DNA from: Alphaproteobacteria bacterium
GTDB lineage: Bacteria > Pseudomonadota > Alphaproteobacteria > UBA6615
DNA: 64,000 nucleotides
Direction of reading: 5' to 3'
Assembly (NCBI GenBank): GCA_039980135.1
Contig: JBDXCV010000003.1
Span: 930,001 to 994,000 of the forward strand
Shown: piece by piece, positions 1-64,000 of the stretch
How positions within the stretch are numbered: the first letter of the stretch is position 1
Layout of the letters: every line of letters begins with the position of its first letter
Made by a program: the position numbers and the translations under genes
Notes under the pieces: model-generated
The model's input: the letters and a program-made list of their open reading frames with translations, nothing else
Told to the model about the DNA's origin: nothing
The model's database searches: none

Positions 1-1
1 A

Positions 2-787
2 CATGGATATACCGGCCGCAAGGAAACCTACATGCCGCCCTTCGTGCGCGACCTGGCGGCGGCCGGATTCCACACGCTGGATTTCTACCATCGCGGCTTC
101 GGTGACAGCGACGGCATCGCCAACCGGATCGACCCGGAAGAACAGGTGCGCGATATCCTCGCCGCGCGGATCTGGCTTGCCCAGCGGCCGGAGGTGGACG
201 AGACCCGGATCGGCCTCATGGGGCTGAGTCACGGCGGCGGGGCGTCGATCAAGGCCGCCGCCGTCGATCCGGGGATCGCCGTCATCGCGACCGTGGGCGC
301 GCCCGGTAACGGCGAACGCTGGCAACGCTCGAAACGGACAGCGGAGGAATGGGCCGAGCTGCAGGAGACGTTGGCCGAGGACCGGGTCGCCCGTGTGCTG
401 ACGGGCGAATCCAGACGCCTGTCCTATCAGCAGGTCTCGCCGCCCGGACCGGCCGAGCGCGCCGCATTCAAAACCATGTACAGGACCGAGGACGCCTATC
501 CCGACGGGTATCCGCTGGAGAATATCGACCTCGCCTGCGGCTTCCGGGCCGAGGACTGGGTCGGCCGGATTTCGCCGCGGCCGCTGCTGCTGGTGCAGGG
601 CGAGAAGGACACAATGGTCCGGCTGGAGGAGGGCGAGGCGCTGTTCGCCAACGCCCGTGAACCGAAGGACATGATGCGGATACCCGACATCAACCATGCC
701 GAGGTCTACGAGCCGCGCAATCCCGAGGTCTATGCCAGGGTGATCGCCCGGCTGCTGGACTTCTACCGGGCGCACCTGCAGGCCTAG
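2..787 (+). CDS. alpha/beta hydrolase (5'-partial)
   Basis: The gene is open at the left edge and lacks its N-terminus; the reading frame runs in from base 2. It is a serine alpha/beta hydrolase. The nucleophile elbow G-L-S-H-G-G has its serine codon at 227-229. The acid is probably the Asp of G-E-K-D-T-M, after the strand LLLVQ, and the base is the His of N-H-A-E-V-Y near the C-terminus. H-R-G-F-G-D-S-D upstream fits the oxyanion-hole region of the prolyl-oligopeptidase/dienelactone hydrolase-like group. The substrate is unknown. It lies on the same strand as the catabolic genes that follow, but about 315 bases separate them, so it may be a separate unit. Confidence 0.8.
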   Translation, partial: HGYTGRKETYMPPFVRDLAAAGFHTLDFYHRGFGDSDGIANRIDPEEQVRDILAARIWLAQRPEVDETRIGLMGLSHGGGASIKAAAVDPGIAVIATVGAPGNGERWQRSKRTAEEWAELQETLAEDRVARVLTGESRRLSYQQVSPPGPAERAAFKTMYRTEDAYPDGYPLENIDLACGFRAEDWVGRISPRPLLLVQGEKDTMVRLEEGEALFANAREPKDMMRIPDINHAEVYEPRNPEVYARVIARLLDFYRAHLQA

Positions 788-814
788 CCTTTTCTCGTGC
801 TGATCGACTCCGCC

Positions 815-903
815 CTTCGAGACGCCCGCATTGCGGGCTTCTCAGGGTGAGGACCTTAAAAGCGGCCTCATGCTGAGGAGCCGTCGCAGAAGGCGTCTCG
901 AAG
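815..903. repeat. Long imperfect palindrome, alphaproteobacterial intergenic repeat type
   Basis: A perfect 12-base inverted repeat forms the outer arms (815-826 and 892-903, CTTCGAGACGCC and its complement). Inner imperfect arms lie at about 841-852 and 867-878, so the whole unit can fold into one long hairpin. Elements of this look, with CTTCGAGACGCC ends and a CTCAGG-TGAGG core, are scattered between genes in many alphaproteobacterial genomes. It sits in the 788-1102 gap. No gene is visible in the rest of that gap; bases 904-1102 presumably carry the promoter and ribosome-binding site of the next gene. It could also act as a terminator for the upstream hydrolase, although no T-run follows. 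Confidence 0.7.
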
Positions 904-1102
904 CATAGCGTGCGGTGGCTGCATACCGGCGCTGGCGTTATCATGGCTCCGGAGTGCGCATGAGCCCTCCGTCAATGAGAGTTTCCCTTTGCGTCCGACG
1001 CCTTTCGGCCCGCCAGGAATATGTGATAGTGAAACGCGTCTGCCGTTCCGGCGGGAAATCAATTCAGAAAACGACCATAAAATTCATAGAAGAGGCCTCG
1101 CC

Positions 1103-1987
1103 GTGAACAGCAATATCAGAGATTGCATTGCGCCCGACCGTAACCCGCGCAAGCCGAACATCACCCTGCCCAAGGGCTCGATCGATACCCATGTGCATGT
1201 GTTCGAGGATCGCTATACGCTGTCGCCCGACCGCGGCTACAACCCGCCGGAATCCACGCTGGATGATCTCAAGCATCTGCACGCGACGCTGGGTATCGAC
1301 CGCGTCGTGTTCACCCAGCCGTCGGTCTATGGGACGGACAATTCCGCCATCCTCGACGGCATGAACGCGCTGAATGCGGAGACCCCGAACCGGGCCCGCG
1401 GCGTGTGTGCCATGACCATGGATTTCACCGACGCCCAGCTCCAGGAACTGAGCGACCAGGGCATCCGCGGTGTGCGCCTGAATATCGACAACAAGGGCGG
1501 CATGCCCCTCGAGCTCGACGCGATCCCCGAGCTGGAGGCGCGCATCAAGCCGTTCGACTGGCACATCGAGTGGCTGTTCCCGGGCAAGGATATCGTCGGC
1601 CTGATGCCGGTGTTCGAGAAGATGACGACCCCGATGTCGATTGGCCATTTCGCCTATCAGCCGGCCGCCGCCGGTATCGAGGCGCCGGGCTTCCAGGCCC
1701 TGCTGAAGCTGGTGCGCGACGGCAACACCTGGATCAAGATCTCCGGCGCCAACCGGGTCAGCGCCACCGACCTGCCGCCCTATGACGATTGTCAGCCGAT
1801 GGCCCGCGCGCTCATCGAGGCGAATTCGGACCGGGTGATCTGGGGCACGGACTGGCCCCATCCCAACAAGTATGAGGTCAACCCGAACGACGCCGACCCG
1901 GTCGAGGCCTTCGGCCAGTGGGTGCCGGACGAGGCCATGCGCAAGAAGATCATGGTGACCAACTCGGAAGCGTTCTACGGGTTCTAG
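1103..1987 (+). CDS. amidohydrolase family protein, LigI (2-pyrone-4,6-dicarboxylate lactonase)-like
   Basis: This TIM-barrel metal-dependent hydrolase has 294 residues. The GTG start at 1103 is chosen because AGAGG precedes it and the conserved region starts just after; the frame is open further upstream, but that part is low-complexity. The H-x-H motif (D-T-H-V-H, His30/His32) and a C-terminal W-G-T-D-W-P-H (Asp250) are the metal and catalytic residues of amidohydrolase family 2. The N-terminal K-G-S-I-D-T-H-V-H-V-F and the W-G-T-D-W-P-H-P ending resemble LigI, which opens the lactone ring of 2-pyrone-4,6-dicarboxylate in lignin-type aromatic catabolism. The exact substrate is not proven. 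A hydroxylase and two hydrolases follow. Confidence 0.8.
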   Translation: MNSNIRDCIAPDRNPRKPNITLPKGSIDTHVHVFEDRYTLSPDRGYNPPESTLDDLKHLHATLGIDRVVFTQPSVYGTDNSAILDGMNALNAETPNRARGVCAMTMDFTDAQLQELSDQGIRGVRLNIDNKGGMPLELDAIPELEARIKPFDWHIEWLFPGKDIVGLMPVFEKMTTPMSIGHFAYQPAAAGIEAPGFQALLKLVRDGNTWIKISGANRVSATDLPPYDDCQPMARALIEANSDRVIWGTDWPHPNKYEVNPNDADPVEAFGQWVPDEAMRKKIMVTNSEAFYGF

Positions 1988-2087
1988 CCGGAACAGGCCG
2001 CTTCCCGCGTCCCGTTTCTTCTCCTAGACTGTTTTCCGACCCCGGCCGCAAGAATGCCAGGGCGGATGATCGAGGGGGAGGAAATCC

Positions 2088-4412
2088 GTGAACGAAATTA
2101 CCGCGCGTTACGGCAGCGACGATGATGCGCTGCGCAGCGAGGACGTGCCGCTCCTGACGGGAGCCGGGCGCTTCACCGACGACATCAACATTTCCGGCCA
2201 GGCCTACGGCGCCTTCGTGCGGTCGCCGGTCGCCCACGGCGTCCTGCGCGGGGTCGATGGCGCGGCGGCGCTGGCAATGCCCGGCGTGCTGGCGGTGATC
2301 ACCGGCGCGGACCTCAAGGCCGCGGGGCTGGGCGATATCCCACCGGCGATCAGCTTTCCCGGTAGGGACGGCATGACCATGGCGTCCGCACCCAAGCCGG
2401 TGCTCGCCTATGAAAAAGTCCGCCATGCGGGCGAGGCGGTGGCGCTGGTCGTCGCCGACACGGCGGCCCGGGCGGCGGATGCCGCCGAGGCGGTCATTCT
2501 CGATATCGAGGACCTGCCGGCGGTTCCCGGCGTGGCCGATGCGATGGCGGATGGTGCGGCCCAGGTCTGGGAGAGTGCCGCCGGGAATGTCGCCTTCGAA
2601 TGGGAACATGGCGACAATGATGCGGTGAAATCGGCGTTCGACACCGCAGCGCATGTCGCGCGCGTGGAGCTTCTGGACACGCGCCTCGCGCCGGTCTCCA
2701 TGGAGCCGCGCGGCGGCATTGGCGAATGGGACGAAGGTCTCGGCCGCTACACGCTGACCGCCCCGACCCAGGGTGTCGGGCTGGTCTCCAAGATGTTCGC
2801 GGCCCAGGTGTTTAATGTGGAACCCGATCAGTTGCGGGTGCTGACCCATGATGTGGGCGGCGGCTTCGGCATGAAGGCGCATCCCTATCCCGAATATGCC
2901 GCGATCCTGTTTGCCGCGCGCCAGGTGGGGCAGCCGGTCAAATGGTGCAACTCGCGGCTGGAGAGCTTCCTCGCTGACACGGCGGGCCGCGACACGCTGA
3001 TCACGGCCGAGATGGCGTTCGACGGGGACGGCGTGATCACCGGCCTGCGCGTCGATAACCGGGTCGGGATGGGCGCGTATCTCACCACCTTCTCCGCCGT
3101 GTTCGCGACCAACAACACCAAGAACTGCCTCGCGAGCGTCTACACGATCCCGGCGATCCATATCGACGTGACCATGACCCTGACCAACACCGCGCCGCTG
3201 GGGCCGTATCGGGGTGCGGGGCGGCCCGAGGCGATCATCGCCATCGAGCAATTGCTGGACAAGGGCGCATCCGAAATGGGTCTCGACCGGGTCGAGATTC
3301 GCCGCCGCAACCTGATCAAACCCAAGGCGATGCCCTACACGACGCCGAACGGGCCGATATACGATTCCGGCGAGTTCGAGGCCTGCCTCGACTCCGCACT
3401 GGCGCTCGCCGACTGGGACGGGTTCCCATCGCGCCGGGCAGCGTCCGAGGCAGCCGGGAAGCTTCGCGGGATCGGCATCGCGTGTTTCCTGGAGGTCGCC
3501 GGCGGCATTCTGGAGGAGACCGCCGATCTGCGATTCGAGGGTGACGGTTACGCGACCGTGCGCCTCGGGGTGCAGGCCATGGGGCAGAGCCATCTGTCCA
3601 CCTACACAAGGCTGATCGCCGACCGGCTGGGCATCCCGCCGTCGAAGGTGCGGCTGATCGAGGGCGACAGCCTGGAGGCGCCGCCGGGCACACCTTCGGT
3701 GGCGTCCCGCTCGATGATGATGGCAGGCAGCGCCATGGCCATGTCCTGCGACACCGCGATAGAGAAGGGCCGCGCGCTGGCGGGGCACGTGCTCGAGGCG
3801 GCGGCGGCGGATATCGAGTTCGACGCGGGCGCGTTCCGGATCAGGGGCACCGACAGGACGATCGGCATTCTCGAACTGGCGGATCAGATATCTACGCTGG
3901 CGCTACCGGAAGAACTCGCGGGCGGGCTCGACGCGCGGGAATTGTTCGAATCGCCCCAGATGACGTTTCCCAACGGCTGTCACATCTGTGAAGTCGAAAT
4001 CGATTCCGACACGGGCACACTCGATGTCGCGCGTTACGCGGCGGTCGACGATGTGGGCAACGTGTTCGACGAGATGGTGGTCGAGGGCCAGATTCACGGC
4101 GGCATCGCCCAGGGGCTGGGCCAGGTGCTCGGCGAGTGCGTCGTCTATGACGCGGACGGCCAGCTCATGACCGCGTCGTTCATGGATTACTTGATGCCCC
4201 GCGCCGACGATCTGCCGATGCTCGATGTCGGCCACCATTCGGTGCCGGCGACGACGAATCCATTGGGTGCGAAGGGTGCGGGCGAGTCCGGCGTGGCCGG
4301 GGCGCTGCCGTCGGGCATGGCGGCGGTGGCCGACGCGCTGGCCAGCGCGGGCAAGGGGCCGATCGATCTGCCGATGACGCCGGCGCGCATCTGGGCCGCG
4401 CTTCAGGACTAA
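2088..4412 (+). CDS. xanthine dehydrogenase-family molybdopterin-binding large subunit (CoxL/AorB-like)
   Basis: This 774-residue molybdenum hydroxylase large subunit has a GTG start directly after a strong GGGGGAGGA site. Features seen are D-V-G-G-G-F-G-M-K, the active-site loop P-Y-R-G-A-G-R (373-379), and the C-terminal G-A-K-G-A-G-E-S-G with the presumed catalytic Glu733. P-Y-R-G-A-G-R matches the form II (AYRGAGR) group, not true CO dehydrogenase (AYRCSFR), so CO oxidation is not implied; an aldehyde or N-heterocycle is a likelier substrate. The usual partners, a 2Fe-2S small subunit and an FAD medium subunit, are absent nearby. It is followed after 11 bases by a dienelactone hydrolase gene, so it is probably co-transcribed with it. 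Confidence 0.88.
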   Translation: MNEITARYGSDDDALRSEDVPLLTGAGRFTDDINISGQAYGAFVRSPVAHGVLRGVDGAAALAMPGVLAVITGADLKAAGLGDIPPAISFPGRDGMTMASAPKPVLAYEKVRHAGEAVALVVADTAARAADAAEAVILDIEDLPAVPGVADAMADGAAQVWESAAGNVAFEWEHGDNDAVKSAFDTAAHVARVELLDTRLAPVSMEPRGGIGEWDEGLGRYTLTAPTQGVGLVSKMFAAQVFNVEPDQLRVLTHDVGGGFGMKAHPYPEYAAILFAARQVGQPVKWCNSRLESFLADTAGRDTLITAEMAFDGDGVITGLRVDNRVGMGAYLTTFSAVFATNNTKNCLASVYTIPAIHIDVTMTLTNTAPLGPYRGAGRPEAIIAIEQLLDKGASEMGLDRVEIRRRNLIKPKAMPYTTPNGPIYDSGEFEACLDSALALADWDGFPSRRAASEAAGKLRGIGIACFLEVAGGILEETADLRFEGDGYATVRLGVQAMGQSHLSTYTRLIADRLGIPPSKVRLIEGDSLEAPPGTPSVASRSMMMAGSAMAMSCDTAIEKGRALAGHVLEAAAADIEFDAGAFRIRGTDRTIGILELADQISTLALPEELAGGLDARELFESPQMTFPNGCHICEVEIDSDTGTLDVARYAAVDDVGNVFDEMVVEGQIHGGIAQGLGQVLGECVVYDADGQLMTASFMDYLMPRADDLPMLDVGHHSVPATTNPLGAKGAGESGVAGALPSGMAAVADALASAGKGPIDLPMTPARIWAALQD

Positions 4413-4423
4413 AGGAGACCGAC

Positions 4424-5128
4424 ATGGCACGAACCGAAGACATCCGGGTGCCGCTGCGGGACGGGGCCACCATGGGCGCCCATGTCGCCTATCCGGACAA
4501 GACGCCGGCGGGCGCGATCATTGCCATCATGGAGATATGGGGCGTCAACGACACCATGCGCGAACACGCCCAGGAGTTCGCCGAGGCGGGCTGGATCACG
4601 CTCGTGCCTGATCTGTTCTGGCGGCTGGAGCCGGGGGTGGAGCTTTCCGACGGCAACAAGGACCACTGGAACAAGGCGATCGATCTCTATTACGACTTCG
4701 ACTACGACCTCGGGGTCCAGGATATGGAGGACACCGCGAGTTATCTGCGCGGGATCGACGGCGGCAACGGCAAGGTGGGCACGGTCGGCTACTGCCTCGG
4801 CGGCAAGATGGGCTACCTGATGTGCTGCCGCTCGGACATCGACTGTGCGGTCGCCTATTACGGCACCTATATCGAGCATTCGATCAAGGAGGCGCCGAAC
4901 CTGTCCAAACCCTTCATGCTGCATCAGGCGCTGGCGGACAAATGGGTCCAGCCGGAAGTCTGCGCCATGATCGAACGACGTTTGTCGCCAAACCCTCTCG
5001 TGGAAATTCACAAATATCCCGGCGCGGACCATGCGTTTGCGCGCCATGGTGGTGCGACCTACAGCGCGCCCGAGGCCGAGAAGGCGCTCGCCCTGTCAGT
5101 CGAGTTTTTTCACAAGCATCTGGACTGA
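4424..5128 (+). CDS. dienelactone hydrolase family protein
   Basis: At 234 residues the protein has the usual length for dienelactone hydrolase (carboxymethylenebutenolidase). The nucleophile elbow G-Y-C-L-G-G puts a cysteine at 124, as in true dienelactone hydrolases, with E-I-W-G (Glu37) supplying the conserved glutamate that interacts with it. The triad His is in G-A-D-H-A-F near the C-terminus. The family opens lactone rings made from aromatic ring cleavage, or related esters. An AAAGGAG site precedes the ATG by 6 bases. It sits between the molybdenum hydroxylase and another hydrolase, 11 and 10 bases away, so the three form an operon. Confidence 0.88.
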   Translation: MARTEDIRVPLRDGATMGAHVAYPDKTPAGAIIAIMEIWGVNDTMREHAQEFAEAGWITLVPDLFWRLEPGVELSDGNKDHWNKAIDLYYDFDYDLGVQDMEDTASYLRGIDGGNGKVGTVGYCLGGKMGYLMCCRSDIDCAVAYYGTYIEHSIKEAPNLSKPFMLHQALADKWVQPEVCAMIERRLSPNPLVEIHKYPGADHAFARHGGATYSAPEAEKALALSVEFFHKHLD

Positions 5129-5138
5129 GGAACGCGGG

Positions 5139-6197
5139 ATGGCCGACGCGGCACTTCAGGAGACCATCGAGCATCGCTTCCCGCGGCTGATGGCCGCCGG
5201 CGTCGATTACAACGACGCCCAGACGATCCTCGCGAAGATGACCCGGATGGAAGACTGGATGCCCGTCTGGGAAGGCCTGGCCGAGACCCATGAGGGGCTC
5301 GGTGACGCGGCGCTGGGCGAGGGCCGGGCGTTGACGGCGGGCGAGGCGTTCGCACGCGCGGCGCTCTACTATCATATCGGCCAGTCGGTCTCGTTCGCGG
5401 ACGCCGAGGAGAAGGCGCGGGTGCAGCGTCGCCAGCGCGCCGCCTATGCGAAGGCGGCCCCGCATCTGAGTCCGCCCGCCGAGATCATCGATATCCCGTA
5501 TGACGGCGACAGTTTTCCCGCCAATTTACGCGTGCCCGATACGGACGGCCCCGCGCCCTGCGTGATGCTGACCTGCGGCGCGGACTCGACCAAGGAGGAG
5601 TTTCACACGCTCGAGAACGAATTTCTCAAGCGCGGTGTCGCCACCTGCGCCTATGACGGGCCGGGCCAGAGCCTGACCAAGCAGAAGTGGCGGATCCGTC
5701 CGGACTGGGAGGTGCCAGTTGGTGCTGTGATCGATGCGCTTGAGAAACGCCCCGAGATCGACAGCGCGCGCATCGGAATCTGGGGGCGCAGCTACGGCGG
5801 CTATGCCGCACCACGCGCGTCGGTCGACCCGCGGATCAGGGCGTGCGTGTCCATCGGCGGTTTCTACTGCATGGGGGATATCTGGGCGCGGCTGCCGTTC
5901 GCGGTACAGGACACGCTGCGGTTCGCCTTCGGGGACGACACGGTGGAAGCGGCCGCGGAGACCGCGAAGCTCTACACCCTCGAAGGAGCGCTCGGGAAAA
6001 TCGGCTGCCCACTGCTGATTGTGCACAGCGGCATGGACGAGATCTGTCCGGTCGAGGAATCCCGGAAGATGATCGACGAGGCGGGCGACGATGCTGAACT
6101 GGTGGTGTTCTCCGAGGGGAACCACGTTTGCGACAATATCCCGTTCAAGTCGCGGCCGTTGATGGCCGACTGGATGGCACGCAGAATGGGCGCCTAG
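5139..6197 (+). CDS. alpha/beta hydrolase, FrsA/DUF1100-like
   Basis: The 352-residue protein starts at 5139, 10 bases after the dienelactone hydrolase stop. The frame is open further upstream, but that part overlaps the preceding gene. A helical N-terminal cap region (about residues 1-115) precedes the hydrolase core. This layout is typical of the FrsA and 2,6-dihydroxypseudooxynicotine hydrolase group, some of which cleave C-C bonds. The nucleophile is Ser218 in G-R-S-Y-G-G; the acid is probably the Asp of G-M-D-E-I-C and the base is the His of G-N-H-V-C. It ends the run 2088-6197. The substrate is unknown; C-C or ester hydrolysis of a ring-derived intermediate is an inference from the neighbours. 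Confidence 0.8.
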   Translation: MADAALQETIEHRFPRLMAAGVDYNDAQTILAKMTRMEDWMPVWEGLAETHEGLGDAALGEGRALTAGEAFARAALYYHIGQSVSFADAEEKARVQRRQRAAYAKAAPHLSPPAEIIDIPYDGDSFPANLRVPDTDGPAPCVMLTCGADSTKEEFHTLENEFLKRGVATCAYDGPGQSLTKQKWRIRPDWEVPVGAVIDALEKRPEIDSARIGIWGRSYGGYAAPRASVDPRIRACVSIGGFYCMGDIWARLPFAVQDTLRFAFGDDTVEAAAETAKLYTLEGALGKIGCPLLIVHSGMDEICPVEESRKMIDEAGDDAELVVFSEGNHVCDNIPFKSRPLMADWMARRMGA

Positions 6198-6220
6198 CCG
6201 GCGCATTGCATCCTCATCCC

Positions 6221-6295
6221 GTCATACGCGGGCTTGACCCGCGTATCTCCTGCGCAGTCGCCAGCAATGGATGCCCGGATCAAGTCCGGGCATGA
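6221..6295. repeat. Paired REP-like palindromes
   Basis: Two perfect hairpins lie 24 bases apart: 6224-6246 (ATACGCGGG, centre CTTGA, CCCGCGTAT) and 6271-6293 (ATGCCCGGA, centre TCAAG, TCCGGGCAT). They are flanked by GTC on the left and GAC on the right, so the second unit is an inverted relative of the first. GTCATGCCCGG-CTTGA-CCGGGCAT palindromes are a familiar alphaproteobacterial repeat type, and two inverted copies make a BIME-like pair. It lies just after the FrsA-like hydrolase and may stabilise mRNA ends or terminate transcription. The remainder of the 6198-6509 gap shows no gene. Confidence 0.8.
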
Positions 6296-6509
6296 CGAAA
6301 GATGAGATGGCCCGCAGATTGATAAAGGGGGGTCTGTAGCCCGCCCGTATTCGGTCTGGCTTCGCGGCTTTTTGTTCACGGCAGTGTGACCGGCTTGGCG
6401 TTATGTGCGCCTGCAGCGCGAGGGTCCTCATTGTGCTATGATACGGGCAATTGTGCGTACAACTCATAATCAAGAACAACCGAAGCCATAGGCAAAGAGG
6501 AGGCCCACG

Positions 6510-7337
6510 ATGTCTGATGCACCGCAGCCTGTTTACAACAACAAGCGTTTCCGCGTGGTCGATTACAACTTCGACACCTTTGTCGGCCCGCAGGCGGGCG
6601 ACAAGTATATCGACGCCACGTTTACCGATCTCGAGACGCGTGAAGAGGTCAAGCTGTCGGATTTCGACGGCCAGTGGACGGTCATCGAGACCGGCTCGTC
6701 GACCTGTTCGATGTATACGAAGAACATCAAGATCTACAAGGATATCGTCGAGAAATTCCCCGACGTGAACTTCGTGATGGTCTATGTTCGCGAGGCGCAT
6801 CCCGGTGAGCGCATGGGCCCGCACCAGTCGATGGACGACAAGTTCAAGTCTGCCGCCCTCGTGGCCCCGCGTTACAAGGAATTTCGGCGCGTTCTGGTCG
6901 ACAATCTGGAGGGCGACTTTCACCGCGCCTATGGGGCGATGCCGAACGTCGTCTACATCATCCGCCCCGACGGCACGATCCACTATCGCTGTAACTGGGC
7001 GGCCCCGCATCTCATCGAGGCGGCACTCGAGGATCGCGAGAGCTATCACAAGATCGAGAATGCCCCGACCGCGGAACTGCGGGCCACACGCTCGATGCCG
7101 CACATGATGCGGACCATGTGGACCGGCGGCGTTATCGCGCTCTATGATTTCTTCAAGAACGCGCCCCTGACCGTTGCCAAGCATGTGCAGATCGACCGGT
7201 ATTACGAAAAGCACGGGCGCTTCCGGAACCAGCCGCTGAGCCAGGACGAGGTCCAGGCGCGGATCGCCGCCGGAGAGGCGGATGCCGAGGCCGTTCCCTC
7301 GCCGGATCAGGCGTCTCCGAAGCAGGCGGCCGAATAG
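6510..7337 (+). CDS. deiodinase-like thioredoxin-fold protein (Cys homologue)
   Basis: The 275-residue protein follows an AGAGGAGG site. Its central region resembles iodothyronine deiodinase: the strand F-V-M-V-Y-V followed by R-E-A-H-P-G (94-99) matches the deiodinase Y-I-E-E-A-H signature, and G-S-S-T-C-S-M-Y (62-69) lines up with the G-S-C-T-Sec-P-P-F active site, with Cys66 (codon TGT at 6705) in the selenocysteine position. The later D-N-L-E-G and M-P-N-V-V-Y-I-I-R-P-D-G segments are typical of the thioredoxin fold. There is no signal peptide. The C-terminal 40 residues are polar and probably disordered. The substrate is unknown; a peroxidase or reductive dehalogenase-like reaction is possible. 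It appears monocistronic, with its own terminator. Confidence 0.72.
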   Translation: MSDAPQPVYNNKRFRVVDYNFDTFVGPQAGDKYIDATFTDLETREEVKLSDFDGQWTVIETGSSTCSMYTKNIKIYKDIVEKFPDVNFVMVYVREAHPGERMGPHQSMDDKFKSAALVAPRYKEFRRVLVDNLEGDFHRAYGAMPNVVYIIRPDGTIHYRCNWAAPHLIEAALEDRESYHKIENAPTAELRATRSMPHMMRTMWTGGVIALYDFFKNAPLTVAKHVQIDRYYEKHGRFRNQPLSQDEVQARIAAGEADAEAVPSPDQASPKQAAE

Positions 7338-7366
7338 GCAGCGCTTCCGCGTTAGAACCGAACACG

Positions 7367-7405
7367 CGCCGGCCGTTCACATCATGTGGGCGGCCGGCGT
7401 TTTTT
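7367..7405 (+). terminator. Rho-independent terminator
   Basis: A perfect 9-base-pair GC stem (CGCCGGCCG at 7367-7375 and its complement at 7391-7399) with a 15-base loop is followed at once by six T. It closes the deiodinase-like gene, whose stop is 30 bases upstream. Confidence 0.88.
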
Positions 7406-7424
7406 ATGGGTATACCCAAACAGC

Positions 7425-8597
7425 ATGATCGAGACCCCGTTCCGTACTTCGCTCCGCTTCGCCCTGTTCTATGGCGCGGTGTTCTTCGTGCTGGGCGTGA
7501 TGATGCCGTTCTGGCCGATCTGGTTGCAGAGCCGGGGGCTGTCGGCGGGGGACATCGGGATCATCCTGGCGGTCGGTCCCTGGATGCGGGTCCTCGTCGA
7601 CCCGGTGGTCACCCGGGCGGCCGACCATTCTGGCGGCGGGCGCCGGATGCTGGTCCTCGCTGCCACCGTCAGCCTTGTCGCGTTCGCCGGGTTCTCGCTG
7701 GTCACATCCTTCTGGCTCATCCTGTTGATCACGCTGGTTTTTGCGCCGAGCTACCATGCGCTCATTCCGCTCGGCGATTCCCAGGCAATGTCGGCGGTGC
7801 TGCGGCACGGCCTGGACTATGGCCGCATCCGCCTGTGGGGATCGGTCACATTCATTCTCGGTACCCTGGGGATCGGCGCCCTCCTGACCGGTCGTGATCC
7901 GGACCTGATCCTGCTGGTCGTCGGGTTGGGCCTCGTCGTCGTGCTGGCGACAACCTTGCTCCTGCGCGAGCAGAACGAGGCGCGCGGGCATGCGCGCTGG
8001 GCCGACGTGCTGACATTCGTGCGGGATCCGCGGTTCCTCGGCTTTATCCTCGCTGCCAGCGCGGTGCAGGCGAGCCATGCCGTACTCAACGGTTTCTCAG
8101 GCATCCACTGGAAGGCGGCGGGCCATTCGGAACTCGTGGTCGGGCTCCTGTGGGGCGGCAGCGTGGTTGTGGAGATTATCCTGTTTGCGTTCAGCGGCGC
8201 GGTCGTGGCGCGACTGGGCGCCTCGCGCCTGCTCGTGTTCGGCGCGGGCGCAGGGCTGATCCGCTGGCTGATTCTCGCCGGGACCACGGCCCTGCCGGGC
8301 CTGGTCGTCGCCCAACTCCTGCATGCGGTGACTTTCGGGGCGACCTATCTGGCGACGATGCACTTCATCGCCGGCCACGCGCCCGAGGGTCTGAAGGCCA
8401 CGGCGCAGGGTGCGTACGCGTCTCTTTCGGGCATCGTCATGGGGCTGGCGTTGATCGCGTCCGGCGCGCTGTACAGCCAGTTCAGCGGCGGCGCGTTCTA
8501 CGCGATGGCCGGGTTGAGCGCGCTGGCCCTGCTGGCGGCGCTGGCCGTCCAGCGGCGCGGCGCGCGAAAAGAGCAGGCGAGGCGTCCCGGTGCGTAA
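7425..8597 (+). CDS. MFS transporter, HcaT/MFS_1-like
   Basis: This 390-residue integral membrane protein has about 12 hydrophobic segments. The N-terminus (first helix F-Y-G-A-V-F-F-V-L-G, then P-F-W-P-I-W-L-Q-S-R-G-L) resembles the MFS_1-like/3-phenylpropionate permease (HcaT) group, which imports aromatic acids or nucleosides. The ATG at 7425 is chosen because upstream codons overlap the terminator. No strong Shine-Dalgarno is visible, and a perfect palindrome GGGTATACCC (7408-7417) sits just before the start. The substrate is not predictable. Convergent with the CocE-type gene and separated from it by a bidirectional hairpin. Confidence 0.8.
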   Translation: MIETPFRTSLRFALFYGAVFFVLGVMMPFWPIWLQSRGLSAGDIGIILAVGPWMRVLVDPVVTRAADHSGGGRRMLVLAATVSLVAFAGFSLVTSFWLILLITLVFAPSYHALIPLGDSQAMSAVLRHGLDYGRIRLWGSVTFILGTLGIGALLTGRDPDLILLVVGLGLVVVLATTLLLREQNEARGHARWADVLTFVRDPRFLGFILAASAVQASHAVLNGFSGIHWKAAGHSELVVGLLWGGSVVVEIILFAFSGAVVARLGASRLLVFGAGAGLIRWLILAGTTALPGLVVAQLLHAVTFGATYLATMHFIAGHAPEGLKATAQGAYASLSGIVMGLALIASGALYSQFSGGAFYAMAGLSALALLAALAVQRRGARKEQARRPGA

Positions 8598-8599
8598 TC

Positions 8600-8627
8600 G
8601 AAAGAGGCGACCGAAGCCGCCTCTTTC
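8600..8627. terminator. Bidirectional terminator hairpin
   Basis: A perfect 10-base-pair stem (GAAAGAGGCG at 8600-8609, complement at 8618-8627) has an 8-base loop. The pyrimidine-rich tails of the arms give short T-rich exits both ways. It lies between the convergent MFS (+) and CocE/NonD (-) genes, 2 bases after the MFS stop. Confidence 0.7.
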
Positions 8628-8644
8628 TCATTCTGCATGATCCC

Positions 8645-10369
8645 CTAGACCGACTTGCGGTTCTTCGGGATTACGGGCATCAGCAGATAGGATTTGTGCT
8701 TCGGCCCGGTGTGGATCGTCGTCTTGCCGCCGAAGATCTCCTTCGGACGATCTGTCGGGTGATCGTGCAGGAAGACGCCGGAACCCCGCGACGGAATATA
8801 GGCCTCCATCGACGGGCCCGGTCGGTCGAAATCCTGGCCGGCGATGTTGATCGAGATCTGAAAGCCCTTCGGCAGCATGATGCACTGGGGCCAGATTTCG
8901 ACATCCACTTCGTACACCTGACCCGGCGTGATCATCTGCTTGTCGTCATGGGTGTGGTAGGGGCGCCACGGCTCGGATTTTTCCTCGTCCAGCTTGCGAT
9001 GGGACACCCGCAGCCAGCCCTGGCCGAGCGGGGTCTTGGGGTCGACCGTGCCCTGGAAGTGCACTTCTCGGCCCTTGTCCGACCAGCCCTGTACCGTGAC
9101 GAACAGGTCGCAATCTTCGGTGGACGAAGACACGAACAGCTTGGCCGCCATCGGGCCGGTGAATTCGGTCTCGCGGGTGAGTGGTGCAGACTTCCAAGTG
9201 ATGCCCCGGGTGAGCGCGCGGAATTCCTTCTTCCGGTTCACCTTCGGTACCTTCGTGTCCAGCTTTCCCTTGCCGCTCGCGTCCAGATAATACTTGGTCC
9301 ACTTGGTGCCCTTCAGCGGCCACGCGCTTTCCTTGCGCAGCTCGACCTCGTCGGTGAACGGGCGTCTCAGGTTCAGCCAGACCTTTGGCTCGCGGTTCCA
9401 GCCGTTCTTCTCGCCCTTGAGGTAATAGTCGAAGAAGCGTTTCTGCAGCTCCATGCCATATTCGAGATAGAACCATTCCTCATGGCGACCCGGATGCCCC
9501 TCGAGCCATTTCTGGCGTGATGCGGCCTGGGTGAAGGCCTCGAAGTTGCCGCGCGGATGCAGGCCAAACCCGGCCCAGCTCGCCGCACTCAGGAATGGCA
9601 CCTTTACTTTCGACCAGTCCGGCGAACGCGACTGGTACCAGTCGTCATCCATCTCGCGGACGCGGAAATTCTCGAGCGTATCGGCCCGGTTGGTCTTGAG
9701 TTCGGCCGGCGACAGACGAGCCGGACCCGTGGCGCTTTCGCCCATCCAGCGGTCGCGTGGGCCCTTGGGGTTGCCGTGCTGGACCGCCTCGACCTGGCGA
9801 GGATACCAGATTTCCATGAACACATTGGACAGGATGCCGCCATGGCGCGCCCAGTCGCGATACTGATCGGCCGCGCCCTCCCACGGTATCATCGCGGTCA
9901 GATGTTTGGGCTGCAGGGCGGCGACCTGCCACTGGTTGATCGCGTAGTAGGACACGCCGTTCAGGCCGACATTGCCGTTCGACCATTTCTGTTCGCCCGC
10001 CCATTCGATGGCGTTGGCGAAGTCCCGGGTCTCGCGCGGCGAGAAAATATCGAGATAACCCGGAGAACGGCCGGCACCACGGGAATCGAGCCGCACGCAG
10101 GCATAGCCCCAGGGCACCCAGATCTCCGGATCGACGGTTTCCCAGGTCAGCCAGCGATGCCTGGAGCCCGGCAGGATATCGGGATGCATTTCGAGGAGGG
10201 AATCCCAGAGCGGCTTGTAGTGCTCCTGGTACTTCACGCCCTTGCCATAGGGGCCGCCGGCCATGACGACCGGGACCTTCTTCTTCGTGTCGGGCCGATA
10301 GACGTCCACCCGCAGCACCTGACCGTCATCCATTGTGATCGGTAGGTCGCGATCGATGATCATTTTCAT
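8645..10369 (-). CDS. CocE/NonD family serine hydrolase (X-Pro dipeptidyl-peptidase S15 fold)
   Basis: The protein has 574 residues from the ATG at 10369, preceded by GGGAGGA seven bases away; the frame is open upstream but without a better start. The N-terminal alpha/beta hydrolase core carries the nucleophile G-V-S-Y (Ser140) and R-L-D-S-R-G-A-G-R-S (93-102), both hallmarks of the CocE group. The C-terminal part (about 390-574) is the jelly-roll X-Pro dipeptidyl-peptidase domain, ending in the conserved I-S-I-N-I-A-G segment. Members hydrolyse esters such as cocaine, acylamides or glutaryl side chains; the physiological substrate is unknown. There is no signal peptide, so it is cytosolic. 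It is transcribed divergently from the amidohydrolase at 10573. Confidence 0.88.
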   Translation of the reverse strand: MKMIIDRDLPITMDDGQVLRVDVYRPDTKKKVPVVMAGGPYGKGVKYQEHYKPLWDSLLEMHPDILPGSRHRWLTWETVDPEIWVPWGYACVRLDSRGAGRSPGYLDIFSPRETRDFANAIEWAGEQKWSNGNVGLNGVSYYAINQWQVAALQPKHLTAMIPWEGAADQYRDWARHGGILSNVFMEIWYPRQVEAVQHGNPKGPRDRWMGESATGPARLSPAELKTNRADTLENFRVREMDDDWYQSRSPDWSKVKVPFLSAASWAGFGLHPRGNFEAFTQAASRQKWLEGHPGRHEEWFYLEYGMELQKRFFDYYLKGEKNGWNREPKVWLNLRRPFTDEVELRKESAWPLKGTKWTKYYLDASGKGKLDTKVPKVNRKKEFRALTRGITWKSAPLTRETEFTGPMAAKLFVSSSTEDCDLFVTVQGWSDKGREVHFQGTVDPKTPLGQGWLRVSHRKLDEEKSEPWRPYHTHDDKQMITPGQVYEVDVEIWPQCIMLPKGFQISINIAGQDFDRPGPSMEAYIPSRGSGVFLHDHPTDRPKEIFGGKTTIHTGPKHKSYLLMPVIPKNRKSV

Positions 10370-10461
10370 TTTTTGTTCCTCCCGTATTCCCTGGCCGGCG
10401 ATCCCGGGCCGAAAGTGAAGGGCCACATCACGACGGGCGTTGTCGGAAGTGAAACATGAAT

Positions 10462-10490
10462 TTGATTATTGGAAAAATATTATTCTTAAT
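10462..10490 (+). promoter_or_regulatory. Candidate sigma-70 promoter in an AT-rich patch
   Basis: TTGATT (10462-10467) and CTTAAT (10485-10490) are 17 bases apart, each matching four of six consensus positions. They lie in a markedly AT-rich stretch (about 10451-10500) within a GC-rich region, 83 bases before the amidohydrolase start. The same patch could serve the divergent CocE gene. The boxes are weak matches. Confidence 0.35.
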
Positions 10491-10572
10491 CGCCTTTCCT
10501 TGGTTATCCGCGGGGCGAGTCGGTACGATCCCGCGATAAGGCGGAAAAAAAACGCAATCGGGGGAGAGGCAC

Positions 10573-11538
10573 ATGGCGACGTCGAACGGCGAACAGGTCA
10601 TCGCGATCGAAGAGCATTACTGGGATCCTCAACTGACGCCGCATGTGGCCGAGGCGGACCGGGGCGGCGCGGGCGTGATGCAGGCCAAGCTCGAGGACCT
10701 GTTCGACGCGCGGATCGCCGAAATGGACGCCACAGGCGTCGACATCCAGGTCCTCTCCCATGGCGCGCCGTCGACCCAGCGCCTCGATCCGGCCGAGGCC
10801 GCCGAGGTGACGCGTACGACGAATGACCGGCTGCGTGATATCGTGGCCCAGCGGCCCGACCGGTTTGCCGCCTTTGCGAATCTGCCGACACCCGACCCCG
10901 ATGCCTGTGCTGATGAGCTGTCGCGTTGCGTCAACGAGCTCGGCTTCAAGGGCGCGATGATCCACGGCCTGACGCACGGGGTGTTCTTCGACGATGAACA
11001 GTTCTGGCCGGTCTTCGCGCGCGCCCAGGAACTCGACGTGCCGCTGTATATGCACCCCGCCGTGCCGAACAAGACCGTCGTCGACACCTATTATGAGCCC
11101 TACATCAAGGATTTCCCCGCGCTGCTGAATGCGGGCTGGGGGTTCACGGTCGAGACCGCGACGCAAGGTATCCGGATCGTGCTCAGCGGCGTGCTGGAGA
11201 AGTATCCCGACTGCAATATCATCCTCGGCCATCTGGGCGAGGGGTTGCCGTTCCTGCTCTGGCGGATCGATCACGCGCTGTCACGCCCGGGCAACAAGTC
11301 CCTGGCCTTCCGCGAGGTGTTCAGCCGCAACTTCCACATCACCACCAGCGGCAATTTCTCCGACCCGGCGCTGATGTGCTCGATCGCCGAGATGGGCGCC
11401 GACCGGATTCTGTTCTCCGTCGACTATCCGTTCGTGCCCAACGCGCCGGGGATGGACTGGATCGAGCGGGTGCATCTGAACGCCGAAGACAAGGCGAAGA
11501 TCCTCAACGGCAACGCGACACGGCTGCTCAAGCTTTAG
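10573..11538 (+). CDS. amidohydrolase family 2 protein, gamma-resorcylate/ACMS decarboxylase-like
   Basis: This 321-residue TIM-barrel protein follows a GGGGGAGAGG site. It starts with I-E-E-H (Glu13/Glu14/His15), the E-x-H variant of the metal site used by gamma-resorcylate and other non-oxidative decarboxylases in place of H-x-H. Other ligands fit: His161 in Y-M-H-P, His220 in G-H-L-G-E-G, Asp284 in S-V-D-Y-P-F. The family decarboxylates hydroxybenzoates or related acids, or hydrolyses C-C or lactone bonds. A CoA-transferase gene follows 26 bases later, so it is likely the first gene of a catabolic operon. The substrate is unknown. Confidence 0.82.
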   Translation: MATSNGEQVIAIEEHYWDPQLTPHVAEADRGGAGVMQAKLEDLFDARIAEMDATGVDIQVLSHGAPSTQRLDPAEAAEVTRTTNDRLRDIVAQRPDRFAAFANLPTPDPDACADELSRCVNELGFKGAMIHGLTHGVFFDDEQFWPVFARAQELDVPLYMHPAVPNKTVVDTYYEPYIKDFPALLNAGWGFTVETATQGIRIVLSGVLEKYPDCNIILGHLGEGLPFLLWRIDHALSRPGNKSLAFREVFSRNFHITTSGNFSDPALMCSIAEMGADRILFSVDYPFVPNAPGMDWIERVHLNAEDKAKILNGNATRLLKL

Positions 11539-11564
11539 ACGTGAAATACAGATAGAGAGAAACC

Positions 11565-12770
11565 ATGCCCCACAATCCTGCTGCCACGGTCCTCGACCAT
11601 GTGAAGGTCCTCGACCTGACCCGCGTCCGCTCGGGCCCGACCTGCGTGCGCCAGCTTGCCGACTGGGGTGCCGATGTGATCAAGGTCGAGATGCCGCCCG
11701 CCGTCGAGGGGGGTGCCGCGCTCGGCGGGTCGCGCCACGGCTCCGATTTCCAGAACCTGCACCGCAACAAGCGCTCCCTCGCGCTCGACCTCAAGGCCGA
11801 GGCGGGCAAGGAGGTGTTCCGCAAGCTCGTCGCGGATGCCGATGTGGTGGTCGAGAATTACCGGCCCGATGTGAAGAACCGGCTGGGCATCGACTATGAC
11901 GCGCTGTCCGCAATCAACCCACGCATCATCCTCGCCAGCATCTCGGGCTTCGGGCAGGACGGGCCCTATTCCAAGCGCCCGGGTTTCGACCAGATCGCCC
12001 AGGGCATGGGCGGCCTGATGTCGATCACCGGCGCGCCGGGGGAGGGGCCGATGCGGGTCGGCATCCCGATCGCGGACCTGACGGCGGGACTGTTCGCGGC
12101 CCAGGGCATCCTGCTGGCGCTGCTCGAACGCGAGAAATCCGGCCAGGGCCAATGGCTTCAGACATCGCTGCTGGAAGCGCAGATTTTCATGCTCGATTTC
12201 CAGTCGGCGCGCTGGCTGGTCGACGAAGACGTGCCGGGACAGGCGGGCAACAACCATCCGACCAGCATTCCGACCGGCGTGTTCGCCACGTCGGACGGGC
12301 ATATCAACATCGCCGTTGCGGGCCAGGAAATCTGGGGCCGGTTCTGCCGCATCCTCGGCCACGAGGAGTGGATGACCGATCCGGAATTCGAGGATGCACC
12401 CGGACGCTCGGAGAACCGCGACCGGCTGAACGGGCTGATCGGCGAGGTGATCGCGACGAAGACGTCGGCGGCATGGGTGGACGAATTCAACGCGGCGGGC
12501 GTGCCCTGCGGGCCGATCAACGACATCGGCCAGGTCTTCGATGACCCCCAGGTCCGGCATCTGGGGATTGCGCAGCCGCTCACGTCGCCGGCGCTGGGCG
12601 AGATGCGCTTCGCGCGTCAACCGGTATCCCTGTCTCGGACACCGAGTTCGTTTGCGGTCGCGCCGCCGGAAGTCGGCGAACATACGGGAGAGATTCTCTC
12701 CGATCTTGGATATGACGCGGATGAAATCGCGGCGCTGAAAGACAGCGGTGTCGTGGCAGCAGAAGGATGA
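11565..12770 (+). CDS. CaiB/BaiF family III CoA-transferase
   Basis: A 401-residue family III CoA-transferase of normal length. Typical features are V-L-D-L-T-R-V-R-S-G-P at the N-terminus, N-L-H-R-N-K-R-S, V-V-E-N-Y-R-P-D and the S-G-F-G-Q-D-G-P-Y motif. These enzymes move CoA between carboxylic acids through an Asp-based anhydride. At the place where the catalytic Asp normally stands (G-Q-x-V-D-x-S-L) this protein reads G-Q-W-L-Q-T-S-L, with Gln199. I recall this as a recurrent subfamily variant; its activity is uncertain. The downstream gene starts within its stop codon (ATGA overlap), so the two are translationally coupled. Confidence 0.87.
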   Translation: MPHNPAATVLDHVKVLDLTRVRSGPTCVRQLADWGADVIKVEMPPAVEGGAALGGSRHGSDFQNLHRNKRSLALDLKAEAGKEVFRKLVADADVVVENYRPDVKNRLGIDYDALSAINPRIILASISGFGQDGPYSKRPGFDQIAQGMGGLMSITGAPGEGPMRVGIPIADLTAGLFAAQGILLALLEREKSGQGQWLQTSLLEAQIFMLDFQSARWLVDEDVPGQAGNNHPTSIPTGVFATSDGHINIAVAGQEIWGRFCRILGHEEWMTDPEFEDAPGRSENRDRLNGLIGEVIATKTSAAWVDEFNAAGVPCGPINDIGQVFDDPQVRHLGIAQPLTSPALGEMRFARQPVSLSRTPSSFAVAPPEVGEHTGEILSDLGYDADEIAALKDSGVVAAEG

Positions 12771-13321
12771 GTGACATGGATGACCAGATCAAACCCCAGC
12801 TCTCCCATGCGGGCATGTGGGTGCGGGATATGGATTCAATGGTTTCGTTTTACACACGGGTTCTCGGGTTCAACATCACCGACCGGGGTTTCGTCGAGCG
12901 CTACAACGGCCACATCACCTTCATGTCCAACGATCCGAGCATGCATCATCAGGTTATTCTGGCTGAGGGTCGGCCCGCAGAGGTGCCCAGCACGATCAAC
13001 CAATTGTCGTTCAGGGTAAAATCCCTGAGCGAGCTGCGGGTGATGTATCGCCGGGTTGTGGATGAGGGCGTCGAGAATTTGCTGCCGCGCAACCATGGCA
13101 ACGCCTGGTCGGTCTATTTCGACGACCCCGAGGGCAACAATATCGAGGTGTATCTGGACTCGCCGTTCCACGTGCCCCAGCCCTTCGGCGAGTATCTCGA
13201 CTTCGATCTTTCCGATGACGAGATCGTCAAGCTGACCGAGAAGCTGTGTGAAGCGACCGAGGGCTACCGGCCCCGCGCCGAATGGTCGGCGGAACTCGCC
13301 GACGCGATTGCGAAGAACTAG
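12767..13321 (+). CDS. VOC family (glyoxalase/extradiol dioxygenase fold) protein
   Basis: The 184-residue protein starts at the ATG overlapping the CoA-transferase stop; a second in-frame ATG at 12776 is possible. The N-terminal L-S-H-A-G-M-W-V-R-D-M and G-F-N-I-T-D-R-G mark a VOC beta-alpha-beta-beta-beta module. Likely metal ligands are that first His, one in M-H-H-Q-V-I, and the Glu of G-N-N-I-E-V-Y-L-D. The spacing resembles single-domain extradiol dioxygenase-like or glyoxalase proteins. It probably acts on a ring-cleavage or CoA-linked intermediate of the same pathway as its neighbours, but the reaction is not predictable. It converges on the MBL-fold gene, 10 bases away. Confidence 0.82.
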   Translation: MSDMDDQIKPQLSHAGMWVRDMDSMVSFYTRVLGFNITDRGFVERYNGHITFMSNDPSMHHQVILAEGRPAEVPSTINQLSFRVKSLSELRVMYRRVVDEGVENLLPRNHGNAWSVYFDDPEGNNIEVYLDSPFHVPQPFGEYLDFDLSDDEIVKLTEKLCEATEGYRPRAEWSAELADAIAKN

Positions 13322-13331
13322 GCGCGGATGC

Positions 13332-14138
13332 TCACGCGTTGGGCGTGACGTCGAGCCGGGCCGCGATCCCTTCGAGGCGCGGGTCGGGTGCCGGGTAGCG
13401 TTCCAGCACCAGCGGGTCATGGCCGGGCACGATATGCCCCGGGGTCTCGGCCTGGGCCTCCAGCGCATCGAAACCGCGCACCATATCGGCGAGGTTGTAG
13501 ATCACCGGGAAAGGCATGCGCCGCTCCAGATTCTCATAGAAATGCGTGACGTCGGACGCGACCACCACCCAGCCCCGCTTGGTCAGCACGCGCACGAATT
13601 GCAGCCCCATGGAGTGGCCGCCGGTCAGATGCACCGTGATGCCCGGCGCGATCTCGGCGTCGCCGTCGCTGAAGGATACGCGGCCTTCGAAGATGTTGCG
13701 GACCATGTCGGCGACATGATCGGGGGTGAAGGAGGCGTTCACCACATGGCTGCACATATGCGGCCCCGTTGCGAACTGCATTTCCTTTTCCTGCAGGTGG
13801 AACCTCGCCGCCGGAAACTGGGCGTGGCCGCCGATATGGTCGTAGTGCAGATGGGTGACAATCACGTCGGACACAGTCGCGGCCGCGACGCCGATGGTGG
13901 ACAGGCCTTCCGTGACGCTGCGGATCAGGCTGCGACCGCGGTTCTTCGCCTCGGCGTCGTCGAAGCCTGTGTCGATGACGATGGTCTGATCCTCGGACAC
14001 GGCGGCCCAGACGTAATAGTCGATGGGCATGGGGCCATCGTCATGGGGGTCGAGCTTTACGAAGCTTTCGCGACGCATCCGCTCGGCGAGCGTGCCGTAT
14101 TTCACGGCATAGAGTTCCCAGGTTTTCGGTGATGTCAT
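13332..14138 (-). CDS. MBL-fold metallohydrolase, N-acyl homoserine lactonase-like
   Basis: This 268-residue protein follows a strong GGGGAGGGAAGA site. The H-x-H-x-D-H motif T-H-L-H-Y-D-H (His96, His98, Asp100, His101), G-G-H-S-M-G (third-site His) and A-S-D-V-T-H (bridging Asp) are complete, so a dinuclear zinc centre is expected. V-I-D-T-G-F precedes the motif, as in AHL lactonases such as AiiA/AttM. It may open homoserine or other lactone rings; in this catabolic setting a pathway lactone is as likely as a quorum-sensing signal. It is convergent with the VOC gene and divergent from the dehydrogenase at 14220. Confidence 0.85.
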   Translation of the reverse strand: MTSPKTWELYAVKYGTLAERMRRESFVKLDPHDDGPMPIDYYVWAAVSEDQTIVIDTGFDDAEAKNRGRSLIRSVTEGLSTIGVAAATVSDVIVTHLHYDHIGGHAQFPAARFHLQEKEMQFATGPHMCSHVVNASFTPDHVADMVRNIFEGRVSFSDGDAEIAPGITVHLTGGHSMGLQFVRVLTKRGWVVVASDVTHFYENLERRMPFPVIYNLADMVRGFDALEAQAETPGHIVPGHDPLVLERYPAPDPRLEGIAARLDVTPNA

Positions 14139-14219
14139 TCTTCCCTCCCCTATGGGTTGCTCCGCTATAATGGCCCGCGAAGGCCGGCATTCGATCGGCC
14201 ACAGGTGGGGGCGGTGAGC

Positions 14220-15098
14220 ATGCCGGAGGTATCTTACGGGTTTATCGGGCTGGGAAACATGGGCGCACCCATGTGTGCCAATCTGTGCGCGGCGGGCTTT
14301 ATCCCGATCGTGTTCGATGCGGCGGGTACCGCTGCGCGCGCACCCGACGGCGCGACCGTCGCCGACGATGTCGGCGCGGTGGCGCAGCAGGACACGATCT
14401 TCCTGAGCCTGCCCGACGGGAAAATTGTCGCGTCAGTCTGTGAGGAGATCCTGAAAGCACCAGACCGGAAGGTCTCGACGGTCGTGGATTTCTCGACCAC
14501 GGGGCCCCAGGCGGCAAGCGAGATCGGCGCCGCGCTGGCGGCGGGCGGGATCACCTTCGTCGATGCGCCGGTCAGCGGCGGCAAGGCCGGGGCCATCGCC
14601 GGGACCGTGACCGTCATAGCGTCGGGCCCCGATGCGGCCGTGGCGGCGCTGGCCGGCCCGTTCGACGCGGTGGGCGGAAACACCTTCCATGTCGGCGCGA
14701 ATCCCGGGCAAGGCCAGGCGGTCAAGCTGCTTAACAACTTTCTGTCGGCGACCGCCATGGCGGCGACCAGCGAGGCGGTCCGGTTCGGGTTGGGCCACGG
14801 GGTGGCCATGGAGACCATTCTCGACGTGGTGAACGTCTCGACCGGCCGCAACACGGCCTCGGCGGACAAGTTCCCCAAGCGGGTTGCAACCGAGACCTTC
14901 GATGCGGGTTTCGCGATGGCGCTGATGACAAAGGATGTGGCGCTGTATTTCGACGAGGTGCGCAAGTCCGGCTCGCCCGACAGCGTAGGCGCGACCATGA
15001 CCGGCCTGTGGAACGCCGCCGACGCCGCCATGCCCGGCGCCGACTTCACGGAAATCTACAGGTATCTGGGCGGAGACTCAGGGGGAGAGACAAAATGA
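14220..15098 (+). CDS. NAD(P)-dependent beta-hydroxyacid dehydrogenase (HIBADH family)
   Basis: The protein has 292 residues from the ATG at 14220; a GTG two codons earlier is possible, and both follow a GGTGGGGGC tract. The Rossmann motif G-F-I-G-L-G-N-M-G, the substrate loop D-A-P-V-S-G-G-K-A-G-A, and the catalytic-lysine helix Q-A-V-K-L-L-N-N are those of 3-hydroxyisobutyrate/tartronate-semialdehyde-type dehydrogenases. It differs from the mmsB copy at 20133, so a different hydroxyacid is likely. The SDR gene overlaps its stop by ATGA, indicating coupled translation. Confidence 0.88.
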   Translation: MPEVSYGFIGLGNMGAPMCANLCAAGFIPIVFDAAGTAARAPDGATVADDVGAVAQQDTIFLSLPDGKIVASVCEEILKAPDRKVSTVVDFSTTGPQAASEIGAALAAGGITFVDAPVSGGKAGAIAGTVTVIASGPDAAVAALAGPFDAVGGNTFHVGANPGQGQAVKLLNNFLSATAMAATSEAVRFGLGHGVAMETILDVVNVSTGRNTASADKFPKRVATETFDAGFAMALMTKDVALYFDEVRKSGSPDSVGATMTGLWNAADAAMPGADFTEIYRYLGGDSGGETK

Positions 15099-15853
15099 GC
15101 GATGAACAACGTCCCGTCGCGCTGGTGACCGGCGCGTCCTACGGGTTGGGCGCGGCCGTTGCGGAATCCCTCGCGCGCGACGGGTTCGATGTCGCGGTGA
15201 CGGAGCTGGACCCGGCGGATCTGGCCGAGACGCTCGCGTCGATCGAGGCCGCCGGCGGCCAGTCACTCGGTGTAGCGCTCGACCTGCGGGACGATGCCAG
15301 CATCACCGCCGCCACGCAGGCCGTGCTCGAACATTTCGGACAGATAGATCTGCTGGTCAACAATGCGGCGATGCTGCTGGCCAAGCCGGCGCTGGACGTG
15401 GCGGCGGACGAGTTCGAAGCGGTGATGCGCACCAACGTGACCGGCACCTACGTGATGACCCAGCAGGTGGCGCGGCACCTGATCGAGACTGGCCGTCCCG
15501 GCCAGATCATCAACATCGCCTCGACCTTCACCACGATCGGTGCCGTCAACGTATCGCCCTACGGCATCTCGAAGGCGGCCATCGGCGGCATGACCCGCCA
15601 CCTGGCGGCCGAATGGGCACCCCACGACATCCGTGTGAACGCCGTGGCGCCGGGGACGTCGATGACCAAGCTGCGGGCCGAAATCTTCGACAACGACCAG
15701 GCGCGCCGGGACGCGGGCCTGTCGAAGATCCCGCTCGGCCGTTTCACCGAACCCGAAGATATCGCCGGCGCGGTGTCCTATCTGGCGAGCCCATCTGCGA
15801 CCTATGTGACGGGCCATGTGCTGGCGGTTGATGGCGGCATGACGGTGACGTGA
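15095..15853 (+). CDS. SDR family oxidoreductase
   Basis: This 252-residue classical short-chain dehydrogenase overlaps the preceding gene by four bases. The cofactor motif is T-G-A-S-Y-G-L-G (12-19), the N-N-A-A structural motif is present, and the catalytic Ser, Tyr and Lys lie in I-A-S-T and P-Y-G-I-S-K. The C-terminal S-P-S-A-T-Y-V-T-G-H-V-L-A-V-D-G-G is typical. An acid at the end of strand 2 (T-E-L-D-P) suggests a preference for NAD over NADP. It oxidises or reduces a secondary alcohol or ketone, probably in series with the hydroxyacid dehydrogenase. Confidence 0.88.
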   Translation: MSDEQRPVALVTGASYGLGAAVAESLARDGFDVAVTELDPADLAETLASIEAAGGQSLGVALDLRDDASITAATQAVLEHFGQIDLLVNNAAMLLAKPALDVAADEFEAVMRTNVTGTYVMTQQVARHLIETGRPGQIINIASTFTTIGAVNVSPYGISKAAIGGMTRHLAAEWAPHDIRVNAVAPGTSMTKLRAEIFDNDQARRDAGLSKIPLGRFTEPEDIAGAVSYLASPSATYVTGHVLAVDGGMTVT

Positions 15854-15937
15854 GGGGCGATGATCCCCAAGTCTCGATAAATAAACACTACCGAGGGCAA
15901 CTCTCGCCAACAAACCGTTAGCCAACAACCACTCCGG

Positions 15938-16780
15938 TCAGTCGTAGAACACCAGCGCGCGCATTTCGATGCTCTCGCGGATCGCCGCGTCGGGTGGTGT
16001 GTTCGGGTCGTCGAAGGCGGTGTGCGCCGTAAACCGCACGCCGGCCGAAGCGTCGGTGTCGTAGACCTTGAACACCAGCGCTTCCTCCCGCGTCATCTGC
16101 GGGAACCAGAACCAGCGGTGCGCCGGGTTGTAGGAGATGTGATACGTCTCGCCGGTGCGGTAGCGGTAGCGCCGCTGATAGGGAATGAAACCCTCTTCGG
16201 GGATCGTCTTGCCGTCGCACAGCGCGAGCGGGTCGCGTTCCACGCGCGGCGCAATCGACCGCCAAGTCTGGATAATCGCGTAGCGTTTCTCGAGCGCCGC
16301 CTCTACTTCGTCTTCAGGCAGGAAGTCGCGCACCCGCTGCGGGGCCGAGCGCTCGGTATAGTCGTTATGGACCGAATATACCGCCTTGCGCACCCGGTCG
16401 GCCTGCTGGCGCGCCTGCTCGGCGGTGCGCAGCGTATGGTCGAACACCAGCACGCGTTTCGCGCCCCCGCTATGGGCCTGGATCAGCGCCTCGGTCTCCG
16501 GGTAGTAGACCGCGCGCACTTCGTCCTCGTCATAGAAGTCTCGCACCTTCGTATCATGGTCGACGAAGGAGAAGCCGTGGGAGGGCAGGGTGAACTGCGC
16601 CGGGTCGGCGCGGCCATTATGGATGGGCACCAGCTTTTTCTCGTAGGCCGGCTTGTGGGCCTTGTGCTGCATCTCCGGCCAGTCCATGTAGCGCACCGCC
16701 GGGATGCCGTCGTCGACGATGTAGTCGAGTTCGACCTCGACGATGTCGGGATCGGTGATTAGTTCGGCGGTCTGGGTCAT
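15938..16780 (-). CDS. CmcJ/NvfI (AsaB, GA4 desaturase-like) family putative oxygenase
   Basis: This 280-residue protein has the hallmarks of the CmcJ/NvfI/AsaB group known from fungal and actinobacterial secondary metabolism: V-H-N-D-Y-T near the middle, Q-T-W-R-S-I, D-P-L-A-L-C-D, H-I-S-Y-N-P-A-H-R-W-F-W-F-P, and the closing R-F-T-A-H-T-A-F-D-D-P segment. Members are 2-oxoglutarate/Fe(II)-type oxygenases or desaturases, or their relatives; CmcJ acts in cephamycin 7-methoxylation. A GAGGAA site precedes the ATG. It is downstream of the beta-propeller gene by 21 bases, so the pair form an operon. The substrate in this bacterium is unknown. Confidence 0.8.
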   Translation of the reverse strand: MTQTAELITDPDIVEVELDYIVDDGIPAVRYMDWPEMQHKAHKPAYEKKLVPIHNGRADPAQFTLPSHGFSFVDHDTKVRDFYDEDEVRAVYYPETEALIQAHSGGAKRVLVFDHTLRTAEQARQQADRVRKAVYSVHNDYTERSAPQRVRDFLPEDEVEAALEKRYAIIQTWRSIAPRVERDPLALCDGKTIPEEGFIPYQRRYRYRTGETYHISYNPAHRWFWFPQMTREEALVFKVYDTDASAGVRFTAHTAFDDPNTPPDAAIRESIEMRALVFYD

Positions 16781-16801
16781 GAGGCGGTTCCTCGGTCGGC
16801 T

Positions 16802-17776
16802 TCAGGTTGCTGTCGGAGTATAGGCGACAATCGCCTCGGGCATGCTGCCGCCGGCGTGATATCCGCCGTCGACGATTTCCGCCTTCGTGACGTCGATCTT
16901 CGGCACCTCGCCGTTCCCCAGCGCGGCATGGAGATGCTTTCCGTCGTCGCTGAACAGGATGTGGAACGGCTCGTCCGCGACATTCACGACGCGACGTGAA
17001 TCGAGGTCATTTGCGTCGAGCAATTCGACGAAGCCCTTGTCGTTGGGCTCGTCATAGGTGCTGACGGCGAGTGTGTTTCCGTCCGCCGACAGGAACGGCC
17101 AGCCGGGCACGCCGGTCAGCGGGTGTGTGGCGACGAGCTTGCGGGCCGCGCAGTCGATCACATGCAGCAGCGGGCGGTGGAAATCGCCGACGAACAGGCG
17201 TGAGCCGTCGTTGGAGACGCGGATGGCCTGGGCGCCGACCGGGACGGCGATCTGCGCCGTGATCTCTCGGCTTTCGATGTCGATCTCGGTGATCACCGGA
17301 TATTCCTTGGCCGATGCATAGAGCGTCCTGCCGTCGGGAGAGGCGGCGAGGAAATGCCCCGGCGTCTGCAGCCAGATCGTGTGCTCGATCTCCCAGCTGT
17401 CCGGGTCGATCACCAGCACACAGCGGTTGGGGTCGACCGTCGCCCAGAGCTTTCCCTGCCGGTCGATGACCAGCGCGTGGGGACCCTTGTAGAGATCGAG
17501 ATTTATATGCCCGGCGAGCGTCATGTCGGTGAGGTCGACGACGGCGATACGGTTGTCCGGCACGTTGGGCCCGTAATCGGCGCTGCCATACAGCGACACG
17601 AAGGCGCGTGTCCCGTCATTGGACACCGCCAGTTCATGGGGTTTGCCCGTGTTCAGGGTGCCGACCTCCACGCAAGCGACCGTGTCGCCGGTCTCGGCGT
17701 CCAGCGCGGTCAGGCTGACATTTTCCTTCACCGTGAGAAGTATCAGCCGGCGGGTGGGGTCGATCTCGGTGGCCAT
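16802..17776 (-). CDS. YVTN/YncE-type beta-propeller protein
   Basis: The 324-residue protein has repeated blades with the pattern [20 protein letters not shown] and [10 protein letters not shown] about 40-45 residues apart, as in YncE/lactonase-type seven-bladed propellers. No signal peptide is visible, unlike most YncE proteins, so it is predicted cytosolic. An AAGGAG site lies 8 bases before the ATG. It may be a scaffold or a lactonase-like enzyme. Coupling to the CmcJ-type oxygenase suggests a joint role that the sequence does not define. Confidence 0.78.
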
Positions 17777-17899
17777 GACATTGCTCCTTGTCCGCCCAGT
17801 CTAGCGCATTCGCGCCCGTCTGCCGCTATCGCGGGCGGGGATTGGTTCCGCATGTGTGAGCGGCTAGACTCGTGTGCGACGAGAGAACGAGGCCGCACG

Positions 17900-19039
17900 G
17901 TGGAATTTCAGCTTACGGAAGAACAGTCCGCGATTCAGGACATGGCGCGCGGTTTTGCGACCGATGAGATGCTGCCCCATGCCGAGATGTGGGACGAGGA
18001 GTGCATCTTCCCGGTGGACACCCTGCGCGCCGCCGCGGCGCTGGGGCTGGCCGGTATCTACTGCGATCCGGAGCATGGCGGCTCGGGACTCGGACGGCTG
18101 GATTCGACGATCATCTTCGAGGAACTGGCGAGCGCCTGCCCGTCGACCGCAGCGTATATCTCGATCCACAACATGTGCGCCTGGATGATCGACAGCTTCG
18201 GCGGCGACGCCCAGCGTGCGAAGTTCCTGCCCAAACTGACGACCATGGAACACTTCGCGAGCTACTGCCTGACCGAGCCGGGTTCGGGGTCGGATGCCGC
18301 CGCGCTCCGCACCAGCGCGAAACTGGACGGGGACCATTACGTCCTCAACGGGTCCAAGGCGTTCATCTCGGGCGGCTCGGCGGCGGATGTCTATGTCTGC
18401 ATGGTACGCACAGGGGATGACAGCCCGAACGGCATCAGCTGCATCGTGGTGGAAAAGGACGCGCCGGGTCTTTCCTTCGGCAAGCTGGAGAAGAAGCTGG
18501 GGTGGAACAGCCAGCCGACGGCGTCGGTGATTTTCGAGGATTGCCGGGTCCCGGCCGAAAACCTGATCGGGGCGGAGGGTGACGGGTTCAAGATCGCGAT
18601 GCAGGGCCTCGACGGCGGCCGGCTCAACATCGGCGCCTGCTCGATTGGTGGCGCGCGCGCCTGTCTCGATGCGACGCGCGATTATATGAAGGAGCGCAAG
18701 CAGTTCGGCCAGCCGCTGGCGGATTTCCAGGCGCTACAGTTCCGCCTGGCCGACATGGCGACCGAGCTCGAATCCGCACGCCTGATGATCCACCGCGCGG
18801 CCTGGATGCTCGACAACAGGATGCATGGCACCACGGTGGCCGCGGCGATGGCCAAGCGGGTGGCGACCGACACCGGCTTCGAGGTGGTGAATCAGGCTCT
18901 GCAGCTGCACGGCGGCTATGGCTACCTGCGCGAGTTTCCGATCCAGCGCTATCTGCGCGATCTGCGGGTGCACCAGATTCTCGAAGGTACCAACGAGATC
19001 ATGCGCGTGATTATTTCCCGAGATATTTTGCGTCAGTAG
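17900..19039 (+). CDS. isobutyryl-CoA dehydrogenase-like acyl-CoA dehydrogenase
   Basis: The protein has 379 residues from a GTG start at 17900. The frame is open far upstream, but the acyl-CoA dehydrogenase fold begins at F-Q-L-T-E-E-Q. FAD motifs are [10 protein letters not shown] (123-132) and W-N-S-Q-P-T; the catalytic base is Glu362 in L-E-G-T-N-E-I. The stretch [16 protein letters not shown] is characteristic of mammalian ACAD8 and bacterial relatives that oxidise isobutyryl-CoA to methacrylyl-CoA. The next two genes carry on valine catabolism, which supports the assignment. Confidence 0.88.
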
Positions 19040-19063
19040 GTTTTCTCACTAGCAGGTTTCCCC

Positions 19064-20113
19064 ATGAACGACGAACCCGACGTCCTGCTCGAACAACGCG
19101 GGCGGATTGGCCTGATCACGCTGAACAAGCCAAAGGCGCTGAACGCGTTGTCCCTGTCAATGATTCACACCATCGCCCCGGGCCTCGAAGCCTGGGCCGT
19201 CGATGACAATGTGGACGCGGTGGTCATCCGGGGGGCCGGTGAAAAGGCGTTTTGTGCCGGCGGCGATATCCGCGATCTGTATGAGGGGCGCGGCACCGGT
19301 TTCGGGGCCACCTACTATGCGGCGGAATACAAGCTGAATGTGCTGATCCACACCTATCCGAAACCCTATATCGCCTTGATGGACGGGGTGACGATGGGGG
19401 GTGGCGTGGGGATGTCGGTGCATGGTTCGCACCGTGTGGTCTCGGACCGGGTCCTGTTTGCGATGCCGGAAACCGGTATCGGCCTGTTCCCCGATGTCGG
19501 TGCAAGCTGGTTCCTGCCCTGCTGTCCGGGTGAGGTCGGCATGTATCTCGGGCTGACCGGCCACCGCCTGAGGGCCGCCGACACCCTCTATGCCGGGATC
19601 GGTGATGTTCATGTCCCGGCGGACCGGAACGATGACCTGATCGCCGCCCTGGCCGGTGCCGCGGTGCTCGACGGCGACGCGGTCGCGACGGTCCTGCGCG
19701 GTTTCTCGATCGATCCGGGTGAGGCACCTCTGGCGGCGCATCGCGACGCGATCGATCGCTGTTTTTCCGGTGACAGCGTCGAGGACATCCTGGCCCGGCT
19801 CGCCGCCGAGGACAGTGACTGGGCCCGCGAACAGATCGAAGCGCTTTTGACGAAGTCGCCGACTGCGCTGAAGGTCACCCACCGGCAGCTGCGCCTGGGT
19901 GCGCAAATCGATTCGATCGCCGAGATCATGGCGATGGAGTACCGCCTTGCCGACCGCAGTTTCCGTGGTCATGATTTGTTCGAGGGGATTCGTGCCGTTG
20001 TCATCGACAAGGACGGGGCACCGAAATGGAACCCGACGACGCTTGATGCGGTCAGCGAAGCCGATGTCGACGAATATTTTCAACCCGTGGCCGGTGAACC
20101 GAGTTTCGGGTGA
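19064..20113 (+). CDS. 3-hydroxyisobutyryl-CoA hydrolase (HIBCH-type crotonase)
   Basis: This 349-residue crotonase-fold protein is longer than simple enoyl-CoA hydratases and matches HIBCH. Seen are the oxyanion-hole segment F-C-A-G-G-D-I-R-D-L-Y, the long D-G-V-T-M-G-G-G-V-G-M-S-V-H-G-S-H-R-V motif, and P-E-T-G-I-G-L-F-P-D-V-G-A-S-W, which is nearly invariant in HIBCH and carries the catalytic Glu and Asp. It hydrolyses 3-hydroxyisobutyryl-CoA to the free acid, the substrate of the next gene's product. The Shine-Dalgarno is poor; the gene starts 24 bases after the dehydrogenase stop. Confidence 0.9.
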   Translation: MNDEPDVLLEQRGRIGLITLNKPKALNALSLSMIHTIAPGLEAWAVDDNVDAVVIRGAGEKAFCAGGDIRDLYEGRGTGFGATYYAAEYKLNVLIHTYPKPYIALMDGVTMGGGVGMSVHGSHRVVSDRVLFAMPETGIGLFPDVGASWFLPCCPGEVGMYLGLTGHRLRAADTLYAGIGDVHVPADRNDDLIAALAGAAVLDGDAVATVLRGFSIDPGEAPLAAHRDAIDRCFSGDSVEDILARLAAEDSDWAREQIEALLTKSPTALKVTHRQLRLGAQIDSIAEIMAMEYRLADRSFRGHDLFEGIRAVVIDKDGAPKWNPTTLDAVSEADVDEYFQPVAGEPSFG

Positions 20114-20132
20114 AGAGAAAATCAGGGAGAGA

Positions 20133-21023
20133 ATGATGGCGAAGATCGGATTTATCGGGTTGGGCAACATGGGCGGCCCGATGGTCGCCAACCTGGTCTC
20201 GGCCGGACACAGCGTGTCGGTGTTCGACATCTCTGCGGACGCGGTGAAACGCGCGGTGGAGAGTGGCGGGATGGCCGCCGATAGCAGCCGGGCCACGGCC
20301 GAGGGCGCCGAGGTGGTCATCACCATGCTGCCGGCAGGTGCGCATGTGCGATCTGTCTATATCGACGACGACGGGGTTTTGGATGCGCTCGAAAAGGGCG
20401 CGCTTGTGATCGATTGCTCGACCATCGATGTGCCCACCGCGCGGGACATGATCGTCGAGGGGGAAAAGCGCGGGCTCGAGGTGATCGATGCGCCCGTCTC
20501 CGGCGGTGTCGGCGGTGCTGCGGCGGGAACGCTCACCTTCATGTGCGGCGGCACGGACAGCGCCTTCGGCCGCGCGGAGCCGATCCTGCAGGCCATGGGC
20601 AAGAACATCTTCCACGCCGGCGCCGCGGGTGCGGGCCAGTCCGCGAAGGTCTGCAATAATTTGATGCTCGCGATCCAGATGATCGCGGTGTCCGAAGGCT
20701 TCGGTCTGGCCGAGAAGCTCGGCCTCGACGCCCAGAAGCTGTTCGATATTTCCTCGACCGCGACCGCGCAGTGCTGGGCGATGACCAGCTATTGTCCGGT
20801 TCCCGGGCCCGTGCCGACATCCCCGGCCAATAACGACTATGCCGCGGGCTTTACGGTGGCGATGATGCTGAAGGATTTGAAGCTGTCACAGGAGGTGGCG
20901 AACGCGACGGGCGCCAACACCCCGCTGGGCGCGCAGGCAACCGAACTCTTCGACGCCTATGCGGCGGCCGGGAATGAGGGGCTCGATTTTTCGGCGATCA
21001 TCCGGCACATCACCGGCCGGTGA
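20133..21023 (+). CDS. mmsB: 3-hydroxyisobutyrate dehydrogenase
   Basis: The 296-residue protein has the usual length. Two adjacent ATG codons (20133, 20136) follow AGGGAGAGA; the first is taken. The Rossmann motif G-F-I-G-L-G-N-M-G-G-P-M, the specificity loop D-A-P-V-S-G-G-V-G-G-A, and the catalytic Lys helix G-Q-S-A-K-V-C-N-N are those of 3-hydroxyisobutyrate dehydrogenase. It oxidises 3-hydroxyisobutyrate to methylmalonate semialdehyde with NAD. Methylmalonate-semialdehyde dehydrogenase (mmsA), which finishes the pathway, is not in the window. Confidence 0.93.
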   Translation: MMAKIGFIGLGNMGGPMVANLVSAGHSVSVFDISADAVKRAVESGGMAADSSRATAEGAEVVITMLPAGAHVRSVYIDDDGVLDALEKGALVIDCSTIDVPTARDMIVEGEKRGLEVIDAPVSGGVGGAAAGTLTFMCGGTDSAFGRAEPILQAMGKNIFHAGAAGAGQSAKVCNNLMLAIQMIAVSEGFGLAEKLGLDAQKLFDISSTATAQCWAMTSYCPVPGPVPTSPANNDYAAGFTVAMMLKDLKLSQEVANATGANTPLGAQATELFDAYAAAGNEGLDFSAIIRHITGR

Positions 21024-21043
21024 AGCGGCGTCGAAGGGCCGTG

Positions 21044-21256
21044 TCAGCCGGCCGCGACGCTGCGCTTGCGGCAGCTGCCGCACAAACGGTTGTGCCAGCC
21101 TTCGCTCTCGAACTTGTTGCCACAAACCATGCATGCGCGCTCGGTCGCGTCATCGCCCTGCGCGCGTGCGCGGCCATAGGCTTCCGTCTCGCTGACCGCG
21201 TCTCCGCTGGTCGCCTGCGCGTTCGCGCCTTCCAACTCTGCACCGATCTGTGTCAC
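21044..21256 (-). CDS. small Cys4 zinc-ribbon-like protein
   Basis: The 70-residue protein has a GTG start preceded by AAGGAG seven bases away. The N-terminal 40 residues are polar and probably flexible. The C-terminal part has two C-x2-C knuckles, C-M-V-C-G (Cys42, Cys45) and C-G-S-C-R (Cys59, Cys62), with His55 between them, a pattern expected to bind one zinc. No family name is known to me. It lies convergent to mmsB and has a perfect inverted repeat just upstream. The strong ribosome-binding site and the zinc motif support a real gene; a nucleic-acid- or protein-binding role is a guess. Confidence 0.72.
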   Translation of the reverse strand: MTQIGAELEGANAQATSGDAVSETEAYGRARAQGDDATERACMVCGNKFESEGWHNRLCGSCRKRSVAAG

Positions 21257-21274
21257 GGCCTGCTCCTTCTAGAA

Positions 21275-21300
21275 TGGCGTTCGTCGTGTCCCGAACGCCA
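21275..21300. promoter_or_regulatory. 9-bp perfect inverted repeat upstream of the zinc-ribbon gene
   Basis: TGGCGTTCG (21275-21283) and its exact complement (21292-21300) are separated by 8 bases. The repeat lies 18 bases upstream of the GTG of the small zinc-ribbon gene, immediately before its ribosome-binding site. It may be a dimeric regulator's operator or a 5'-leader hairpin. Confidence 0.5.
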
Positions 21301-21565
21301 CCAATCTTCCCCCACGAACATGCCGCTTTTGCGGCAGGATCGTACTGTAATTCGCTTTTTCTGGTCCGCCGATCGCGCGAAATATGACCGCCCCGCCATT
21401 TCGGTTTGGGCTATCATTCAGCATAATGCGTTGAAAACGCTGATTAAAATTTCACGGCCGTGGCGCCAGGAACTGCTTCAGCAGCACCCGTAAAAAAGGT
21501 CACAATGGCGGAAAAGTCAATGCGGCATTCTCGACAACCGAAATTTGAGACGTGTGGTGGGCTCC
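21301..21565. other. Intergenic region before the GMC oxidoreductase
   Basis: No gene is supported here. Two small hairpins are visible: TGCCGC-TTTT-GCGGCA (21321-21336) and GCGTT-GAA-AACGC (21428-21440). The composition is more AT-rich than the surroundings from about 21380 to 21460, consistent with promoters. Confidence 0.5.
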
Positions 21566-23203
21566 GTGAACAGTTTTGACTACATCATTGTCGGTGCCGG
21601 GAGCGCCGGCTGCGTCCTGGCCCATCGCCTGAGCGCGGATCCGAATCTGCGCGTGTTGCTGCTCGAGGCGGGTCCGCGCGATGCACATCCGCTGATCCAT
21701 ATCCCTGTCGGCAATGGACGGGTGATCCCCAATCCGAAATACAACTGGCAGTTCGAGACCGAGCCCCAGGAAAATCTTGCGGGTCGCCGCATTCCCTGGC
21801 CGCGCGGCAAGACCCTGGGCGGGTCATCCTCCCTGAACGGCATGATCTATATCCGCGGACATGCGCGCGACTATGACCTCTGGCGCCAACAGGGTCTAGC
21901 CGGCTGGTCCTATGCCGATGTCCTGCCCTATTTCAAACGGGCGGAAGGCAATGTCCGCGGCGGCGATGCGTTTCACGGCGGGGATGGCCCGTTGACGGTC
22001 AGCGATGCGGCCCATGATCATTCGCTGTTCGACGCGTTTGTCGCGGCCGGCGCACAGGCCGGCTATCCGACCAACAATGATTTCAACGGCCCCGAGCAGG
22101 AGGGCTTCGGACGCTACCAGTTCAACATCCGCAACGCGCGGCGCTGGAGCGCGGCCGCGGCCTATCTGCGCCCGGCGCTCGGCCGCCCGAATTTGACGGT
22201 GGAGACGGGCGCGTTGACCCGGCGTGTGGTGTTCGAGGGGGGCCGGGCCGTCGGGGTTCGATATGTGCAGGGGCGCCATGAGCATCTCGCGCGCGTCGAT
22301 CGCGAGGTGCTGCTGTCCGGCGGCGTGGTGAACTCACCGCAACTGTTGATGCTCTCCGGCATCGGGCGCGCGGACGAGCTGCGCGCGCTCGGCCTCGATG
22401 TGTTTCTGGATCAGCGCGATGTGGGCGCAAACCTGCAGGATCATCTGTGTGTCCATACGGTACATATGTCCAGGGTTCGCACCCTGACCGATGACCTGAC
22501 GCGGACCGAACGGGGTGCGGTTTCACTCGCCCGCGCGGCGGTGCTGCGATCCGGCCCGGCGGCGGGTTTCCCGCTGGAAGGCGGCGCGTTCCTGCGCACG
22601 TCGGAAAGCCTGGAAATGCCCGACATCCAGTTTCACTTCAGTGCCGGGAACCTGCTGTCGCTGATCCGGCGACCCTTCGCCAGTCACACACCCGACCACA
22701 CGCGACCCGACGCCTTCATGTGCCATGTCTGCCAGCTGCGCCCGGAAAGCCGTGGGGAGATCAGGTTGCGATCGGCCGACCCCGGCGAGGCTCCCGTCAT
22801 TGCTCCAAACTATCTGTCGGAAGCCCGCGACCGGGAAACGATGCGCGAAGGTTTCAAGATCATGCGCGAGGTCATGCACCAGCCCGCCCTGGCGGCGTTG
22901 AGCGACGGGGAGATATGGCCCGATCCGAATGTGCGCTCGGACGCCGAGATCGACGCGTTTATCCGGAACTCCGGGGGCACCGTCTATCACCCGGTCGGCA
23001 CCTGCCGCATGGGCAGCGATGAGAAGGCGGTGGTTGATGAGAGGCTGCAGGTGCGCGGCGTGGAAGGACTGCGCGTGGTGGATGCCTCGGTGATGCCGAC
23101 CCTCGTCGGGGGCAACACCCATGCGCCGACCGTGATGATTGCCGAGAAAGCCGCCGACATGATCCTCGACCGGCCGGCGCCGAAGCCGGAAAACTATGTC
23201 TGA
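21566..23203 (+). CDS. GMC family oxidoreductase (choline dehydrogenase-like)
   Basis: The protein has 545 residues from the GTG at 21566, which directly precedes the FAD-binding region; an in-frame TTG at 21545 is less likely. The dinucleotide motif is V-G-A-G-S-A-G-C-V-L-A; GMC signature 1 is in K-T-L-G-G-S-S-S-L-N-G-M, and signature 2 in S-G-G-V-V-N-S-P-Q-L-L-M-L-S-G-I-G. The C-terminal catalytic region has Y-H-P-V-G-T-C-R-M-G (His) and G-G-N-T-H-A-P (Asn). It is a cytosolic FAD alcohol dehydrogenase or oxidase; choline is possible, but no betaine aldehyde dehydrogenase is nearby, so the alcohol is unknown. Confidence 0.9.
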   Translation: MNSFDYIIVGAGSAGCVLAHRLSADPNLRVLLLEAGPRDAHPLIHIPVGNGRVIPNPKYNWQFETEPQENLAGRRIPWPRGKTLGGSSSLNGMIYIRGHARDYDLWRQQGLAGWSYADVLPYFKRAEGNVRGGDAFHGGDGPLTVSDAAHDHSLFDAFVAAGAQAGYPTNNDFNGPEQEGFGRYQFNIRNARRWSAAAAYLRPALGRPNLTVETGALTRRVVFEGGRAVGVRYVQGRHEHLARVDREVLLSGGVVNSPQLLMLSGIGRADELRALGLDVFLDQRDVGANLQDHLCVHTVHMSRVRTLTDDLTRTERGAVSLARAAVLRSGPAAGFPLEGGAFLRTSESLEMPDIQFHFSAGNLLSLIRRPFASHTPDHTRPDAFMCHVCQLRPESRGEIRLRSADPGEAPVIAPNYLSEARDRETMREGFKIMREVMHQPALAALSDGEIWPDPNVRSDAEIDAFIRNSGGTVYHPVGTCRMGSDEKAVVDERLQVRGVEGLRVVDASVMPTLVGGNTHAPTVMIAEKAADMILDRPAPKPENYV

Positions 23204-23214
23204 ACGGTTCGAGG

Positions 23215-23616
23215 CTAGCCGTCTTCGAGGACGGCGATGGCGCTGATTTCCACCAGGTAATCCGGATGGGTCATCTTGGTGACCTCGACCATTGTCGAGG
23301 CGGGCAAGGGCGGTGCGAAATACGCGCGGCGAACCTTATGCACCGCGTCGAAATGCTCCATGTTCCGGACGAACACATCGACCCGGCAGATGTCGGCCAT
23401 CGTGCCGCCGGCTTCCTCGACGGCGGCCTTCAGATTCTCGCAGACCTGTCGGGTCTGGGCTTCGGGGTCGCCGACCCCGGCGACGGACCCGTCCGGTTTG
23501 TGCGCCGTCATGCCCGAGATGAACACGAGCTGGCCACGCGCGGCCACGGTTGTGGCGTGGGAAAAATGGCCGCCGGGGGCCTTCATTTTGGGTGAGGTGA
23601 TCTGGGTCTTGGACAT
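23215..23616 (-). CDS. RidA family (YjgF/YER057c/UK114) protein
   Basis: At 133 residues this is the usual RidA length. Family features are F-I-S-G-M-T-A, the R-Q-V-C-E-N-L-K-A helix, V-D-V-F-V-R-N, and P-A-S-T-M-V-E-V near the C-terminus. The canonical arginine of archetypal RidA (usually P-A-R-x-x-x-x-V) is replaced by Ser here, so imine deaminase activity is uncertain and this is a divergent subfamily. An AAAGGGAA site precedes the ATG. It is the last gene of a three-gene minus-strand unit with YciI-like and quinone oxidoreductase-like genes. Confidence 0.85.
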   Translation of the reverse strand: MSKTQITSPKMKAPGGHFSHATTVAARGQLVFISGMTAHKPDGSVAGVGDPEAQTRQVCENLKAAVEEAGGTMADICRVDVFVRNMEHFDAVHKVRRAYFAPPLPASTMVEVTKMTHPDYLVEISAIAVLEDG

Positions 23617-23643
23617 CGGGTTCCCTTTCGCGTCGGCGCGGCC

Positions 23644-23958
23644 TCAGTTGCCCTCGGCGGATTTCGGGGCGGCGTCCGGGTTCCACTGGCCGCGGCGCAT
23701 GCGGGTGATTTTCACGCTCCTGAAGGTCCCCGCCTTGCGCAATGGCTCGTTCTCGGAAAACCGGTCGGCCGCCGCGCGGTCCGGCACGTTGATGATCAGC
23801 ACGCTGCCGATCCGGGCCTCATTGTCGTCGGCCAGCATGGCGCCGCCGAGCACGAGAATGTCCTTATGCTCTTCCAGATAGGCAAAGTGGGCCGGTTTGT
23901 GCGCCGCGCGCAGCGCCGGCGAATCCGGCCCGTCCTCCTGGTAGATGATGTAGAGCAT
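23644..23958 (-). CDS. YciI-like protein
   Basis: This 104-residue YciI-domain protein has a ferredoxin-like fold. Family features are M-L-Y-I-I-Y-Q-E-D at the start, R-A-A-H-K-P-A-H-F-A-Y-L with the conserved His, G-G-A-M-L-A-D, and the F-S-E-N-E-P-L-R-K-A-G segment. These proteins are often small dehydrochlorinase or muconolactone-type helpers of unknown chemistry. It lies 5 bases after the quinone oxidoreductase stop and 27 bases before RidA, so the three are co-transcribed. Confidence 0.85.
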   Translation of the reverse strand: MLYIIYQEDGPDSPALRAAHKPAHFAYLEEHKDILVLGGAMLADDNEARIGSVLIINVPDRAAADRFSENEPLRKAGTFRSVKITRMRRGQWNPDAAPKSAEGN

Positions 23959-23963
23959 CGCCC

Positions 23964-24890
23964 CTAGCGGACCTGGATGACGAGCTTGCCTGTCAGGTGG
24001 CGGCCCGCGCTCTTCTGCAAGGCCGCTGGCGCCTCCGTAAGCGCATAAACTTCAACAGGAGGCACGTGCGCGACGCCCGCCGCCTGGAGCTCAATGATAC
24101 GTTCCATGTATTTTCGGTCCCGGCCGACGGCGGGGCGCAGGGACTGCACGTCGTCGCGCGAGGAGACGGGTGCCTTCGGGCCCGAGGCGATACCGGCCAG
24201 CCGGCCGCCCGGCTTCAGGACCGCGAATGATTTTTGGGTCACGTCGCCTCCAACCGTCTCGAACACGGCGTCGCAATCCGTCAGGATTTCGGTGAAATCC
24301 TGGGCGTTGTAGTCGATTACCTCGTCGGCGCCGAGGCCGCGCACATAGTCGATATTCCGCGCGCTGCAGGTGGTGATGACATGGGCGCCGATATGTTTGG
24401 CGAGTTCGATCGCGAAACCCGCGACGCCGCCCGCGCCGCCCTGAATCAGGATCTTCTCGCCCGCCTGCAGCTTGATCGTCTCCTCGATCGAGATGATTGC
24501 CGTGAGCCCGGGCAATGCGAGTGCGGCGGCATCGATGTGGGACAGGTTGTCGGGTTTATGCGTGAGCAGCGCCTGGTTCATGGCGATCTTCTCGGCATAG
24601 GTCCCCTCCTGACCGCGCTCGCACACGCCGAACACCGCATCGCCGACGGCGAAATCGTCTGCGCCCTCGCCGAGGCTGGCGACCACACCCGAGAAATCCC
24701 GCCCCAGGATGTAGGGGAAATTCTCGATCTCGCCGTAAGTGCCGCCGGCAAGGACCTTGACGTCGGCCGCGTTCACCGAGGCGGCATGGATGTCGACGAT
24801 GACCTCGCCGGGACCCGGCACCGGATCGGGGAGGTCCCCGTAGATCAGAACCTCAGGTGCACCATGGGCTTCGAAGTAGGATGCTTTCAT
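23964..24890 (-). CDS. NADPH:quinone oxidoreductase-like MDR protein
   Basis: This 308-residue zinc-free medium-chain dehydrogenase has no structural or catalytic zinc Cys/His set. The N-terminal GroES-like part includes G-R-D-F-S-G-V-V-A-S-L-G-E; the cofactor site is G-G-A-G-G-V-A-G-F-A, followed by the C-S-A-R-N strand loop. It reduces quinones or alpha,beta-unsaturated ketones with NADPH. A site resembling AAGGA precedes the ATG. It heads the unit with YciI-like and RidA genes, which suggests clearing of reactive enone or enamine by-products; that is inference. Confidence 0.88.
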   Translation of the reverse strand: MKASYFEAHGAPEVLIYGDLPDPVPGPGEVIVDIHAASVNAADVKVLAGGTYGEIENFPYILGRDFSGVVASLGEGADDFAVGDAVFGVCERGQEGTYAEKIAMNQALLTHKPDNLSHIDAAALALPGLTAIISIEETIKLQAGEKILIQGGAGGVAGFAIELAKHIGAHVITTCSARNIDYVRGLGADEVIDYNAQDFTEILTDCDAVFETVGGDVTQKSFAVLKPGGRLAGIASGPKAPVSSRDDVQSLRPAVGRDRKYMERIIELQAAGVAHVPPVEVYALTEAPAALQKSAGRHLTGKLVIQVR

Positions 24891-25085
24891 CGTCTTTCCG
24901 TCCTTGCGGTCATGTCGGATGTGTTTCGGCTGGGCCTGAGGCTAGCGGATCATCCGGGCCGGCGCGAGGGGCAACCTTCGCTGTGGTCGCATGGCGGACG
25001 TACGGGGTCGCAACCGGGGCACCGGGTCTGCTAGAAAGCGCAGCCGGAACGGCAACGGATCGACCGATAAACTTGGGGAAGCGGG

Positions 25086-26024
25086 ATGAAAATACTGTAT
25101 TTCGACGATTTCAGACTTGGCGTGTTGCGTGGCGATGATGTGGTGGATGTATCCGCCGAAGTGCAGGATATCCCGCACACCGGCCCGCATGACCTGATCA
25201 ACGGCCTGATTGCGCGGTTCGATGAATATCGCGATCGGCTGGAGAAAGCCGCCGCGTCGGGAGAGGGCATTCCCGTGGCCAGTGTGCGCATTCGCCCGCC
25301 GCTGCCCCGTCCCGGCAATATCGATTGCATGGCGGTCAACTATATGGAGAACGGCACGCTGCCGGCGCCGGCGCAGATCAATGCGTTCACCAAGGCCGGC
25401 AGCACGGTCATTGGCGATGGCGACACGATGGTCCTTGCCGATATTCCCGCGTCGATCTTCGAGGGCGAAGCGGAGCTGGGACTTGTGATCGGCAAGCGCG
25501 CGCACAACGTGCCGGCCAGCGAGGCGATGGACTACATCTTCGGCTATTTCAATTTCATCGACGGCTCTGCCCGCAACATGCCGACCCCGGTCAACGTGTT
25601 CTTCGAAGCGAAGAACCGGGACACGTTTGCACCGCTCGGTCCCTGGCTCGTGACCGCGGACGAGTTCGATGACCCGCAAAACCTGGACGTCAAGCTTTGG
25701 GTAAACGGGGACCTGATGCAGGACTTCAACACCGACGATATGGCCCACAAGATCCCGCGAATCATCGAGTATCTCAGCTCGATCCATGCGCTGGAGGTCG
25801 GCGATGTCGTCGCGACCGGCACCAACCATCGTGGGCTCAACCCGTTCCAGGACGGCGATAAGGTGGAACTCGAAGTCGAAGGCTGTGGTCGTCTGACGAT
25901 AAATATCGAGGATGAACTGAAACGCACCTGGGCCCGCGTGACCCGCTTCGAACACACCTCGAAAGAGGGCCATGAGGGCCGGTTCACGCCGCAGCTCACG
26001 GGCAAATACGCGCCTGGCAGCTGA
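25086..26024 (+). CDS. fumarylacetoacetate hydrolase (FAH) family protein
   Basis: This 312-residue FAH-fold hydrolase follows GGGGAAGCGGG. The metal site is seen in F-E-G-E-A-E-L-G-L-V-I-G-K-R-A (two Glu) and the Asp of F-I-D-G-S-A-R; the substrate loop is K-N-R-D-T-F-A-P-L-G-P-W-L. The C-terminal G-D-V-V-A-T-G-T-N-H-R-G is conserved. Members hydrolyse acylpyruvates or decarboxylate/hydrate muconate-derived acids. No signal peptide is present, unlike the second FAH gene at 46954. It stands alone and is closed by a strong bidirectional terminator. Confidence 0.88.
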   Translation: MKILYFDDFRLGVLRGDDVVDVSAEVQDIPHTGPHDLINGLIARFDEYRDRLEKAAASGEGIPVASVRIRPPLPRPGNIDCMAVNYMENGTLPAPAQINAFTKAGSTVIGDGDTMVLADIPASIFEGEAELGLVIGKRAHNVPASEAMDYIFGYFNFIDGSARNMPTPVNVFFEAKNRDTFAPLGPWLVTADEFDDPQNLDVKLWVNGDLMQDFNTDDMAHKIPRIIEYLSSIHALEVGDVVATGTNHRGLNPFQDGDKVELEVEGCGRLTINIEDELKRTWARVTRFEHTSKEGHEGRFTPQLTGKYAPGS

Positions 26025-26045
26025 CCGGGATATCAGGACTTGTGG

Positions 26046-26077
26046 AAGGGGCATGACCGGCGGCGGTCATGCCCCTT
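26046..26077. terminator. Bidirectional terminator
   Basis: A 14-base-pair perfect stem (AAGGGGCATGACCG at 26046-26059, complement at 26064-26077) with a 4-base loop is followed by T on the + strand. The flanking A/T bases serve both directions. It separates the convergent FAH (+) and disulfide reductase (-) genes. Confidence 0.88.
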
Positions 26078-26086
26078 TTGCATTCG

Positions 26087-27433
26087 CTAGAACAGATTTT
26101 TGACGTCCGATGCGAAGGTCGGAAAGGCGGTGGGCGTGTTCTTGATCTGGCTCGCCGTAATCCCGTGTGTCATGGCGAAGGCAAACAGCTGGATCAGTTC
26201 TTCGCCGCTATGTCCAACCATCTGGGCGCCAACGATCTGGTCCGTGTCCGCGTCGACCAGAACCTTCGACCAGGCTACCGTTTCGCCGTAGGCCTTGCCG
26301 GAAAACCAACCGGTCATGTCGTTGGTTGTCGCGTTGACCTTCACTCCCCGTTCTTCGGCTTCGTGCTCCGTCAGGCCGACGCTGGCCAGCGCCGGGACCG
26401 TGTAGACGCAGTTCGGTACGACGGCGTAGTCAGGCGTCTCGACTGGCCCCTCCACGATATTCCTGCCGACGATGCGCCCTTCATAAGTGGCAAGGGGCGA
26501 AAGCTGGGGCGAGGTAACGAGCGCGTCCCCGCAGACCCAGACGGAAGGGTTGGAGGTCGAGCGTAGGTGCGCATCGACATCGACCGCGATGCCGTCATGT
26601 TTCACGTTGCCGGCTTCGAGGTCGAGCGTGTCGACATTGGCGACCCGGCCCGCCCCGTTGACCACGCGCGCCGCGCTGACAGTCCGGGCCTTGCCGTCAT
26701 GTTCGAATTCGACCGTCAGGACGCCGCTATCCTTGCGGATTTCGGTCACTTTTACGCCGGTCTTCACGGTCACGCCGATCCGTTCGGTCTCGGCCTGAAT
26801 GGCGCCAACGGCGTCGGCGTCGAGACGCGGGAGGAGTTGGGGCAGCGCCTCGAGGATCGTGACCTCGGTCCCCGCGCGCGCATAGACATGGCTGAATTCC
26901 ATGGCGATGACGCCGCCGCCGATGAAGACCACGGATTCGGGCTGTTCACGCTCCGACAGCACCTCGTCCGAGGTGATCATCAACTCGGCACCCGGGATGG
27001 GCAGGCCGCGCGGCTTGGATCCCGTCGCGATGACGATGTTGTCGGCCTCGAGAGACGTGCCGTCCACGTCGATGCTGTTCGGGCCCGTGAATTTTGCATG
27101 GCCGCGGAACACCTTGCCCCGCTTTTCCGCGACCCCGGCCATGGCGTCGGGGATGAAATCGATCATGTCCTTCTCCCGATCGATCAACTTCGTCCAGTCG
27201 AGCTTCGGTTCTCCCACATCGATGCCATGCACACCGGCCAGCTCGATCTCGTGCAGCGCATGTGCGGCGGCCACAAGCACCTTCTTCGGTGTGCAGCCCC
27301 GGTTCGGGCAGGTGCCGCCGAAATCCCATTCCTCGACGAAGGCGATTGTTTTGCCGGCTTCGCTGGCCACGGCAGACACGCCGAAGCCCGCATTGCCGCC
27401 GCCGATAATGACGATGTCGAATTTGTTGCTCAT
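26087..27433 (-). CDS. FAD-dependent pyridine nucleotide-disulfide oxidoreductase, atypical
   Basis: This 448-residue protein follows AAGGAGGG. FAD-binding G-G-G-N-A-G-F-G and the redox disulfide G-G-T-C-P-N-R-G-C (Cys42, Cys47) place it in class I with dihydrolipoamide, glutathione and mercuric reductases; the NAD(P) motif I-G-G-G-V-I-A-M-E-F is present. The C-terminal interface, normally H-P-T-x-x-E with the acid-base His, reads A-F-P-T-F-A-S (Phe437), so the His-Glu dyad is missing. The substrate is therefore unlikely to be ordinary lipoamide or glutathione. No pyruvate/2-oxoacid dehydrogenase subunits are near. It is divergent from the PanE-like gene. Confidence 0.87.
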   Translation of the reverse strand: MSNKFDIVIIGGGNAGFGVSAVASEAGKTIAFVEEWDFGGTCPNRGCTPKKVLVAAAHALHEIELAGVHGIDVGEPKLDWTKLIDREKDMIDFIPDAMAGVAEKRGKVFRGHAKFTGPNSIDVDGTSLEADNIVIATGSKPRGLPIPGAELMITSDEVLSEREQPESVVFIGGGVIAMEFSHVYARAGTEVTILEALPQLLPRLDADAVGAIQAETERIGVTVKTGVKVTEIRKDSGVLTVEFEHDGKARTVSAARVVNGAGRVANVDTLDLEAGNVKHDGIAVDVDAHLRSTSNPSVWVCGDALVTSPQLSPLATYEGRIVGRNIVEGPVETPDYAVVPNCVYTVPALASVGLTEHEAEERGVKVNATTNDMTGWFSGKAYGETVAWSKVLVDADTDQIVGAQMVGHSGEELIQLFAFAMTHGITASQIKNTPTAFPTFASDVKNLF

Positions 27434-27567
27434 GATTTCCCTCCTTGTCCGCGCCGTTCGGTCGTGGCGCGTCCCATCCCTGTCATTATGGGCCGCGGGC
27501 TGTCCCGGTCACGCGTCGCGGCGATAATTCGTCTTCACGTTTCGGTGCGGCGGGTCTCACAAGGTTT

Positions 27568-27596
27568 TTGGGATTCGCTTCCAACTTGCCTAATAT
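27568..27596 (+). promoter_or_regulatory. Candidate sigma-70 promoter
   Basis: TTGGGA (27568-27573) and TAATAT (27591-27596) are exactly 17 bases apart, 52 bases before the PanE-like start. The -10 box matches well and the -35 moderately. Confidence 0.42.
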
Positions 27597-27648
27597 GGGC
27601 GCCACAAGATGATCCCGGTGGAAGAACACCGGAGCGCAGGGGGAATCC

Positions 27649-28674
27649 ATGAGCAAGAAAATCGCAGTCGTCGGGACGGGTGCCAATGGCGGCGGCACTG
27701 CCGCCGCCCTGACGCACGCCGGATTGGATGTGGTCCTGATCGATCAGTGGCCGGCGCATGTCGAGGCGATGCGCGCCAATGGGCTGCAGATCGATTTCCC
27801 CGCCGAGACAATCACCGTGCCGGTCGAGGCGTATCACCTGTGCGATGTCTGCACGCTCAACGAGATGTTCGACGTCGTGCTGGTGATGGTAAAGGCCTAC
27901 GACACGCGCTGGGCCTGCGAGCTTATCAAGCCCTACCTCAAGGAAGACGGCCTCCTGGTGGGGGTCCAAAACGCGATGATGCTCGACGATATCGAGGAGA
28001 TTGTCGGCCCCGAGCGCACCCTGGGCTGTGTCATGGAGATGTCGTCCGAGATTTTTACACCGGGCATTGTGCAACGGAACACGACGCGCGATCACACCTG
28101 GTTCGGGATCGGCGCCGTCAACGCGGCGACAGCCGGGCGTGTCGGCGAGATCGAGGAACTGCTGTCCCATGTCGGCAATGTCTCGATTTCGGACGAGATC
28201 ATTTCCGCCAAATGGATGAAGCTGGTGGTCAACACCATGTGTCTTGGCCCGCTCGCGATGCTCGGCCTGACCCTGTATGAGGCGATGAAGATTCCGGGGA
28301 TGCGGGAGTTCACGCTTCGGGCCGGCACCGAGGCGCTCGCGGTCGGCCAGACGCTGGGCCACACGATCCAGCCGATCTTCGGACTAACGCCGGAGGATGT
28401 GAAGGACACCAACCGATTGCTCGAAAAGATGCTCGACAAGCTGGCGGCCGATATCGGCCCGGCGGCCCGTGACTGTGTCCTCCAGGATCATTTGAAGGGC
28501 CGCTACAGCGAGGTCGATCTGATCAATGGGCTTGTGGTTAATGAAGGCGCGAAACAGGGCCAGGCGACGCCGGTCAACGCGGCCGTGACCGAGATCACCC
28601 GGCGCATTCAGGCGGGTGAGTTGGAACCCGACCCGTCGAACCTCGAACTGGCCCGCGAAATGATGGGTGCCTGA
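27649..28674 (+). CDS. ketopantoate reductase (PanE/ApbA) family protein
   Basis: This 341-residue protein is longer than classic PanE (about 300). The Rossmann motif V-V-G-T-G-A-N-G-G-G, V-M-V-K-A-Y-D-T, and the catalytic Lys region A-K-W-M-K-L-V-V-N-T are those of the 2-dehydropantoate 2-reductase family. A GGGGGA tract precedes the ATG. The Baeyer-Villiger monooxygenase gene starts 8 bases after its stop, so the two form an operon. That pairing suggests reduction of a 2-oxoacid or ketone in a catabolic pathway and not pantothenate synthesis; this is an inference. Confidence 0.85.
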   Translation: MSKKIAVVGTGANGGGTAAALTHAGLDVVLIDQWPAHVEAMRANGLQIDFPAETITVPVEAYHLCDVCTLNEMFDVVLVMVKAYDTRWACELIKPYLKEDGLLVGVQNAMMLDDIEEIVGPERTLGCVMEMSSEIFTPGIVQRNTTRDHTWFGIGAVNAATAGRVGEIEELLSHVGNVSISDEIISAKWMKLVVNTMCLGPLAMLGLTLYEAMKIPGMREFTLRAGTEALAVGQTLGHTIQPIFGLTPEDVKDTNRLLEKMLDKLAADIGPAARDCVLQDHLKGRYSEVDLINGLVVNEGAKQGQATPVNAAVTEITRRIQAGELEPDPSNLELAREMMGA

Positions 28675-28682
28675 AGCCTGCG

Positions 28683-30281
28683 ATGACGAAGAATACCCCT
28701 GATTTTGATGCCATTGTCGTCGGTGCCGGGTTTGCCGGCATGTATATGCTGCACCGGTTGCGCGGGCTCGGCCTGTCGGTGCGGGTGTTCGAAACCGGGG
28801 CCGATGTCGGCGGCACCTGGTACTGGAACCGTTATCCCGGTGCGCGCGTCGACACGGAGACGATGTTCTATTCCTATCAGTTCTCCGAGGAACTCCAGCA
28901 GGAATGGGACTGGCCGGAACGCTATCCGTCGCAGGCCGACCTCCATAAATATGCCTGCCATGTCGCCGACCGGTTTGAGTTGCGCCCCGATATCAAATTC
29001 GAGACGCGTGTCGATTCCACGGCCTGGGATGAGGACGCCGGTCTTTGGCGTATCGTGACAGGCGACGGCGCCAGCATGTCGGCACGCTACTGCATCATGG
29101 CTACGGGGTGTCTGTCGGCGGTGAACTACCCAGAATTCGATGGGCTAGAGGCGTTTGCGGGCGAGACATACCACACGGCCCATTGGCCGGACGATGGCGT
29201 GGATTTCACGGGCAAGCGGGTCGCGCTGATCGGGACAGGGTCTTCGGGTGTGCAGTCGATTCCCGTGATCGCCGAACAGGCCGCCCATCTCCACGTGTTT
29301 CAAAGAACCGCGAACTATGTGATTCCGTCCCGAAACCGGCCGATGGAGGCCGACGAGGTGGCCGAGATCAAGGCCAACTATCCCGAGTTGCGCGCGCGGG
29401 CGAAGGAAAGCTTCTCGGGTAATTATTTCCCCGTCGCCGGCCCGTCGGCATTGGCGGTTTCGAAAGAGGAACGCGACCGTGAGTATGAGGCGCGCTGGGC
29501 CCAGGGGGGGCTGGCCTTCATGGCCGCCTATGCGGACTTCCAGACCAGCGACGAAGCCAACGAAACCGCGTCGGAATTTATCCGGGACAAGATCCGCGAA
29601 ATTGTCGACGATCCGCAGACCGCGGAGCTGCTCGCGCCCAAACAGCTGTTTCTGTGCAAGCGACTTTGCGTCGGGACCGACTATTACGAGGCGTACAATC
29701 GCGACAATGTCTCCCTGGTCGATATCAGCAAGGCGCCGATCGACCGGATCACACAGGAGGGTGTGTGCGTCGACAGTCAGGTCTACGAGGTCGATGCGTT
29801 GGTCCTTGCGACCGGTTTCGATGCGGTAACGGGGTCGCTCAAGCGGATTGATATCAAGGGGGTGGATGGCCTCGCGTTGCGCGATAAGTGGGAAGACGGA
29901 CCGCGCGCCTATCTGGGCCTCGGCATCGCCGGATTCCCGAACCTGTTCACGATCACGGGGCCGGGCAGCCCGTCCGTGCTGACCAACATGATCCCTTCCA
30001 TCGAACAGCATGTGGACTGGATCGCGGATTGTATCGACCATATGCGGCGCCACGACAAACACCGGATCGAAGCGGAAGCGGTGGCCGAAGAATCCTGGGT
30101 CGAACATGTCAACGAGGTGGGCGACCTGTCGCTCCGTGCGACCTGCCAGTCCTGGTACTTCGGCTCCAACATTCCCGGAAAGCCGCGGGTGATCCTGCCC
30201 TATAGCGGCGGATTTCCCGTGTATATCCGCAAATGCGACGAGGTCGCGGCCAGCGGCTATGCCGGGTTTGTGCTGAACTAA
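28683..30281 (+). CDS. Baeyer-Villiger monooxygenase / flavin monooxygenase
   Basis: The protein has 532 residues, the usual length for type I Baeyer-Villiger monooxygenases. It has two Rossmann motifs, V-G-A-G-F-A-G-M and I-G-T-G-S-S-G-V, flanking the diagnostic F-x-G-x3-H-x3-W fingerprint F-A-G-E-T-Y-H-T-A-H-W (158-168). D-V-G-G-T-W-Y-W-N-R-Y-P-G-A-R is the cyclohexanone/phenylacetone monooxygenase-type FAD region. It inserts oxygen beside a ketone to give an ester or lactone using NADPH and O2. The ketone is unknown; a lactone product would suit the hydrolases elsewhere in the window. Confidence 0.92.
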   Translation: MTKNTPDFDAIVVGAGFAGMYMLHRLRGLGLSVRVFETGADVGGTWYWNRYPGARVDTETMFYSYQFSEELQQEWDWPERYPSQADLHKYACHVADRFELRPDIKFETRVDSTAWDEDAGLWRIVTGDGASMSARYCIMATGCLSAVNYPEFDGLEAFAGETYHTAHWPDDGVDFTGKRVALIGTGSSGVQSIPVIAEQAAHLHVFQRTANYVIPSRNRPMEADEVAEIKANYPELRARAKESFSGNYFPVAGPSALAVSKEERDREYEARWAQGGLAFMAAYADFQTSDEANETASEFIRDKIREIVDDPQTAELLAPKQLFLCKRLCVGTDYYEAYNRDNVSLVDISKAPIDRITQEGVCVDSQVYEVDALVLATGFDAVTGSLKRIDIKGVDGLALRDKWEDGPRAYLGLGIAGFPNLFTITGPGSPSVLTNMIPSIEQHVDWIADCIDHMRRHDKHRIEAEAVAEESWVEHVNEVGDLSLRATCQSWYFGSNIPGKPRVILPYSGGFPVYIRKCDEVAASGYAGFVLN

Positions 30282-30356
30282 GCGCTGGCCCGGTAAGGGT
30301 TTGTTTATCCCAATGATTTAGTAAGGAACGATCGTTATCTAACGCGGAGTGCGATC

Positions 30357-30620
30357 ATGTCTGGTTTCCTGGTGAACGACGAGAACCCTGACGGGTACAA
30401 GCTCGAAGTCATTCTCACGGCCATTCGCAATGAGATCATTCAGCGTGCGACGAAGATAATGGATGACGGCCGCCCCGAGGCGACCGCGGTGATCAATAAC
30501 AACATCAAGATCCTGAATCATCTTGCCGAGAGCATCGCGCTCGCCGAGAACAGCACCTCGGTGCTGCAAAAATCGTTCGGCGACCACTCGTCCGACGTGC
30601 CGCGGATCGGCAAGGCCTGA
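30357..30620 (+). CDS. small conserved hypothetical protein
   Basis: The 87-residue, mostly helical, soluble protein has a GGAG site 7 bases before the ATG. Notable segments are D-E-N-P-D-G-Y-K-L-E near the start, D-D-G-R-P-E-A-T, and N-N-N-I-K-I-L-N in the middle, then an Ala/Glu-rich helix. There is no signal peptide, transmembrane segment or metal motif. I do not recognise a family. A perfect palindrome AACGATCGTT (30327-30336) lies 20 bases before the start and may be a regulatory site. The next gene is convergent, 7 bases away. Confidence 0.68.
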   Translation: MSGFLVNDENPDGYKLEVILTAIRNEIIQRATKIMDDGRPEATAVINNNIKILNHLAESIALAENSTSVLQKSFGDHSSDVPRIGKA

Positions 30621-30627
30621 CACGCAC

Positions 30628-31830
30628 CTAACGCGCGTGGCGGCGGGCCATGACGAACGCGATCAGACCGACTGTAACAACCCCCATCACGACGGCATAT
30701 GTGTTCGACACGCTGCCCATCGTATCGGCGAGCGCGGACAGGACAGCCGTTCCGAAAATCACGCCGGCGTAAACGGGCACACCGATCCCGCCGGCCACTG
30801 CGCCGGATTGCTCGCGCGGTGCGTGCCCAACCGTCGAGCTGATGAACACGCCGGTCCAGCCGAGCGCGCTCGCCGCGAAGGCGACGAAAAAGAAGTAAAC
30901 CATCCAGATTGGCCAGTTCGGCCCGATCCAGATCATGGCGAAGGCACCGGCCAGGTTCATCACGCCCATGAGGATCAGCAAATTGTCGCCGATTCCCCAA
31001 CGATCGGCGATCAGCCCCCAGGCCACGCGGCCGATGATGCCGGCCGCCTGGATCGCCGCGAGAACCGCGCCGGCGGCCACCAACGAGAATTGTGCCTCGA
31101 CCACCAGAATGGTGACCGCAAATGTCGAGAGCGAGAGCTGGGTAAAGGCGTAGGTGAACCCGCCGATGCTGAGCCAGCGCAGCGCCGGTATACGCCAGAC
31201 CATCGACAGGGCCGCGAAGGCCCCGGCGTCGAGCCGCGCGCCCGGATTTCGGTCCGCATCCCAGCTGTTGCGCCAGGGTTGGAGGGCGAACATCAGGACC
31301 ACGCAGCACACCGCCACGATCAGTGGCGCGGCCTGCCAGCCGAACGCTTCCGTGGCACCGGGCGCGATGAGACCTGCGGCCATGCCGCCAAACGGTACGC
31401 CGGTCTGTTTCACTGAAAAAACGAAGTTGCGCGCGCTGTTGGGGGTCAGTTTCATCAATACTTGGGTCGCCGACGGGTTGGTCATCCCGTAGCCAAACCC
31501 CAGGCACAACGCCCCGAGCGCCATGACCGGGACCGATGGGATGGCCGACAAGGCCGCGCCGCCACCGCACAGGCCCAGGCTGATCTGGCTCACGCGCGCC
31601 GGCCCCCAGCGTCGGAGCAAAAAATCCGACAGTGCCGAAACGGATGATGCGCCGGTATAGATCACGGCGACCTGGAAGCCGATAAACTCCACCGGAACGC
31701 CGACGCCGTCGGCCACGGCCGGCGCAATGGCGGCGACTGTCAAACTGGCGTACGTGGCCAGTACCTGCACAAGTGTGACAGCGAACAGGACCAGCCAGAG
31801 GCGTCGCGAAGCGGCGGGTGAATCACTCAT
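30628..31830 (-). CDS. MFS transporter
   Basis: The 400-residue protein has about 12 hydrophobic helices. Typical MFS loop features include F-L-L-R-R-W-G-P-A-R after helix 2 and R-V-A-W-G-L-I-A-D-R-W-G in the second half. F-S-V-K-Q-T-G-V-P-F-G-G is often seen in CynX/NarK- and cyanate-type families. The substrate is unknown. It is divergent from the CitE-like gene, with about 100 bases between their starts. Confidence 0.86.
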   Translation of the reverse strand: MSDSPAASRRLWLVLFAVTLVQVLATYASLTVAAIAPAVADGVGVPVEFIGFQVAVIYTGASSVSALSDFLLRRWGPARVSQISLGLCGGGAALSAIPSVPVMALGALCLGFGYGMTNPSATQVLMKLTPNSARNFVFSVKQTGVPFGGMAAGLIAPGATEAFGWQAAPLIVAVCCVVLMFALQPWRNSWDADRNPGARLDAGAFAALSMVWRIPALRWLSIGGFTYAFTQLSLSTFAVTILVVEAQFSLVAAGAVLAAIQAAGIIGRVAWGLIADRWGIGDNLLILMGVMNLAGAFAMIWIGPNWPIWMVYFFFVAFAASALGWTGVFISSTVGHAPREQSGAVAGGIGVPVYAGVIFGTAVLSALADTMGSVSNTYAVVMGVVTVGLIAFVMARRHAR

Positions 31831-31930
31831 TCAGGAATGTCGCGTCTGTCGGAATTGACATGAATATGCATCAGGCTGATCTTGGTTCCGATCGTTGATC
31901 AAATGTGGCCCAATCCCAAGGAATATCGCG

Positions 31931-32779
31931 ATGCCTAATCTCTGGCGAAGCTTGTTGTTTGTTCCCGCGACCCGTCCCGACCGGTTCGAGAAAGCCGCTG
32001 CGGCGGGTGCCGATATGGTGTGCATCGATCTTGAGGACGCGGTAGCACGGGACGACAAGGAGACGGCCCGCGCGACGGCGCTCGCGTATCTCGCGGGGCC
32101 CTTGCCGGCCGGCCCGCGCTGGGTTTTGCGCATCAACAGCCCCCGCACCGCGTTGGGACTGCATGACTTGCTCGCGCTGCTGGCGAGCGATGCGGCACCG
32201 CACGCACTGTTTATCCCCAAGGCGTCGAGTGGTGAGGAGTTGCGCTGGCTCGATGAGCTGCTGTCGGCGGCGGACAAGGACATCGACCTGATACCTGTCG
32301 TTGAATCGGCGGAAGGTCTCGACCGGGTCGCAGAGATTGCCGGTTCGGTTCTGCGCAATGTCGCGGTGGGATTCGGGTCCGCCGATTATGCGGCGGAGCT
32401 GGGGAGTGACATGAGCGCTGCGGCCCTGGCCTATGGCCGCGGACGTATTGCCGCGGCGGCCGGGCAGGCCGGTATTGCTGCCATCGATGGCATTTGGCCG
32501 GATTTCAACGACGTTGACGGACTGCGTGGCGATACGGAATTGATCCGCAGCATGGGGTTTGACGGAAAAATCGCGATTCATCCGCGCCAGGTGAGTGTCA
32601 TACATGCGGTGTTTGCACCGAGCGAGGAAGAGGTCGCGCGTGCCCGACGCATCGTCGCTGCGTCGGAGGCCGCCAAAGGCGGTATCGCGACTGTTGATGG
32701 CGAGATGATCGACAACCCCGTGGTCGTGGCGGCGCAGCAGATTCTCGCGGCTGCGGGGGCGGATGGGGACGGCGATTAG
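31931..32779 (+). CDS. CitE/HpcH-type CoA ester lyase
   Basis: The protein has 282 residues from the ATG at 31931 after an AAGGA site; a longer upstream frame has no ribosome-binding site. R-S-L-L-F-V-P-A-T-R-P-D-R-F and D-M-V-C-I-D-L-E-D-A-V at the N-terminus, V-V-E-S-A-E-G (metal Glu), and G-S-A-D-Y-A-A-E-L-G (metal Asp) are those of citrate lyase beta/malyl-CoA lyase-type enzymes, Mg-dependent TIM barrels that cleave 3-hydroxyacyl-CoA such as malyl- or citramalyl-CoA. No citrate lyase alpha/gamma genes are near, so it is a stand-alone lyase; the exact ester is open. Confidence 0.86.
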   Translation: MPNLWRSLLFVPATRPDRFEKAAAAGADMVCIDLEDAVARDDKETARATALAYLAGPLPAGPRWVLRINSPRTALGLHDLLALLASDAAPHALFIPKASSGEELRWLDELLSAADKDIDLIPVVESAEGLDRVAEIAGSVLRNVAVGFGSADYAAELGSDMSAAALAYGRGRIAAAAGQAGIAAIDGIWPDFNDVDGLRGDTELIRSMGFDGKIAIHPRQVSVIHAVFAPSEEEVARARRIVAASEAAKGGIATVDGEMIDNPVVVAAQQILAAAGADGDGD

Positions 32780-32818
32780 CGGGGCTGACGGGTAACGTTT
32801 GGCCACCACGCGGTTACG

Positions 32819-33289
32819 CTACCGCGGCGCCTGAATCAGCGTCGCCGGGGTCCACATGGCGCGCCGCCGTTCGCGTCGTTCCTCGAGGTTTTCCTGTGAC
32901 CGGTGCACCGGGACGGGCGGGTTCGAAATCTCTGCGCGCGCGTCGAGCACGCTTGTCATGACGTTGGCAAAGGCCTTTTCGTTGCCGGGTTCGCCACCGC
33001 GATCATTGTCGGGCATGAAGGCCCCGACATAGACGCCGCAGGTCCGGCAAATCAGGAATTCCGTGCTGCCGAGCCCAAATGTGTAGCGGCTCAACTGGTC
33101 AGGATTCTTTACGCGAAAAATGACATGCCCGGTTGGGTCCGAGACGGCCGCGCTCGAATGCAGACGGCAGAATGAGCACTGGCACGCCCGCGGCACCATA
33201 TCGGCTGCGGGCAGGTTGGTTTGAAAGGAAATAACGAGATTGCCGCAATGACAGCGTCCGGTCAGGTCTCTCAAGGCTTTCCGCTCCAA
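32819..33289 (-). CDS. GFA (glutathione-dependent formaldehyde-activating)-like zinc protein
   Basis: The 156-residue GFA/CENP-V domain protein has G-R-C-H-C-G-N (Cys13, Cys15), C-Q-C-S-F-C-R, and C-R-T-C-G-V-Y, which supply the two zinc sites of the family. The role of most members is unproven; some are S-hydroxymethylglutathione synthases. Its start is poorly marked and lies 267 bases upstream (in opposite sense) of the urea operon. Confidence 0.85.
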   Translation of the reverse strand: MERKALRDLTGRCHCGNLVISFQTNLPAADMVPRACQCSFCRLHSSAAVSDPTGHVIFRVKNPDQLSRYTFGLGSTEFLICRTCGVYVGAFMPDNDRGGEPGNEKAFANVMTSVLDARAEISNPPVPVHRSQENLEERRERRRAMWTPATLIQAPR

Positions 33290-33497
33290 TCGTGGCCGCT
33301 ACTGCCAAGGCTGCCCGGAATTCCGGGTTCGGGCAAGCATCGGCCCCCTGTGATACGCGCACGAAGTGCATAAAAAACAGGCATCAAATTTATAATGGTC
33401 ATAAAATAGGCATTTTACCTGCACAATAACTCGCCATTCCGGCGGTTCGCACGATCATAGTTACATGGATTCAAGGCCTTATAAGTCTCCGCCTGTC

Positions 33498-33513
33498 TGG
33501 CACGAGCTTTGCT
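33498..33513 (+). promoter_or_regulatory. sigma-54 (RpoN) -24/-12 promoter of the urea-urease operon
   Basis: TGGCACG-N4-TTGCT matches the sigma-54 consensus, with GG (33499-33500) and GC (33511-33512) separated by the required 10 bases. A start point near 33524 would give a leader of about 33 bases to urtA. The upstream AT-rich region (33370-33480) is long enough for NtrC sites and bending, but I do not see a convincing NtrC dyad. Confidence 0.85.
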
Positions 33514-33556
33514 AATTATGTTGCATCGCAACAACCATAAAGCCCGGAGGCAGAGA

Positions 33557-34840
33557 ATGTTCAAAAGCCTAAAGACCATCGCAGCGGCGAGCGTGCTCGC
33601 AGGATCGCTGGCGATGAGCGCGTCGGCACAGGCGGCCGACACCATCAAGGTAGGGATCCTTCATTCCCTGTCCGGAACCATGGCCATCAGTGAAACTGCG
33701 CTGAAAGACGTCATGCTGTTCCTTATCGACGAGCAGAACAAGAAGGGCGGATTGCTCGGCAAGCAGCTTGAGGCTGTTGTCGTCGACCCGGCATCCGACT
33801 GGCCGCTGTTTGCCGAAAAGGCACGTGAGCTGATCGAACAGCACAAGGTCGATGTCGTGTTCGGCAACTGGACCTCGGTGTCGCGCAAATCGGTGCTGCC
33901 GGTCTTCGAAGAGCTGAACGGCATGCTCTTCTATCCGGTCCAGTATGAGGGTGAAGAATCCTCGCGCAATATCTTCTACACGGGCGCCGCGCCGAACCAG
34001 CAGGCTATTCCCGCTGTCGAATATCTGATGAGCGAAGATGGCGGCGCGGCCAAGCGCTGGGTTCTCGCGGGTACGGATTATGTGTATCCCCGCACGACCA
34101 ACAAGATCCTCGAAGCCTTCCTCAAGGCAAAGGGCGTTCCGGCCGAAGACATCATGATCAACTACACGCCGTTCGGACACTCCGACTGGCAGACCATCGT
34201 GTCGGACATCAAGAAGTTCGCCGCGGCGGGCAAGAAGACGGCCGTGGTCTCGACCATCAACGGTGATGCCAACGTGCCGTTCTACAAGGAACTCGCCAAC
34301 CAGGGCATCAAGGCGGAAGACATTCCCGTCGTCGCCTTCTCTGTCGGTGAAGAAGAGCTTGCCGGTATCGACACCGCGCCGCTCGTCGGCCATCTCGCCG
34401 CGTGGAACTACTTCATGAGCGTCGATGCCCCGGAGAATTCTGACATCATCGCGAAGTGGCATGCGTTCATCGGCAGCGACGAGCGTGTCTTCAATGACCC
34501 GATGGAAGCCCACTATATCGGCTTCAACATGTGGGCCCAGGCAGTCGCGCAGGCCGGCACAACGAACATCGATGCGGTCCGCCAGGCCATGTATGGCCAG
34601 GAAGTTCCCAACCTGACGGGCGGTGTGGCCGTGATGAACACGAACCACCATCTCTCCAAGCCGGTTCTCATCGGCGAAATTCAGGACGACGGCCAGTTCG
34701 CCACCGTTTGGGAGACCGAAGGTGTGGTCGTGGGTGATGCCTGGAGTGACTTCATTCCCGAAAGTGCCAAGCTCACCGCCGACTGGACCTACCCCTGGGT
34801 CTGCGGCAACTGCGAGAAGCCGAAACACCTGACGAACTAA
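33557..34840 (+). CDS. urtA: urea ABC transporter, periplasmic binding protein
   Basis: The protein has 427 residues from the ATG at 33557, preceded by CGGAGG. A Sec signal peptide ends at A-Q-A just before A-D-T-I-K-V-G-I. The mature protein is a type I periplasmic binding protein of the UrtA/AmiC family: G-I-L-H-S-L-S-G-T-M-A-I-S near the N-terminus, N-W-T-S-V-S-R-K-S-V-L-P-V, and Y-P-V-Q-Y-E-G are near-diagnostic for UrtA. It captures urea in the periplasm for the permease encoded next. It is the first gene after the sigma-54 promoter. Confidence 0.96.
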   Translation: MFKSLKTIAAASVLAGSLAMSASAQAADTIKVGILHSLSGTMAISETALKDVMLFLIDEQNKKGGLLGKQLEAVVVDPASDWPLFAEKARELIEQHKVDVVFGNWTSVSRKSVLPVFEELNGMLFYPVQYEGEESSRNIFYTGAAPNQQAIPAVEYLMSEDGGAAKRWVLAGTDYVYPRTTNKILEAFLKAKGVPAEDIMINYTPFGHSDWQTIVSDIKKFAAAGKKTAVVSTINGDANVPFYKELANQGIKAEDIPVVAFSVGEEELAGIDTAPLVGHLAAWNYFMSVDAPENSDIIAKWHAFIGSDERVFNDPMEAHYIGFNMWAQAVAQAGTTNIDAVRQAMYGQEVPNLTGGVAVMNTNHHLSKPVLIGEIQDDGQFATVWETEGVVVGDAWSDFIPESAKLTADWTYPWVCGNCEKPKHLTN

Positions 34841-34856
34841 GCGCCTACCCGATGTC

Positions 34857-34893
34857 GGCCGCCCTGTAATTTCCGGGGCGGCCGGTACCGGCC
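34857..34893 (+). promoter_or_regulatory. Overlapping hairpins between urtA and urtB
   Basis: An 8-base-pair perfect stem (GGCCGCCC at 34857-34864, complement at 34876-34883, 11-base loop) overlaps a 14-base perfect palindrome, GGCCGGTACCGGCC (34880-34893). They cannot both form. There is no T-run, so this looks like an mRNA-stabilising or partly attenuating structure that would keep urtA mRNA more abundant than the rest, as seen between many binding-protein and permease genes. Confidence 0.6.
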
Positions 34894-34939
34894 CCAAACA
34901 ATAAATAATAATTCAAACGCTAAATCGGGACGGTTTCTT

Positions 34940-36637
34940 ATGGCTACGGGCCATTCCACGGGCGCAGTGCGTCCAAACGGCATCATTGCCCTCTTGGGCG
35001 GTGTGTTGATGTTTCTGGTGCTCATGGCAGCGGTATCGGCGCCCGCCACCGCACAGTCTGCAACCACCGCAGACGATCCCTTCGCGAATGCGGTCCAGGC
35101 ACTGGACGAACGCAAATTCTCCGACAAGGCCGCAGCTATCGACGCGCTGGGCGCGTTGGGCGACGAACGCGCTATAGACGTGCTTCAGGCCATTGCCGAC
35201 GGTCGGCTTTATCGACGCAAGGCCGACAAGCTTGTCGTCATCGCCGAACGGGCCGGGGACGTGTTCAACGTAACAAGCCCCGTCACTGCGGAAGCCCTTG
35301 AGACGGCGGGCAGCCGTGAACTCAAGAAAATCATCGCCAATAACAAGCTGCGCGGACAGATCCGTGGTGTTCTCGGTCAGCTCGCACTCTTCAGTCCAAA
35401 CGCGGACGACCGGTTGGAGGCGGCACGGAATGTCATTGCCAGCCCGACCGATGATGCGCTGACGTTGCTAAAAAGAGCGCGGGATCGCGAGACGGTATCC
35501 AGGATCCGAGACACGCTCGAGACGGGTATCGCGATGCTGGAGCTTGCGTCTGACGATACAGCCTTGCGCTTCGCCGCCGTCGCGACCTTGGCGGAGCGGA
35601 GCGATCCCGACATCAAGTCGGCGCTCGAGCAGCGGCTTCTCGAAATCGATGGTGCGCCGGTCGAACCGGACGCGGAGGTGCGCGCGGCACTTCAGGAGGC
35701 GGTCGACGACATCAACGACCGGCTGGCGCTGTTTGGGATTGCGGAGAACCTGATCTTCGGGCTTAGCCTGGGCTCCGTGCTTTTGCTCGCCGCGATCGGT
35801 TTGGCGATCACGTTTGGCGTCATGGGCGTGATCAACATGGCCCATGGCGAGATGATCATGTTGGGGGCCTACACAACCTTCATCGTCCAGGAAATTTTCC
35901 GCGCGACAGTATCACCGGAGTTTTTCGGGCTTTATGTGCTGGTTTCCATTCCGGCAGCCTTCTTCGTGGCCGCCGCGTTCGGTGTGCTGATCGAGCGCGG
36001 TTGTATTCGTTTCCTGTATGGCCGGCCGCTTGAGACCCTGCTTGCGACATGGGGCGTCAGCCTTATCCTGCAGCAACTCGTGCGGTCGCTGTTCGGGGCC
36101 AACAACCGAGAGGTCGCCAACCCGGACTGGATTGCCGGTGCGGTTTCGTTCGGCGGTGGTGTTTCCGTGACCCTCAACCGCATCTATATCGTCATATTCT
36201 GCATCATGGTCGTGGCGGCCCTTGCGGCCTTCATCCGCTACAGCCGGTTCGGTCTGCAAATGCGCGCCGTGACCCAGAATCGCGGCATGGCGTCGGCGAT
36301 GGGTATTCGTACCGGTCAGGTCGACGCGCTGACCTTCGCGCTCGGCTCGGGCATTGCCGGCGTCGCCGGTGTGGCGTTGAGCCAGATCTCGAATGTCAGC
36401 CCCAATTTGGGCCAGAACTTCATCGTCGACAGCTTCATGGTCGTCGTGTTCGGCGGTGTCGGCAGCCTCTGGGGCACGATCGTCGGCGCCTTCAGTCTCG
36501 GGATCGTCAACAAGTTCCTCGAACCGGTCTCCGGCGCCATCCTCGGCAAGGTGGTCGTGCTCGTGATCATCATCCTGTTCATCCAGAAACGCCCACGCGG
36601 ATTGTTCGCCCTCAAAGGGCGTGCAGCCGAGTCCTGA
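34940..36637 (+). CDS. urtB: urea ABC transporter permease UrtB
   Basis: The 565-residue protein has the two-part layout typical of UrtB. A signal peptide (ending near A-T-A-Q) is followed by a periplasmic helical N-terminal domain (about residues 40-265) with short repeats such as A-A-I-D-A-L-G-A-L-G-D-E-R-A, reminiscent of HEAT repeats. Residues about 270-565 are the LivH-like permease with G-V-M-G-V-I-N-M-A-H-G-E and F-G-G-V-G-S-L-W-G-T. It forms the membrane channel with UrtC. The Shine-Dalgarno is weak, and urtB lies 99 bases after urtA. Confidence 0.94.
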   Translation: MATGHSTGAVRPNGIIALLGGVLMFLVLMAAVSAPATAQSATTADDPFANAVQALDERKFSDKAAAIDALGALGDERAIDVLQAIADGRLYRRKADKLVVIAERAGDVFNVTSPVTAEALETAGSRELKKIIANNKLRGQIRGVLGQLALFSPNADDRLEAARNVIASPTDDALTLLKRARDRETVSRIRDTLETGIAMLELASDDTALRFAAVATLAERSDPDIKSALEQRLLEIDGAPVEPDAEVRAALQEAVDDINDRLALFGIAENLIFGLSLGSVLLLAAIGLAITFGVMGVINMAHGEMIMLGAYTTFIVQEIFRATVSPEFFGLYVLVSIPAAFFVAAAFGVLIERGCIRFLYGRPLETLLATWGVSLILQQLVRSLFGANNREVANPDWIAGAVSFGGGVSVTLNRIYIVIFCIMVVAALAAFIRYSRFGLQMRAVTQNRGMASAMGIRTGQVDALTFALGSGIAGVAGVALSQISNVSPNLGQNFIVDSFMVVVFGGVGSLWGTIVGAFSLGIVNKFLEPVSGAILGKVVVLVIIILFIQKRPRGLFALKGRAAES

Positions 36638-36652
36638 TCGGAGGAACAGAAA

Positions 36653-37795
36653 ATGGGACCGATCTCAGCACGGCTTCTGGCCATGGAAAGCAAGCGCGGC
36701 TGGACCACCATCCTGGCGCTGGGCTTCGTCGCGATCTTCGTCGTGCCGTTTCTCAATCTCGCCGTGCCGGAAGGCTCGTTCTTTCATCTCTCGACCTTCT
36801 GGGTCGCGACCCTGGGCAAGTATCTGGCCTTCGCGATCCTGGCCCTGTCGCTTGATCTGATCTGGGGTTATGCGGGCATTCTCAGTCTGGGCCATGGCGC
36901 GTTCTTCGGGCTCGGCGGCTACGCCATGGGCATGTACATGATGCGTCAGATCGGCGAACGGGGCGTCTACGGCAACCCGGATCTACCGGATTTCATGGTG
37001 TTCCTGAACTGGGATTCAGTGCCCTGGTACTGGTTCGGCTTCGACCATTTCTGGGTTGCCGCCCTGATGGTGCTGGCGGTTCCCGGGGCACTGGCCTTCG
37101 TCTTCGGCTGGCTCGCCTTCCGTTCCCGGATCACGGGTGTCTATTTCTCCATCATCAGCCAGGCGATGGTGTTTGCCTTCATGCTCGCCTTCTTCCGCAA
37201 CGAGATGGGCTTCGGCGGCAATAACGGCCTGACCGACTTCAAGGATATCCTGGGTTTCGAACTGTCGCGCGATACGACCAAGGTCGGTCTGTATACCGCG
37301 ACGGCCGTCGCCCTCCTGCTTGTCTATCTGATCTGCCGGGCCGTGGTGAGTTCGAAGCTCGGCCGGCTCCTGATCGCGGTGCGCGACGCGGAGAGCCGGG
37401 TCCGTTTCCTCGGTTATTCCGTCACCAACGCGAAGCTGTTCGTCTTCACATTGTCGGCCATGCTCGCCGGGCTCGCGGGTGCGCTCTATGTGCCCCAGGT
37501 GGGCATCATCAACCCGGGCGAGTTCGCGCCCGCCAAATCCATCGAGATGGCGATCTGGGTCGCCGTGGGCGGGCGCGGCACCTTGTTCGGTGCGATTATC
37601 GGGGCGTTCGCAGTCAACGGCGCGCGGACCTATTTCACCGCCGCCGCGCCGGAAATCTGGCTGTTCTTCCTCGGCGCCCTGTTCATTCTGGTGACCCTCG
37701 CCATGCCCAACGGGATCGTCGGGGTCTACAAATCGCTGCGCTCGGGTGAATTGACCGCGGCGATCGGACGGAGGCTGCGTCGTGCCGATGCTTGA
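36653..37795 (+). CDS. urtC: urea ABC transporter permease UrtC
   Basis: This 380-residue LivM-type permease starts 15 bases after urtB, behind GGAGGAACAG. Multiple hydrophobic helices, the family motif D-L-I-W-G-Y-A-G-I-L-S-L-G-H-G-A-F-F-G-L-G, and the EAA-like region G-R-G-T-L-F-G-A-I-I-G-A identify it. It pairs with UrtB. Its 3' end overlaps urtD by 14 bases. Confidence 0.95.
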   Translation: MGPISARLLAMESKRGWTTILALGFVAIFVVPFLNLAVPEGSFFHLSTFWVATLGKYLAFAILALSLDLIWGYAGILSLGHGAFFGLGGYAMGMYMMRQIGERGVYGNPDLPDFMVFLNWDSVPWYWFGFDHFWVAALMVLAVPGALAFVFGWLAFRSRITGVYFSIISQAMVFAFMLAFFRNEMGFGGNNGLTDFKDILGFELSRDTTKVGLYTATAVALLLVYLICRAVVSSKLGRLLIAVRDAESRVRFLGYSVTNAKLFVFTLSAMLAGLAGALYVPQVGIINPGEFAPAKSIEMAIWVAVGGRGTLFGAIIGAFAVNGARTYFTAAAPEIWLFFLGALFILVTLAMPNGIVGVYKSLRSGELTAAIGRRLRRADA

Positions 37796-38567
37796 TCGAG
37801 CGCCCGAGGGCGCCCCCCTGACCGCGAACGAACCATCAATCCTCTATCTCGAAGGTGTGTCGGTCAGTTTTGACGGTTTCAAGGCGCTCAACAGCCTGAA
37901 CCTGATCATCCGGCGCGGCGAAATGCGCGCGATCATCGGGCCGAACGGCGCGGGCAAGACGACGATGATGGACGTGGTCACCGGCAAGACCCGTCCCGAT
38001 ACGGGCCGCGTGCTTTTTGCCGACGACGTGAATCTCACCCATCTCGACGAGACCGATATCGCCAATCTGGGCATCGGCCGGAAATTTCAGAAGCCGACGG
38101 TGTTCGAGAGCCTTTCGGTCTTCGAGAATATCTATCTCGCGCAGAAGACCAAGCGGACGATCGCCGAGACGTTGTTTGCGCGTATCCGCGGCGAGCAATT
38201 GACCCGGATCGAGGCGACCCTGGAAACAATCCGGCTGACGGAGCGGCGCGCGGATCTGGCCGGCGACCTCAGCCACGGTCAGAAGCAGTGGCTCGAGATC
38301 GGCATGTTGCTGGCGCAGGAGCCGGAGCTGATGCTGCTCGATGAGCCTGTGGCCGGCATGAGCGACGCGGAGACCGAGCAGACGGTGGCGCTGCTGATGG
38401 AGATTGCCAAGGACCATTCGCTGGTCGTCGTCGAGCACGATATGGAATTTGTGCGCAATCTCGATTGCACGGTCTCGGTACTGCATGAGGGCAGTGTCCT
38501 TGCGGAAGGCTCGATGGACACTGTCCAGTCCGACCCGCGCGTTATCGAAGTCTATCTGGGACGCTGA
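37782..38567 (+). CDS. urtD: urea ABC transporter ATP-binding protein UrtD
   Basis: This 261-residue LivG-type ATPase starts at GTG 37782 (or ATG 37788) after GGAGG, inside the end of urtC. Walker A is G-P-N-G-A-G-K-T-T, the signature is L-S-H-G-Q-K-Q-W-L-E-I-G, Walker B is L-M-L-L-D-E-P, and the switch His is in V-E-H-D-M-E-F. L-S-H-G-Q-K-Q replaces the more common L-S-G-G-Q and is characteristic of UrtD. Confidence 0.95.
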   Translation: MPMLDRAPEGAPLTANEPSILYLEGVSVSFDGFKALNSLNLIIRRGEMRAIIGPNGAGKTTMMDVVTGKTRPDTGRVLFADDVNLTHLDETDIANLGIGRKFQKPTVFESLSVFENIYLAQKTKRTIAETLFARIRGEQLTRIEATLETIRLTERRADLAGDLSHGQKQWLEIGMLLAQEPELMLLDEPVAGMSDAETEQTVALLMEIAKDHSLVVVEHDMEFVRNLDCTVSVLHEGSVLAEGSMDTVQSDPRVIEVYLGR

Positions 38568-38569
38568 TC

Positions 38570-39265
38570 ATGCTCGAAGCCACCGACATCAATCTCTACT
38601 ACGGCGCCAGTCATATCCTGCGTGGCGCGCATATTTCGGCCACACGCGGCAAGATCACCTGTTTGCTCGGGCGCAACGGCGTCGGCAAGACGTCGTTTCT
38701 GCGGGGCCTGACGGGGCACACGCCCATCCGCAGCGGGTCGGTCACATGGGATGGCGAGAATATCGCCCGCCTGGCGCCGTTCGCACGTGCCCGGCGCGGG
38801 ATCGCCTATGTGCCCCAGGGGCGTGATGTGTTTCCCCGGCTCAGTGTCGAGGAGAATCTGATGACCGGCTTTGCCTGTCTGCCGCGCAGCGAGGCGCGTA
38901 TTCCCGACCAGGTGTTCGAGTTGTTTCCTGTCCTGTCGGATATGCTCGGGCGCCGAGGCGGAGACCTGTCCGGCGGTCAGCAACAGCAGCTTGCCATCGG
39001 CCGGGCACTGGTAACCCAGCCGAAGCTGCTGGTCCTCGACGAGCCCACCGAGGGTATCCAGCCGTCGATCATCAAGGATATCGAGGCGGTGATCCGCCTG
39101 CTCGCCGGCAGCGGCGACATGGCGATCCTGCTGGTCGAGCAATATTACGAATTTGCCCGTGATCTGGCCGACGACGTGGCGGTGATGGACCGGGGGGAGA
39201 TCGTCCTATCCGGGCCGATCGGCGATTTGCCCGAATCCGAGATTCGTCGGCACCTTACGGTCTAA
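38570..39265 (+). CDS. urtE: urea ABC transporter ATP-binding protein UrtE
   Basis: This 231-residue LivF-type ATPase starts 2 bases after the urtD stop. Walker A is G-R-N-G-V-G-K-T-S, the signature is L-S-G-G-Q-Q-Q-Q-L-A-I-G, Walker B is L-L-V-L-D-E-P-T-E-G-I-Q-P-S, and the conserved E-Q-Y-Y-E-F-A follows. It completes the UrtABCDE importer. The urease genes follow after 19 bases, so importer and enzyme share one transcript. Confidence 0.96.
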   Translation: MLEATDINLYYGASHILRGAHISATRGKITCLLGRNGVGKTSFLRGLTGHTPIRSGSVTWDGENIARLAPFARARRGIAYVPQGRDVFPRLSVEENLMTGFACLPRSEARIPDQVFELFPVLSDMLGRRGGDLSGGQQQQLAIGRALVTQPKLLVLDEPTEGIQPSIIKDIEAVIRLLAGSGDMAILLVEQYYEFARDLADDVAVMDRGEIVLSGPIGDLPESEIRRHLTV

Positions 39266-39284
39266 TCAGGCAGGTTGGATACAG

Positions 39285-40109
39285 ATGGCATCGGGGCGGG
39301 CAGAGATCGAGTTCGTTGACGCTGGCGGCCGCACCCGCCTGGCGCATCTGTATCAAAGCGACCCGCTGCGAATCCTGTTTCCGAATGCCGGGGCAGGCGA
39401 GCCCGAGACGGGTACCCTCGTGACCACGTCCGGCGGGCTGGTCGGCGGGGATACATTGTCCATCGAAATTCGCTGTGGCGCCGGGGCGGTGGGACGGATC
39501 GTCGGACAGGCGGCCGAAAAAATCTACCGTTCGACGGGCGCGGATGTGTGCATTGACATGTCCCTGATCGCCGAACCGGGCAGTTGGCTCGAATGGCTGC
39601 CCCAGGAAACCATTATCTTCGATACGGCGCGGCTACGCCGGCGGACGGTCGTTGAGGCCGCGCCCGGCGCGCAGGTTCTGGCGGGGGAGATCATCGTCCT
39701 CGGACGCACGGCAATGGGCGAAAGCCTGACCGGCGGGCTCATCCACGAGGCGTGGGATGTTAGGCGCGAAGATCGCCTCGTCTGGGCGGATGCGGTGCAT
39801 CTGGATGGCGATTTGCGCGCGATCCTGGCCGCGAATGCCGGCCTCAACGGCGCCCATGCCTTCGCCAGTATTGTCTTCGTGAGCGACGACGCATCCTCCG
39901 CCTTGCCGCTGGCCCGGGAACTGTTACCCGAAGGCCTGGATCCAGCCGGGCTTTGCGTGGGTGCGACCTGCGTCGGCGATGTGCTGATCGTGCGCTGGCT
40001 CGACCGCGATGCCCGGCGCCTGCGCGACGCTTATGGGAAATTCTGGGCCGAGTTCAGGCACCATCTGGCGGATTTGCCGGCGGCGATGCCGCGTCTCTGG
40101 GCGATCTAG
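39285..40109 (+). CDS. ureD: urease accessory protein UreD
   Basis: The 274-residue protein is of normal UreD/UreH length. Family motifs are [18 protein letters not shown], the A-A-E-K-I-Y-R-S segment, and [10 protein letters not shown]. UreD is a scaffold that binds apo-urease and, with UreF and UreG, carries nickel to the active site. Its place just before ureA is the standard one. Confidence 0.95.
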
Positions 40110-40122
40110 AAGGAACGACAAT

Positions 40123-40425
40123 ATGCATCTGACACCCCGAGAAAAGGATAAGCTTCTCGTCGCGCTGGCCGCCGACGTGGCGCGCAAGCGCATGGCGCGC
40201 GGCGTGAAGCTCAATTATCCCGAGGCGATCGCGCTGATCTCCGATTTTGTCGTCGAGGGCGCGCGCGACGGGCGTTCGGTCGCCGATCTGATGAGCGCGG
40301 GGGGCGAGGTCCTGACCCGGGCCGATGTGATGGAGGGGATCGCGGAGATGATCCACGACGTCCAGGTCGAGGCGACTTTTCCCGACGGGACCAAGTTGGT
40401 CACCGTCCACAACCCGATCCGGTGA
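40123..40425 (+). CDS. ureA: urease gamma subunit
   Basis: The protein has exactly 100 residues, the standard UreA length, starting after [26 protein letters not shown], and the C-terminal V-H-N-P-I are near-invariant in gamma subunits. It assembles with UreB and UreC into the (alpha-beta-gamma)3 enzyme in the cytosol. Confidence 0.97.
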
Positions 40426-40432
40426 GCCAGAC

Positions 40433-40744
40433 ATGATCCCAGGTGAAATCTTCCCCGCCGACGGCGACATCATTCTGAACGACGGCCGCGAGACGCTGTC
40501 CCTGTCGGTCGCCAACACCGGCGACCGGCCGATCCAGGTCGGATCCCATTTTCATTTTCACGAGACGAACGGCGCGCTGGAATTCGACCGGGATGCCGCG
40601 CGCGGGTTCCGGCTCGACATCCCGGCCGGGACCGCCGTCCGGTTCGAGCCCGGACAGACGTGTGAGGTCGCGCTTGTCCGCTATGCCGGATCGGGGCGGG
40701 TGTTCGGCTTCAACGGTCGCGTCAACGGCGCGCTGGAGGAGTAG
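40433..40744 (+). CDS. ureB: urease beta subunit
   Basis: This 103-residue separate beta subunit has M-I-P-G-E at the start, the highly conserved [15 protein letters not shown], and [10 protein letters not shown] as [11 protein letters not shown]. It starts 7 bases after ureA. The three-subunit layout (ureA, ureB, ureC separate) is the usual proteobacterial type. Confidence 0.97.
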
Positions 40745-40747
40745 ACG

Positions 40748-42457
40748 ATGGCCTATTCGATCAATCATTCCGACTACGCCTCCATGTTCGGCCCCACAGT
40801 CGGCGACCGGGTCCGACTGGCCGACACCGAACTCGTGATCGAGGTCGAGCGCGACCACACGATCTATGGCGAAGAGGTCAAATTCGGCGGCGGCAAGGTC
40901 ATCCGTGACGGCATGGGACAATCCCAGGCCAGCCGTGCGGATGGTGCCGTGGATACCGTCATTACCAATGCGCTGATCGTCGATCACTGGGGAATCGTGA
41001 AGGCCGATATCGGCATCCGCGACGGCCGCATCACCGGCGTGGGGAAGGCGGGAAACCCCGACGTCCAGCCGGGAATCGATATAGTCATCGGGCCGGGCAC
41101 GGAGGTCATTGCGGGCGAAGGCCGGATCGTCACCGCCGGCGCCATCGATGCGCATATCCACTGGATCAGCCCGCAGCAGATCGAGGAGGCCCTGTATTCC
41201 GGGGTCACGACGATGCTCGGCGGGGGCACCGGACCGGCCGAAGGCACCAACGCGACCACCTGCACACCGGGCCCGTGGCATCTGGCGCGCATGATTCAGG
41301 CCGCCGAAGGCTTCCCGGTTAATCTCGGCTTCTTCGGCAAGGGTAACGCGACGCTGCCCGACGCCCTGAAAGAGCAGGTGGATGGCGGCGCATGCGGCCT
41401 CAAGTTGCATGAAGACTGGGGCACGACCCCGGCGGCGATCGATGCCTGCCTGTCCGTCGCCGAGGAGATGGACGTTCAGGTCGCGATCCATACCGATACA
41501 TTGAATGAATCCGGTTTTGTGGAAGATACGATCGCCGCCTTCAAGGGGCGCACGATCCACGCGTTTCACACGGAGGGCGCCGGGGGTGGCCACGCGCCGG
41601 ACATCATTCGTTTATGTGGCGAGGAGAACGTATTGCCGTCCTCGACCAACCCGACGCGGCCCTACACGATCAACACGGTCGACGAACATCTCGACATGCT
41701 GATGGTCTGCCACCATCTGGATTCCCGCATTCCCGAGGATGTCGCGTTCGCCGAAAGCCGGATCCGGCGCGAGACGATCGCGGCGGAAGATATCCTGCAT
41801 GATCTCGGCGCATTCTCGATGATCGCGTCCGACAGCCAGGCGATGGGCCGGGTCGGCGAGGTGGTGATTCGGACCTGGCAGACGGCCGACAAGATGAAAC
41901 GCCAGCGTGGCGCACTGCCCGGCGAGGCCGGCGACAATGACAATCTGCGCGTGCGCCGTTATATCGCCAAATACACGATCAATCCGGCGCTGTGTCACGG
42001 GATCGCCGACCATGTGGGCTCGGTCGAGGCCGGCAAACTGGCCGATCTGGTGCTGTGGAAGCCCATGTTCTTCGGCGTGAAACCGGACCTGATCGTCAAG
42101 GCCGGCACGATCGCCGGCGCAGCCATGGGTGACCCCAACGCCTCGATCCCGACCCCCCAGCCGGTGCACTACCGGCCGATGTTCGGCAGTTTCGGCGCGT
42201 CGCAGACTGCGAGCGCAGTGACGTTCGTCTCTGCCGCCGCGGCGGGGACGGATATGGCCGCGCAACTCGGCCTTGCACGGGAGTTGTTGCCGATATCAGG
42301 CACACGTTCGGTGACCAAGAAGGACATGATCCTGAACGATGCGACCCCCGATATGGAGGTCGACCCGGAGACCTATGAGGTGCGCGCGGACGGTGAATTG
42401 CTGACCTGTGAACCGGCGGAGGAGCTGGCCATGGCCCAGCGGTACTTCCTGTTTTGA
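40748..42457 (+). CDS. ureC: urease alpha (catalytic) subunit
   Basis: The 569-residue nickel enzyme hydrolyses urea to ammonia and carbamate. All active-site elements are present: the metal pair His136 and His138 in D-A-H-I-H-W, the carbamylated Lys in G-L-K-L-H-E-D-W-G, further His in H-T-D-T-L-N-E-S-G and [10 protein letters not shown], the flap M-V-C-H-H-L with its mobile Cys, and the metal Asp in [10 protein letters not shown]. It starts 3 bases after ureB. Nothing suggests inactivity. Confidence 0.98.
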
Positions 42458-42921
42458 CCCAGCGCCGCGCCATCGAGGTTTTGGGGGCCGGCAGTTGGCC
42501 GGAGACCGACGCCGTCGCCACGGTGACCCTGGCGTTCGACGACCGCCATCGCCGCCGGGTGCGCCTGGTCGATGACGCGGGCGACGCATTCCTGCTCGAT
42601 CTGGACCATGCCACCCGGATGGGCGACGGGGACGGGCTGCGCCTGGAGACGGGCGGAGTCGTGCATGTTCGCGCGGCGGTTGAAGACGTGCTCGACATAC
42701 GCTGCGATGATCCGCGCGATACCGTGCGTATGGCCTGGCATATCGGCAACCGTCACCTGCCGACCCAGGTGCTCGGCGATGGCACGCTCCGCATTCGCGC
42801 CGATCATGTGATCGAGCAGATGCTCGTTCGCCTCGGTGCCGACGTCGAGGCCAGGGTTGCCTCCTTCGATCCCGAGCCCGGCGCTTACGACGACGGTGCA
42901 GGTCACAGCCATGACCACTGA
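42454..42921 (+). CDS. ureE: urease accessory nickel chaperone UreE
   Basis: The protein has 155 residues. The TTG start overlaps the ureC stop as TTGA; no later ATG or GTG leaves a full domain. The N-terminal E-V-L-G-A-G-S-W and [15 protein letters not shown] segments form the peptide-binding domain; the metal-binding domain includes [12 protein letters not shown] and ends in a modest His tail, G-H-S-H-D-H. The tail has three His, fewer than in Klebsiella. It hands nickel to UreG. Confidence 0.93.
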
Positions 42922-43618
42922 AATGTCGCTTTCCGGCGCGCGCCTGCAGCGCCTGATGACCTGGCTATCACCGGCTTTCCCCGTCGGCGCGTTCAGCTAC
43001 TCCCATGGTCTCGAGGCCGCTGTCGAGACCGGCATGGTCACCGACCGGGACGAGCTGTCGTCCTGGGTCGAGACGATTGTTTCGTCCGGTGCGGGGCGGG
43101 TCGATGCGGCCCTTTTCCGCGCGGCGCATGATGCGGCGACGGGGGACGATCCGCACGGCCTCGCCTGGGTTCTGGAGCGCGGTGACGCCATGCAGCCCAC
43201 GCGCGAACTGGGCCTCGAGACAACCAGCCAGGGGATTGCGTTTGCCGACGCGGCTGCACGTCATTGGCCCAGCCCATCGGTGCGCCGCCTGCAGGAAATG
43301 TCCTCGGCCACGGAGCGGGCCATCGCCTATCCGGTGGCGGTCGGCGCGGCAGCGGCCGATCATGGCATACCGGTGTTGCCGGGCCTCGAAGCCTATCTGC
43401 ACGGCTTCGCCGCAAACATTGTGTCGGCGGGGGTGCGCGCGATCCCGTTGGGCCAGAGCGACGGCTTGCAGGTCCTGGCGATGCTTGAGCCGGTAATTGT
43501 TGCGGCGGCTGCGGCGGCGCTCGCCCGACCGGTCGAAGATATGGGTTCGGCGGCCATTATGGTCGACTGGGCGTCCAGCAAACATGAAACTCAATATTCG
43601 AGGTTATTTCGATCATGA
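42911..43618 (+). CDS. ureF: urease accessory protein UreF
   Basis: The protein has 235 residues from the ATG at 42911, overlapping ureE by 11 bases; a second ATG lies at 42923. [17 protein letters not shown] is the hallmark UreF motif. The rest is helical, with the conserved E-A-Y-L-H-G-F and V-R-A-I-P-L-G-Q segments near the end. UreF regulates UreG GTPase activity in the UreDFG complex. Confidence 0.95.
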
Positions 43619-44268
43619 CCAAACCCTTTCGCGTCGGCATCGGCGGCCCGGTCGGTACCGGGAAAACCGCGCTCATGGATGCGCTCTGCAAGAATCTGCG
43701 TGATGACTACGATATCGCGGCCATCACGAACGACATCTACACCGAGGAGGACGCCCAGTTTCTGACCCGGTCGGGCGCGTTGCCGCCGGAACGGATCATG
43801 GGTGTTGAGACCGGCGGCTGCCCGCACACGGCGATCCGCGAGGATGCCTCGATCAATCTCGCGGCGATTTCCGAGATGGTGGGACGCTTTCCTGCGCTCG
43901 ACATTGTGCTCATCGAATCCGGCGGCGACAATCTGGCGGCGACCTTCTCCCCTGAACTCGCCGACATCACGATCTATGTGATCGACGTGTCGGCCGGAGA
44001 CAAGATCCCCCGCAAGGGTGGCCCGGGCATCACCCGGTCCGACCTTCTGGTGATCAACAAGATCGATCTCGCACCGTATGTGGGTGCCGACCTCGACGTG
44101 ATGGATCGGGATTCGCGCAAGATGCGCGGCGAACGTCCGTTCCTGTTCACCAACCTCAAGACGGGGCTCGGTCTCGAAGACGTCGCCAGCTTCGTTTTGA
44201 CTGCGGGCGGGTTCGAGGATAAATCTGGTAGTGCCTCAGGCCATTCGGCCAGTGCCGCTGCTCAATAA
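43615..44268 (+). CDS. ureG: urease accessory GTPase UreG
   Basis: This 217-residue SIMIBI GTPase overlaps the ureF stop by four bases. The P-loop is G-P-V-G-T-G-K-T-A, the nickel-binding C-P-H motif is in E-T-G-G-C-P-H-T-A, and I-E-S-G-G-D-N-L and N-K-I-D-L complete the GTPase motifs. The C-terminal extension after V-L-T-A-G-G-F is Ser/Ala-rich and short. It couples GTP hydrolysis to nickel delivery. Confidence 0.97.
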
Positions 44269-44280
44269 GAAGCCAACAGG

Positions 44281-44475
44281 ATGATCAAGATGCAGAAGTT
44301 TTTCGCCGCCGCCGTCACATTTGCTGCAACCATCGCAGCCGTGCCGGCGTTTGCCCATGTCACGGGTTTCGAGCACAGTGCCGGTGCGGGTCATCCCGTG
44401 CTTGGGATCGATCATCTGCTGGTGCTGCTGGCCGTCGGCGTCGTGGCCGGCGTTATCTGGTTCCGCCGCCGCTAA
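44281..44475 (+). CDS. mini-HupE/UreJ-like membrane protein (64 residues)
   Basis: It starts 12 bases after ureG. A signal peptide (cleavage after A-F-A, residue 25) leads to a short segment with H-P-V-L-G-I-D-H (His38 to His45), the H-x5-D-H motif of HupE/UreJ nickel permeases, then one hydrophobic helix and a basic end, F-R-R-R. Full HupE/UreJ proteins have about 190-200 residues, six or more helices and a second motif, F-H-G-x-x-H-G-x-E, all missing here. The downstream sequence in other frames does not continue it; the next gene's stop is 16 bases on. It is either a purpose-built small protein or a decayed ureJ. Confidence 0.7.
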   Translation: MIKMQKFFAAAVTFAATIAAVPAFAHVTGFEHSAGAGHPVLGIDHLLVLLAVGVVAGVIWFRRR

Positions 44476-44490
44476 ACTCGCACCGCAACG

Positions 44491-46818
44491 TCAGGCGCGG
44501 GCTTCCGCGATCGCCCGCCAGACCCGGTCGGGCGTTGCGGGCATGTCGAGATCCTCGACCCCGACCTCCGCGAGCGCGTTCATAACCGCGTTCATCATGG
44601 CCGGTAGTGCCCCCACGGTGCCGGCCTCGCCCGCACCCTTGACGCCCAGCGGGTTGCGCTGGGTCGGGACGCCGTTGCCGACAATCTCGATGTCGGGGAG
44701 ATTGTCTGCGCGCGGCATCGCATAGTCCATGAACGACCCGCTCAGCAACTGGCCGCTGTCGGGATCGTAGACCACCTGCTCCATGAGCACCTGGCCGAGC
44801 CCCTGGGCGATCCCGCCATGGATCTGACCCTTCACGATGGTCGGGTTGACCATAATGCCGACGTCATCGACCACCCAGTAGCCGACCGGCGTCACGACGC
44901 CCGTGTCCGGATCGATCTCGACCTCGCAGACATGGCTGCCGTTGGGATAGGTGTCGTCCTCGGGAGAGAATGTCGCGGTCTCGTAGAGCCCCGGCTCGAT
45001 GCCCGCCGGTAGCCTGGCGGGCATGAACGAGGCCTTGGCCACTTCCTTCAGGGTGATTGTCTTGTCCGTGCCGGCGATCGTGAAGATGCCGTCGGCAAAT
45101 TCAAGATCGGCGCCGTCGGCTTCGAGCAGGTGGGCCGCGATCCGGCGTGCCTTGTCGATCACTTTCTCGGAGGCGTAGTAGAGCGCCGACCCGCCGATTA
45201 CTGTTGAGCGTGAACCCATCGTGCCGATGCCGAAGGCGACCCGGTCGGTGTCGCCGTCGATGACACGTACTTCACGCGGGTCGAGGCCGAGCCGCTCGCC
45301 GACGATCTGCTTGTACATGGTTTCATGGCCCTGGCCCTGGCTCTTGGTGCCCATCAGGACCGTGGCGCTGCCGTCGGTGTTGAATCGCACCTCAGCGAAA
45401 TCCGGTGACGGTGATCCCGCCCGCTCGATCGGGTTGGAGATGCCGATCCCCCGGAGTTTTCCGCGCGCGGATGAATCCTCGCGCCGTGCCGCGAAGCCGG
45501 CATAGTCGGCCATCTCCAGGGCCTTCGCCTGGTTTTCCGTGAAAGCGCCGCAATCATAGGAAAGGCCGAGCGCCGTTTTCACCGGCATCGCGTCTGACGC
45601 GATCATGTTCCGGGCGCGCAATTCGGCCGGGTCGACACCCAATTCGCGTGCGGATTCGTCGAACATGCGTTCGATCACGAAAGTCGCCTCGGGCCGTCCC
45701 GCGCCGCGATAAGGCGCGGTCGGGTTGGTGTTCGAATGTACCGTGCGCACGGTCACATGCGCTGCCGGGATGTCGTACACCCCGATCAGGGTGCCCACAT
45801 TGGCGAATACCGACAGCAGGTTCCGGATCGCCGAGAGATAGGCGCCGATATTCGCAATCGTGCTGACCCGCAGGCCGATCACATTGTTGTCGGCATCGAA
45901 GGCGAGTTCGGCCTCCGTGACATTGTCGCGGCCATGCTCATCGGCCTGGACGGCCTCGCTGCGTTCGCAATTCCATTTCACGGGGCGACCGATCTTGCGC
46001 GATGCCCACAGCACCAGCCGGTGCTCGGCATACTGCCAGCCCTTGGTGCCGAAGCCGCCGCCCACGTCGCGCGCCACAACCCGCATCGCCTGCTCGGGGA
46101 TGCCGAAAATCTTCTCCGACAGGAGCTGGCGGACGCGATGGGGGTATTGGACGTCGGCATGCAGGGTGTAGCGGTCTTCGTGCTCGTCATAGGTGCCGAT
46201 GGCGCCGCGCGGCTCCATATACTGGGCGAAAACCCGGCTGATGACGAAGCGGCGTTTCACGATGCGCGCGGCGTTTGCGAAGGCGGCTTCCACGGCGTCG
46301 GCGTCGCCCGCCTGGAACTGGCCCGAGACGTTGTCGGAGGAATCGTCCCACACGAGCGCCGCATCGGGTTCGACGGTTTTCGCGGTGTCGGTGATCGAGG
46401 GCAGGTCCTGATAGTCCACATCGATCAGTTCGGCGGCATCACGTGCCTGATTGAGGGTGTCGGCGACGACCAGCGCCACGGGGTCGCCCACATAGCGCAC
46501 GCGGCCCAGCGCCAGCGGCGGCTGCGGGCGATACTTCATGGGTTCGCCGTCGGGGCGCTTCCACTTGGCGGGCATGCCGGGAACGCCCAGATTGTCCGCG
46601 GCGACTTCCTCGCCCGTGAATACCCCCTGTACGCCGGGCGCGGCCTTGGCTGCCGTTGTGTCGATCGACCGGATTTCGGCATGGGCGTAGGGCGATCGCA
46701 GCAGGATCGCGTATGTCTGGCCGGGAAGGTTCACATCGTTTGTGAACAGCCCGCGTCCGCGCAGGAGTCGCGGGTCTTCCTCGCGGCGCACAGCCTGACC
46801 AACACCGAATTTTTCCAT
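44491..46818 (-). CDS. xanthine dehydrogenase-family molybdopterin-binding large subunit (CoxL-like)
   Basis: This 775-residue molybdenum hydroxylase is the second in the window. GGAGAG precedes the ATG. Features are Y-M-E-P-R-G-A, D-V-G-G-G-F-G-T-K-G, the form II-type loop P-Y-R-G-A-G-R (369-375), and C-terminal G-V-K-G-A-G-E-A-G with the catalytic Glu. It lacks the AYRCSFR loop of true CO dehydrogenase. No iron-sulfur or FAD subunit genes are adjacent, so partner subunits must come from elsewhere. It is convergent with the urease operon. Confidence 0.9.
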   Translation of the reverse strand: MEKFGVGQAVRREEDPRLLRGRGLFTNDVNLPGQTYAILLRSPYAHAEIRSIDTTAAKAAPGVQGVFTGEEVAADNLGVPGMPAKWKRPDGEPMKYRPQPPLALGRVRYVGDPVALVVADTLNQARDAAELIDVDYQDLPSITDTAKTVEPDAALVWDDSSDNVSGQFQAGDADAVEAAFANAARIVKRRFVISRVFAQYMEPRGAIGTYDEHEDRYTLHADVQYPHRVRQLLSEKIFGIPEQAMRVVARDVGGGFGTKGWQYAEHRLVLWASRKIGRPVKWNCERSEAVQADEHGRDNVTEAELAFDADNNVIGLRVSTIANIGAYLSAIRNLLSVFANVGTLIGVYDIPAAHVTVRTVHSNTNPTAPYRGAGRPEATFVIERMFDESARELGVDPAELRARNMIASDAMPVKTALGLSYDCGAFTENQAKALEMADYAGFAARREDSSARGKLRGIGISNPIERAGSPSPDFAEVRFNTDGSATVLMGTKSQGQGHETMYKQIVGERLGLDPREVRVIDGDTDRVAFGIGTMGSRSTVIGGSALYYASEKVIDKARRIAAHLLEADGADLEFADGIFTIAGTDKTITLKEVAKASFMPARLPAGIEPGLYETATFSPEDDTYPNGSHVCEVEIDPDTGVVTPVGYWVVDDVGIMVNPTIVKGQIHGGIAQGLGQVLMEQVVYDPDSGQLLSGSFMDYAMPRADNLPDIEIVGNGVPTQRNPLGVKGAGEAGTVGALPAMMNAVMNALAEVGVEDLDMPATPDRVWRAIAEARA

Positions 46819-46953
46819 CTGAATCTCTCCGAGGGCGCATGTCTTTGCCGCCGAGTCTTGATTGGCCCGGCGTGCCGCTACCCTAACAAGGATTGGTCGG
46901 CGGACAAGTGTCGGGTTCGGACCGGGAATCTCCGATCTGTTCGCCAGGCCCGA

Positions 46954-47790
46954 TCAACCGTCCGGCTTGACGATCCTGTTGGTCAGGGTACCGATGCCGT
47001 CGATCGTGACCGTCACGACATCGCCATCATCGAGCGAAGAGGTGCGCCCCGGGGTCCCCATGAAGATCATGTCCCCGGGGTTGAGGGTGAAATACCGGCT
47101 CAGATAGCTGACGACTCTGGCCGGTTTGTGGATCATGTTCCGGGTGTTTTCCTGCTGCACGATCTCACCGTTCAGTCGGGTCGTGAGCAGCACGTTGTTT
47201 GGGTCGAGCCCCGTGACCAGGGCGGGACCCACGGGCCCGAACCCGTCCGCGGCTTTGGCGCGCATCCATTGCAGGTCGCGGCCCTGCCAGCTGCGTTCGG
47301 TCAGGTCGTTGCCGGCGGTCAGGCCGAATACGTAGCCCATGGCATCGGCCTCGGACACATTCTTGGCCGACTTTCCGATGACCAAAACCAGCTCGCCCTC
47401 GAAATGCACGTTGTTTGCATCCGGCGGTAGCTCAATGTCGCTACCGCTGCCCGTGAGGGAAGTGGGAAGTTTCAGGAACAGCGGCGGCGGGCGATCCGAT
47501 GCGGAGGAGATATGACTGGCGAAGTTCATGCCGACGGCGAAGACCTTGCCCGCATCGGACGGCGGCAGAAGTTTCACGCTGTCGAGCGCGACGGTCTGCC
47601 CGGTCGGTTTTGCCCCCGTGATCGGGTCGCCGTCGAGCGTCGCGATACTGGTGCCGTTCAACTCGCCGTATGAGACCTGCCCGTTGAGGTTGAAGCGGAC
47701 ATATTTGGTGGTCGCGTCCTGCGCCACGGCAAGGGGACCGGCGGCGATCAGGGCAAGTGCGAGAATTCCGGGAACCAGGACCGAGCGCAT
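46954..47790 (-). CDS. FAH-family hydrolase with Sec signal peptide
   Basis: The protein has 278 residues. Residues 1-23 form a classic Sec signal (basic start, long hydrophobic core with A-L-A-L-I-A-A, A-V-A cleavage site). The mature part is a complete FAH domain: metal Glu pair in H-F-E-G-E-L-V-L-V-I-G-K, the Asp of T-A-G-N-D-L-T-E, Q-G-R-D-L-Q-W, and the C-terminal G-D-M-I-F-M-G-T-P. FAH enzymes are normally cytosolic, so an exported one is unusual. It is divergent, 100 bases away, from an amidohydrolase gene that also encodes a signal peptide. Confidence 0.85.
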   Translation of the reverse strand: MRSVLVPGILALALIAAGPLAVAQDATTKYVRFNLNGQVSYGELNGTSIATLDGDPITGAKPTGQTVALDSVKLLPPSDAGKVFAVGMNFASHISSASDRPPPLFLKLPTSLTGSGSDIELPPDANNVHFEGELVLVIGKSAKNVSEADAMGYVFGLTAGNDLTERSWQGRDLQWMRAKAADGFGPVGPALVTGLDPNNVLLTTRLNGEIVQQENTRNMIHKPARVVSYLSRYFTLNPGDMIFMGTPGRTSSLDDGDVVTVTIDGIGTLTNRIVKPDG

Positions 47791-47890
47791 CGCGGCGTCT
47801 CCGCATGTGAGGTGGAAGTATCCTTTAATCGACGAAAACTAGCATGGGTTGCATGTTGCGCCATCCCGCTGCGCGCGGCAGGATCGAAGC

Positions 47891-48757
47891 ATGAAATTCG
47901 ACATGAATAAGCTTGCTCGGCTGCTGGCGGCGGGAACCGTAATCGCCACGTTCCCGTCCCTTGTGCACGGGGACGAACCCCTCCCCGTCTTCGACGGACA
48001 TGTGCACTACAACGAGGATGCGACGGTCGCCTATAGCCCGGCCCGGATCGTCGAGAAGATGCACGCGGCGGGGGTGCCCCGCGCGCTCGTGTCGAGCACG
48101 TCGGACGACAACACGCTGGCCCTGCTTGAAGAGGGCGGGCCCGGGCTGGTCGTCCCGTTCCTGCGTCCCTATGGCGGACAAATCCATTCGGGCAACTGGT
48201 ATCGGCATCCCGACACGCTTGCCTATCTGCAATCCCGCTGGGACCCGGATCGCTACGCCGGGATCGGCGAGTTCCACCTCCACCAGCTCGCCGGTGCGGA
48301 CAGCGCGATCGTTCGCGCCGTGGCGCAAATGACGACCGACGCGGGACGGATGTTGCATGTGCATGCGGATTCCAGGGTGATCGAGGCCATCTTTTCACAC
48401 ACGCCGGACGCCCGCATTCTTTGGGCGCATGCGGGTATGGTCGATCCGCCGGAGGTCATTGCGCAGACCCTAGAGGCCCATGAAAATCTCTGGGCGGAGA
48501 TTTCGATCCGGGGGTACGAGATTTTCCCGGGTGGCGCGATCAATACGGACTGGCGCGAACTGTTCCTGGCCTATCCCGATCGCTTTCTGACGGCATCCGA
48601 TACCTATGTGACCGAACGCTGGGACGAGTATGCGCGGGTCATCGACCACCATCGCGGCTGGCTGGCCCAGCTGCCGACGGATATTGCGCGCGGAATCGCA
48701 TTCGGAAATGCCGTCCGCCTTTTCGGCGCGGGCGGCATCGCGGTGCTCGAGAAGTAG
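47891..48757 (+). CDS. amidohydrolase family protein with signal peptide
   Basis: The protein has 288 residues from the ATG at 47891. Residues 1-27 look like a Sec signal (K/R-containing start, L-A-R-L-L-A-A-G-T-V-I-A-T-F core, V-H-G before D-E-P). The mature barrel has the H-x-H metal motif F-D-G-H-V-H, H-V-H-A-D-S, W-A-H-A-G-M and a late S-D-T-Y Asp, as in amidohydrolase family 2. It is predicted periplasmic; the substrate is unknown. The divergent FAH neighbour is exported too. Confidence 0.82.
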   Translation: MKFDMNKLARLLAAGTVIATFPSLVHGDEPLPVFDGHVHYNEDATVAYSPARIVEKMHAAGVPRALVSSTSDDNTLALLEEGGPGLVVPFLRPYGGQIHSGNWYRHPDTLAYLQSRWDPDRYAGIGEFHLHQLAGADSAIVRAVAQMTTDAGRMLHVHADSRVIEAIFSHTPDARILWAHAGMVDPPEVIAQTLEAHENLWAEISIRGYEIFPGGAINTDWRELFLAYPDRFLTASDTYVTERWDEYARVIDHHRGWLAQLPTDIARGIAFGNAVRLFGAGGIAVLEK

Positions 48758-48917
48758 GCGTGGCGGATTCTCACGGCGGGCGTCTCGCATCTGTCGTTCG
48801 ACGCGGCTATGCTGCCGCCATATTCATGCCGGAGCAGATCCGGGGAAATAAGCTCTGCCCACCAACGGCGGGCGTTTTGGAACCTGCCGCAAGCGGCAGA
48901 CAAGGGGAGTGGAAATC

Positions 48918-49937
48918 ATGACCGACATCAGCAAAGTAGCGAAACGCCAGCTCGGCGGCAGTGACCTGAAATGCGCACCCGTCGGGCTGGGCTGCATGTC
49001 CCTGTCGGGCGTCTATGGCGCGGCAGACGACGATGAAAATGTGAAATTCGTCCGCTATGCGATCGACCAGGGCGTCGATTTCCTGGATTCCTCCGACATG
49101 TATGGCTGGGGCCATAACGAAGAGGTGCTCAAACGGGCCCTGGCGGACGGTTACCGCGACAAGGTGGTGCTGGCGACGAAGTTCGGCCAGGTCCAGCTCG
49201 AAGGCGGCGGCATGGGCGTCAACGGACGCCCGGAATATGTCGCGGAGGCCTGCGACAAGAGCCTGCAGCGTCTCGGAATCGATGTGATCGATCTCTACTA
49301 CCAGCATCGCGTCGATCAGGAGGTTCCGATCGAAGATACGGTCGGGGCGATGGCCAAGCTGATTGACGCCGGCAAGGTGCGGGCCATTGGTATCTGCGAG
49401 GCCAGGCCCGATACCATCCGCCGCGCCCACGCGACCCATCCGCTGGCCGCAGTGCAGAGCGAATACTCGATTCTGTATCGCGACGAGGCCGAGCAGATCC
49501 GCGCGGCCACCAGCGAGCTCGGCATTTCCTTCGTGGCCTATTCGCCGCTCGGCCGCGGACTCCTGACGGATCACTTCATCAATTCTGAAACCGTGCCGGA
49601 GGATGACCCCCATTATCGTCACCCCCGTTTCTCGCAGGGTAATTTCCAGCAGAACCGCGAGCTGGCGCTCCGGGTTGCCGAATTCGCGGCCAAGAAGAAC
49701 TGCACCCCGGCACAGGTGGTTCTGGCCTGGCTGATCGGACAGGGCGATGACGTCGTCGCCATTCCGGGCACCAAGCGCGCCGAACGGTTCGACGAAAACA
49801 TGGGCGCGCTCGATGTGTCGCTGTCGGCCGACGAGCTGGCCGCGATGTCTGCGGCAGTGCCGGTCGGTGCGGCGGCGGGGACGCGTTATCCCGATGCCCA
49901 GATGAAAAAGGTCTTCGTCGACTCAGCCGCGAATTAG
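48918..49937 (+). CDS. aldo/keto reductase (AKR13-like)
   Basis: The protein has 339 residues from the ATG at 48918, behind AGGGGAG; a GTG at 48909 is a less likely start. The catalytic tetrad is Asp57 and Tyr62 in F-L-D-S-S-D-M-Y-G, Lys88 in A-T-K-F-G, and the His of Y-Y-Q-H-R. G-C-M-S-L-S-G and S-P-L-G-R-G-L-L-T are typical of the YakC/AKR13 group. It reduces aldehydes with NADPH. The ribosome-binding site is good and the gene appears monocistronic. Confidence 0.9.
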   Translation: MTDISKVAKRQLGGSDLKCAPVGLGCMSLSGVYGAADDDENVKFVRYAIDQGVDFLDSSDMYGWGHNEEVLKRALADGYRDKVVLATKFGQVQLEGGGMGVNGRPEYVAEACDKSLQRLGIDVIDLYYQHRVDQEVPIEDTVGAMAKLIDAGKVRAIGICEARPDTIRRAHATHPLAAVQSEYSILYRDEAEQIRAATSELGISFVAYSPLGRGLLTDHFINSETVPEDDPHYRHPRFSQGNFQQNRELALRVAEFAAKKNCTPAQVVLAWLIGQGDDVVAIPGTKRAERFDENMGALDVSLSADELAAMSAAVPVGAAAGTRYPDAQMKKVFVDSAAN

Positions 49938-49943
49938 ATTTCG

Positions 49944-51218
49944 CTAGGGATGATCCCGCTCGGCAGAAGGCGGGACATCCTCAACCCTGCGATAGATGAC
50001 CAGCGACGCCAGCAAGGCGATCACCAGCGCCCCGAACATGGTGCGGTAGGCGATCGCCGGGCTGCGGCCCAGTTCGTCGACCGGGAAGGCGTCGAGGATG
50101 GCGCCGGTGCCCATTTGCACCAGGAACACGCCCGACCATGTGCAGACGTTGATGGCGGTGAACACCCGCCCGGTGTGAGTGTCGGGAAACAGGCTGCGTG
50201 CGTGGGCGAAAATGGGTGATGCCATTGGCGCGAACAGCGCAAACCCCGAAAGCAGGATGGTGACGACAAGTACCGAGCTGCTGCTGTTGATTGCCAGCAC
50301 GGCGGTCATGGTCGTGAAGGCCAGCATGCCGCAGGTTACGACGCCGCGCCTTGTGTCGAACTTGCGATCGAGCGGCCCATAGAGCACGGCGGCGATGATC
50401 CAGGTCAGCGAGACCACGAAGATGACGTTGCCGCGCGCGATGATATCGAGATCGAAAACGTCGTTCAGATAAGGGCCGATCCACAGATTTCGGATGGTCA
50501 CCAGTGCGCCCACGGACACGGCGGTGACGGCAGCGAAAGAATAGATGCGCACGTCCCCGAGGACATGGCGCACGCCCAGGATGGTCTCCAGCAGGGTCTC
50601 GCTGCTGGCAGGATGCGGTGCGTCGTCGGGCCGGTCGCGCACCATGATCAGCAGCGCGACCGCAACCAGAAGCGAGAACAGTCCGACAACAAGCAGACTG
50701 GCGCGCCAGCCGTAGAGTTCCACGGCGGCGGCGAAGGGAGAGGCGGACAGCAACATGCCGGCACCGCCGACAGCGATCGAGATGGCGGTGCCCGTCGCCA
50801 GCCGGTCGCGGGCGATCCACCGCGACAGCAACACGATCACACCCATGAAAACCGGGGCCGCGCCGCAACCGATCAGGAACAGGCCGAGGGCCAGCACGAT
50901 CACGCCGTGCGCGGCCGAAAAGACGATGGCGCCCAGCGCGGCTAGCGAGAACAACGCGGCCATCGTGCGCCGGGGGCCGAAGCGGTCGAGGAACACGCCC
51001 ACGGGAAGCTGCATCAGTGCCGCACCCAGGAATATCGCGGCTGGCAGGCTCGAGAGTTCACCCGGCGTCAGCCCGAGTTCTGCGCGCAGGTTCGGGGCGA
51101 TGACGGCCGGCGCGGAGCGCAGGAAATGCGCCAGGATGAACGTCAGCCCCAATATGGGTGCCATCCGGATTATCGCGGCGCGGCGGCTATAGGGCGCGGA
51201 GGGGGATTCGCTCGGCAT
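49944..51218 (-). CDS. MFS transporter, NarK/CynX-like
   Basis: The 424-residue protein has about 12 hydrophobic helices. The first loop G-V-F-L-D-R-F-G-P-R-R-T is the standard MFS motif between helices 2 and 3, and the central part has G-P-L-D-R-K-F-D-T-R-R-G. The C-terminal tail is hydrophilic. The substrate is not predictable. It converges on the aldo/keto reductase gene, 6 bases away. Confidence 0.86.
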   Translation of the reverse strand: MPSESPSAPYSRRAAIIRMAPILGLTFILAHFLRSAPAVIAPNLRAELGLTPGELSSLPAAIFLGAALMQLPVGVFLDRFGPRRTMAALFSLAALGAIVFSAAHGVIVLALGLFLIGCGAAPVFMGVIVLLSRWIARDRLATGTAISIAVGGAGMLLSASPFAAAVELYGWRASLLVVGLFSLLVAVALLIMVRDRPDDAPHPASSETLLETILGVRHVLGDVRIYSFAAVTAVSVGALVTIRNLWIGPYLNDVFDLDIIARGNVIFVVSLTWIIAAVLYGPLDRKFDTRRGVVTCGMLAFTTMTAVLAINSSSSVLVVTILLSGFALFAPMASPIFAHARSLFPDTHTGRVFTAINVCTWSGVFLVQMGTGAILDAFPVDELGRSPAIAYRTMFGALVIALLASLVIYRRVEDVPPSAERDHP

Positions 51219-51533
51219 GTGTTCGCAAACGGGGCTGGGGCGAAGTGTGCAGCAACCATTCTACATCGGCGGGCGCCGTGACGGACAGACCGGCAGATGA
51301 AATACCGCTTGGGAGAATTCGACGCGCGGCAGGCGGCTCGATATCTCTTTCAATCCGGACGACCACGAAAGTGAATAATCGGCGGGTATGGTCCGTGCGT
51401 CTCCCCAATCGACCCGTCACGGTCATCGACGAGATCTTGACGTTTCCGCTCTTGTTGCCTGAGATGAGTATCCGGTTCAGGCCCAATTGTGCATCGGAGC
51501 GAATGCCGCCTGCCGTCCAGGAAGGGTCTGTAT
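51219..51533. other. Gap without a supported gene
   Basis: No credible gene, hairpin or repeat is seen. Open frames cross it on both strands, but they lack ribosome-binding sites and recognisable motifs. It holds the divergent promoters of the MFS gene and the secreted hydrolase. Confidence 0.5.
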
Positions 51534-52319
51534 ATGTTGCTTCAACCGATCGTGCGTCGATTCGAAACGATGCTGGCCTTCGCCTTCGTTGCCGCTGGCT
51601 TCGTCCTGCTGGATTCGGCGCGCGCTGACTCTGAAACCATCCCGACCCGCCCCGGCGTGACGGTGCCGTTCGAAATTGACGTGCCAAGCGGCGCGCCGGC
51701 CATCGTGTTGATCTTCGAGGGGGGTGGCGGAAGCATCGAGCGGCGGGCCTTCGGCTGGGAGATACACGAGCTGCTGGTCGATGACGGGATAGGCGCCGCC
51801 TCGATCGGGGCGCCATCAGATCAGCATGGTTTCCTGGGCGGCATGCACCCGAGCTTCCGCGCGACGGACCAGCACGTGGACGATATCGATATTGTCCTGG
51901 GGGCGATCGTGTCGGAGTATGATCTGCCGATCTGGGTTTTTGGTGTCAGCATGGGCGCGGCCTCGGCCGCCATGTACGGACTGCGCCGTTCCGGGCGGGT
52001 TGCGGGGGTCGTTCTGGCTTCCAGCCCGACGCGCCCTCCACGTGGCCTTGGGGTGCACGAGCTTCCGCTGGACCAGATCACCGTGCCGCTTCTTGCCGTT
52101 GCGCATGCCGATGACGGGTGCCCGGGTACGCCGCCAACGGGCGCGCAGGAAATAGTAAACGCGGCAAGTTCTTCACCCAATGCCAGAGCAAGAATATTCT
52201 CTGGCGGTGACTCGGCAGGGTGGAGCCCATGCCGGCCTCGCAGCCACCATACGTTCTACCGGATAGAGCGCGAGGTTGGTCGTGCAGTCGCAGACTTCAT
52301 CAAGTCGAATACACCCTGA
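51534..52319 (+). CDS. secreted alpha/beta hydrolase-like protein
   Basis: The protein has 261 residues from the ATG at 51534 after AGGAAGGG. A hydrophobic N-terminal segment (about residues 13-29, ending S-A-R-A before D-S-E) is probably a signal peptide. The nucleophile elbow G-V-S-M-G-A-A carries the presumed Ser; the acid is in A-D-D-G-C-P-G and the base in R-S-H-H-T-F. Only the general esterase/lipase fold can be assigned; a Dlh-like or poly-ester hydrolase role is possible. It is convergent with hyuB. Confidence 0.68.
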   Translation: MLLQPIVRRFETMLAFAFVAAGFVLLDSARADSETIPTRPGVTVPFEIDVPSGAPAIVLIFEGGGGSIERRAFGWEIHELLVDDGIGAASIGAPSDQHGFLGGMHPSFRATDQHVDDIDIVLGAIVSEYDLPIWVFGVSMGAASAAMYGLRRSGRVAGVVLASSPTRPPRGLGVHELPLDQITVPLLAVAHADDGCPGTPPTGAQEIVNAASSSPNARARIFSGGDSAGWSPCRPRSHHTFYRIEREVGRAVADFIKSNTP

Positions 52320-52331
52320 TGACAGGTCGGC

Positions 52332-54131
52332 CTAGGCCGCCCGCGCGGCGCGCAGCTCCTTGCGGCGGGCTTGCGTGGCGGCTTCATCGACTTCGAGGGA
52401 TTCGTCATCGATTTCGCCGGTGAAGATCACACCATAGATATCTTTCGCCTTCTCCAGGGTCTCCCAGCCTTCCAGCACATCCACGATCACACGTTCGGTT
52501 TCGCGATCGAGCGGATCGCCATAGCCGCCCCCGGCGGAATCGCGGCCGCGGACGCGCTGGCCCGGATTGATTGTGACCTGTGCCACGTTCGGCAATCGTA
52601 CCGGCTGTGTTTCGTCCTCGATCAGCCATGTCTCGCCTGATGTGCCCGGCAGGCCGCCGAGAACGCCGCGCGGTTGCGTGTGTTGGCCGTCGCACGAAAT
52701 CACGGCCATCATCGGGGCATGTGTGGGACCGTACTCGATCTGCTGGGCGGGGGCGCCGCGGCGGCGTCCCGCGCCGGCGGAATCGGTCACCAGCGTAAGT
52801 GATTCCACGCGGATCGGATGCTTGAGCTCATCGACCTCGACCGAATCCCGGTACATCAGCCCTGCGATCACCGGAATGGCGTAGTTGACCCAGCCGTCCG
52901 CCTCGGAACTTGCCGGGCCGCCGTTGGTCGACAGCATCAGCCGGTTCACATAAGGCTCGGGCTCGCGCCGCAGGTCCTGGCCTGAAATCACGGCCATGCC
53001 GGCGCCCAGCCCGGCGCCGCCCTCCGACAGTCCCATGCCTTCACCCAACTGCGCGAACGCGGACTGGGTGATGTTGACCAGCCGCTCGGACACGTTGGTG
53101 GTAGAGACCGAGCAGGAATGAGGGAAGGTGGGTGCGGCGACAACGCTGTCCTCGGCATATTTGAAATGCAAACGTCGGAACGCCCCCTCGTTGCGCGGCA
53201 AATCCTTGTCGAGGGCGTTGAAGATTGCGCCCACCACGGCCGAGGTAGCTGAACCGAGCGAGGTGTTCAGGCCCGCGTCCACCGACGGCGGGTTGTCCCG
53301 CAGGTCGACATGAATGTTGCCCTCGTCCGGATCGATGTCGATCTTCACGGTCAGCTCCAGGCCGTCAGGCAACAGACCCTCCAGCGGATCCGAACGACCC
53401 TTGTTGACAAGGCTCGCCTTGGGCAGCTTGCGGATATTGTCGATCATGCGGCGCTCGGAATAGTCGAACCATTCGCGCATGAAGGCCTTGACCGTGTCTT
53501 TGCCGTATTTCTCGCAGAATGCCTCGAGGCGTCGCTCGGCGACGCGCGCCGAGCCCAGCCCGGCCAGGTAGTCGCCGTACCATTGGTCGGGCACCCGGAT
53601 GCGCGCCCGGCACATGCGCATGATGTCCTCGACATTCTTGAAGTCACGCTGGATGCGCACACCGGGGAAGACCAGCGCGCCTTCCTCATACACGTCGCGG
53701 GCGCGCACGAAGTAGCTCGACGGGATCGAGTTGCCGATATCGGCCATGTGGCACTTCGAGACGGCAGTAAACAGATGCTCGCCCTCGAAGAAGACCGGGA
53801 CCATGAAGGTGTGGTCGGCCGGATGGGTGTTGCCGCCATAGGGATCGTTATCGAGATAGGCGTCGCCGCGCTGGATATCACCGGCGTGATACTCGCGCAT
53901 ATTCGCCGTCTGGATGTGACAGCCGAAGATATGCACCGGCAATCCCTCGGCCGGGGCGAGCAGCTCGTCATTGCCGGTGACCAGGCAACAGGAAAAATCG
54001 CGCGCCGACGAGATCACGGCGGATCGTGCCGAGCGCAGCAGCGTGTTGGTCATTTCCCGGACGATTCCGTCGAGACGGTTCGCCATCACTGAGATCAGGA
54101 CGGGGTCGAGGGTGGTTTCGGGTTCAGACAT
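52332..54131 (-). CDS. hyuB: hydantoinase B/oxoprolinase family, subunit HyuB
   Basis: The protein has 599 residues from the ATG at 54131 (GGGAGAG before it). Typical HyuB segments are the N-terminal D-P-V-L-I-S-V-M-A-N-R-L, the middle G-L-P-V-H-I-F-G-C-H, the N-D-P-Y-G-G-N-T-H-P-A-D-H metal-like motif, the long G-E-G-M-G-L-S-E-G-G-A-G region, and R-D-S-A-G-G-G-Y-G-D-P near the end. It works with HyuA in ATP-dependent opening of hydantoin-type or 5-oxoproline rings. It starts 14 bases after the hyuA stop. Confidence 0.9.
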   Translation of the reverse strand: MSEPETTLDPVLISVMANRLDGIVREMTNTLLRSARSAVISSARDFSCCLVTGNDELLAPAEGLPVHIFGCHIQTANMREYHAGDIQRGDAYLDNDPYGGNTHPADHTFMVPVFFEGEHLFTAVSKCHMADIGNSIPSSYFVRARDVYEEGALVFPGVRIQRDFKNVEDIMRMCRARIRVPDQWYGDYLAGLGSARVAERRLEAFCEKYGKDTVKAFMREWFDYSERRMIDNIRKLPKASLVNKGRSDPLEGLLPDGLELTVKIDIDPDEGNIHVDLRDNPPSVDAGLNTSLGSATSAVVGAIFNALDKDLPRNEGAFRRLHFKYAEDSVVAAPTFPHSCSVSTTNVSERLVNITQSAFAQLGEGMGLSEGGAGLGAGMAVISGQDLRREPEPYVNRLMLSTNGGPASSEADGWVNYAIPVIAGLMYRDSVEVDELKHPIRVESLTLVTDSAGAGRRRGAPAQQIEYGPTHAPMMAVISCDGQHTQPRGVLGGLPGTSGETWLIEDETQPVRLPNVAQVTINPGQRVRGRDSAGGGYGDPLDRETERVIVDVLEGWETLEKAKDIYGVIFTGEIDDESLEVDEAATQARRKELRAARAA

Positions 54132-54145
54132 CTTGCTCTCCCTGA

Positions 54146-56221
54146 TCAACGGCAGTCGAGGATGTAGCTGTCGGCGGCGCTGAGCCGCGCGGACATCCCC
54201 GGATAGACGACTATGGTGGTGGTGGGTTCCTCGATGATGGCCGGTCCCGCGACCGTATCGCCGGTCTTGAGGTCGGGGCCCCGGAAGATCGGGGTCGCCA
54301 CGGGGGCCGCACCACCGAAATAGCATTCCCGCGTCGTCGTCGATTCGGACATGCGGCTATCTGTCGTCGGGTCGGGTGCGGGCGGGGGGTCGAAGGGCTG
54401 GATCGAGATGCGGCCCTTCCAGTTCACGCATTCGACCGGGCTTGCCTCGTCGCGCACCGCGTAGATGCGTTCGTGGGTCTTGTGGAATGTCTCCACCAGC
54501 TCGGCCACGTCCGCGTCGCTTTCGAGCCGCGGCTTGGGAAGTTCCGTGTCGAGTTCCCAGACCTGCGCGCGGTAGCGCGCCTCGACGAAGAACTCGATGC
54601 TGACCTGGGCGTCTTTCGAGGTTTCGAGGCTGTCGCGGAACTGCATTAGTTCGGCCTCGATCTCGTCGAGCGCGCGGTTCGCGCCGTCCCGGTCGAAACC
54701 GTTCGAATCCGTAAACCGCGAACGTGTCGCCTCGAACACGATCGAGGAATACTGCATCCCGCAGGCCGACAGCGCCGAGGCCGTGCGGGGCAGGATCACC
54801 GTGTCGCAGCCCAGTTCCTGGGCGATCGGCATGATGTTGAAACCCGCCGCACCACCGCCGGCGACGATGACGCTTTCGCGCGGATTCAGCCCGTCATTGA
54901 CGGTGATCTCGCCGATCGCCTTGATCATCAGCTCGTTGGCGATGACCATGATCGAATGGGCGGTCTCGTCGACGCCCTTGCCCATGCTCTCCGCCAGTTC
55001 CGAGATCACCGCGACCGCCGCGTCGCGGTCGAGCGACAGGCGCCCGCCGTTGAAATAACCGGGGTCGATATAGCCGAGCACCAGGGCGGCATCGGTGACG
55101 GTGGGCTCCGTCCCACCCGATCCGTAGCAGGCGGGTCCGGGCACGGAACCGGCCGATTGGGGCCCGACCCGGAGCAATCCGCCCGGGTCCACCCAGGCGA
55201 TCGAGCCGCCGCCCGCGCCGACCGAACGGACGTCGACGGTGGATGTGCCCATGATGTCGCCGGTCCACAGCGGGCCGAGCCAGGAATCGCGCGAGTAGAT
55301 CAGGTTGCCGTCGCGCACGAGGCCGACATCGAAGGTCGTGCCGCCCGTGTCGCAGACGATCACATCCCCGCCCATCCGCTCCAGGGCGGAATAGGCGCGG
55401 GCCGCGACCGGGGCCATGGCCGGGCCCGATTTCAGCGTGTTGATCGGGCGCTCGACGAGGGATTCGACCTCTTGGCAGCCGCCGACGGCGGTGGACACGA
55501 GCAGATCGCCAGCGAAACCGGAATCGCGAAGATCGGTCTGCATCCCGCGCAGATGGGCCTGCATCAGGGGTTTCAGCGAGGCGTCGATCGCCGTCGCCGA
55601 GGCGCGGCGATACTCGCGCAGGATCGGCGCCAGCCGGTGCGACAGGGTGTAGGGCACGCCGGGCATGATTTCCTCGATCAGCTCGCCGAGCCGGGCCTCA
55701 TGTGCCTCGTTGGCGATCGACCAGAGCAGGGAAACCGCGATGGCCTCGAAGCCGCGATGTTTCAGGGTCTCGATGACTTCACGCGCCTGGGCCTCGTCGA
55801 GCGGCCGGACGATTTCACCCGACGCGCCGATGCGTTCGTTGATCTCGAAGGTCCGCCGGCGTGGAATATAGGGCTGCGGATAATCGTAGCTGTAGTCATG
55901 GGGGCCGTGTTTGCCACCCTCCTTGAACACCAGGATGTCGCGGAAGCCGGCGGTGGTCAGGAATGCCGTACGCGCGGTCTGCTTGGTGACGATCGCGTTG
56001 GTGGCCCGGGTCGTGCCGTAGATCAGGAGATCCGTCGCGGCGAGCATATCCTTCGGGGTTGTCTCGAATGTCTCGGCGACGACCTCGAGGGCATTGAACA
56101 TGCCCTCCGAAATCCGTTCCGGCGTCGTCAGCGCCTTGCCGACATGAAACTGGCCGTCCTCGCTGAGTACGACCATGTCCGTGAACGTGCCGCCCGTATC
56201 GACGGAAATTCGGTAAGCCAT
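54146..56221 (-). CDS. hyuA: hydantoinase A/oxoprolinase family, subunit HyuA
   Basis: This 691-residue ASKHA-fold ATPase subunit has nucleotide-binding loops R-I-S-V-D-T-G-G-T-F-T-D near the start and C-D-T-G-G-T-T-F-D-V in the middle, with G-T-T-R-A-T-N-A-I-V and G-A-G-G-G-S-I-A-W-V-D. It belongs to the N-methylhydantoinase/acetone carboxylase/oxoprolinase superfamily. With HyuB it hydrolyses a cyclic amide using ATP. The gene opposite, encoding an N-carbamoylsarcosine amidase-like protein, points to N-methylhydantoin as a candidate substrate. Confidence 0.92.
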   Translation of the reverse strand: MAYRISVDTGGTFTDMVVLSEDGQFHVGKALTTPERISEGMFNALEVVAETFETTPKDMLAATDLLIYGTTRATNAIVTKQTARTAFLTTAGFRDILVFKEGGKHGPHDYSYDYPQPYIPRRRTFEINERIGASGEIVRPLDEAQAREVIETLKHRGFEAIAVSLLWSIANEAHEARLGELIEEIMPGVPYTLSHRLAPILREYRRASATAIDASLKPLMQAHLRGMQTDLRDSGFAGDLLVSTAVGGCQEVESLVERPINTLKSGPAMAPVAARAYSALERMGGDVIVCDTGGTTFDVGLVRDGNLIYSRDSWLGPLWTGDIMGTSTVDVRSVGAGGGSIAWVDPGGLLRVGPQSAGSVPGPACYGSGGTEPTVTDAALVLGYIDPGYFNGGRLSLDRDAAVAVISELAESMGKGVDETAHSIMVIANELMIKAIGEITVNDGLNPRESVIVAGGGAAGFNIMPIAQELGCDTVILPRTASALSACGMQYSSIVFEATRSRFTDSNGFDRDGANRALDEIEAELMQFRDSLETSKDAQVSIEFFVEARYRAQVWELDTELPKPRLESDADVAELVETFHKTHERIYAVRDEASPVECVNWKGRISIQPFDPPPAPDPTTDSRMSESTTTRECYFGGAAPVATPIFRGPDLKTGDTVAGPAIIEEPTTTIVVYPGMSARLSAADSYILDCR

Positions 56222-56345
56222 TTACGCTCCCCCCTGAACAAAATCCCGCGGCTATCGCTTCGCGTTTGCCTGCGGCGAGACGCGCTCGATGCGTCATGCT
56301 TTAATACTCTCTCACCCGTGCTGGGGACGCAACGGAGAACGGAGA

Positions 56346-56972
56346 ATGGATTACGCCGAACGGGGTTACGGAGACGGCGACGTCGGGTGGGGTGAACGCC
56401 CCGGCGTGGTGGTCGTCGACTTCCAGCGCGGTTTCACCGATCCGGAATTCAGGATGGGCGGCGCGCCGATGATCGATGCTGCGGTCGAGCGCACCGTGGA
56501 TGTGATCAAGGCCGCAAAGGACGCCGGCTTCCCCGTTGCCGCCTGCGTGATGGGCTATCACTCCCGGGCGGCCATGCCCCATTGGAAGATCGCGCCGTTG
56601 CGCGAGGAACTGGTCGAGGGGCACCCGTCGGTCGAACTCGACCCGCGGATCGCGGCGGCGGATCCCGATCTGGTGGTCATGAAGGGCGCGCCGTCGATCT
56701 TCTTCAACACCCAGGTTGCGCCGTTCCTGATCAAGCAAGGTGTGGACACGGTCGTCGTCACCGGCTGCATCACGTCGGGTTGCGTGCGTGCGTCCGTGAT
56801 CGATGCGTTCAGTCTCGGCTTCCGCACGATCGTGCCGGAAGACTGCGTCGGCGATCACGACGAGGAACCACACCAGGCCAATCTGCGCGATGTCGACCGG
56901 CGCTACGCCGATGTCGTCGATGCGGATGCTGTCCTGACGGAATTCGAGCGCCTGCGCGGCCGGAACAGCTAG
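56346..56972 (+). CDS. isochorismatase-fold cysteine hydrolase, N-carbamoylsarcosine amidase-like
   Basis: The protein has 208 residues from the ATG at 56346. The triad is Asp25 (V-V-V-V-D-F-Q), Lys113 (V-V-M-K-G-A) and Cys146 (C-I-T-S-G-C-V-R-A-S). The stretch W-G-E-R-P-G-V-V-V-V-D-F-Q-R-G-F-T-D resembles N-carbamoylsarcosine amidohydrolase, which releases CO2 and ammonia and yields sarcosine. The protein is shorter than the Arthrobacter enzyme (about 264), so other small amidases (such as maleamate amidase) remain possible. It is divergent from hyuAB, which would make its substrate from N-methylhydantoin. Its stop overlaps the stop of the convergent enoyl-CoA hydratase gene. Confidence 0.8.
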   Translation: MDYAERGYGDGDVGWGERPGVVVVDFQRGFTDPEFRMGGAPMIDAAVERTVDVIKAAKDAGFPVAACVMGYHSRAAMPHWKIAPLREELVEGHPSVELDPRIAAADPDLVVMKGAPSIFFNTQVAPFLIKQGVDTVVVTGCITSGCVRASVIDAFSLGFRTIVPEDCVGDHDEEPHQANLRDVDRRYADVVDADAVLTEFERLRGRNS

Positions 56973-57781
56973 TCCAGGTCGCGGAACGGCGCTTCGCGTT
57001 CAGCAAGCACGTCTTGCAAAGGTTCGTCGCGCATCTTGCGCATCCAGGCACGCCCGGCGGGCGAAGCGTGCAGGGACGAGATCGCCTCGACGTTATAGAG
57101 CCACGAGCTGGTCAGCCCGGCGGTCTCCTGCTGGTGATTGATCGAGGCCTTGGCGAACTTGATCGCCGGTCCGGGAATCCGCGAGAGTTTGCGGGCGAGC
57201 CGCCGCGCCTCGTCCATCAGCTGATCGCCGGGTACGGCCCGGTTGACGAGGTGAATCCGCTCGGCCTCGCGGCCATCGACCATGTCGCCGGTGTACATCA
57301 GCCAGCGCACATGCCGGATCGGCATCGTCCAGGGCATCATTAGCGACGGCGGGCCCGAGGCATGCCTCACCTCGGGTTCGCCGAGCATCGCATCCTCTGC
57401 CGCCAAGGCCAGATCGCAGCACATGGCGAGTTCCAGCCCGCCGGCCAGCGCGAATCCGTTAACCGCGGCGATGACCGGTACCTCGGAAGACCAGATCGCC
57501 CGCAGCCGGTCGCAGTTCGCCGACATGTCTTCGCGCCAGGCTTCCGTGTCCATCTCGAAATCGTCGCTGATCAGGTCGAAGCCGGTCGTGAAGGCGCGGC
57601 CCGCGCCGGTAAGAATGATCGCGCGGATGTCCGGGTCTTTCTGCGCGTCGCGTACCGCCGCGTCGAGGGCGTCGAGAAGTTCGAGGTCGAGCGCGTTGAG
57701 CTTGTCGGGACGGTTCATGGTCAGGGTCACGAACGCGTCGTTGGGGTCGCGGTCGATCAGGAGTACGGGAGCGTCGGTCAT
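56969..57781 (-). CDS. enoyl-CoA hydratase/isomerase family protein
   Basis: This 270-residue crotonase has a GAGGAA site 9 bases before the ATG. Both catalytic glutamates appear: in A-L-A-G-G-L-E-L-A-M and in L-G-E-P-E-V. The oxyanion loop is F-T-T-G-F-D. It lies 24 bases downstream of the AMP-binding ligase gene and is co-transcribed with it, which suggests hydration of the CoA ester that ligase makes. The closing residues overlap the amidase gene's stop by the shared CTAG. Confidence 0.87.
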   Translation of the reverse strand: MTDAPVLLIDRDPNDAFVTLTMNRPDKLNALDLELLDALDAAVRDAQKDPDIRAIILTGAGRAFTTGFDLISDDFEMDTEAWREDMSANCDRLRAIWSSEVPVIAAVNGFALAGGLELAMCCDLALAAEDAMLGEPEVRHASGPPSLMMPWTMPIRHVRWLMYTGDMVDGREAERIHLVNRAVPGDQLMDEARRLARKLSRIPGPAIKFAKASINHQQETAGLTSSWLYNVEAISSLHASPAGRAWMRKMRDEPLQDVLAEREAPFRDLD

Positions 57782-57805
57782 GGTCCGGGTTCCTCGGGGT
57801 TGGCG

Positions 57806-59563
57806 TTACCGGGATGCATTGTTTTCGGGACAGATGATGTCGGGCCCGGGCGGGTCGCCATAAAGCCGCGCGACCAGGTCGGCACGATTTTTCAGGCATG
57901 TCTTCTGGACCAGATGGCCCTTGTCGTTGATCTCACCGGCCACGCGGTCGGGTGGTCCGTCGGCGATGGCGGCGCGGAAGACGGATGTCGAGCTGCCGGG
58001 CATGGCAGCGTTGTGGGCACGGAGTGCCTGGACCATACGCGCCTGGAGATCGCTATTTTTGTCCTCCATGGCGGTTTCCGTAGAGAACAGGATGGTCGCG
58101 ATTCTGTCTTTTCCAGCGCCGGCAATGGCCACGTCCTGCACATCGGGTGCGCAGGCCGCCAGGATCGCGTGGCGGAGCGCGCCGACCTTGACCCGGGTTC
58201 CCGTCGTGAGCTTGAAATCTTCGGCCAGGCGCCCGTCGAAGCACAGGCCGCCCTCGGGCTTGTCGTCATGGAGCGCCCGGGCGAGGTCGCCGGTGCGCAG
58301 GAACTCCGCATCATCGAGCGACAACATCTTGAGGCCCTCCGATCCGACATAGCCCGGTGAAACATTTGGCCCCCGAAACCGGACTTCCACCGCGCCGTCG
58401 ACAGGTGCCAAACGAAGGCTGTGTCCCGGCAACGGGAGGCCGATCTCGTCCGTCTGTCCGGCCGGTTCATGCCCGAGACACATGGTCGAGCCGGCCTCGG
58501 TGGCACCGTAGCCCGACAGGACCAGCGGCGGGCCGCCGGGTCCATGAGGTCCCGCGGTGACCGCGTCCTGCAGGCGTTGCCATGTTTGCGCACCCATCCC
58601 GGCCCCGGCGAAGAAGATCAGGTCGAGCCGCGCAAACAGCGCTGCGCGGGTATCTGCGTCGTCGGCCAGGTGGTCAAGCAGCAGATCGATGCCATAGGGC
58701 ACGTTGATATGGATCGTCGGGCGCACCTCGCGGATGCGGGCCGCCAACGCGTCCATGTTGTCGGGCCCGGGCGGCAGTTCGACATGATAGGTGCCGCCGT
58801 ACCAGATCATCTTGTGGAAATTGTCGAGCCCGCCGAAGACATGATGCCAGGGCAGCCAATCGATCAGCGCGGGCCGACGGGCGGCGAGAAACGGCCAGTG
58901 AACGCCATAAGCGCCCTGGCAGGACGCGATCATCCGGCGCGTTATCGTGACCCCCTTGGGGTCGCCGGTGGATCCGGATGTGAAATATATCGCCGCAGGA
59001 TCGTCGGGCGATGCGACAGGGCGGGAGAACGGTCTTTCCGGGACTTCGTCATCGGGCAATTCAGCTGAATCGACGACGATTCCACAGCAGGCGGCAAGTT
59101 CTTCGGGCAATGTCTGTGCCGGGACAACCGTGAGGCGGGGGCCGGCCGCGGCGAGCAATCCTGCCAGCCGGTTGCGTCCATGTTCGGACGTGAGCAGCAA
59201 TGGTGACAGCGGGACATGCACCATGCCGGCCTTGAGGCACGCCAGCTTGAGCGCGGCTTGCAGCACCCCGGCACCGTCGATGACCGCAATGCGATCGCCC
59301 TTTGCCAGCCCGTGTGCGGCGAGGTCTTCCGCGAGCGCATCGGAGCGTTGATCCATCGCGCCATAGCTGATTGTCCGGATGGTGCCGTTCGCGCGTTCGC
59401 TGATGAAAGCCGCGTCATCATCCAAAGCCACCCAGTGGTCGAACCTGTCGAGGATGTCGGGCAGCGGCTCGGGCAATGGCGCTCGGTTGTGCAACAGAAT
59501 GGAACCGTCGGGCCAATCCTCGCGTTCCACTTGGTTGGGTGCCAGTCTGATATCCGCAGTCAT
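57806..59563 (-). CDS. AMP-dependent acyl-CoA synthetase, feruloyl-CoA synthetase-like
   Basis: The protein has 585 residues. The AMP-binding signature is Y-F-T-S-G-S-T-G-D-P-K-G, followed by S-G-Y-G-A-T-E-A-G-S. W-L-P-W-H-H-V-F-G-G and the C-terminal G-E-I-N-D-K-G-H-L-V-Q-K are those of the feruloyl-CoA synthase group (G-E-I-T-D-K-G-Y). It activates an aromatic or other carboxylic acid to its CoA ester. With the following enoyl-CoA hydratase it resembles the ferulate ligase plus hydratase/lyase pair, although that hydratase is not a clear feruloyl-CoA hydratase/lyase. The Shine-Dalgarno is weak. Confidence 0.85.
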   Translation of the reverse strand: MTADIRLAPNQVEREDWPDGSILLHNRAPLPEPLPDILDRFDHWVALDDDAAFISERANGTIRTISYGAMDQRSDALAEDLAAHGLAKGDRIAVIDGAGVLQAALKLACLKAGMVHVPLSPLLLTSEHGRNRLAGLLAAAGPRLTVVPAQTLPEELAACCGIVVDSAELPDDEVPERPFSRPVASPDDPAAIYFTSGSTGDPKGVTITRRMIASCQGAYGVHWPFLAARRPALIDWLPWHHVFGGLDNFHKMIWYGGTYHVELPPGPDNMDALAARIREVRPTIHINVPYGIDLLLDHLADDADTRAALFARLDLIFFAGAGMGAQTWQRLQDAVTAGPHGPGGPPLVLSGYGATEAGSTMCLGHEPAGQTDEIGLPLPGHSLRLAPVDGAVEVRFRGPNVSPGYVGSEGLKMLSLDDAEFLRTGDLARALHDDKPEGGLCFDGRLAEDFKLTTGTRVKVGALRHAILAACAPDVQDVAIAGAGKDRIATILFSTETAMEDKNSDLQARMVQALRAHNAAMPGSSTSVFRAAIADGPPDRVAGEINDKGHLVQKTCLKNRADLVARLYGDPPGPDIICPENNASR

Positions 59564-59714
59564 GGGGTGTCGTTGTCGGTGCAGGATCGTTTATGCGTTT
59601 CCAAACAATGGCAGAGCCGATATCTCTTTCGCAACCAGGCGCGAAGCGGCCTCTCGCCTTTGAGCGGCGCGTTGGGCTAAATCTGTTCCGGGAATGCCAG
59701 GTGGGGGGAATGCC

Positions 59715-60344
59715 ATGACGTCCGGTCCGACCGTGATCGATCACCCGTTGTTGCAGCACAAGATTTCGCTGCTCCGCGACAAGGAAACGCCCCCGATCAT
59801 CTTTCGACTGCTGGTGCGCGAGATTGCCCAGCTCATGTTGTTCGAGGCGTCACGTGACCTGGCATTGACGGAACGGGAGATCGAAACACCCCTGACCGGG
59901 ATGACAGCTCCCGTGTTGGCCGCGCCGGGGCCGGTGCTGGCGTCGATCATGCGGGCAGGCAACGTGATGCTGGACGCGGCACTGGAAATCATCCCGACGG
60001 CCGGGGTCTGCCATCTCGGCATCTATCGTGATCACGACACGCTGGAGGCTGTTGAGTATTACTTCAACGGTCCGGCGGATATCGCGGAACGCGCGCTTTT
60101 GATCGTCGACCCCATGCTCGCGACTGCCAACTCGTCGATCGACGCGATCTCCCAGCTCAAGGCACGGGGCGTGACGGACATGCGCCTGATCTGCATCCTC
60201 GCCGCCCCGGAGGGACTGGCGGCGCTGTCGAAGGCGCATCCGGACGTCCCGGTCTATATCGGGGCGATCGACTCTCATCTCGACGAAAAGGGCTATATCA
60301 TCCCGGGCCTGGGCGACGCCGGCGACCGCAGCTACGCCACCTGA
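59715..60344 (+). CDS. upp: uracil phosphoribosyltransferase, divergent
   Basis: The protein has 209 residues, the usual length, from the ATG at 59715. Conserved UPRT regions are P-L-L-Q-H-K-I-S-L-L-R-D-K, the R-A-G-N-V-M-L-D-A segment, H-L-G-I-Y-R-D-H, E-Y-Y-F-N-G-P, and the C-terminal Y-I-I-P-G-L-G-D-A-G-D-R. The PRPP loop, usually D-P-M-L-A-T-G-G-S, reads D-P-M-L-A-T-A-N-S (132-140) with the first Gly replaced by Ala, and the ending S-Y-A-T replaces the common I-F-G-T. It salvages uracil to UMP, if active. Confidence 0.88.
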   Translation: MTSGPTVIDHPLLQHKISLLRDKETPPIIFRLLVREIAQLMLFEASRDLALTEREIETPLTGMTAPVLAAPGPVLASIMRAGNVMLDAALEIIPTAGVCHLGIYRDHDTLEAVEYYFNGPADIAERALLIVDPMLATANSSIDAISQLKARGVTDMRLICILAAPEGLAALSKAHPDVPVYIGAIDSHLDEKGYIIPGLGDAGDRSYAT

Positions 60345-60367
60345 CGCCGGAAGTCCTTGGCCAATAC

Positions 60368-60898
60368 CTATCGATAGCTTGCGAGCGCCTGGCTGAGAAT
60401 GTCGCGCGCGCCCTGGGTGCCGTCGATCGGTTCCATGTGCCGGCTCTTGATTCGCCAGCCGCCTTGTGTGCGAACGAGACTCCAGCGGTTCGCGACGACG
60501 CGATGCACCCGGAACCCGTTCGTGGTGCCGTGATTGGGTAGCTCGCGCGGTTCGGATTCCCGGTCGGGATGCAGTATCTGGATATAGGAGGTGACGAAGG
60601 CTGCGTCGCCGTCGAGCTCAATATACGGCAGGGCCGAAAGATGCGCGATTCCGCCTGCGATCGCCTTTTGGTGCGCCGGGGTCAGGGTGAAGGCGCCGAT
60701 CGCCTCGTGACCGACGGCCCCGTCGAGGCCCGCGCCCCTGTCGAACACGCCGTCTTCCGTGTAGACCGCGCGGGTGTAGTAGTCGGCACCGGTGTCCGCG
60801 CTGGGCGGATGGGAAGCGATGAGATTGTAGATTTCCAATCTGTCCTCGATCGCCCGCAGGCGCTCTTCCAGTGACGTTGTGTTTCCGGTCCCGGCCAT
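60368..60898 (-). CDS. NTF2-like (SnoaL-type) protein
   Basis: The 176-residue protein has a predicted alpha+beta cone fold: an N-terminal helix with L-R-A-I-E-D-R-L-E-I-Y-N-L, Y-T-E-D-G-V-F-D, R-V-H-R-V-V-A-N-R-W, and G-G-W-R-I-K-S-R, the usual order of the NTF2/SnoaL superfamily. It may be a small hydrolase or ligand-binding protein; the catalytic residues are not clear. It is convergent with upp. Confidence 0.75.
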   Translation of the reverse strand: MAGTGNTTSLEERLRAIEDRLEIYNLIASHPPSADTGADYYTRAVYTEDGVFDRGAGLDGAVGHEAIGAFTLTPAHQKAIAGGIAHLSALPYIELDGDAAFVTSYIQILHPDRESEPRELPNHGTTNGFRVHRVVANRWSLVRTQGGWRIKSRHMEPIDGTQGARDILSQALASYR

Positions 60899-61089
60899 GT
60901 GTGATGCTCCCCGTATGCCAATTTTCGTTCGCTTCTCGATGCCACTTTGGCAGCCGTTTTGCGCGTCACCAAGGCGATCGTGAAGCCCGATGCAGACCGA
61001 TGGCGCTCAACTGGCAATGAAACAGACAGGCGGGTATAGGTTAGGCCCCCGGGGTGAGGCGTCCCGGCTGATCGAAAGGTGGTACTGCG

Positions 61090-61293
61090 ATGACCAAGGA
61101 ACGGGCCCGGAAACGGGCAAAGGCGAAGGCGGGCGAAAAGGCGAAGAAGCGCGCGGCACAAGCCGCCCAACCGGATGCAAACATGCCGGCGGGCAAGTTC
61201 GATGCGGGGACGAATTCCATCAGGAAGCCGGGCGGGGCGACGAATAATTCGAACTTCGCCGAGGCACGGCGCGGTTCCGCACGCTCGCGCTGA
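61090..61293 (+). CDS. small basic protein
   Basis: The 67-residue protein is rich in Lys, Arg and Ala: an N-terminal K/R/A-rich helix (A-R-K-R-A-K-A-K-A-G), then P-A-G-K-F-D-A-G-T-N-S-I-R, and an R-rich end. AAAGGTGGT precedes the ATG. No domain is recognised; similar small basic proteins occur in related bacteria, as I recall. A nucleic-acid-binding role is a guess. It lies 19 bases before the M3 peptidase start and on the same strand. Confidence 0.65.
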   Translation: MTKERARKRAKAKAGEKAKKRAAQAAQPDANMPAGKFDAGTNSIRKPGGATNNSNFAEARRGSARSR

Positions 61294-61312
61294 TCGCCAG
61301 AAGGACCGACAG

Positions 61313-63397
61313 ATGCCAGCCAGAACGACCGCGTCGTCCGACGTCAATCCGGCCCTGATCCGCTGGGAGGGCCCCATGGGGCTGCCCGAATTCGCGCGTA
61401 TCGGCGATGAGGCTTTCGCGCCGGCCTTCGCCGCCGCCTTGCCGGCGCATCTGGCCGAGATCGATGCGATCGCCAACGACCCGGCCGCGCCGACATTCGA
61501 GAACACGATCGTGGCGCTGGAACTCGCCGGCGAGATGTACAGCCGCGTGTCCGCTGTTTTCTGGATCCTGTCGGGCGCGAACACCAACGCCGCGATCCAG
61601 GAACTGGAGCGCAAACTGTCGCCGGAGCTGTCGCGTCACCATTCGGCGATCATGATGAACGGCGCGTTGTTTTCGCGGATCGACGCGCTCTATCAGGATC
61701 GGGACAATCTCGGCCTGGATCGCGAGGCTTCCCGGGTCCTGGAGCTGACCTGGAAGTCCTTCGTGCGATCCGGCGCGCAACTCGGTCCCACGGATCAGAA
61801 AAGACTGGCGGCGATCAACGAGCGGCTCGCCGCCCTGGGAACGGCCTTCTCCCAGAACATACTTGCCGACGAGCGCGACTATGCGCTTGTCCTCGAGACA
61901 GACGACGACCTTGCGGGGTTGCCGGATTTCCTGATCTCCGGCATGGCGGCGGCGGCCGAGGAGCGTGGCTACACCGGCAAACATGCCGTGACCCTGTCCC
62001 GGTCCATCATCGAGCCATTCCTGACATTCTCGACCCGCCGTGATCTGCGCGAGCAGGCCTTTCGGGCCTGGGTGGCGCGCGGGGAAGGTCCCGACGAGCG
62101 GGATAACCGGCCCCTCGTTGCGGAGATGGTCAAGCTGCGCGCCGAGAAGGCCGCCCTTCTGGGCTATGCGACCTTCGCCCATTTCAAGCTCGACAACACG
62201 ATGGCCAAGACACCCGAGGCCGTCCGCAACCTGCTGGAAACGGTCTGGGAGAAGGCGCGCACCCGCGCGGCGGAGGAGGCCGGGGACTTGTCGGCTTTAA
62301 TCGCGGGCGAGGGGCATAATCACGCGGTGGCGCCCTGGGACTGGCGGCATTATTCCGAGAAGCAACGCGCCGCGCGCTTCGATCTCAACGAGGCCGAAAT
62401 CAAGCCCTATCTCCAGCTTGAGAAGATGATCGAGGCGGCGTTTGATACGGCCGGTAAACTTTTCGGCGTCAGCTTCCGCCGGCATCCGGACATCGAGGCC
62501 TATCATCCCGACGTCCGGGTCTTCGAGGTGCTCGACGCTGGCGGCACGCGCGTCGCGCTGTTTCTGGCCGACTATTTTGCCCGTCCGTCCAAACGCTCGG
62601 GCGCCTGGATGACCTCGTTTCAGGATCAACACAAGATGGCGGGAGTTTCGCGGGACGAGGCGCAGATTCCCATCGTCGTGAACGTGATGAATTTCGCCAA
62701 GGCCGCCGCGGGCGCGCCGGTTCTGATCACCATGGATGACGCCCGCACCCTGTTTCACGAGTTCGGCCACGCCTTGCACGGGATGTTGTCCGATGTCACC
62801 TATCCTTCGATTTCGGGCACGTCGGTGAGCCGTGATTTCGTCGAGTTGCCGTCTCAGCTCTATGAGCATTGGCTGACGGTGCCCGACGTGCTGCAGCGCT
62901 TCGCCGTCCATCACGAGACCGGCGAGGCCATGCCGGCGGCGTTGCTGGACAAACTGCGTGCGGCCGAGAAGTTCAACAAGGGCTTCGCAAATGTGGAGTT
63001 CACGTCATCGGCGCTGGTGGACATGGCGTTCCACGCGCTCGATGCGCGAGCGGCGGCGAAGGTCGACCCGGTGGCCTTCCAGGCCGAAATACTGGCCGGT
63101 CTCGACATGCCGGATGCGATTGTCATGCGCCATGCGACGCCGCATTTCGCCCATGTTTTTTCGGGCGATGGATACTCCGCGGGCTACTATTCCTACATGT
63201 GGTCGGGGGTGCTCGACGCCGACGCGTTCGGGGCCTTCACCGAGGCGGGCGATCCATTTGACGGCGAGACGGCCCGCAAACTCCACGACCACATCTATTC
63301 ATCCGGCGGCGCCATGGATCCCGAGGATGCCTATGTGGCCTTCCGCGGAAAGCTACCGACAGCCGATGCGCTGCTCGAGAAAGAGGGCCTGGCCTAG
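61313..63397 (+). CDS. M3 family metallopeptidase (peptidyl-dipeptidase/oligopeptidase)
   Basis: The protein has 694 residues from the ATG at 61313 after AAGGA; the frame is open upstream but overlaps the small basic gene. The zinc motif H-E-F-G-H is at 482-486, followed by the M3-specific S-G-T-S-V-S-R-D-F-V-E-L-P-S-Q. Y-S-A-G-Y-Y-S-Y-M-W-S near the C-terminus is the conserved substrate-binding Tyr region. No signal peptide is seen, so it is cytosolic, like Dcp or oligopeptidase A, and degrades short peptides. Confidence 0.93.
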   Translation: MPARTTASSDVNPALIRWEGPMGLPEFARIGDEAFAPAFAAALPAHLAEIDAIANDPAAPTFENTIVALELAGEMYSRVSAVFWILSGANTNAAIQELERKLSPELSRHHSAIMMNGALFSRIDALYQDRDNLGLDREASRVLELTWKSFVRSGAQLGPTDQKRLAAINERLAALGTAFSQNILADERDYALVLETDDDLAGLPDFLISGMAAAAEERGYTGKHAVTLSRSIIEPFLTFSTRRDLREQAFRAWVARGEGPDERDNRPLVAEMVKLRAEKAALLGYATFAHFKLDNTMAKTPEAVRNLLETVWEKARTRAAEEAGDLSALIAGEGHNHAVAPWDWRHYSEKQRAARFDLNEAEIKPYLQLEKMIEAAFDTAGKLFGVSFRRHPDIEAYHPDVRVFEVLDAGGTRVALFLADYFARPSKRSGAWMTSFQDQHKMAGVSRDEAQIPIVVNVMNFAKAAAGAPVLITMDDARTLFHEFGHALHGMLSDVTYPSISGTSVSRDFVELPSQLYEHWLTVPDVLQRFAVHHETGEAMPAALLDKLRAAEKFNKGFANVEFTSSALVDMAFHALDARAAAKVDPVAFQAEILAGLDMPDAIVMRHATPHFAHVFSGDGYSAGYYSYMWSGVLDADAFGAFTEAGDPFDGETARKLHDHIYSSGGAMDPEDAYVAFRGKLPTADALLEKEGLA

Positions 63398-63452
63398 GGG
63401 TGCATCGCGATTGTTTGGGCGTCGCTGACGGGACGTGAACGGAGGAAGCGAA

Positions 63453-64000
63453 TTGGCAGATAGCTACACGATTTGTTTGCTGCCCGGAGACGGTATCGGG
63501 CCGGAGGTGATCGACTGCGCGCGCCGCGTACTCGATGCCCTCACGGCGGCGGGCGGGCCTGCATTCGCCTATGATGTGCAACCGGCCGGCCACGGTACGT
63601 TTCTCGAAGGCGGTCATTCCATGCCGGCCGCCACGATGACCGCTGCGAAAAAGGCCGACGCGGTATTCCTTGGCGCCATGGACGTTGCCGAAATTTCGCC
63701 GGACGGAGGCGACCCGTTGGGGGAGCTGCGCATTGCGCTGGAAGTCGGGGCCAGTGTCCGCCCGTCCCGGACGCTCGCCGGGATCGCGTCTCCGGCCGCA
63801 GATATCGATTGTGTCGTCGTGCGCGAAGTGACCGAGGGGCTTTATACCCGCATCGAATATCCGGTCGGCGACGACGCGGCCTGCGCGGTTCGTGTCATCA
63901 CCCGCGGTGCGTCTCTCAAGACCGCGCGTATGGCGTTTGAGCAGGCGGCGGCGCGACAACGTACGCGCGCCGCCGCAGGCATCGACAAGCCGGCGCGGGT
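63453..64000 (+). CDS. isocitrate/isopropylmalate dehydrogenase family protein (3'-partial)
   Basis: The gene runs off the right edge. A TTG start follows GGAGGAAGC. Translation gives I-C-L-L-P-G-D-G-I-G-P-E-V, the family start; then G-H-G-T-F-L-E-G-G-H, and R-E-V-T-E-G-L-Y-T-R-I-E-Y, which matches the R-E-N-T-E-G-x-Y loop of the decarboxylating dehydrogenases. The N-terminal and R-E-V-T-E-G-L-Y-T loops resemble LeuB, tartrate or isocitrate-type enzymes; which acid it uses cannot be told from the first third. The opposite-strand open frame here is a shadow. Confidence 0.8.
   Translation, partial: MADSYTICLLPGDGIGPEVIDCARRVLDALTAAGGPAFAYDVQPAGHGTFLEGGHSMPAATMTAAKKADAVFLGAMDVAEISPDGGDPLGELRIALEVGASVRPSRTLAGIASPAADIDCVVVREVTEGLYTRIEYPVGDDAACAVRVITRGASLKTARMAFEQAAARQRTRAAAGIDKPAR

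Follow-up and report, generated by a model that had tools for sequence, protein, structure and literature searches.

A clade of FAH-fold enzymes with a serine in the lid and an amidohydrolase family, both predicted to be exported, neighbours in one alphaproteobacterial genus

The divergent gene pair and its leaders

Within the window, by which we mean the whole 64,000-nucleotide stretch analysed here (from a genome of 3.76 Mb in 15 contigs), two enzyme genes are arranged divergently. An open reading frame at 46954..47790 on the reverse strand encodes a 278-residue FAH-fold protein (P0001), and one at 47891..48757 on the forward strand encodes a 288-residue amidohydrolase (P0002). An earlier sequence-only reading of this DNA had reported the pair, and both frames were recovered where it placed them, with start codons 100 bases apart. 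The amidohydrolase start was set at the ATG at 47891; the mechanically called frame opens at a TTG at 47849. The divergent intergenic region (47791..47890) holds the ribosome sites of both genes, and its 100-base length is the same in all four genus genomes that have the pair. A sigma-70 scan of this region found no promoter-like site (0.5 expected by chance), a terminator scan found one terminator-like site, which is not above the 1.8 expected, and a short palindrome is the only other feature found in the spacer.

P0001 matches the FAA_hydrolase domain PF01557 over residues 82-274 (203.9 bits; Pfam cut-off 23.9) and, over residues 29-77, a complete Rv2993c-like_N domain (PF10370). This complete domain lies behind the leader described below, which has thus been added to an intact N-terminus of cytosolic type. 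The window genome has 17 FAH-domain matches in total, and against NCBIfam P0001 gave matches below the cut-off only. Elsewhere in the window, a gene at 44491-46818 (reverse strand) encodes, by Pfam, a molybdopterin-binding large subunit of the xanthine dehydrogenase type, and a look-alike was recognised by eye at 2088-4412 (forward strand); in the list of open reading frames, read by eye, no gene for a FAD or iron-sulphur subunit was recognised beside either.

Leaders were called by a home-made rule based on charge, hydrophobic core and cleavage site, which picks the best of several starts, a choice that favours positive calls. In P0001 the rule finds a Sec-type signal peptide of 23 codons (47722..47790, reverse strand) with predicted cleavage between AVA and Q, the leader MRSVLVPGILALALIAAGPLAVA being followed by QDATT. 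In P0002 the signal peptide spans 27 codons (47891..47971, forward strand) with predicted cleavage between VHG and D, the leader MKFDMNKLARLLAAGTVIATFPSLVHG being followed by DEPLP. By this rule n-, h- and c-regions and a signal peptidase I site are present, and they are kept in relatives. When residues 2-40 were shuffled, however, the rule was still passed in 630 of 2000 trials for P0001, against 60 of 2000 for P0002, so for P0001 the rule alone is weak and the real evidence is conservation in relatives.

That conservation is broad for both proteins, with leaders retained in relatives from several phyla. Among the FAH loci, the best 80 of 503 relatives, 75 pass the rule and 78 look leader-bearing by eye; L108, L118 and L126 were missed by the rule and appear leader-like, which leaves L158 and L174 as the only ones without a leader by eye. 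None of the 16 cytosolic FAH relatives that served as a comparison set for the rule has a leader at any start tried. In the amidohydrolase family, 30 of 34 members pass, the window protein counted; the 34 are those with a retrieved locus from 44 found, with a broken copy in one genus genome (G021) left out. Related genomes lacking the signal had been named in the sequence-only reading as the observation that would count against export, and in each of the seven further close relatives of the FAH protein that were inspected (in G021, G022, G023, G002, G011, G278 and G024) the N-terminus shows a leader by eye. Its claim of Sec-type signals on both enzymes thus holds. Its statement that such enzymes usually come without export signals is true of the superfamilies; each protein, though, sits in a broad exported subfamily, so an exported version is not special to the window.

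Purifying selection is strong on both mature proteins, with omega at 0.065 and 0.079 for the two FAH comparisons and at 0.12 and 0.16 for the two amidohydrolase ones. The leaders, at 0.35-0.53 over 25-28 codons only, drift more in sequence than the mature parts. In the AF2 model of P0001 (pLDDT 91.4) the first 20 residues have low pLDDT. Both ATGs are preceded by a Shine-Dalgarno-like GGAG or AGGA, and no such site was found before the in-frame GTG that each leader contains, which favours the upstream ATG starts. Taken as predictions from sequence, both proteins are very probably exported. A further gene in the window (51489-52319, forward strand) encodes an alpha/beta hydrolase (PF12146) with a hydrophobic leader, accepted from an internal ATG and passed by 162 of 2000 shuffles; it is likely a third exported hydrolase of the neighbourhood.

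The lid serine and the spread of the FAH clade

Alignments place the active-site residues H93, S96, E131, E133, D162, R166, Q169 and K179 of P0001 in the stretch 47254..47514 (reverse strand). In an 84-row alignment that includes two contigs entered twice and one truncated protein (L112), H93, E131 and E133 are conserved in every row, D162 in 82 rows, and R166, Q169 and K179 in 83 rows each. The exception lies in the lid: S96 occupies the position where the glutamate of the H-x-x-E motif is expected. The sequence-only reading had stated that the active-site residues remain, which is borne out for the metal ligands and for the lysine, arginine and glutamine, but not for the lid glutamate. P0001 accordingly has the marks of the FAH superfamily, namely a domain above cut-off, the fold, the E-x-E and D ligands and the lysine, while the H-x-x-E lid dyad of FAHD1-type enzymes is absent.

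The closest solved structures are enzymes of the Cg1458/HpcE type (PDB 4dbf, 3qdf, 4pfz, 1gtt), with which P0001 has fold and domain in common, at structural-alignment identities of 36-40% to 4dbf, 3qdf and 4pfz and 30% to HpcE; Foldseek matches it to 3qdf at E 9.4e-31. The metal ligands and catalytic lysine are the same. The relatives listed carry H-x-x-E (five of five solved relatives in the alignments listed) and a longer lid loop, whereas the clade of the window protein has H-x-x-S and a signal peptide. A homologous domain is found in FAHD1, YcgM and FAHD2, which act as acylpyruvase, oxaloacetate decarboxylase and oxaloacetate tautomerase. These enzymes are mitochondrial or cytosolic, and P0001 is leader-bearing.

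Residues of P0001 were matched to FAHD1 numbering by an assumed correspondence between the two sequences. On this mapping, the counterparts of FAHD1 D102, R106, Q109 and K123 are all kept in P0001, whereas the glutamate of the His30-Glu33 lid dyad is missing; D162 and R166 correspond to D102 and R106. The His-Glu pair is retained in FAHD tautomerases that have been characterised, such as YcgM, so loss of the glutamate alone is not a pointer to tautomerase chemistry. In FAHD1 the His30-Glu33 dyad is proposed to hold and position the catalytic water, and Lys123, Asp102 and Gln109 are proposed to handle the enol (PMC8398924). A study of oxaloacetate tautomerase that mutated Asp102 and Arg106 documents enol-keto tautomerase activity for FAHD enzymes (PMC10825186). 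Since P0001 keeps the ligands and enolising residues and has lost the glutamate, the machinery for binding and enolising a metal-chelated 2-oxo acid would remain and the water-activating part would be altered. Loss of the lid glutamate speaks against plain acylpyruvate hydrolysis, and we infer that the reaction may be that of a tautomerase, decarboxylase or lyase, or hydrolysis by the serine or histidine alone. The acylpyruvate or lactone substrate proposed in the sequence-only reading is a guess.

Relatives were collected by scanning one genome per species across 84,980 species, which yielded 503, of which the best 80 were used. A tree of 108 rows (80 exported-type and 28 cytosolic, with leaders trimmed and the truncated L112 dropped) was built by a quick search with no bootstrap. 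All 80 exported-type rows fall on one side of a single branch (SH-aLRT 98), and export state changes three times in all on the tree, with L158 and L174 scored as leaderless; as the 80 loci had been picked for their likeness to exported members and the outgroup of cytosolic proteins was drawn solely from the family of the window genome, a single origin of export is not firm. The window FAH lies in a 46-row clade (support 100) drawn from Alpha- and Gammaproteobacteria, Poseidonibacter and Arcobacter, and Desulforhopalus, whose members are 54-88% identical to it and all look exported. Every row of this clade has the lid motif NFxSHxxS, with serine at the position of FAHD1 Glu33. The glutamate is retained in 20 of the 34 exported-type rows outside the clade, and the remainder vary. 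In a sample of 385 genomes of the class, an exported FAH (E 1e-60 or better) was found in four. One FAH gene, in Kiloniella litopenaei, has an in-frame TGA; it is one of three broken copies seen among the loci of both families (L012, L086 and L112), the other two being the G021 amidohydrolase and an FAH remnant in G020.

A search of open-access papers for an FAH hydrolase described as periplasmic, secreted, exported or extracellular found none. Among the entries of a Ruegeria pomeroyi exoproteome are a fumarylacetoacetate hydrolase and a protein of the cyclase family (PMC5839243). What is new is the exported FAH clade with a serine lid.

Clustering of gene neighbourhoods around the best 80 of 503 FAH loci showed that context differs by lineage, with no gene context common to all 80. 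The neighbour counts, those around the amidohydrolase gene included, are lower bounds, as the home-made frame picker sometimes took antisense frames. In five of 16 Vibrio rows (L127, L136, L138, L139 and L141) the exported FAH gene comes straight after two related oligo-alginate-lyase genes, which in L127 carry Alginate_lyase and Hepar_II_III_C domains, and in a sixth Vibrio locus (L142) the lyases are farther away in the same locus. The other 74 of these best 80 loci have no lyase of this type. A cupin gene, which we take to be KdgF-like, adjoins the Vibrio lyase genes. The same identity for the cupin comes from a 2026 paper on the alginate locus of Vibrio sp. C42, whose available excerpts list an FAH protein, JFJ08_17855, as not apparently related to the use of alginate and uninvestigated, and make no mention of its export (PMC13390454). 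JFJ08_17855 lies in an alginate locus like those of the five Vibrio rows, and we infer that it is the same orthologue as the exported FAH. The window genome, in contrast, has no PF05426 alginate lyase. Alginate was accordingly ruled out as the substrate in the window organism and is not the general answer for the exported FAH.

Other lineages show other partners. A gene for a membrane-anchored LytTR regulator and one for a leader-bearing DUF1554 protein precede the FAH gene in L099, L110, L117, L119, L122, L126 and L133 (Pfam assignments from L133). In the Gemmatimonadota L152, L159 and L173, a leader-bearing PF04199 cyclase gene precedes the exported FAH gene (assignment from L152). A sulfatase was considered as a link to both families, since its gene is divergent from the amidohydrolase gene in G002 and G011 and lies about 9 kb from the FAH gene in G024, and was set aside as too thin.

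The amidohydrolase and its association with the FAH gene

P0002 carries the Amidohydro_2 domain PF04909 (37.9 bits; cut-off 26.4), a domain that was matched, at E 0.01 or better, by 31 of the 32 rows of its family. The TatD domain PF01026 is matched at 0.01 by four of the 32 rows, the window protein not among them, and no NCBIfam match to P0002 was obtained at 0.001. Residues H37, H39, E127, H158, H180 and D237 are invariant across all 32 rows, and the AF2 model (mean pLDDT 90) is an amidohydrolase barrel. A single-sequence search of solved structures with P0002 gave no credible match; the family profile alone gave one, to solved TatD DNases (E 1.5e-05). Structural comparison ties P0002 to TatD-like, COG3618 lactonase-like and decarboxylase structures. 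The barrel is that of the TatD-type and COG3618 lactonase-type enzymes (PDB 3cjp, 3rcm, 4do7, 2ffi; VIA Z 18.8-21.9), from which P0002 differs in its predicted export and in an identity of at most 18% among the matches listed. In the profile alignment E127 aligns with the glutamate of the TatD GE motif, which is a metal ligand, and this suggests a two-metal centre in P0002.

Among other alphaproteobacteria, the amidohydrolase was located in 30 of 53 neighbourhoods, some of the 53 having been taken for the FAH gene alone, and a gene of a CCP_MauG-type di-haem peroxidase family (Pfam assignment from one member) lies at most three genes away in 11 of the 30. In L184, L189, L202, L207 and others, the amidohydrolase gene is often followed by genes for a protein of about 140 residues and a CCP_MauG di-haem peroxidase. 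The protein of about 140 residues has a leader and no Pfam match, and is presumably YtkA/FixH-like. The arrangement looks like a periplasmic operon; a literature search on it found no paper.

The sequence-only reading had proposed a search for conserved co-occurrence of the pair. Divergent adjacency was found in four of seven genus genomes (the window genome, G021, G022 and G023), with a spacer of 100 bases in each; in G023 the FAH gene reaches the contig end and its remainder is on another contig. Unless the assembly is in error, a 46-base deletion in the G021 amidohydrolase takes away the last part of the leader together with the first histidine of the HxH motif and puts the rest of the gene out of frame; the FAH gene beside it is intact. 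Of the other three genomes, G018 and G019 have neither gene, and G020 lacks the amidohydrolase and has a remnant of the FAH gene within the same flanks. The gene adjoining that remnant encodes a thiamine-diphosphate enzyme. G002 and G011 belong to two further genera of the family; each carries both genes, on separate contigs, the amidohydrolase among other genes.

Across the family, the exported FAH (E <1e-80) and the amidohydrolase (E <1e-70) occur in the same six of 24 genomes, so that presence and absence agree in all 24 if a weak match (41%) in G008 is set aside. Full agreement would arise by chance once in 134,596 cases (7 in 134,596 with G008 included), a figure that ignores kinship among these genomes. 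The shared presence argues for some link between the two genes within the family, though the genomes are close kin. Beyond the family the association fades. Of the 385 class genomes sampled, 44 have the amidohydrolase (E 1e-40 or better) and two, the window genome and one genus mate, have both genes. An amidohydrolase homologue (1e-20) occurs in 13 of 78 other FAH-bearing genomes, one of the 13 being G011, from the family of the window genome. Because neighbour counts are lower bounds, a tblastn against the best 80 of 503 FAH loci (43 of them at least 20 kb, the 37 shorter ones lying where contigs end) was used to recheck whether FAH genes have the amidohydrolase nearby, and it was found in the genus members L096 and L097 only. 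The pair is adjacent within one genus, once with a broken amidohydrolase, and the other loci among these 80 lack the amidohydrolase, which does not bear out a conserved one-pathway unit. Both families are broadly distributed and appear to have spread independently. A pathway link in this genus is possible; it is not a general feature.

Candidate functions of the two probably exported enzymes

We consider it probable, with moderate confidence, that the locus brings together two exported families that are neighbours in one genus, one a 2-oxo-acid enzyme of the FAH fold with an altered lid and the other an amidohydrolase with a substrate of its own. On this reading the FAH protein would pass to the periplasm through the Sec pathway and fold there as a normal FAH-fold enzyme. 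A divalent metal would be bound through E131, E133 and D162, and a small 2-oxo acid would be enolised with the help of Lys179, Arg166 and Gln169. Since the lid glutamate is a serine in every row of the clade, a reaction of the enol-keto tautomerase, decarboxylase or lyase type would be expected over plain acylpyruvate hydrolysis. The amidohydrolase would be a periplasmic metal-dependent hydrolase from the TatD- and lactonase-like part of the amidohydrolase superfamily, acting on a separate substrate. Leaders, their conservation, family membership, active-site residues and distribution can be read directly from the data, and the location, metal, reaction and substrate of both enzymes are proposals built on them.

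One alternative, near to what the sequence-only reading suggested, joins the two enzymes in a single periplasmic pathway, co-expressed from the divergent region, in which a lactone or amide is opened by the amidohydrolase to give a 2-oxo acid that the FAH enzyme then cleaves or tautomerises. The divergent adjacency with its constant spacer in four of seven genus genomes and the joint presence or absence across the 24 family genomes, with the weak G008 match set aside, speak for it. Against it, the genes stand on different contigs in G002 and G011, the FAH gene of G021 is intact beside a broken amidohydrolase, and no locus outside the genus among the best 80 of 503 has the amidohydrolase nearby; the 13 of 78 FAH-bearing genomes outside the genus with a homologue compare with the 44 of 385 that a stricter cut-off gives for the class. 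We regard the shared pathway as unlikely. Another view, to which we also give little weight, sees in P0001 a standard acylpyruvate hydrolase or oxaloacetate decarboxylase whose only peculiarity is to work outside the cytosol, Ser96 being harmless. The remaining examined active-site residues are kept, as this would require, and the fold matches 3qdf, 4pfz and Cg1458 with TM-scores of 0.82-0.84 over the query. However, all 46 clade members, at 54-88% identity to the window protein, carry the serine inside a shared lid motif, which indicates a position selected for something other than glutamate, and the FAHD1 model gives the dyad the task of positioning the catalytic water (PMC8398924).

It is very improbable, finally, that the leaders go unused and that both proteins start internally and stay in the cytosol. 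In-frame GTGs at codon 22 of the FAH gene and codon 25 of the amidohydrolase gene would permit such starts, and a shuffled FAH leader passes the rule easily, but these GTGs lack a ribosome site where the ATGs have good ones, and the leaders are retained across several phyla and absent from all 16 cytosolic relatives.

Of the two families kept apart in the reading we prefer, the FAH clade invites a more tentative extension. The serine-lid proteins may form a distinct periplasmic FAH class with a reaction of its own, for example the tautomerisation or cleavage of 2-oxo sugar acids derived from unsaturated uronates. The FAH fold is usually studied in cytosolic or mitochondrial enzymes of aromatic degradation and TCA-cycle repair. 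If the extended reading is true, some 2-oxo acid chemistry usually assigned to the cytosol would, in Pseudomonadota and related bacteria, take place on the outer side of the inner membrane. The exported serine-lid clade makes both the role of the lid glutamate and the question of whether the periplasm hosts 2-oxo acid chemistry testable, and the repeated position of the FAH gene beside Vibrio oligo-alginate lyases offers a first substrate lead.
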